A DNA stretch of 33,570 nucleotides. Origin: Parvularia atlantis (taxonomy: Eukaryota; Opisthokonta; Rotosphaerida). The position numbers and the translations under genes are program-made. Positions 1-33,570 of this stretch are shown here, in pieces. The stretch is from positions 1 to 33,570 of the forward strand of contig CALSCO010001667.1 in the NCBI GenBank assembly GCA_943704415.1. Direction: 5' to 3'. Within the stretch, counting starts at the first letter, position 1; every line of letters starts with the position of its first letter. The notes beneath the pieces were generated by a model. The model was not told the DNA's origin. It did not search any database and saw only the letters and a list, made by a program, of their open reading frames with translations.

Positions 1-1
1 G

Positions 2-172
2 GCGGCGGCGGCAACGAGCGCGGGCACTGGTGCCGTGACGCTGCCGGTCTACCTCAACGCGTCGCGCGCCCAGATGCTGTTCAACGTGCGGCTGGAGGTG
101 CGTGGCCTGGACGACAAGGGCGCGTACCAGCGCGGCCTGGCTTTGGTGGCGTCGCCGCTTAAGGGCCTGTGA
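2..172 (+). CDS. DYNC1H1: Cytoplasmic dynein heavy chain, C-terminal end (partial)
   Basis: Only the last 56 codons and the stop lie in the window; the gene begins to the left. The frame starting at base 2 ends in TGA at 170-172. The peptide has the LPVYLN motif followed by a conserved beta-strand ending (SRAQMLFNVRLEV) and a Tyr-x-Arg-Gly-x-Ala tail. These match the end of the C-terminal domain of cytoplasmic dynein-1 heavy chain, the minus-end microtubule motor. An alanine-rich stretch precedes the motif. Axonemal heavy chains end differently, so the cytoplasmic type is the better reading, though 56 residues cannot exclude dynein-2. The gene converges on the Gln-rich gene at 364-1163. Confidence 0.82.
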   Translation, partial: AAAATSAGTGAVTLPVYLNASRAQMLFNVRLEVRGLDDKGAYQRGLALVASPLKGL

Positions 173-289
173 TAGAGGGCTGTCGCTCTGGCTTTTTTGT
201 GTGTGTATCTCTTGGCCAGACAGAGAACACACAAGACAAACGATTACAAAGCACAGCAGATGCACAGTAGACGCGTAGGAGTCGAAACG

Positions 290-328
290 CAGACGAGCAC
301 AACAGACGAGCACAACAGACGAGCACAA
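290..328. repeat. Three perfect copies of a 13-bp tandem repeat
   Basis: The unit CAGACGAGCACAA occurs at 290-302, 303-315 and 316-328. Degenerate CAG/CAGACRA copies continue to about 362. The repeat fills most of the 191-bp gap between the dynein stop (172) and the stop of the Gln-rich gene (364), so it probably lies in overlapping 3' untranslated regions. I see nothing else in the gap. Confidence 0.85.
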
Positions 329-363
329 CACAGCAGACAAGCACAGCAGACGAACACAGACGT

Positions 364-1163
364 TCAATGGAAGCCGAGGTGGCGCCACAGTCGGTCGCGC
401 TTGGCGTCCGCCGAGCCGCCACCCGGGAGGCCGTAGTGGGCCAGCAGCTGGGCCAGCTGCTGGCCCGCCACCGTGCCCAGCTGGCCGCTGGTCAGCGGCG
501 GCGCACCCGGGGGAGCCGGCTCGGCCCAGCGAATGGCCTCCTGCACGCGGCGTGCGCCGCCGGCGAACACCCACCGGTTGTGCGCCCGGATGTCGGTCTG
601 GGCCACCTGTCAGACACTGTCCCGGCGGACACAGGCCGGACGCCCGCTTACGTTCTGCTGGGCCTGGATGAGCTGCTGCTGCTGCTGCTGCGCCTGTTGC
701 TGCTGCTGCTGCGCCTGCTCTTGTTGCTGAAGCAGCTGTTGCAGCTGCTGCGCCTGCTGCTGCGCCTGCTGCTGCGCCTGTTGCTGCTGCTGAAGCAGCT
801 GTTGTAGCTGCTGCGCCTGCTGCTGCTGCTGCTGCTGCGCCTGTTGCTGCGCCTGCTGTAGCAGATTGAACATCTGCTGCACCACCTGCTGCTGCTGCTG
901 TTGCTGCTGAAGCAGCTGCTGCAGCTGCTGCGCCTGCAGCATTGGTGGCAAGTTGGCGTTCACGGCGCCCTTGGCGGCCTGCAGTGCGGCCCGGGTGGCA
1001 GCGGTGTCGTCGGCAGCGTGCGTGCCAGCGGCGGCCATCATGTTCAGAATGGACCTAAAGCAATAGAGTCAGTCGGTTAACAACTCGTATGCATGCGTAC
1101 GCACTCGGAGAGCGGCTGGAGCGGCTGGAGCGGCTGCTGCGGCTGGGCCATGGCTGTGTGCAT
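364..1163 (-). CDS. Gln-rich protein with SAP-like C-terminus
   Basis: Three-exon model: 1163-1105, 1054-652, 606-364, giving 234 aa. Introns are 1055-1104 (50 nt) and 607-651 (45 nt), both GT-AG and in phase. The start is MHTAMAQPQQ; a second Met four codons on (1151) is equally possible. Residues 1-60 are Pro/Gln- then Ala-rich. About 60-125 are long glutamine runs broken by Leu-Gln-Gln-Leu-Leu blocks, coded by CAG repeats. The last 80 residues look folded and end in a segment like a SAP motif (LAQLLAHYGLP, then an Arg-rich helix ending WRHLGF). SAP motifs bind DNA or RNA, so a nuclear role is possible, but this is inference and I do not recognise the family. It shares a 5' region with the gene at 1495. 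Confidence 0.6.
655..935. repeat. CAG/CTG trinucleotide tract coding polyglutamine
   Basis: CTG repeats on the + strand (CAG on the coding strand), broken by GCC and TTG triplets, span most of exon 2 of the Gln-rich gene. They code Gln runs with Ala-Gln and Leu-Gln interruptions. The tract is open in several frames on both strands, which yields spurious long reading frames such as a poly-Leu frame on the + strand. Confidence 0.9.
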
Positions 1164-1494
1164 GGTGAATGAGCATGCGATACACGTAGGCGGCAAAAGT
1201 AGCCCGGCCGAGAAAAGAATAAGGAAAGTTAAGCGATTTCGTTCGGGTAAGACGCGCGGTGGCACCAGTGCGCACAGGACGCGCGAGCGAATTGGAAAGA
1301 GTGCAAGTGCTGTCTGTCGGCGGGCACGCACGCACAATGATCGTGAGCGGCGCCAGGCAGGCTAGCAAGCAGCACAAAGATCGAAGGGTGGCGCCATGCC
1401 CACACAGCGCACCAGAGACCGCATCTAGTGCGACAGCAAGCGCATGAACAGCGAGCAGCAGCTGAAGTACAGCTCGACATAGCGCGGCAAGGGT
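1164..1494. promoter_or_regulatory. Divergent intergenic region, Gln-rich gene / GT54-like gene
   Basis: A gap of about 330 bp between divergent starts. It contains a stretch richer in A (about 1195-1240, with AAAAGAATAAGGAAAGTTAA) in otherwise G+C-rich DNA, which may be nucleosome-poor promoter DNA. I found no TATA or CCAAT box that I would call. Short reading frames here look like noise. Confidence 0.45.
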
Positions 1495-3312
1495 GTGGAG
1501 GGTGCGGGCGCGGCGGCGGCGGCGACCGTAGCGCGCGGTGGCGGGGGCGAAGAAGACGAGGCTTGGTTGGCGCCACAACTTGCGACGAGAAATATGACGC
1601 GCCGCCATGCCTGGTGGCTGCTCATCGCCGCTCTGGGCGCCGTCGTGCTGCTGCAGCTGCGCCTCGCCCTGTGGCTGCACGGTGACCGCGACGCTGCCGG
1701 GCGTGCGGCCGAGGCGTATCCGAGGACGGGCGATGCGGTGTCGGCCGGGCCGTGGACCGTGCGCATCCGTGTGCCGCGCGCGGTGGCCGAGGACGAGCGG
1801 CTGATGGTGCTGGACGCGGCCGGACGCGAGCTGCATCTCGTGGAGCTGCGCGACGGCGTGGCGACGGTCGAGCGGCCGGTGCTGGACGGCGCCGTGCGTG
1901 TGCGTCTCGTGGCGACGGCCGATGCGCGCGTCGTGCTCGAGCGCGTCGTTGCCGTGCCGCCGATCGAGCTGGACGCTGACGACGACGCGGCACCGCTCAA
2001 CCGTGAGCGCGATGAGGAGATCTGGCGTGCGCGCACGGCGGTGGTGCTCGGTGCGGGCGCGGTGATGGACCTGCTGCTGCCGGACATGTTTGGGGCCGTG
2101 CATGTTCTGGCGTCACTGCACCACGTCGTCGCGCTGGCCATGCGCGAATGGACGGCGAGTGGTGTGTGGGACTATGCGCACGCGCCGCGTTTGCTCTTCT
2201 GGAACGACCGCGGTGCCGCTGCGTCGTGGCGTGCGGCCATGGTGCTACGCGGGCGGGAGGGCGGGCGCGAGAGGCACGCCGTCGTGCACGTCGCGGACGA
2301 TCAGACGCGACCGCCGCGCTTTGTCGCCGTACACGAGCCGGGGCCTGTGCGGCTGGTCGTGCTCATGCGCGGTGACGCACCTGCGTGGGCCGATCGTGGG
2401 CGCGTCTGCCGCGACGTCGCAGAGCTGCAAGCCGAGCCGGATGACACCGTCGTGCTGGTGGTCCTTGCGGTGCACGAGCGGCTGCTGGTAAATCTGCGCG
2501 AGTTTGCGGCGCAGCTGCAGGACATTCTGCCACCCAGTGGCGTCGGCTACGTGCCTGTGGCGCGGCGGGCTGGCACCGAGGCGCGCGATGACACCGAGTG
2601 CTTCAACCCGGATTACGACTGCCGCTACGGAGTGCACTGGGCGAGCTGGGAGCTGCCGCTGCTGGCCGTGCGCTGGCGCGACCTGCGACTTGCTGGTGCG
2701 CTTGCATCCCCGACAGCGCTGCTTCGCGGGCTGGAGCTGCGTGCGGGCGTGCGCATTGTGCGACTGCGCGACCGGTTCGTGCACCTTGTAAATTCCGTGG
2801 CCCCGCCGCCCCGCGCCGCTGCGACCCTTGCGACCGCGACTGTGCCCGCACCGGACGTGCTCATGCCAGCTGGCGCCGTGCGGGTGCGTGTGACGTCGTC
2901 TCTGCGGCCCTACGACGGCCACACGCTATGCCGTGCGCTGGATCAGAATGAGCGGACGTTTTTCTATGCGGAGCGGTCGATGCGCGCGGGCGACCGCGTC
3001 GTGCTGGAGCTGCCGGGCGAGCCGATGATCGGCGGCGTGCGCGTGTTCAGCGGCAGCTGGCAGCACCCGCTCAACTGGCTGCAGTTTGCCACGCTGGACG
3101 TGTTTGACGCAGACGGGACGCGTGCCTCGCCGACGTTCGACTTCACGCGGGGCACGAATGGCGTCGCGCGGATCGCGCTCAGCCCGCCGCAGCCCGTGCG
3201 GCGCGTCGAGCTCGTGGTGACGGCCGATCAGCCGGCGTGGCTGGTGCTGTCGCGCGTGGTGGTGCTGAACGCAGACCTGGTGCCCTTGCCCGTCGCATGC
3301 ACTGAAGTGTAA
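1495..3312 (+). CDS. Type II membrane protein, MGAT4/GT54-like
   Basis: Intronless 605-aa frame. MGAT4 enzymes are Golgi GlcNAc transferases that branch N-glycans. A single membrane anchor (about residues 38-58) follows a short cytosolic tail; the Met at 1594 (residue 34) is an alternative start giving a more typical tail. The C-terminal domain (about 455-598) matches the beta-sandwich that ends MGAT4. It has a Ser-Leu-x-x-Tyr-x-x-x-Thr-Leu opening, a Phe-Phe-Tyr-Ala segment, GD before a strand, FSGSWQHPLNWL, and QPAWLVLSRVVVLNAD at the end. Residues about 316-355 (DDTVVLVVLAV and on) also resemble MGAT4. The stretch between, where MGAT4 carries its Glu-Asp-Asp metal motif, is short and shows no such motif. 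I therefore call it GT54-like and do not claim transferase activity. Its stop is 27 bp from the stop of the convergent gene. Confidence 0.7.
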   Translation: MEGAGAAAAATVARGGGGEEDEAWLAPQLATRNMTRRHAWWLLIAALGAVVLLQLRLALWLHGDRDAAGRAAEAYPRTGDAVSAGPWTVRIRVPRAVAEDERLMVLDAAGRELHLVELRDGVATVERPVLDGAVRVRLVATADARVVLERVVAVPPIELDADDDAAPLNRERDEEIWRARTAVVLGAGAVMDLLLPDMFGAVHVLASLHHVVALAMREWTASGVWDYAHAPRLLFWNDRGAAASWRAAMVLRGREGGRERHAVVHVADDQTRPPRFVAVHEPGPVRLVVLMRGDAPAWADRGRVCRDVAELQAEPDDTVVLVVLAVHERLLVNLREFAAQLQDILPPSGVGYVPVARRAGTEARDDTECFNPDYDCRYGVHWASWELPLLAVRWRDLRLAGALASPTALLRGLELRAGVRIVRLRDRFVHLVNSVAPPPRAAATLATATVPAPDVLMPAGAVRVRVTSSLRPYDGHTLCRALDQNERTFFYAERSMRAGDRVVLELPGEPMIGGVRVFSGSWQHPLNWLQFATLDVFDADGTRASPTFDFTRGTNGVARIALSPPQPVRRVELVVTADQPAWLVLSRVVVLNADLVPLPVACTEV

Positions 3313-3339
3313 CCATTGTTGAATGTAATTAGCCGCATG

Positions 3340-4958
3340 CTATGCCACGGCCAGGGAGAGCGTGCGCATGGAGAAGGCGCGGTCGTCCGTGACTTCGCGC
3401 ACGACCGTCAGGAAGGGCGGCAGCATGCCCTCGGCCGCAAAGTCGACATCGCGTGGCGCCTCGACCTCGAGGATGCACAGCCCGGGCTGCGGGGTGATGT
3501 ATGTGTCTGCAGCGCACCGTGAGCCACCCGTGCGCGAGATCACGGCACAGGCTCAACGCACTCAGCTGCAGGTAGTTTGCGCCCCAGCGGAAGCAGCGCC
3601 GGGTCATGTGCACGATGTGGTGCGCCGTGTCGCGCTGCGCCATCATCGTCTGCGGCCGCGTCGTAAGCGAGCGTGCTGGCCGAGCGTGAGATCTGTGCGC
3701 ACGTGGTAGTCGAACGACGACAGCATGTGCTTCGTCTCGAGCATCTGGCCATCCGAAAAGCGCTTGCGCGTCGTGTATGAGTACGCGTACGCGCCTGTGT
3801 GGTCGCTCGCGGTCAGGTAGTGACGCGCAGCCGCGCGCGAGCACGGCCTTACCGTCGGTGCCACGGCTGCGGATGCGCAGCTCGCGGTCGTCGTTTGAGA
3901 CGATGTAGGCGTGCTTGACGTCGAAGCGTTCGAAGCGCGTTTCGCCGAGCTCGGCGTCGTCGGGCGAGCGCGCGAGCAGGAACTTGCGCTTGACCGATGA
4001 CAGCGGCGCGCGCTGCTCCACAGGCTCGCCGAAGCGTGCGAGGAGCAGGTCGACCACGCGGTTGAGCTTGGTCTGGAAGTCGGTCGAGTTGTCAATGATG
4101 TAAAAGTACGGGTGCCCGACCCACGCGTTGGCCGTGAGGTCTGCATGTGCGCGTGGTAAGCACGTCCGGCCGCGTGCACCGCGTCACCGCACCGTCAAGC
4201 TGGCACGCGAGCTCGACCGGCTCGGACCGAGTCTGGTTGTTGGCCAGCTGGTAGTACTGCTCTGCGCCGCGCGCTGCCGTGACCTGCGGACGGACGCGCG
4301 GCATGAGACGGCCGATTAGCGCACCACGCCCCACGATCGCACCAGGTGCACGACGCAGTCGTATCGTTGGTCGCGCAGCGCGACCTCGTTGCGCTGGTTG
4401 CGCTCAAGCTGCTTGAGCCAGAGCTCGCGCGGGATGTCTGCAGACGGGGCGCGTAAGGCGCGTCTTGTGATCGCCGGCGGCGGGGCGCGCGCGCACAGGC
4501 TGACGGATCCATCGCGCCGCGGTCGCACAGGACGAGCACGCGGCGGCCCTTGGCGGCGTCGAGCGCGGCGAGGTCGAAGAAGGTGCGCTCGATCGCGAGC
4601 ATCGTCAGCAACAGGTTCTCCTGGAAGCTGTCGGCCTGGCGCTCGTCGAGCTGCGCAAAGACGACACCGCCACTGCGGCCCGTTTCCGCGTCGTTGTCAT
4701 GAGCACCACGGCGCGCACGGACGCGCGTTCTGCAGCATCGCCGCGCACCCGAGCAGCGTCGTGGCCGTCTCGGGCACGCGGTACACCTTCCATCCGCGCT
4801 CCTGGAACGCATCGGCCACGAGCGTCTGCACAGTCGTCTTGCCGGCGCACGGCCCTGTCGCGCCCGCGCAGTGAGCGCCCGCCTGCCACGCTCACGGCGC
4901 GCGCGCGCACACACACACCGCCTGTGAGAACGACGCGTCGCACAACGCCTTTCTCCAT
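3340..4958 (-). CDS. Ttd14-like P-loop protein with CYTH-like C-terminal domain
   Basis: Nine exons: 4958-4919, 4854-4749, 4672-4497, 4437-4343, 4283-4193, 4140-3853, 3794-3703, 3649-3562, 3506-3340. They join in phase to 380 aa; introns are 52-76 nt, all GT-AG. The N-terminal half is an AAA_28/NadR-like nucleotide-binding domain. It has the P-loop GGPCAGKTT (13-21), then [34 protein letters not shown] and [13 protein letters not shown]. The second half (about 170-370) is CYTH-like: a Lys-Arg-Lys-Phe-Leu-Leu strand, an RxRSRG strand, a YSYTTRKR strand and a basic C-terminal sheet. This order matches Drosophila Ttd14, which binds GTP and phosphatidic acid and directs TRPL traffic. The family match is clear; the role here is inferred. 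It shares an upstream region with eIF4B. Confidence 0.87.
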
Positions 4959-5207
4959 GCGTCCCGCAAGAAGTCAATACACAAATGTATTATATTGCAA
5001 TTGAGTGACCATCAATGCACAAACGATGCGAATTGGCTTATGTACGCTTTGAGTTTACCCGGGTGAAGCTGCCACGTGGTCTTCTGCTCTCTGCTCTCTC
5101 CTTGTGCTCTCTGCTCTCTCCTTGTGCTGGCTCTCTGCGCCTCACGCGCGCGCGCGCCCGCGACCCGGCAGCGAGACCCCAGCCCACCCCCCACGAGAAA
5201 GCGCGCC
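4959..5207. promoter_or_regulatory. Divergent promoter region, Ttd14-like / eIF4B
   Basis: The 249 bp between the two starts include an A+T-rich block (about 4975-5040), unusual for this window. On the - strand it contains TATAAT about 35 bp before the Ttd14-like start. On the eIF4B side the last 120 bp become pyrimidine-rich and carry a perfect tandem duplication. I take it as a shared bidirectional promoter plus the eIF4B 5' leader. Confidence 0.55.
5087..5126 (+). repeat. Perfect 20-bp pyrimidine-rich tandem duplication in eIF4B leader
   Basis: The unit CTCTCTGCTCTCTCCTTGTG occurs twice, at 5087-5106 and 5107-5126, followed by a partial third copy (CTGGCTCTCTG). It ends about 80 bp before the eIF4B start codon, so it probably lies in the 5' untranslated region or at the transcription start. 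Confidence 0.85.
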
Positions 5208-7217
5208 ATGGACGACTCGCCGCAGGACCCCACGCCGCAGGAGGCGATGGCGCTCGCCCAGGGCAAGAAGAAGAAGAAGGCGCAGCCAGTTTCGCTCGCC
5301 AAGTTTGTCGCCGCGACCGGTGCGCGCCGCGTGCCGCACGTGGCGAGGCCTGACGGGGATCCCGCGCACGACGACAGAGTCCGGCATGCCGCCAATGCCC
5401 GCCGCGCCCGCGCGCCAGTCGGCGTCGTGGGCCGACGACGCGCCCGACCACCACCCCGTCAGCCTCCCGACCGGCCCGGCGTCGGCGGCCGGCTCGGTGG
5501 CGTCGACGGCGCCGCGCGGCGGTGATCGCGGCGGTGACCGTGGTGGTGACCGTGGCGGTGACCGCCCCCGCCCGCCGGTCAACCTCGCCGACCTGCCGCG
5601 CGAGCCGCCCTTCACGGCCTACGTCGGCAACCTCTCGTTCAACGCCAACGAGAGCGACGTGCGCCGCTTCTTCGAGGGCTGCAAGGTCACGAGCGTGCGC
5701 ATGGTCATGGACCGTGAGACCAACAAACCCAAGGGCTTTGGCTACGTCGAGATGGCCGACGTCGACTCGCTCGCGCGCGGTGCGTGCTGCTGAATGCCTG
5801 CTGCTTGCTGCTGCATTGGCCACGTCGCGCTCATCTCCCCCCGCGCACACAGCGCTCGACTACAACGGCCGCGCGCTCGACGGGCGCCAGATCCGCATCG
5901 ACATCGCCCAGCCCGGCCCCAACCGCAGGGAGGACCGCACCGGCGGCAGCAACAACTGGCGCAGCGAGGGCCGCGACGGCGGCGACCGCGGCTTTGACCG
6001 CGACCGCGGCATGCGGGTGCGGCGCTTGTGCGCGGCGCGTGCGTCCGCGTGATCGCTCACACGGCGGTGGCGCAGGACCGCCCCGGCATGGACCCCGCGC
6101 GCAGTGACACCGGCGAGTGGCGCCGCGCGGAGCCGCTCGCGCCGCAGCCGCGGCAGTACGAGGACCGCGGGCACCGGGGCGGCTACGGCGACCGCGAGGA
6201 CCGCGGCCCGCGCGGCGGCTTCGGTGACCGTGACCGCGAGGATCGCGGCCCGCGTGGCGGCTTTGGCGACCGCAACCGGGAGGACCGCGGGCCCCGTGGC
6301 GGCTTTGGCGACCGCGAGGACCGTGGGCCGCGCCCGCCGCGGGAACCGCGTGAGCCGCGCGAGTCTCAGGCGCCGGCTGAGCGCAAGAAGCTCGAGCTGA
6401 AGGTACACGCTCGACCGCGGATGACCGCTGCTCGTGGCTGACCGCTCGCCTGCCAGCCGCGCACGGTCGAGGCGCCGCCCGCCGCGCTCACGGACGAGCT
6501 GGCTGAGGACTACAAGGCCAAGCCGAAGGCGAACCCGTTCGGCGCCGCCAAGCCGCGCGACGAGAACGAGGCGCTGCGGCGCATCGAGGAGGAGCACAAG
6601 AAGCGCGAGGAGCAGAAGAGGCAAAAGGAGGCGGAGGCGAAGGCTGCCCGCGCGGCGGCGGCCAAGGACGCTCCGGAGGCGGAGGCGACGACGGGCGATG
6701 CCGCGACGGGCGACAAGGCCAAGGTGCCGGCCGCGCGGCGTGGCAGCAGCGGCAGCGGCAGCGGCAGTAGCGGCGCGCCCGGTGGTGCGCGGTCAGAGGA
6801 GCGCGACTGGCACGCCGCCAAGTCGGACAAGCCGACGTGCGTGTGGATTGGCCGATTGTGTGCACGCCTTGCTGACCGTGACGGCACCAGGCCTCGTGCG
6901 TTCAGCGACAAGCCGCGCGAGCGGCGCGAGGGCGGCGACCGCGACCACCCGCGTGGCGACCGCGACCACCCGCGTGGTGACCGCGACCGGCCGCCGCGCC
7001 GCGAGCACGACAACAGCCGCCCGGCGCGCCCGATGCCGCAGGCGCAGGAGGTATGCCTTGCGCGCGCACTGTAGGCGCCATTGCTGACGCGCGCTATTGC
7101 GCCAGGTTGCCGAGCCACCCAAGGTCGTCAACCAGGTGCGCCCACCGCTGCGTGCCGTTACCCCAGCGCTGACACGGCGCACACGCGCAGTTTGAGCTGC
7201 TGTCGACCGACGAGTGA
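5208..7217 (+). CDS. EIF4B: Translation initiation factor eIF4B
   Basis: Eight exons: 5208-5319, 5378-5779, 5853-6016, 6076-6402, 6457-6836, 6891-7050, 7106-7135, 7191-7217, giving 533 aa; introns are 54-73 nt. eIF4B stimulates the eIF4A helicase and binds mRNA and rRNA. The N-terminus has a poly-Lys patch (KKKKKAQPVSLAKF) and SWADD, then Gly-Gly-Asp-Arg repeats. An RRM follows at about 116-195, with RNP2 AYVGNLSF and RNP1 KGFGYVEM split by intron 2. Next come about 150 residues of Asp-Arg-Gly/Arg-Gly-Gly repeats, LELKPRT, NPFGAAKPRDENE, a charged Glu/Lys helix, and a second Asp-Arg/His-Pro-Arg repeat block ending FELLSTDE. Exons 7 and 8 are only 30 and 27 nt. The intron at 6837-6890 is called from its splice signals, because reading through would also stay open. 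It converges on Zwilch with 171 bp between stops. Confidence 0.93.
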
Positions 7218-7388
7218 GCGTTCCTCAAGAAAAGTTGTCGCCGTGGCGTCACGGCTGCTACGTTTGAAACCCTTGTCCCTCTTCCCCGTGCCCCTGATTG
7301 TTCCCCCTGCGCTGTCGTTGTCGTTCTTCTGTGCTCTTACGGCGCGTATCGGCCTATCGACCCTTCACAGAACAGCACACAGTTGAGC

Positions 7389-9584
7389 TCAGATGCGGCG
7401 CGTGTCGGCCGTGACGGTGCAGACGGCAAAGAGGCCGCCGTCCTCATCGTCGTCGTCGGCGCCAGCCGCGAGCGCGAGCGGGAAGAGGTCGTCCGAGCGC
7501 GAGAGGCGCAGCGTGCGCGACTTGTCGCCGCCCGTCCACGTGACGCTCCAATCGCACGGCTCGAGCCTGAACGCGCGGTCAGACAGGCGCATATACACAC
7601 AGTGAGCCGTACCGTTGCGCGACGTGTGCGATGACGACCGAGGCCGCCGACGAGAAGCGCGGCAGGCTCACGCGCAGCTCGTTGCACGGGCTCGACCCGA
7701 ACGCGGCCTGGCTGTTCGCCGTGGCCTCGAGCAGCGCCTGGACGATTTGGCTTTGCACCTCGAATGGCAGCGCCTTGATCGCCTGTACGCGCGCGCATGT
7801 CAAGAGTCAAGCCACGTGCGCTTGTGACGCACATACCTGCTTCGCAAAGACGAGCATGTCCAGCACGCGATGGCACGCCGTCAGCCGCACAACCTGCGCC
7901 ATGCGGTCCTCGCTCGCGTCGCCGATGTACGCGTGCTGTGCGCCCTACGTGTGAGACGCCTAGCGGGCATGAGGGGCCTGGTGAACGCACAAACATCGCC
8001 CAGCTGACCAGGTCTGCGCCTGACGAGCGCGCGGTATTCAGGCAATGCCAGGCGCGAGCGGTCGACGCGCACCGACAAAGAGGTGCGCAAAGTCGCGCCG
8101 CAGCTTGGCCAGGCCGAGGTCGAGCATGCACGCGATGGGGTTGTCGTGCCAGTGGTCAAACGCCTTTGACAGCGCGGCCTGGCGTGCGTGTTGAGCTCGC
8201 GCATGGTCGCAAGCGCGTTAGGCGGGCGCACCTTGATCTCGAGCGCGTCCTTGCTGCCCACGTCGAGGCGTGCGAGGCGCAGGGCGTCGTGAAACACGCG
8301 CGCGAGCCCGCTCGTGTTCGCCTTGTGCACAAACGGCTTAAGCTTGCCGGTCTCGACAGCCTGCACGCATGCTGAGCCGCGTGCTGATCGCTCAGGCGCG
8401 CACACGCACCAGGAAGACGCGCGCGAGGGCCACGGCGACCTGGTCCGAGTCGGCCGCGCCCTGTAGCAGCAGCCACAGCCGGTCGAGCAGGTCCAGGTCC
8501 GGGCGCTGCGGCAGGTCGGGCTCGGCGCCGTCTCCTGCGTCGTCGGCTACTGGCTGCGCAAACGCGTTGTGCTGCGCCTCGTCGAGGAACGCGTCAATCT
8601 CGCTCACAAAGAGGCCGCGGCCGCCGAGCGGGACGACGACGCTCGGGTCCTCCTGCGACTTCATTTCGGCCAGCTTGTCCTCGAGCTCGTCGATCTTGGC
8701 CAGCTCGGCCGCGAGCGAGCGCGTGCCCGCGTGCGCGTCCGGGTCGGCCTCGCGTGCGACGTCGCGCACGACCAGCGTCACGTCGGCCGAGCTGGGCGGC
8801 GCGCTGATCACGGCGGTGGGGCGCGACCCGCGCCACACGGCCTCAACCGTCACGGTCGACGACGGCGGCAGCTCGCCCTTGACCGAGAACGTGCCAAAGA
8901 CCTCGTACCGTGCGAAGAACGCATGGCTGTCGCGCTCGGCGGGCCCGTTGGCGCTGGTCCACCGCTGCAGCATCGCGTGCATGTGTGGGGCGCGCGCCGC
9001 GATGGGCGCAGCGGTGTTCTGCAGGTCGAGCAGCGTGCCGCGCAGCCCATTTTCCTTGTCGCCAGCCGCGTCGAGCCGCGCCGCGAGGTACTGCAGCGGC
9101 GCGCCATCAAAGCACGTCGTGAGCGCAACGACGGGCGGCAGCGCCTCGTCGCCGGCGACGTAGGCTGACACGAGCTGCCTGCGATGCGATGCGCGCGCAT
9201 GAGACAACGAAGCAGGAGGGATGCGGCGCACCGTGCGAGCTGCAGGTCGAGCGCGAGAGCCGCCGCGCCGACGCCCGCGAATGCCGCCGGCGTGACCCAG
9301 TGCGCCGCATCGGGCAGCACACGCAGGACGCCGGCAGCGACGTGGACGGCAAAGACGGGCATTGCGCGGGCCAAGGCGACAACGGCGGACGGTGGGAGCA
9401 GCACAAGCAGCGGGCCGGCGCCGAGCACGTCACGCAGCGGGTGCCACAGCTGCGCGGGCAGCGTCGCGAGCGTCCACGCCGCCGCCGCGCCCGCCTTGTC
9501 GCCGCTGCGCCCGGGCGGCACGCGCTGCTGCAGCCGCGCCGCGACCGCGTTCTCCATTTGAATCCGTAACCGTCGAAGTGTCAT
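7389..9584 (-). CDS. ZWILCH: Zwilch, subunit of the RZZ kinetochore complex
   Basis: Eight exons: 9584-9232, 9178-8410, 8360-8232, 8178-8073, 8019-7991, 7935-7837, 7782-7613, 7566-7389; 610 aa, or 601 aa from the Met at 9557. Human Zwilch is close to 590 aa. With Rod and Zw10 it recruits dynein and the Mad1-Mad2 checkpoint to kinetochores. Matches to the remembered human protein run along its length. They include ARQL plus an aromatic strand (from residue 117); YEVFGTFS before a strand and APPSSADVTLVVRDV; LDLLDRLWLLLQ; ETGKLKPFVHKANTSGL; and MLDLGLAKLRRDF. Later come a helix with HRVLDMLV, WSVTWTGGDKSRTLRLS, and an acidic tail ending in a Val-Cys-Thr-Val-Thr strand. An apparent frame jump near 8190 is an ordinary 53-nt intron (8179-8231). 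The start lies 57 bp from the divergent PDI start. Confidence 0.86.
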
Positions 9585-9641
9585 GCTTCTGACATGATGG
9601 GTTGTGCTGATTTGCTTCGCAGACGAGACCACGTGGACGGG
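9585..9641. promoter_or_regulatory. 57-bp shared gap between Zwilch and PDI starts
   Basis: Two divergent genes start at 9584 (-) and 9642 (+). The gap contains TTCTGACATGATGGGTTGTG and no TATA box. In-frame upstream Mets exist for both (9632 on -, 9594 on +), so the annotated starts could be longer and would then overlap. The signal peptide at 9642 and the Zwilch match argue for the starts used here. Confidence 0.5.
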
Positions 9642-11926
9642 ATGCGCGGCGCACTGATCGCGGCGCTCGTCGTGTTTGTCGCGTTCGCGGCGACGGCGGC
9701 GACGGCGACGGCGGCGGTGGTGCGGAACGAGGGCGAGGTGCGCGCAGCATCGATGTGGAGCGATCGCGACGGATGACGCGTGAGTGCGCGAAGGGCGTGG
9801 CGGTGATCAGCGGCGCGGACGACTTTGCGCTGACGACGGGCGAGGGCCTCTGGGTGCTGGACTTTTACGCGCCGTGCGTCCGCCACCGGGTGTTTGTTGC
9901 GCACGGTCTCACGCGTTGGGATGCATCGATGCAGCTGGTGCGGCTTCTGCAAGCAGCTCGCGCCCGTCTACGACACGGTCGGGCAGCGGCTGACCAAGCA
10001 GGGCAGCCCCGTGCGCCTCGCGACGATCAACTGCGACGACCCCGCCAACAAGCCCACGTGCGTCGCGCAGAGCATCCGCGGCTACCCGACGCTGCGTCTG
10101 TGCGTCGCGCTGTCTGGTCGATGTCGCCGCTCACACGGCAGCAGATGGGTCGACGGCGCGATGCACAGCGAGTACAACGGCCCGCGCACCGAGGAGGGCC
10201 TGCTCGCCGCCGCGCACGAGATGGAGCAGCAGTTCCCGCGCCTGCCCAAGCTGGACGTCACTGAGAAGCCGGCCGTTGAGAAGCCGGCCGAGCGCGTGGT
10301 CGAGGCCGCTGCCGTGCGCAGCAACGGCGCCGACGGCGTGGTCGTCACGCTCACGGCGACCAACTTTGACGAGGTTCGTCATCACGCCGGGCTGTGGCGC
10401 GCTGACGTGCATTGGCGCAGCTCACGCGCACGGGCCCGTGGATGCTCGACTTTTACGCGCCGTGCGTCCGTCTGGGTTTGTTGCACTCGGCCTCACGCGT
10501 CGGGCGCGCGCAGGTGGTGCGGCCACTGCAAGAAGCTCGCGCCGACGTGGGACAAGCTGGCTGAGCGCATGCGCGGCAAGGTGGGTGTCGGCGCGATCGA
10601 CTGCACGGCCGAATCGGGTGTGCGCCGGTGTAGCGTGCGGAAGGGCTGTGCGCTCAACGCAGACGCACGCAGGCCTGTGCTCGCGCTTTGGCGTGCGCGG
10701 TTACCCGACGCTCAAGTAGTGCGTCTCTCGCGCTGTGCATAACGGCCGGACGCTGACCGCACGCGCGTGCGTACGCAGCTCCATCGACGGCAACGTGCAG
10801 GAGTACAAGCTCAGCCGCTCGCTCGACGCGCTCAGCGAGTTTGCCGACCGCCTTAACAGTCCCAAGGTGGCCATGCTCACGGCCGACACGCTCGACGCCG
10901 CAACCAAGGCCAAGCCCGTCTCGCTCGTCTTCCTCGCTGCGTCCGACGCGTTCCTCAAGCGCGCCGAGGAGCTCGCCGCGCCCGTCGCCCTGCGCGTGCC
11001 GTGCTACCTCGCTGTCGACCCGAGCGTGCACGCGCAGCTCGCGCCCAGCACCACGCTGCCCGCCGCCGTCATGCTGCGCGAGGGCGACGTCGTGCCATAC
11101 CCGGGAGCGCTCGACGACAAAAAGGCGCTGCAGGCGTGGATGGACGCGCACCGCATGCCGCTCCTGGTCGAGTTTGACGCCGCCACGGCCGCCGACCTCA
11201 TGCACGCGCCCCGCCCGCTCGTGCTTCTCGTCGTCGACCCGTCGGACGCCGACACCGAGGCGCACAAGTGCGTGGACGCGCGACGCAGTGCGCTCGTGCT
11301 GACCTGCGCGGTGCAGGGAGACCGTGCGCAGGGCCATGCGCGCGTACGGCGCCAAGGCGGCCAACCCGCCCGTCAACGCTGCGTGGCTCAACGGCGTGCA
11401 GTGGTGCGTGCGCGCAAGTGAGCGCGCGTCCGCTCAGCGGTGCGCAACAGGTCGTCGTACGCCAGCAAGACATTTAGTGTGCCGCACATGCCCACTGTTC
11501 TCATCGTCGACCCGACTAATGAGCTCTACTACGCCCACACGGCCGCCGGCGACGACATCCCGCTCGACGCCGCGGGCCTTCAGCGCACCCTGCGCGAGCT
11601 CCACAGCGGCCAGCTCAAGGTGCGCGCGCCCCAGGGCCCTTGCCAGCGCTTGTGCGTGCTCAACCCAACGCGCAGTCCAACTACATGGGCGGCGTGTTTG
11701 CGTACGGCGCACGCATGGCCAGCAAGGGCCTCGAGGCGTTCGGGGTGCGCGCCCGCGTGCTCGCGTTGCCGCGCCTGCTCACCGTGACGCCGCCAATCAG
11801 CGCGTCGTCGCCGACAACCTCGCGTGGAGCGTTGGCATCGTCGTCGCCGTCCTCGCGCTCGTCTTCTGGTGGGTCGCGACCGTGCAGGACCCGAGGCCGA
11901 GTGAGAACAGGAACAAGGTGGACTGA
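9642..11926 (+). CDS. Membrane-anchored protein disulfide isomerase, two active thioredoxin domains
   Basis: Twelve exons: 9642-9737, 9794-9873, 9935-10099, 10145-10373, 10421-10461, 10514-10617, 10673-10715, 10779-11267, 11317-11403, 11451-11619, 11676-11744, 11801-11926; 565 aa. The first acceptor is uncertain: 9784 would add three residues. It would form and shuffle disulfides in the ER lumen. A signal peptide (about 1-26) leads to a thioredoxin domain with YAPWCGFC (Trp60) and GYPTL. The second has YAPWCGHC (Trp205) and GYPTL, followed by PRT-type linkers and a redox-silent thioredoxin-like region (about 250-520). One transmembrane helix (about 531-550) and a short polar tail ending NKVD close the protein; no KDEL is present. 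Donors cut inside both CXXC-bearing exons at the same codon (GCG CC|gt), which suggests that the two domains arose by duplication with their intron. Confidence 0.92.
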
Positions 11927-12053
11927 AAAACAGGAGCTGAGCGTGCAGATGTGCCGGCTGCGAGCTGTACGCGCAGCAATAATGTCACACTTGAAGGGCG
12001 ATGTCACAGATGCCCCACGTCTTTCGCCGCTCTGCGCTGCGCTGCGTGCCGTG

Positions 12054-12191
12054 ATGGCCGCGCCTCCTTCGCCCGCCGCGCCGTCGCCGCCGCCGCCGCC
12101 GCCGCCGCCGCTGGAGACGTGGGACGTGTTCCCGACGTACGCGTTCCTGGCGCACACGCCGTCGCCGGTGCCGCCCGCGGTGCCGCCGTCA

Positions 12192-12223
<32 letters not shown>

Positions 12224-14793
12224 ACTGCCGGGCGCGGCCCGTCGGGAGCGGCTGCGTCGTCGGCTGAGCGCGCGGCTGCTGCGGCGTGCGGCGGAGGGCG
12301 GCAGCGCGGCGGCGGCGGCGGGCGACGAGGGCGAGGGCGAGGAGGGGCGGGTGCACACGGACACAGTCGTGGTCGAGGCGCGTGCGACGGCGCAGCGGGC
12401 GGTGCGCGTGGCCGGGCCGGACGAGGACAGCGAGGGCGAGGGCGAGGGCGACGACGGCGAGCTCGAGCTGTGGTGGGAGTTCTCGCTCGAGTCAAAGGAC
12501 GTCAACTTTTGCCTGCGCTTCCAGCCGACGCGTCTTTCGTCGTCGTCGTCGTCGTTGACGCCGGCGTCGTCGGCGGGCCCCACGCCCGCGCCATCGCTCA
12601 CGTCGCTCGCCGTGGCCGACGTGCTCAAGGCGGCCGCGATCCCACCCATCACGCCGCCGCCGCCGCCGGTGGAGCACGCCGCCGCCGACGGCGAGATCGT
12701 CGCGTCGCCCGTGCTTGTGCTGTCGGCGCTGGGCGCGCACCAGGGTGCGTAGTCCCTCGTGTGTCGTGCGCGCTGCTGCTGCTGCTCAAGACGCGACCTC
12801 GCAGGGTGGTTCCCGGTCAAGCGCGGCGGGACGTTTGTGTTTGAGTGGGACAACACGTACAGCTACTTCACGCGCAAGCGCGTCGCGTGGTCGTGGGCGT
12901 TGCGACGGCGGCGGCGGCTCGAGGCGGGGCACACGCGGCCGAGTGACACGCTGCCGGTGTCGCTCGCGTGGCACGTCAGGCTGCACGTGCGTATTTGTGA
13001 TGTGCGCTGTGTGCTGCTGGGCTGAGCGCGCGCGCGAGCAGGGGTGGATGTACCAGCTGCGGCTCGAGTCGGTGCGCCGCTCGGTGATGCTGAGTGCGTC
13101 AGCCACAATCACCCGCCGTGTGCACGCTGACCGGGACGTGCAGGCCTGCTGCGGCGCGTCTCGGGCGTGGAGGCGACGGACGTCGACAAGCGGTGCGGCG
13201 CTGCGCTGCCCTGCGGCCTCGACCAGCGCGCTCACGGCTCAACCACGCAGGACCAAGTTTGACGCGCGCTTCCGCATGTTTCTCACAAACAACAGCGTCG
13301 GCAAGCGCGTCAACGTGCATGTGGCACTCGAGGGCGCGTCGCCGTGCTTCTCCGCCGTGGAGCCGAGCGGGCACCACCGTGTGCTGCGCGACGTGGTGTG
13401 CGCGGCCAACGGGCACTTTGCGGCCGTGTGCGAGCTCAGCGCGGCCGAGGTGCGGCGGTGGGCGGCCGCAGCGCACACGCCCGACTGGCCGCGCGCGCTG
13501 GCCGTGCGCATCAGCCGCGACGACACCCGTGCGTCGTCGCCGCCGCCCCGCGCTGCGGACCCCTGCTCACTCGGCGCACACGCAAACACAGCTGAGCGCG
13601 TGCTGCACACGCAGGTGCAGTTGATCGGCGCCGAGGGCTTCTCGCTCATCTCCGACATCGACGACACAATCAAGCTGACGCAGGTCGCGCTCGGCAAGCG
13701 CCGCGTGTTTGAGAACATCTTCACGCGCGACGCCGAGTCGGTGCCGGGCATGTCGCGGCTGTATGCGCAGCTGGTGCGTGTGCCGCGCGGTCAGTGCCGT
13801 GCGCGTCGCTGACGCATGCACCGCGACCGACAGCGCGGCCACGGCTTTGCGCTCCACTACGTCTCCAACACGCCCTACCAGCTCCACGGCATGCTCAGCG
13901 ACTTTATCCGCAAGCACGGCTTCCCGCCCGGGTCGTTCCACCTCAAGCTGTTCAACCTGAACGACCACACGCGCTCGGCCCTGCTCCAGCCGCCCGAGAT
14001 CTCCAAGCGCGAGGCCATCTTTGCGATCCTCAAGGACTTTCCGCTGCGGCGCTTTGTGCTCGTGGGCGATTCTGGCGAGCGCGACCCGGAGCTCTACGCT
14101 GCGGCTGCGCGCGCCTTCCCCAGCCAGGTCGCTGCCGTGCTCATCCGGCGCATTCTCGTGGCGCCGCGCGACGACGCCTCTGCCAGTGCGCCTCCCGCTG
14201 CCGCCGCCGCTGCTGCCGCCAGCGCCTCGCCGCCACCCAGCGCCAGCTCGCTCTTCTCGAGCTTCATGCCCGCATCGGCCTCGCCCTCGGCCACCCCGTG
14301 GACCGTCGGCCCCGGCGAGAACGACGGTGACATCGACCCGGCCGCGATGAGCGACGGCGAGTTTCTCCCGCTCGACGACGACGACCCCGCGACCGACTTT
14401 GTCAGCGCAGACGACGCTGACGACGACGACCGCGCCGTCTCGCCCGCGTCCTCCACGGGCTCCGCCACCCTCGGTTCCGTTGCCGCCCTCGGCTCGCCCA
14501 CCTTCCGCCCCGTCGCCTTCGCCCCGCCGCGCCGCTCCGCCAGCGCCGGCCCGTCGTCCGCCGCAGCCTCTGCGTCGCTGCTCGGGCTCACGGGGCGCAC
14601 CGCCTCGCCACCACCACCGCAGCAGCAGCAGCAGCAGCCGCAGGACGCGCCGCACCTCGCCGTACAGCTCACGCGGCGCATGCAGCGGCTCTTTGCCGCG
14701 CCCGATGCGCCGCCGTGGCTCCTGTTTGACGACGGCGAAGACGAGGCATTCCGCAAGGAGCTGGGGCATCTGCTCAAGCTCAGAGATCTGTAA
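12054..14793 (+). CDS. APP1: GOLD domain fused to App1-type phosphatidate phosphatase
   Basis: Seven exons: 12054-12744, 12805-12986, 13042-13093, 13144-13192, 13251-13528, 13592-13773, 13834-14793; 797 aa. In-frame upstream Mets at 11982 and 11949 are possible starts. App1 enzymes hydrolyse phosphatidic acid to diacylglycerol, in yeast at actin patches. Residues about 140-262 form a GOLD-like beta-sandwich: WWEFSLESKDVNFCLRF, then WFPVKRGGTFVFEWDNTYSYF. The App1 domain (about 330-575) carries SDIDDTIK with catalytic Asp439-x-Asp441-x-Thr443, a GM x x LY segment, HYVSNTPYQLHGML and GFPPGSFHLK. A Ser/Ala/Pro/Asp-rich, probably disordered region with a Gln run follows, ending in an acidic helix (DDGEDEAFRKELGHLLKL). 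The 63-nt intron 13529-13591 is a multiple of three without a stop, so its retention would add 21 residues. Confidence 0.9.
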
Positions 14794-15143
14794 ACTGCCC
14801 ATGTGTGTGTGTGTGTGTGTGTGTGTGGCGACGGCGTAACTGGCCACACAGAAGCACTCCGTGCGGCACACTTTTTGGGTAGTCCGCAGCAGCGTGTGCA
14901 GTCTAACTTTCACCCAAGAAAGATCCGATTCTTCACAAAACCTGCCGCGTCGAATGACAAGCCTAGACGCTCCTTGTTTACCGACGTCCTTGCTCCCCGA
15001 GCGCGACACAGAGCAGGTCCAGCTGCGCATCCACTGGCAGTTTGTCCTCACGGCCCGCAAGCGCGTCGTCCACCCTCGCTGAGTCGGAGACAAGTGCCCC
15101 TTCACCAGGCTCGACCGCTCGACTTTCGAACTGCTTTACCGCG
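14794..15143. other. Intergenic region between GOLD-App1 and Drn1
   Basis: About 350 bp between two + strand genes. It holds a TG microsatellite, a more A+T-balanced block (about 14900-14990) that may be the Drn1 promoter, and short open frames I consider chance. An in-frame Met at 15042 would extend Drn1 by 34 residues, but that extension does not resemble the family. Confidence 0.5.
14802..14827. repeat. TG dinucleotide microsatellite
   Basis: An uninterrupted run of thirteen TG units begins 8 bp after the GOLD-App1 stop codon, so it is probably in the 3' untranslated region. Confidence 0.95.
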
Positions 15144-17498
15144 ATGTCTTCGCCCACGCCGCCGGTCAAGACTCTCGTGTGCGGCTCGGTGCTGGGCCGG
15201 TGGGAGCAGTGGCAGGCGCGCGTGCAGGCCGTGCACAAGTCGCACGGGCCGTTCGAGCTGGTGCTGTGCGTGGGCAACCTGTTTGGTGGGCCGACCGATG
15301 GCGAGAACGCCGAGGTGCTGCCGTATGTGCGCGGCGAGAAGCGGAGTACGTAGCCCGCGCGCGGCGGGCGCTGTGCGTTTGCGCGTGCATGACCCGTGCG
15401 CCCCACGCCAGTCGAGATTGACACGCTGTTCGTGCACACGGGCCCGCGCGCGATGCCGCCGGCGGTGGTGGACGCCATCGACGCGAACGACGGTCAAGTG
15501 TGCGAGAACCTGCAGTTTCTTGGCCAGAGCGGCTCGCTGACGACGGCGAGCGGGCTGCGGATCGCGTACCTGAGCGGGCAGGCGCGCGCGGCCGGTGCGG
15601 AGGACGGCGGCGGTGGCGGCACCGACGACAAGAACGCGCTCGGCACGACGTTTGGGCAGGGCGACGTGCAGAACCTGCGGCGGCTGGCGCAGAGCCGGGG
15701 CTTTGAGGGCGTCGACTTTCTCCTGACGGGCGAGTGGCCGCTGGGCGTGGCGAGTGTGCCGTCGGTGTCGGGCCAGGTCGTCGTCGCGCCCGCCGGTGCG
15801 TGAGCGCAGGCGATGCACGCGTCGTACCGTTGAGAACGCGCGCGCATGCAGGCAGCGAGGCCGTGGCCGACCTCGCGCGCGAGCTGCGGCCGCGCTACCA
15901 CATCGTCGCGTCGCCCGACATCAACATGTACTACGAGCGCCCGCCGTTCCGCAACCAGCCGCTCGTGCCCGGCCGGCAGATGCACGTCACGCGGTTCTTC
16001 GGTGCGCCGCGCGTGCTGCACGTAAGCTGCCTGCGCTGTGCGTGCTGACTGCGTTGTGTGACGCGCGCAGGCATGGCCAGCTGCGGCAACACAGCCAAGG
16101 CCAAGTGGCTGATGGCGCTCAACATGGTGCCGCTGACGCAACTGGACGCACAAGAGCTGTCCCTCGTGCGTGTCGCACCGTACGAGCTGCTCGCGCCAGG
16201 GGCTGATGCACCGTGGCAGGAGCCCGCGGGGACGACGCAGAGCCCGTACGTGCGCGTGCCGGACGGCGGACGGCCCAAGCGCAGCGCGATGGAGATGTCG
16301 CACAGCGAGGACCTGGCGTCGTTCGAGCCGGGCTCGTTCTTCTTTGGCGCGGCGGCCAACTTTGCCAACGTGCGCTGCGGTGCCACAAGCGTGCATGCGC
16401 GGCACGCTTGACATGCGTGCGCGCGCCACAGACCGGCCATGGCAAGCGCGGGCGCGGCGGCTTTGGCGGGCCGGCCATGCCGCCGCCTGACTACATCTGC
16501 CGCGCGTGCAACTCGCCGGGGCACTTTATCCGCGACTGCCCGCACCGTGCGGCCGGCCACGGCGCGATGGCGCCGCGCAAGACGGGCTGCTGGTTCTGCC
16601 TGGCCAACCCCGAGGTCGAAAAGGTGCGCTGCTTGCCTGTTGCGCGCGAGCTGCGCTAAGTCGCGTGGCAGCACCTGATCGTGAGCGTCGGGCGCGACGC
16701 GTACCTCGCGCTGGCCAAGGGCGGGCTGTCGTCGGACCATGTGCTGATCGTGCCCACGGGCCACTTTCCGTCATCGCCCGAGGTGCGTGCTCGCTCCCTG
16801 CGCCCGCCCGTGCCCATGCGACGGCGCTCAGCTCCTGCCCGAGGTACACAAGGAGATCGAGCGCTACAAGAAGGCCCTGCGCGACGCGTTCGACTCGGTC
16901 GGCAAGGTGGTCGTGTTTTACGAGGTGCGCATCGTCCGGCCGTGCCACGACAGCAGCACTGACCGCCGCCGCGCAGGTCAACGTGCGCTCGCAGCACATG
17001 CACCTCCAGGCGATCCCCGTGCCGCAGCAGTGGCGCGGTGAGCTGCTCACGAGCTACCAGCAGGAGGTGCGCGCACACATGCACATCAAATGCACATGCA
17101 TACATCGCATCACTCACGCGCGAGTGCGCGCGCACGCCAGGCTGACGCCGCGGGGCTGCCGTTCATGGACGAGGGCGAGGGCGACCTCACGCAGCAGTTT
17201 TTCCGGCTCGAGGTGCCCACGCCCGCCGGCGCCAAGGACGCCGTCAAGGTGCTCTTCCACCAAGTCTCGGTGCGAACGCGCGCGTGTCGTCGCACACATC
17301 TCACCCGCCGTGCCGCAGCCGAGCGCGCGCTTCCCGTTCTCGTTCGGCCGGCACGTCATCGCCAAGCTGAGCGGCCAGCCCAGCCGCGCCGAGTGGAAGG
17401 CCTGCGTCAAGCCGCCCGAGGCCGAGACGGCCGACGCCGCCGCGTTCAAGGCCTTCTTCCAGCCGTTTGACTTTTCGCTCACCGACACCGACGAGTGA
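15144..17498 (+). CDS. DRN1: CwfJ-family splicing/debranching factor (Drn1, CWF19L1)
   Basis: Ten exons: 15144-15345, 15412-15795, 15852-16001, 16071-16369, 16432-16623, 16672-16782, 16832-16924, 16977-17066, 17141-17269, 17319-17498; 609 aa; introns 48-74 nt. Drn1 associates with the lariat-debranching enzyme and late spliceosomes in the nucleus. The N-terminal metallophosphatase-like domain has [35 protein letters not shown] and [10 protein letters not shown], then [19 protein letters not shown] Gly/Arg stretch leads to a CCHC zinc knuckle (Cys368, Cys371, His376, Cys381). The C-terminal CwfJ domains follow: [37 protein letters not shown], the HIT-like [20 protein letters not shown] and [10 protein letters not shown]. 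The start matches human CWF19L1 well. Its stop is only 28 bp before the next gene's start. Confidence 0.95.
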
Positions 17499-17526
17499 GA
17501 CGTTGTTGCGCGCGCTTCGCATCGCG

Positions 17527-18682
17527 ATGCTGTTCACGACGCGCGAGGACGCGGTGACGGTGCCCGTGCTGGCCGTGCCGATGCTGCTGGTGGCCGCGGC
17601 GACGGCGGCGCTGTGGGCGCGCCGGCGCGACATCGTCGTGCGGGCCAAGAGCGCCGAGCTGGTCGTGCTGCAGACGGCGGCGGGCTGGCTGTGGTTCGTC
17701 GGCTTTGTCGTGCGCAACGGGGTGCGTCGCCGTGTGCCTGCGCGCTCGCGGCTGACGGCCGCCCATCCCCCCCGCAGCACGTCGATCGCCCGCCCGACAG
17801 CGTCCTCGCCCTCTGCAGCCTCTGGTGGTTCGGCGTGGCGATGGTCCTCGGGTTCGGCCTGTGGGCGTCGTGCGTGCTCGTGCGCCTCGTGCGGCTGCGG
17901 CAGGCGTTCATCGGTGCGCGCCGCACGCCCGGCCTCGTTCGCCTCGCTGAGCGGCGCGCAGTCGGCGCGACGTCCAAGCTGCCGTGGATCGCGCTCGTGC
18001 TGCTGATGGACGCGCCGTTTGCGCTGTTCTACGGGCTGGTCGTGCCGGCGAGCGGGTGCGCGCCGCTGCTGTTCGTGCGCGGGGGCGCCGGCCGCGCCAC
18101 TCACGACGCGAACGCAGCGCCGTCGAGTACCGCCCGCCGCAGCGCATGTGCCTGTACACGAGCCGCGTGTGGGTCGCGATCGACTTTGCCGTCGTCCTGG
18201 CCGTGTTCCTCGTCCTGCTCGCGCTCGTGTGGCAGCTGCGGCACGTGCGCGACCAGCTGGGCGAGAACGCGAGCGTGCGGCGCGCCCTCGTCGTCTCGGC
18301 CGGGCTCTACTCGACCGCGCTCGCCGTGCAGCTGCTCCAGATCGACGACCGCTGGTGCGCGCGCACCGTCCGCTGGTCTACGCAACGCGGCTTGAGCACA
18401 CACAGGTACGGCCGCGCGCTCGAGACGGGCGCGATCGTCGGCGCGGTTGTGTGCTTCTTCATCGTCCAGGCCGGCGAGGCCGTCGTGCCGGCCGCGAGCC
18501 AACGCCTCAAGGCCGAGCTGACGACGGTCGCGGCCAACCTGAGCGACCCGGACGAGGAGAGCCAAGACCGCGACTACGTCGATGAGGGCGTCTTGCCCAA
18601 GCCGGCCGACGGCGCCAGCAGCAGCGGCAGCAGCACGCGCGCACGCCAGCGCATCTTCTCGCGCAGCGTGCTCGGCGAGTGA
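17527..18682 (+). CDS. Seven-transmembrane protein, possible receptor
   Basis: Four exons: 17527-17721, 17778-18055, 18118-18354, 18406-18682; 328 aa. Seven hydrophobic helices are visible: two in exon 1 (VPVLAVPMLLVAAATAALWA; the Leu/Trp-rich segment before RNG), two in exon 2, two in exon 3 and one in exon 4. Basic residues cluster between helices 1 and 2, and after helix 3 (RLVRLRQAFIGARR), consistent with an outside N-terminus. The tail is polar, with acidic and Ser-rich parts. The layout recalls 7TM regions of fungal and plant RGS-type receptors, but no RGS domain is present and no receptor-class motif stands out, so function is open. The intron 18355-18405 (51 nt, no stop) could be retained in frame. 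It converges on the bHLH gene with 38 bp between stops. Confidence 0.78.
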
Positions 18683-18720
18683 GTGAACCTTTGACTGTTC
18701 ATGCACGATACATCCGCAGG

Positions 18721-20374
18721 CTATCCGTCCTTGACTGCGAGAAGCGCGCACGCGTGCGAGGTCAGACGCGCACGCCACCGCACGCGCCAGAGGCGCACCT
18801 GGCGAGGCGCTGGGCGAGGGCGAGGGCGGGGCCGACAGGAACGCAACCTTGGGTGTGTCGGGCGTGACGGCGGTCGGCGTGATGTTGTTGTCGAGCAGCT
18901 GCTTTTCGTACTGCGTCGCCTTCTTCTGCACGTACAGCAGGTGCAGGTACGCTGCGCACGCGCGCACACACGCGTTAGCATGCGCGCACAGGGAACGACG
19001 CGGCCCGCACCCTTGCGCAGCAGATCGACCTTGCTGATGTTGAGCAGCTCGTGCTGGTTGGGCAGCGCCCCTCTCAACAGCTCGTACCCCTGAGCGCGCT
19101 GCTCAGCTGCGCGGCCCACCCGGCGCGCGCAGCGCACCTGCTTCAGGCTGTCGCGCCGCTTCTGCTCGGCCGTCTTGTGCGTGAGCCGCCGGTGCCCCAC
19201 GCCCGCCACAATCTCCGACTTGTCCGACACGCCGAGCACGCTCGGGTCGCCGTTGAGCAGCGTCTGGTAGTTGCTGTGCTTCTCCAGCTGCTCGACCTGC
19301 TCGGCCGAGAGCGGGCGCACGTTGTTGCCCTGTTATCACGCGCCGTCAGCGGCCAGCAGCCGGCCTGTCGCGACGGACCTTGACGGCCGGTCGCAGGCTC
19401 GGCGAGCGCGCGACGGGCTGCAGCTGCGGCGACTGGCGCTGGCGGCCGCCGGTGAGCGGTGGTGGTGCTGCTGCGCCGGGAAAGGGCATGCCTGCGCGAG
19501 CCGGGTGTCAGCCGCGTGCGGTGTGCGATCGAGCGCACGCACCGAGAGGGAGCGTGCGCGGCGAGCCCGTGGGCGAGGCGCCCGTGTCGGCGAGCCGCGA
19601 CGTGCGCCGCCCACGCGATCGCGGCGACGCGACGGCATGCAGCCCGGGCGAGGGCCCCGGTGATCCCGCGGCGGCGGTCCACGTGTCGGGCATGCCGACG
19701 AGGCCGGGCGGGACCGACATGTTGAAGGCGAGGGAGGGCGACAGGGGCAGGGGCACGGGCACGGGCGCGAGCGAGACGGTCGTGCCGATGATCGTGCTTA
19801 TCGGCATCGTCCCAAACGGCTGCTGCTGGTGCTGCGGCTGCTGGTGCTGCTGCTCGTGGTAGCGCGCGCGCTTGTGGTGCGCATCGACGTGCGCGTCGAC
19901 GGCCTCGGGCAGCGCGAGTGCCGCGAAGCCGTCGGCGTCGCCGTGAAGCCGCCGCTCGGGGCCGAGGGCCGGCGAGATGAGCGGCGTGAAGAGATCGTCG
20001 TCGTCGTCGTCGTCGCCGAGAAAGTTGTGGCTGAGCGGCGCGCTCGTCGTCGGCCGCACGGCGGGCGAGAGGAACTGGAGGATCTCGGCGTCGTCCTCGT
20101 TGCCGCCGCGCTGCTGCTGCTGTTCGTCTCGTCGCTGCTGCGCGTCTCGCTCGTCTCGTTCGTCTCGTTCGTGCGGCGCCTCGTGCGGCGTGTCGGCCCA
20201 GCCCGTCCAGTGCGTCTGGTGCTGCAGCGCTTCGTGCGCCGCCGCGTGCGGCGCATGCGGCGTGTGCGGCAGCGGCCCGCCGTGGTAGAGGAAGTCCTGT
20301 GCGGCACGGCGCATCCCGTTCAGCAGCAGCAGCAGCAGCAGCGGCAGCAGCAGCGGCGGCGCCACCTGCTCCAT
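18721..20374 (-). CDS. bHLH transcription factor
   Basis: Six exons: 20374-19543, 19491-19379, 19329-19138, 19089-19011, 18951-18799, 18734-18721; 460 aa. The Met at 20434 would add 20 residues. Most of the protein is low complexity: a Leu run coded by CTG repeats near the start, His/Pro-, Asp- and Gln-rich stretches, and a Ser/Pro/Thr region. The bHLH domain (about 361-425) is assembled from three exons. Its basic region HRRLTHKTAEQKRRDSLKQ has His, Glu and Arg at the positions typical of class B factors that read CACGTG. Helix 1 is YELLRGALPNQ; helix 2 is ISKVDLLRKAYLHLLYVQ, running on as a short coiled coil. The last exon is only 14 nt (VKDG stop). No neighbour shows what it regulates. Confidence 0.86.
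20325..20365. repeat. CAG/CTG repeat coding a leucine run
   Basis: CAG triplets on the + strand (CTG on the coding strand), with CGG interruptions, encode a poly-Leu stretch near the N-terminus of the bHLH protein. The run is more likely a trinucleotide expansion than a true signal anchor, since no secretory context fits a bHLH factor. Confidence 0.75.
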
Positions 20375-20493
20375 CGAGAGAAGCCGAGACAGCGGCGCAC
20401 CAATCAGCGCGCGCCGTCGCGCCACGTGTCGCATCAGCGGGGCCCGCTCATCGCGCCGTTGTCACACAAAGTAGCATCATGGCACTCCCTCCC

Positions 20494-23400
20494 TCAATCC
20501 TCCTCCTCGGCGCCCTCCAGCGCGCTCAGCTGCGTCTGCTGCTGCTGCTGGAGCATGCGCAGCTCGTCCTCGCGCTTGAAGCGCGCCGTCATGCTGCGGC
20601 CGCGCGCATAAACGAACCCATCAGCACCAGCGCCCAAACAAGCGCAAACAACGAGAGCGCACTTCTCCAGCATGCCCTCGATGTTGGTCAGGCGCTCGTC
20701 CAGCTCGTCGCTCGTCTGCTGCAGCGCGATCGCGCGGTTGATCGGGAGCCACGACGCGTCCTGCTGCGCCGCCAGCTCGGCCACGTGCGACTCGTGCGCC
20801 GTGTACTCGTCCGGGTCCTTCTCCTCCAGGTACGTCAGGAAGAACAGGTACGACCACATGTTGTGCTGGTGCTTGATGTGGTGCGAGAAGCCCGTGCCTG
20901 TTGCGCGCACACGCGCGCCCCGTCACCGGCCGAGCCACCGCTCTCAACCTGCGCAAAGCGCACCCTGCTTGTCAAAGTCGTACGAGCGCAGCGAGCAGAT
21001 GAAGCAGTTGCTGCGCATGTCCTCGGCGATCCGGAACTTCTCGTCACGCAACTCAGAGAACGTGTCGACGATCAAACCTGCGCCGCGACCGCGCTCAGCC
21101 CGCCCACCATGCAGCGCGCGCGGTACGCTGCACCAAAGATGATGTTCAGGCCGATCGTCGTAATGATGATGAAGAACGACAGGTCGTAGATTGCGCGCAG
21201 GCCGCTGTACTCCCAGCCCGTCTGCGTCTCTGGCACCACGTACGGCAGCGCGTCGCCGATGCCGCCGCCGGCGCGCAAGCCTGCTCACGACCCCCTCGTG
21301 AGCGCCGCGCTGCACAGCAAACGCGTCCCTCGCACGCGCACCAAAGTTGAGCGTCGTCACAAAGCACTCGCCGAGCGAATCGCAGTACAGGCCGTTGTCG
21401 GTCACGAACGAGCCGCGGTAAAATGCAAAGGCGATGACCGAGTAGATGTAGATTAGGATCACACCCAGCAGCGCGACCTGCCGATGCGCGCTATGAGCGT
21501 GCAAGTGCGGGGCCCCAGCCGCCAACGCACCAGCAGCAGCGAGTCGCCGTTCTTGGTCACCGACTGCAGCGCGCGCTTGAGGATGTCGTTCTTCATGACC
21601 AGGTGGAGCAGGTGGAAGCTGAAGAGGTACCTGTGCGCGCACGCGTCGCGTCAACCGATCGTCGCCGCACAGCGCGCACGAGCGAGCGTGCCCTTGCGTG
21701 AAGATACCGCCCGCAGACATGCCGAGGAAAATCATGTAGTAGACGACCTATTTGCGTGCGCCCGCCCGTCAGCCAACGAGCACCGCGCCCCATCAGCCCG
21801 ACGCACGTTAAAGTTCAGCGCGTCTCGCCACGAGCGTATCGGGTGTTCGAGCAGGTAGTCGGCGACGATGAGCGAGGCCAGGCCGAGGTGCACGGCGCCG
21901 GCGATGTAGATCGTGATCTGCGCGCCCCCATCGTCAGCGCCGCCCGACGTCCGGCTTGCGATCCACGCACCGGGTACCAGAAGTTGGTCACGGGCAGGAC
22001 GATCGTGGTCTCGTCCTCCGCCTGCCACGTCGCGACCATAAGCACGTTCAGGCCCAGCGTCAGGATCATGAACAGGTAGTAGAACCAGATCTCGTTCTTG
22101 ATGATAAACTGCGCGCAACAACACCCCCCTTGAGCAACGACCGGCGCACTCGCGCACACCCACCTTGAAAAACAGGTTCTGCTGCAGCTGCTCCTGGTAC
22201 TTCATGTCGCGACGCAGCTCGTCGCCCAGCTCGAGAAAGTCGCGGATCTGGCGCACCAGCGTTTACGCGCTCGCAGCGGGCGCACGAGCGACGCGCACCT
22301 TGTCCGTGGGCGACTCGCGCGACACGGACCACAGCAGCGCGTCGCGCCGCGCCTGGCTGAGCGTCTTGCGCTGGTGGCCGACGGGGAAGTAGACCTATGT
22401 GCGCGCAGCCAGTATCAGATCGTCTGGTGCAACGATTGCACAGCCCGCGCACCTTCTGCACTTCCTTCTGACGCACGATCTCGATGCTCTCGATCTCCTC
22501 GCTAAACTTGTCGATCATCTGCGCCTCCTCGAGCGCCTTCTCCTTCAGGAACTTGACGGCTTGCTCCTCGTCGGTGTCTGCGCGCTCCCCGCTCCATCAG
22601 CCAAGCCGCGCACGCACGCAACGCATCACCGTCAAACTTGTCCATGTCCTCCTCGTACTCGGCTTGCAGGCTGCCGATGTTGGCCATGAACTGCGCGCGC
22701 GACACGCCGTCACCACCTTTGCGCGGACTCCACCCAGCCCAGGGCGCACCTGCGTCAGGTCCACCTTGCCCGCCACCGACGTCACGCGCTTCTGGCCAAA
22801 CACGCGCAGGTGCAGCTCGTCCTCGACCTCCGGCTCCTCGTACACCTGCCGCAGCCGTCAGCAGCCGCACCCATCTCGCGCTGCGCGCGCCGCGCACGAT
22901 GTGGTCACGGATGCGGCTCAGCGCCACAAAGCAGATGAAGCCGATCTCGCGCGGGTCGTACTCGGTCTCGCGCTTGGACGCCGGGTCGATGTCTGGCGGG
23001 CGGGCACACTCAGCCCTCGCTGCACGGCGCGCGCGCTGCACACGCGCCGATCTCCGAGCGCATTTTTAGCGGCGTGTAGTGCCGGATCGTCGAGCGCACG
23101 GCCGCAATGTCCAGCGAGGCGCGCAGCTGCACCGCACAGAGAACGCCTCAGCACGATGCTGCCAATCAGCGCAGCGCAGCGCGTCCGCACCTCGCGCGCC
23201 ATGTTGTACGCCTTGTCGTTGCCGTCCTCGACCATCGTGCGAATGAGAATGCCACAGGCGCGCTTGAGCAGGAAGGTCTGGTACGGGCGGCACTTGGGGA
23301 ACGACTGCACGCGCATGATGTGGTTGACCACGTCCAAGCCTGCGAGCTCCAACCGCGTAGCGCTCAGCACATGCCATCCCCCCCCCCCCCCCCCCCCCCT

Positions 23401-26400
23401 CCCCGCAACGCCCGCGACCGCACCCTTCGCGTCAAACACGGTCATCTGATTCTCCTGCTCGCCCATTGAGAACTCGACGATCGTCTCCATCACCTGCCGC
23501 GCCAGCGACCAGCTCTGGTCGTCGATGTTGAGGTACAGGACCTTCATGTACTCGACCGACTCGCTCACCTGCGCAGCGAGCACGCACACTCAGCCGCGCA
23601 AACAACGACAGCCCGCGCGCACGAGGTTGATCAGCTTGATGTTGCCCTGCTGCTCGCGCATGTAGCTCTTGACCTCTTGGTTGTGGCGCTCGCAGAACAG
23701 CTGCACGCACGCGCATCAGTCTGCAGCGCGGCCCGCACTCTATGCCCATCGCGTGGCACCTGCATGATGCGGAAGATGAGCTCGGTGAAGCCCACGAGCG
23801 ACCTGAACTTGACAATGTCGTCGTCACCGTCGTCATCGGCCAGCATCAACGCCTGGTCTTCCGCCAGCTTGTTTGGGTCGACGATGCTCGGCCTGCCGCC
23901 ACCGGGTCATCAGCACGCAGCAGGCGACAGCAAGCGCGCGCTCGCACGCACTCCTTGGTCTTGCGACGCTTGTGCATCTCCGCCATCGCGATGCCGCTTT
24001 GGGGGTCGATCAGATCGCCCGACGACGAGATGTCGCCCACGATCGAGTTACTGCGGTCCTCCGCTGCGTGCTCACCGCGTCAGCAGCCCTGCGAGCGCCG
24101 CGTGGAGTGTCCTGCGCCACCGTTGATCGTGTGGTTCTGGCTCGTGTTCTTCTCGAGGCTGTCGGCCGCCTTCTTGCGCGTCTCGCGGCGCGCCGACGCG
24201 GTCTTGAGCGTCGCGGCGATGAGCTGCTCACCTCGTCAGTTGCTGGGGCCGGGATCGACAACGCGCGCACACGCGCACCGACGTGCGCTTCGCCTTGTCG
24301 CGCGCGAGCTGCGTCTGCAGCGTGCGCGCCTCCTTCACCGCGATCGCCGAGCTCGACTGGGCGGGCAGCCGCGCCGCGCGTCAGCCCACGCCCGAGCGCA
24401 CATCCTCCACGACGCACAATGCGGTCGCGCAGGTCCAGGAAGAAGCTCTCATTGCGCGTCGCGCGGAAGCTGTACAGGAACGAGTTCTGGATCTCGCGGT
24501 TGCCGCCCGTGAGCAGCATCGCCAGCAGCCGCATCGCCGCGCGGACCTGCGATGGGCGCGTCAGCCCCGCCCACCTGTCACCCACCAGCGTGAGGCGCGC
24601 GCACGGTGAACTCCTCCGTACTCGTGCACATCGTCAGGATCACCGCCGGCACACCGATCGTATTGAGCTGGTTTTGCACGTTCACGACCGAGTTCCACAC
24701 GTCGCGAATCTCTGCCGCGCGCAGGCCCCATCAGCGCAGTGCAGTGCACGGTCGCGCCGCCGCCCGCCGCCCGCCGCACCGTCCTCGTGAAACTTGGTGT
24801 CGGACGGCATGTGCAGGAACTCGTTCGAGATTGGCGCGCGCAGCAGGCGCAAGTGCTTCAGGTCGAGCTCGTGCTGCACCGCGCCATTAGGCCGCGCTCG
24901 CACGGGCGGACAAACGGGCGCGCCTGGATCTGCCGCTGGTTCTCCTCCATCTGGTCGTAGTGCGCACGCGACGACTGCAGCGCGTGGATTAGCATCTCGG
25001 CCGTCTTCTTCAGGCGCAGGAAGCGCGGCTTCTTGTTGTAGTGCCTGCCGTCCGCGCCAGTGACCGTCAGCGCTCTGCAACCCCGCTCGTCGTGCGCACC
25101 GGTTGCTGTAGTCGTACTCGAAGAACGCCTGCACCTGCCGCTGATACTCCTCACCCAGCGGCATGCCCGCGCCGGCTGGGTCTGTGCGACTGTACCGCGG
25201 CGTGTTCGGGTCGGCCCTGCGCCCGCGCCACGGCCATGAGCTTGTCGCCGCTTTGCTGCCCCGCAAGCGAGCGAGTGCGCACCGGTACGCTTTCTCGAGG
25301 TTGCGCGTGTAGTTGTGCATGTGGTCGTTCAGCTGCAGCTCGACCTTGTAGTGCTGGAACCAGTCGCGGCGCGACGACTTGGTCATGAAGACCTTGTCCA
25401 AGCCCACCTCGGCCTCCTGCACGATGAGCTGCATGCGAGGGTCAGCTGCGGCGCCCCAGGGCTCAGCCGGCACAAAGCGCGCCTTGCCCTCATCGTCAAA
25501 CTCGGCCTGGCGCTTCGTCTGCGCCTTCTCGGTCACACGCTTGAGTTCGTTCTGCAGGTAGCCCTCGAAGCGCGTCATCTGGTCGTCGTCAAACGTCTCG
25601 GCCTACAATCGAGCGCCGCGTCAGCGGCAGCAGCGCCGCCAAGCCCGCTCGCGGCCGCGCCTTCTGCATGATCAGCAGGACCATCGTCGTCTGCTTGATG
25701 CGGCGGCGCGTGCCAAACTCGGGCACCTGCGTGCCAGGGCGCCGCGTATCAGCCGCAAGCATGGCAGGAGCCCGTCCACCGCAACGCACATCGTACATCC
25801 GCTGCATGTAGTCCAGCATCGTGTCCACACCCATCGCGACGATCTCGCGGTGCTTCGGCAGCGCCTTGGCGAGTGCGTCCGTCATCTTGTAGTAGCTGTG
25901 GACAACGTCAGTCGCACGTTCGCCCAGCGGGCGCACGCAGCGCGCACCGCTCGTAGAATACGCGCAGGAACGGCAGGCACGCTTCCATGATGAAGATCAC
26001 GTCCTGCTCGCCCTCGTCCGTCTCGAAGATCTTGGACAGGTCCTGCGGCAGCGCACATGCGTAAGGCGCAACGGTGCGCGCGGGCGCTCGGCTGCTCATG
26101 CCTTGCTGAAGATCACGCGCGTTTGCTCGAGCATCTTATTCATCCAGAACCAGATTTCGGGGCGCGACTGCAAGTCCCCCAGCTCGGCCTCGACCTGACG
26201 CACGAGCACTGCGTCAGCTCCGCGCGCAGGCACGGTGCATCGCACGCACCGCCGACGAGTCACTGTTGAGGTACGCCCACAGGAAGAAGCGCATGTACGG
26301 GCGGCGGAAGTTCATCGTGATCTTGTCGTTGGCCAGCACCTGTGCGCGGCACGCCATCAGCGCCCACGCAGCCCCGCCGCACGTGCCGCACCGCCATCAG

Positions 26401-29400
26401 CTGGTCGGGCGAGAAGATGTTCTGGCACATCGACTCGATGAAGCGGTTGTCGCCTATGCGCGCGATCGTTGCACCTCAGCAGCCAGCGCATACCGATCAG
26501 TCACGCACCCTCGCAGCACGTCGCCAGCATGCGCACGAGGCGCACGTGGTACAGCAGCGCGCGGTTCTCGTCGCTCACCCACCAGCGCTTGTACTCGTCC
26601 GAGTTCTTGTCGAGCTTGTTCATGGCCACGGTCTTGGCGCTTCCCTGCGCGCAGCGCGGTGGCGTATCAGGGCGCAGCGCGCAGATACAGCACTCGCTGC
26701 CGGTGCACCTCCTCCAGCATCTTAATGCGGATGTCATCCTCGCGCGGGTCGACCATCGTGATCGTCTCGGCGCGGTTCTGCATCAGCTGTTTGATGACCA
26801 TGTTCTGGTTGCGCCGGATGGGAAGCTGCAGCGACTCGATCTTGACAATGATGTTGAGGAACTGCGCAGCCGGCCGATGAGCAAGCAGCCGCCGGCGTGG
26901 GCGGCGGCGTGCGCGCATGCGCACCTGCGAGATCTCAAACGCCTTGAAGCGCGCCATGTACCGGACCATCTGCGCGATGTGCTTCTCCTTGATCTTGAGG
27001 CACAGCTCCTGGTTGCCACGGAAGATCTGTGCGCACGGAGGCGCGGCTCGTTAGCTCTGCGCGGCATGGCTGGCATTGTGCGCGCGCACGCGCCTGCGTC
27101 AGGCAGTTGGCCAGCGGGCGGATCGCGACCTCGCCGAGGCTGAGCAGGAACGGCATGCGCTCAAACATCTTCTCCTGTGTCGACACTGTCAGCGCGGCCG
27201 CCCACGCTTGCGACCTGGCGCACCTGGATCACGTTATTGCCGCGGCAGAACTTTTGCAAAAAGTCCAGCCCGGCCGAGATCACCTGGACCATGCCTGTGC
27301 GCGCGCGTGCGTGTCTGCGTCAGGCACCCACCCTCCGTGCATGTGCGTGCACACCGTCGTAGTCCTCCTTGATGTTCTTGTCGACGGGCGCGGCAAGCAG
27401 CGAGAAGATGATCGGCAGGGCCTTGCTCTGGTACATGATCTGCACGTTGATGGCATTGCTCTCGAGCGGGTCGTTGTGCAGCGAGCTGTGCGCCGGGCTT
27501 GAGCGCGCGAGCACGCTCCCGCCTGCCCGTGCGCACCAGAGCGCGCTCATGTCGTTGATCGCCTTGAGCACTTCCTTGCGGTCGTCGTTGTTGAGCTTGA
27601 CGCCGATGAAGCGGCGCAGCACGCCGAGCTGCCGTGTGCCAGTCCGGGTCAGCGGCCGCCAAACACCGCACCGAGGTGCCGACACGCACGCTGCGCTGCA
27701 CAGTCGCGTTGCACTCGAACGACTCCTTTGTGACAATCAGGCGCGACCAAATCGACTTCTCAAACAGGTTCCACGTCTGTGCGGCGACCACGTCAGCCGC
27801 CAGACGCCGCGACAGCGCGCACCCGCGCACCTGTGTGAAGTGCCGGTTGACGACGTTCATGGCTGCGGCGACGACGTGTGAGCGGCGCACGGCGCGTCTT
27901 GTGCACAGCAACGCACCCATGAACGTGAGCTGGTGGTTGTTGTAACGCGCGATCTGCAGAAACACGTCGACCAGGCGGCCCTTGGGCTGCATCGCCACCT
28001 GCTGCGAGAACGTCGGGAGAGTGATCTGGCCCGTCGTGAACGCCGCCTGCACGATCGTGTCGCTCTCGTACACGTCCAGGTAGTCGTCGCGTTTGCGCAG
28101 GACCTCGAGGTAGCGGTGCACGGCATCGGTGCTGACGGGGTGCTTGAAGTCGTCGGCGTAGGCCTGTCCACACGCGCGCATGTCCGGCATTAGACTCGCT
28201 GCAGCAGCACAGCGTGCGCATGCGGCACACCGGCAGCAGGCCCTGCAGCTCAGCCGGCAGGTCGCGCGTGCTGCTGAAGAGCTGCGCACCGGCCGGATGC
28301 TTGGCGTGGTACTCAGCCAGCTGTGCGGCGAGCGGCGCTGGTCAGCTAGCAAGCGGGATACGCGTGAAGTCGTGCACGGCACCATCTTGTAGTCACACAG
28401 GAAGGCACGAATGCGACCGCCCAGACGGTAGTTGAACAGGCCGTCGAGGATGAGCGCGCCCTGGCAGACGCATGCCGGCGTCAGAGGCTGGGCGCGGCAC
28501 CAGCACGCCGCAGAGCACCTGGTACTTGGCGTCGGCCATCGCGTTGTTCTCGGGCGACTCGCGGAAGCACTCCTCTGACTCGATCCACTCGCGCTGGTCC
28601 TTCCTCTCCTGCTTGCTGTGCTTCTTGTCTGCGAGGCGCACAGCCCTCAGCCACCAACTGACCGCAAACACGCGGGCAGGCGCGCACCCGTCGTCACGTC
28701 GAGGCAGTCAAACAGCGGCCGCAGCAGCTCCTGGATCAGGTTCGGCTTGCTGTAGTAGCTGCGGACGTGTGGGGTGAGCTGCCCTTCCGACCTCAGTGCC
28801 AGCCGCAGCGCACCCAAACAGCACGAGGCGCTGCGCCAGCATAAGCACGCTGCGCGTGAGCTTGTTGTCGTCGATGTGCGACGCGACCATGCACTTGTTC
28901 TCGACGAGGTGGCTGGGCGGACGAGACGTGAGACGCGTGCCGCCTGGCCACGCCTGCGCCGCAATGGCACGCACCGCGTGATGAACGCGTGCAGGTCCAT
29001 GAAGAACGGCAGCTTGGCGCCGCTTAGCGACTCACCCAACGGCACCTCAAACTGCGCGTATTTGGTCGGCAGGTTGTCCCATGTGAACGTGAGCTGCGCA
29101 CAGGGACAACGTCTGAGACAACAACCACGGCTGCCCGAAGGGAGCGTGCCGCGCACCTTGACCTGGTTGAGCACGGGCAGGTTGGGCGCGACATCGATGA
29201 ACGTGTTGACGAGGAGCTCGCAGTAGAGCGCGCGCAGCAGTGGCGGCAACTTGAAGGCCTTGTTGGTCGAGGCGACGATGCACTCGTTGTGCGTCACAAA
29301 CTGCCGCGTGACGATCTGCGGCGCGCCCGTCAGTGCATGCTTGCGTGCGTGCACAAGGACGTGGCACACGGGCCGCGCACCTCGATATTGCCCTCGTTGC

Positions 29401-32400
29401 GGCCGACGCACATCTTGGACAGCAGGTCGAGCTGGGCGAGGAAGAACGCGTAGTTTTCGTTTTTCTGCATGCACGCATGAGCACATGCTCGAGAGCTGCC
29501 CACACGCACGCACGCACCTTCTCGCAAAAAGTGCGCAGGTCGATCCACGTGCCCGTGACCGACGCCTTCTTGATCTGCACAATGTGCGTGATCTACCGCG
29601 CGCCCCAGGACCGTTAGCGTCGCACGCAGTTGCCGCGGCGGACAGCGCACCCCGGGCTCGTTGGCCTCCACCACGCGCGTGTCGTACAGCAGGCCGCCGA
29701 CCTTTTGGACCTTCATGAGCTCTGCCATGACGTAGTTCTGGGTGAGCGAGATCGGCCTGCGCGCACGCGCGGGTCAGGCTCGCACAGGCACGCCTATGGC
29801 ACGCCCAGACGCACTTGCCGAGGCACACGCAGAGCACCTGCAGGAAGCGCAGGTAGGATGGGTCGTCGCGCTTCTCGAGCCACGTGATGAACGCGCGGAT
29901 CTGCGCCGGCTCAATGCGGTCGAGGATCTGCGGCGGATGAGCTGGGTCAGGGCGCACTGCGTCACAGTGAAGCACGGGGAGCACACGCGCCTTGCGGTTG
30001 TCGTTCACCAGCTCCATGAGCATCCCGGCCGTGTTGAGGTCGTAGCCAATCTGCGGTGGCCGGCGCCGTAAGCTGTCAGGCCACGGCGAGCCCTGGCGCC
30101 GTCGCGCACACCTGCGACTGGAAGAAGGGGATGTGGCGCGCGAGGTACAGCTCGTTCTTGCGGCTGCTGTCAAGATACTGGCGCGGCGCGGCCAGGTCAG
30201 CGTCACCGTTGCGCGCGCGCGCGTTCTGCGACGCACCTTCGTCAGCAGCGAGTAGGTCTGCCGGCAGAGCGCGAGCAGGCGCGAGTTCTTCTCGACGTCT
30301 TCGATGTTCTCACCGGCCTTGTTGAAGTCGGGGATGTGCTCGTAGCCTGGCGCAGGTGCGCGCCTCGTGCGTGAGACGCGAAGCATCAGCCACCGCGCAC
30401 GAGCGCACCGGCCGGCGCGTGGAAGGGCGCCTTGACGAGCAGCACGAGGATGTCGACCAGGCGCTGGTGGCGCAGGATCTTCTGCTTGTTCTTGCGAGCG
30501 CGGCTGTTGTCCTCCGTCAGGAACTCCTTGAGCGCGTTGATCGTCTCAATCACAAGCTGCGCACAAACGCGTCATTGCCTACTCACGCCCGCCCGCGCGA
30601 CGCCGCACAAAGTGGTCCGCGTTCTCGATCAGCATGTTGCGGGCGTACATGTCCACCTGGCGTGCGATGGTCGGGATGCAGCCCGCGACAAAGTTGAAGT
30701 TCTGGCGGGCATGAGCCGCGTGAGACCCAGCGCACACGCGAGGTCGGTGCACCCGCACGCACGCGCAACGACTCGTGCTCGATCGGCAGGATGGCGTAGG
30801 CGTCGTCGTAGCGCATCTATGGGCCGTGCATTAGCGGGGGGACCGCGCAGAAGCAAGGGGGCCAACCTCGGCGATGACGACCAGCTGCTGCTTGGATGCG
30901 TTGTCCCACTCGAGCAGGTCCATGGACGAGATCTTGCTCTGCGCGCGCGTTTGAGGGTGCGGGCCGACGCGCCACGGGTTGCTGGCGTACGCGGTTCTGG
31001 TACTGGCGGTACTGGTACGGCTTTTCGGTCGCGTGCAGCCAAAACTCGGACGTGACGTGCTGGATGCGGCAGAACGCTGCAGGATTGGCGCTGTGAGACG
31101 CATGCACTGTCCCATGCGAACGCGCGCACAGTTGTAAGGAACCTCGCTCGACTCGCGCGTGACGGCGTGCAGCGCGAAGCGCGCATCCGGGTCCTGCGCA
31201 ACAGAGGGGCTCGCACACAACCGCAGCAGTGTACACGCGCTGAGCGCACCTTGCGGTTGGTGGTCGTGCTGGGAACCCAGCAGCCGCTCGTGTCCTTGCG
31301 CACGACGAGGTAGCGGCGCGTGCACATGTTGCGCAGGCGGATCCACTTGCTCCAGCGGACGATGTCGCCCTGCGCGCTGTCCTCAAAGTGCTCGACCTGG
31401 CCAGCGCGCACGCACGCCGCGTGGCATGAGCGACGCAGACGCGCGTGTGGCATGCAGAAGCGCACACCTGCCAGTAGCAGATGCCGAGGTTGCTGCGCAC
31501 GGCGCTCTCGTTGGCGCGGTCCTTGCGGCGGCGCATGTGCACCTGCGGGGGGGAGCGTGGGCATGTCAGGCGGCTGCGCGTGCACGGCCCTGCACCCGCG
31601 TGCACGCACGTCCTCGTACTCGCCCTTGCCCGTGAACGAGCCCTCGGCCGTGATGAAGCTGTCAGTCTCCTTGTGGTGCAGGCAGATGACGTCGCCGCCC
31701 TGCGCGGCACAGCCAGCCGTCAGCGCTGAACTGCACAAACAGGCACACACGTGCGCGCTCGCACCGCCAGGAAGCGGTGCGTGCTCTCGAGTGACTTGTC
31801 GGTGCGCGTGAACGGCACGTGGCGCATGAGCACGAACGACGTCTTGGCCACGGCGAGGTCGATCTCGTGGGCGCGCGCGCAGAGCGAGCCGTCGGCGAAC
31901 TATGCCGCGAGAGTGAGCGCGAGCACACCAGAGGCGTGGGCGCGCACCTTGTGCGGGCTGATGTGGATGTACTGGCCCGACGTCTTGATGCTCTCGAGCA
32001 CGATCTGGTCGTTGTAGCGCACGACGTCGCCCTCGGAGCGCACCTTGAAGCGCGGCATGATGCGGAAGAGCGTGTCTGTGTGCGCGCGCGCGCGCGCGGG
32101 ATCAGTGTTGAAGCGCGGGGCGCGCACGGCGCACTCTTGGTGGTCTCCTTGGCGAGCGACGTGCGCATCGCCGTCACGTCGAGCAGCGCGGCGTCGGTGG
32201 CGCTGATGTGCAGGAACATGTGCGTCATGTCGTGGCGCAGCTGGATCGCCTGGCCGTAGACGAGCGCGCGGCCGCGCTGCACGCGCCCGAGAGCGATCAG
32301 CGTCGTTGTCGCGGGTCCATCGGGCCATCAGACGCACCTGGCGCGCCTGCTCCATCACGTTGTCGCGAGTCTCGGCCTTGGCAAGCTTCTGCAGCTCGGT

Positions 32401-32919
32401 CATCTCGCTGTCCTCCTCGAGCGCGTTGTCGACCTTGGACTGCGGGGCGCGCGCGCGCGTGTGTCAGCGAGTTGTCGCGGCGACGACGAGGCGCGCCTTC
32501 TTCATGTTCTTGATGCGCTTGCGCAGCTTCTTGGCGTTCTTGTACTTGTTGGGCGCGAGGATCTGCGCGCGGGGCCTAGTTTAGCGCCGTGCGGGCCGCA
32601 CGGACGGGGAACTGCGCGCGAAACGCGCCTGGAAGACCGCGCCCTTGACGTTGTTGAGCGCCGGGTTCTTCTCGCTGTTGGTCACGACGAAGAGCACGTT
32701 GGTCATGACCGGGTTCTCGGCGTACACGAAGCCCTTGAGCTGCGCACGTGCGACGGCTCAGCGCCGCCGCCCTAGGGATCCCGCCCGCAGCCGCCGCACC
32801 TCGCTCTCGTAGAACATGACCGAGTCGCCGAAGCGGACAGCGTCCGTCACTAGCTCGGCCGCGCCCTGCGCGCCGCCGCCGCCGCCGCCACCGCCGCCAC
32901 CGCTGGTGACGAGGGCCAT
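20494..32919 (-). CDS. ITPR: Inositol 1,4,5-trisphosphate receptor, complete
   Basis: IP3-gated ER calcium channel, 2727 aa; vertebrate receptors are about 2700 aa. The N-terminal beta-trefoil/MIR region is about 1-455. The alpha (RIH) core includes KQKILR (528-533), RKN (596-598) and QIGYDL. Six membrane helices lie in about 2346-2580; the pore filter is GGGIGD (2534-2539). The Zn module is Cys2603/Cys2606/His2623/His2628 with HNMW. All 75 exons join in phase. Exons: 32919-32800,32739-32602,32562-32497,32439-32338,32276-32135,32075-31948,31899-31765,31699-31610,31542-31468,31396-31250,31193-31130,31076-30991,30938-30867,30816-30763,30701-30609,30556-30409,30346-30237,30177-30112,30050-29991,29927-29815,29756-29651,29592-29518,29464-29381,29315-29157,29093-28975,28912-28814,28758-28688,28628-28501,28460-28383,28320-28231,28163-27917,27862-27831,27776-27672,27628-27537,27485-27355,27294-27224,27174-27094,27026-26925,26861-26694,26644-26509,26453-26392,26339-26250,26194-26102,26042-25948,25895-25790,25726-25661,25602-25283,25216-25100,25044-24912,24873-24780,24711-24605,24546-24418,24356-24279,24223-24121,24063-23952,23892-23760,23700-23623,23568-23424,23339-23191,23126-23042,22992-22898,22845-22750,22690-22630,22577-22453,22394-22299,22247-22164,22108-21971,21917-21807,21747-21680,21630-21531,21477-21342,21280-21134,21077-20964,20897-20663,20593-20494. 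Confidence 0.94.
23378..23399. repeat. 22-bp C homopolymer inside an IP3 receptor intron
   Basis: An uninterrupted run of C (G on the coding strand), then T and four more C. It lies in the intron 23340-23423, which at 84 nt is the longest I resolved in the window. The exact length may be unreliable in the assembly. Confidence 0.95.
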
Positions 32920-33033
32920 CCCTCTTGTGCTGTAAGCGGTGCGCTGTGCGTGGCGCGCGGCGCGGGTCAGACGAGGGCGCAACGCGCGCCGTGAGCGGTC
33001 CGTAAGGCGGAATGGGCGAGATCCGCCGCGCTG

Positions 33034-33038
33034 ATTGG
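33034..33038 (-). promoter_or_regulatory. CCAAT box (inverted, ATTGG on + strand)
   Basis: ATTGG within CTGATTGGCCGG, about 115 bp upstream of the IP3 receptor start and 12 bp from the CRE palindrome. A five-base match is weak alone; its place in a divergent promoter next to a CRE raises its value. Confidence 0.45.
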
Positions 33039-33049
33039 CCGGTGAGGCG

Positions 33050-33057
33050 TGACGTCA
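33050..33057. promoter_or_regulatory. CRE/ATF palindrome TGACGTCA
   Basis: A full eight-base palindromic site for CREB/ATF-type bZIP factors. It is placed between the divergent IP3 receptor and SPX genes, 131 bp from one start and 376 bp from the other. Binding is not shown by sequence alone. Confidence 0.55.
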
Positions 33058-33267
33058 GCCACCGGCCATTGCGGGATGCGCATGGCTGGGTTTTGTTGCC
33101 GCGCGGCCTGATCGATTCGCGCGGCCCTCGCCGTTCCGCGCCGCGCCGCGCCGCCCTGCAGCCCCCTCCTCCGCACGCCATCAATCGATCGAGCAATCGG
33201 CATGTTCCAGCAGCCGCAGGTGCGTGACGCGCGCCCCGCGCTTGCGTAAGCGATCGGCGGCCGTGAT

Positions 33268-33273
33268 TATAAG
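33268..33273 (+). promoter_or_regulatory. TATA-like element TATAAG
   Basis: TATAAG within GTGATTATAAGCCG, in otherwise G+C-rich DNA. It is about 70 bp before the upstream reading frame and about 160 bp before the SPX start, a fitting distance for a start site near 33300 inside the CT-rich stretch. Confidence 0.5.
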
Positions 33274-33339
33274 CCGCCTGCATCGGCTGACACCGGCCCC
33301 TCTCTCTGCGCTCTCTCTCGCCACGTCGATCGCCCACTG

Positions 33340-33429
33340 ATGGCCGTCACTAAGCCGGCCAACGCGCACGTCGGGCGCCTGCTCGAGCTGACCGTGCGCC
33401 CCGCATGGACCGTGTGCGTCGCGCGATGA
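33340..33429 (+). CDS. Possible 29-codon upstream ORF of the SPX gene
   Basis: ATG at 33340, TGA at 33427-33429; 29 aa beginning MAVTKPANAHVGRLLEL. The stop overlaps the SPX start as ATGA, an arrangement that allows termination and reinitiation. It may be a regulatory uORF, or chance in stop-poor DNA, or part of an unseen 5' exon. Confidence 0.35.
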   Translation: MAVTKPANAHVGRLLELTVRPAWTVCVAR

Positions 33430-33570
33430 GCTTTGCCCACGCGCCGGATGCCCATTTGACGCCCCCGTTGCGCAGCGGCTGCGTCGATTACGAGGGCCTC
33501 AAGCGCCTGATCAAGCCCGATCGGCCCGACCGCGTGCCCGACGTCGCGCGTGCGCCACCGCCCCCCGATC
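33426..33570 (+). CDS. SPX-domain protein, N-terminal start (partial)
   Basis: The first 48 codons run off the window. The peptide MSFAHAPDAHLTPPLRSGCV followed by DYEGLKRLIK matches the first SPX helices (His-Leu-Thr-Pro-x-x-Arg, then Asp-Tyr-x-x-Leu-Lys-x-x-Ile). In that domain the N-terminal Lys and Tyr side chains help bind inositol polyphosphates and sense phosphate. The segment turns Pro-rich (APPPPD) by the window end, so either a linker interrupts the SPX or an intron begins at GTGCGC near 33551. Which SPX protein (VTC, PHO-type transporter, kinase or ligase) cannot be told. Confidence 0.65.
   Translation, partial: MSFAHAPDAHLTPPLRSGCVDYEGLKRLIKPDRPDRVPDVARAPPPPD

Follow-up and report, generated by a model that had tools for sequence, protein, structure and literature searches.

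Zwilch, Rod and ZW10 are encoded together in the genome of a probable fungus or nucleariid

We describe an eight-exon gene for Zwilch, a subunit of the Rod–Zwilch–ZW10 (RZZ) complex that helps to safeguard chromosome separation, in a 33,570-nucleotide stretch of eukaryotic DNA (the window, that is, the whole stretch that was analysed), together with genes for both partner subunits on further contigs of the genome, which encodes the whole RZZ set of Rod, Zwilch and ZW10. We consider it very probable that this Zwilch would act as a subunit of a complete RZZ complex retained from the opisthokont ancestor, the kinetochore dynein-recruiting mechanism included.

Results

The gene lies on the minus strand between 9557 and 7389, where splice sites picked manually, with human Zwilch in mind, yield a single open frame of 604 amino acids and a stop, divided by seven GT–AG introns of 46–54 bases each. 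A previous reading of the letters alone (the sequence-only reading) had proposed an eight-exon Zwilch at 7389–9584 with a product close in length to the human protein; it started at an in-frame ATG at 9584, nine codons upstream of the ATG at 9557 used in this study. The proposal is borne out by the matches given below and by the length of the product (604 amino acids versus 591 in human Zwilch). The exons in window coordinates are as follows, where 'trained model' denotes the prediction of a gene finder trained on the inositol trisphosphate (IP3) receptor gene of the window.

9232..9557, minus strand: exon 1, from ATG 9557 (alternative in-frame ATG 9584); same in the trained model
8410..9178, minus strand: exon 2, unbroken at two of three intron penalties and split into three at the other; Pfam match
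8232..8360, minus strand: exon 3, in both the hand model and the trained model
8073..8178, minus strand: exon 4, in both the hand model and the trained model; includes Asp428 (8121-8119) and Ala432 (8109-8107), which correspond to the E422/D426 patch of human Zwilch
7991..8019, minus strand: exon 5, acceptor ambiguous (8019 in the hand model, 8013 in that of the gene finder)
7837..7944, minus strand: exon 6, acceptor ambiguous between 7944 and 7935
7613..7782, minus strand: exon 7, donor ambiguous between 7613 and 7601
7389..7566, minus strand: exon 8 with the stop, acceptor uncertain (7566 or 7545)

As a check on the splicing, the gene finder was trained on the IP3 receptor gene alone and run at three intron penalties. 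At two of the three it returned exons 1–4 identically and agreed on one border of each of exons 5–8, at the mildest it broke exon 2 into three, and at all three it placed no gene on the plus strand. The check is not blind, nor fully independent, because the finder that supplied the IP3 receptor exons had itself been seeded initially with those of Zwilch; the GT–AG borders are likewise no evidence, since the finder permits introns of that type only.

Comparison with known families confirms the predicted product as a genuine Zwilch. In hmmscan against Pfam, the profile search for which the sequence-only reading had called, the 604-residue product matched Zwilch (PF09817) with an E value of 1.7e-14 and a score of 53.6 bits, above the cut-off of 25, residues 101–564 aligning with profile positions 85–535 of 568 in one stretch of 451 profile positions that leaves 100 residues at the N terminus and 40 at the C terminus unaligned; no other Pfam family appeared at E values up to 1. 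The trained check model was still recognized as Zwilch (44.3 bits, E 1.1e-11, profile positions 85–414). Among 177,635 distinct PDB sequences, the only two matched at E values up to 10 are both human Zwilch (7qpg_B, 7.7e-11; 3if8_B, 5.4e-8): residues 196–493 of the product align in one stretch with residues 202–483 of the human chain, LLEIGLDKLKKD in the human protein standing opposite MLDLGLAKLRRD here, whereas the N-terminal 100 residues, outside the Pfam match, set the product apart from its human counterpart. An exon-by-exon search of the whole genome with the Zwilch profile returned no match, which is a miss of that method, and exon 2 alone, with its fold predicted without an alignment, reached a mean pLDDT of 41.4, too poor for a fold search.

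The sequence-only reading had also suggested looking for Rod (KNTC1) and ZW10 elsewhere in the genome, and both are present. Profile searches of the genome's contigs found Rod_C on C270 (6e-15) and Zw10_N on C527 (3.4e-7). The Rod model (C270, 10164 to 982, 2229 amino acids) starts at Met 10164 and drops three preceding and two following exons of the finder, the latter two overlying a gene on the opposite strand that we take to be TFIIA-like. It carries five KNTC1 Pfam domains in order (a beta-propeller, three ARM domains and Rod_C), with a sixth family, the THOC3 propeller, far below cut-off, and its last 651 residues matched PDB chain 7qpg_R at 5.2e-23; human Rod has 2209 amino acids according to an excerpt of PMC6224608. 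The ZW10 model (C527, 4549 to 1246, 749 amino acids used, the last exons being omitted) matched human ZW10 (PDB 7qpg_W) at 1.8e-69, and three other tethering families all scored below their cut-offs.

KNTC1_N: Rod, C270, E 3.5e-35
ARM_KNTC1_1st: Rod, C270, E 1.5e-36
Second ARM_KNTC1 domain: Rod, C270, E 4.9e-29
Third ARM_KNTC1 domain: Rod, C270, E 4.8e-27
Rod_C: Rod, C270, E 2.9e-36
Zw10_N: ZW10, C527, E 2.5e-8
ZW10 middle domain: ZW10, C527, E 8e-14
ZW10_C: ZW10, C527, E 2.4e-30
ZW10_C2: ZW10, C527, E 1.9e-26

The gene set resembles human RZZ (PDB 7qpg: KNTC1, Zwilch and ZW10) in uniting three subunits in one genome, in the propeller, three ARM domains and Rod_C of its Rod and in the four domains of its ZW10, the complex itself being predicted here from the genes. 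It has ZW10 in common with the Dsl1/NRZ tethering complex of yeasts and animals (Dsl1_C fell under its cut-off, E 0.0047), and the presence of ZW10 alone is uninformative on the kinetochore because this protein also serves vesicle traffic. What separates the set from Dsl1/NRZ is the presence of both Rod and Zwilch; fungi surveyed at the time yielded neither of the two, as far as the available text of PMC1557759 goes.

A change is suggested at one functional site. In one pairwise alignment, E422 and D426 of human Zwilch correspond to Asp428 and Ala432 here, so that one of the two positions is acidic. According to the part of PMC6224608 that we consulted, Spindly stays at kinetochores in human cells carrying Zwilch E422A/D426A while kinetochore expansion is blocked. 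With Asp428 and Ala432 in place of the human pair, the half-changed patch may alter the contact with Spindly or the growth of the corona. For Spindly itself, residues 1–353 of the human protein matched no Pfam family over cut-off, the only match being Pox_A_type_inc at 0.024.

The window also carries the end of a dynein heavy chain gene, as the sequence-only reading had rightly noted.

2..172, plus strand: C terminus and stop of a cytoplasmic dynein-1 heavy chain, from PDB matches; the rest of the gene is on C368

Cytoplasmic dynein-1 heavy chains make up eight of the nine PDB sequences listed for this frame at E values up to 1 (best 2.1e-4). The dynein gene on C368 runs off the end of that contig, and the last 89 bases of C368, read on the dynein strand, are the first 89 of the window; the window therefore continues C368, and the two adjoin with one dynein gene between them. 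Searched exon by exon, the AAA_6 dynein profile matched one contig only, which puts heavy-chain loci at one as a lower bound, and a radial spoke profile matched nothing in the same kind of genome search, again a lower bound. The single locus and the lack of a radial spoke match hint at an organism without a flagellum.

Two markers bear on the lineage. The EF-1A gene (L008) contains the insertion WFKGWKKLDKKGAEVKGVTLVEALDAI, which we take to be a mark of Opisthokonta (animals, fungi and their close kin), and on this ground the organism is an opisthokont. The genome further encodes a predicted Zn2Cys6 protein with a Fungal_trans domain (Zn_clus 1.4e-8, Fungal_trans 1e-14), and factors of this architecture are mainly fungal. 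Taken with the insertion, this points to a likely member of Holomycota, probably a fungus or a nucleariid; the sequence-only reading had raised an early-branching fungus, of which the broader placement is supported and the early-branching fungus is not shown. Exon-by-exon genome searches for Chitin_synth_1N, hydrophobin and glucan synthase matched none of the three, and these absences, like the flagellar ones, weigh little because the same search missed Zwilch. Caulochytrium protostelioides and Fonticula alba were considered as sources. An excerpt of PMC6784888 records hydrophobins in Caulochytrium protostelioides, whereas none matched here in a search that misses split genes. The GC content of the window is 68.3%; that of Fonticula alba is given as 70.3% in an excerpt of PMC10752896.

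Discussion

By analogy with the animal complex, Zwilch would bind the beta-propeller end of Rod, and ZW10 would join the pair, as it joins Rod and Zwilch in animals. Once assembled, the complex would occupy kinetochores that lack attachment, and Spindly or a similar adaptor would couple it there to dynein–dynactin, serving both checkpoint signalling and its silencing. For animals, the available portions of PMC6224608 and PMC9481740 describe how Zwilch binds the propeller of Rod and how RZZ, together with Spindly, builds the kinetochore corona and recruits dynein. In a survey of 90 eukaryotes, the profiles of Rod and Zwilch correlate at r 0.859 and these two proteins are treated with Spindly as a single co-evolving module (parts of PMC5579357); given that correlation, a working module predicts that Rod and Zwilch should occur together, as they do here. 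RZZ-dependent dynein recruitment at kinetochores, which the sequence-only reading had raised, is a putative function in this organism.

RZZ here is best read as the retention of an old complex that yeasts lost, because Rod and Zwilch are reportedly among the 49 ancestral proteins in the figure of the 90-eukaryote kinetochore survey. The text of that survey, as excerpted, assigns 49 of 70 kinetochore proteins to the eukaryote ancestor and a younger age to CenpF, Spindly and three of the CenpO/P/Q/R/U subunits, naming Rod and Zwilch in neither group (PMC5579357). The sequence-only reading had described RZZ as known mainly from animals and plants and missing from well-studied fungi; the second statement agrees with what we have of PMC1557759, and the first is probably too narrow in light of the parts of PMC5579357 that we used. 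An earlier survey (Schmitt 2010) placed RZZ components in diverse organisms and reported that their occurrence correlates to some degree with flagella and with whether mitosis is open or closed, as cited in the portion of PMC3785458 available to us. Our literature search found nothing on Zwilch in chytrids or on Zwilch at Mucor kinetochores, and for Zwilch with Spizellomyces or Batrachochytrium it returned the tethering-complex paper PMC3785458 only; the species tables in the figure and supplement of PMC5579357 lay outside that search.

The strongest competitor to a dynein-recruiting complex is a genome that retained the three genes without Spindly, so that no dynein would be recruited to kinetochores and Rod–Zwilch would act as a checkpoint scaffold or, with ZW10, in trafficking. 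The more recent origin inferred for Spindly and the half-changed acidic patch would both suit this reading, which we nevertheless judge improbable: across the 90 species Spindly tracks both Rod (r 0.730) and Zwilch (r 0.804), in the excerpted text of PMC5579357, and a dynein-1 heavy chain is present. Retention of the complete complex with its dynein-recruiting mechanism is the account that we prefer.

Two further alternatives concern the gene itself. The contig might be a contaminant, for example of animal origin, in an assembly that is in 616 pieces, and we regard this as very unlikely given that one finder, trained on Zwilch and the IP3 receptor with their short introns and GC-rich codons, also recovers Rod, ZW10, dynein and EF-1A from four other contigs, and that the window shares its 89-base overlap with C368. 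The common finder and the overlap suggest one genome, and do not speak for which. It might also be supposed that the Zwilch match comes from an unrelated alanine-rich protein or that the gene is a decayed copy, since the product has many alanines and the unspliced frames stay below threshold; of the five submitted, only two drew Zwilch at all (E 0.47 and 0.28), so that the Zwilch claim depends on the splicing. This supposition, to which we give next to no credence, is largely refuted by the single-stretch match over 451 profile positions, by the 604 codons free of internal stops and by shuffled copies of the check model, neither of the two submitted (of three made) drawing a Pfam family at E 0.01.

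A more specific picture, in which a relative of fungi that lacks a flagellum, perhaps a nucleariid, has the whole RZZ set and a changed Spindly-contact patch, is offered only tentatively and we think it rather doubtful. If true, such a carrier of RZZ would run counter to the association with flagella that has been reported for the complex, and Rod and Zwilch would have disappeared within the fungi, not at the root of their lineage. Because neither Rod nor Zwilch turned up in the fungi whose kinetochores have been dissected (PMC1557759), a small-genome relative of fungi that has both, along with ZW10 and dynein-1, could reveal the role of the ancestral system and the time of its loss. If Rod and Zwilch are already assigned to the eukaryote ancestor, the gene described here would be an added data point that leaves the picture unchanged.

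Other genes in the window

The rest of the window includes the IP3 receptor gene (32919-20494, minus strand, 2,697 amino acids, 77 predicted exons), in which Ins145_P3_rec, MIR, RIH and Ion_trans domains were found in the two pieces scanned; we know of no IP3 receptor in Dikarya. Together the Zwilch and IP3 receptor models contain 83 introns of 40–84 bases, 59 of which start with GTGCG, in a GC-rich genome. On the plus strand, 12001-14793 encodes a predicted APP1-type phosphatidate phosphatase (APP1_cat, 9.1e-45), 17527-18682 a predicted membrane protein with a sub-cut-off match to 7tm_3, the class C receptors (7e-6, 26.3 bits versus 33.5), and 1594-3312 a predicted protein with a weak sub-cut-off match to MGAT4A_C (0.0041). 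On the minus strand, 4958-3340 encodes an AAA_28 protein (1.6e-14), the second half of which presumably resembles the CYTH-like part of Ttd14.
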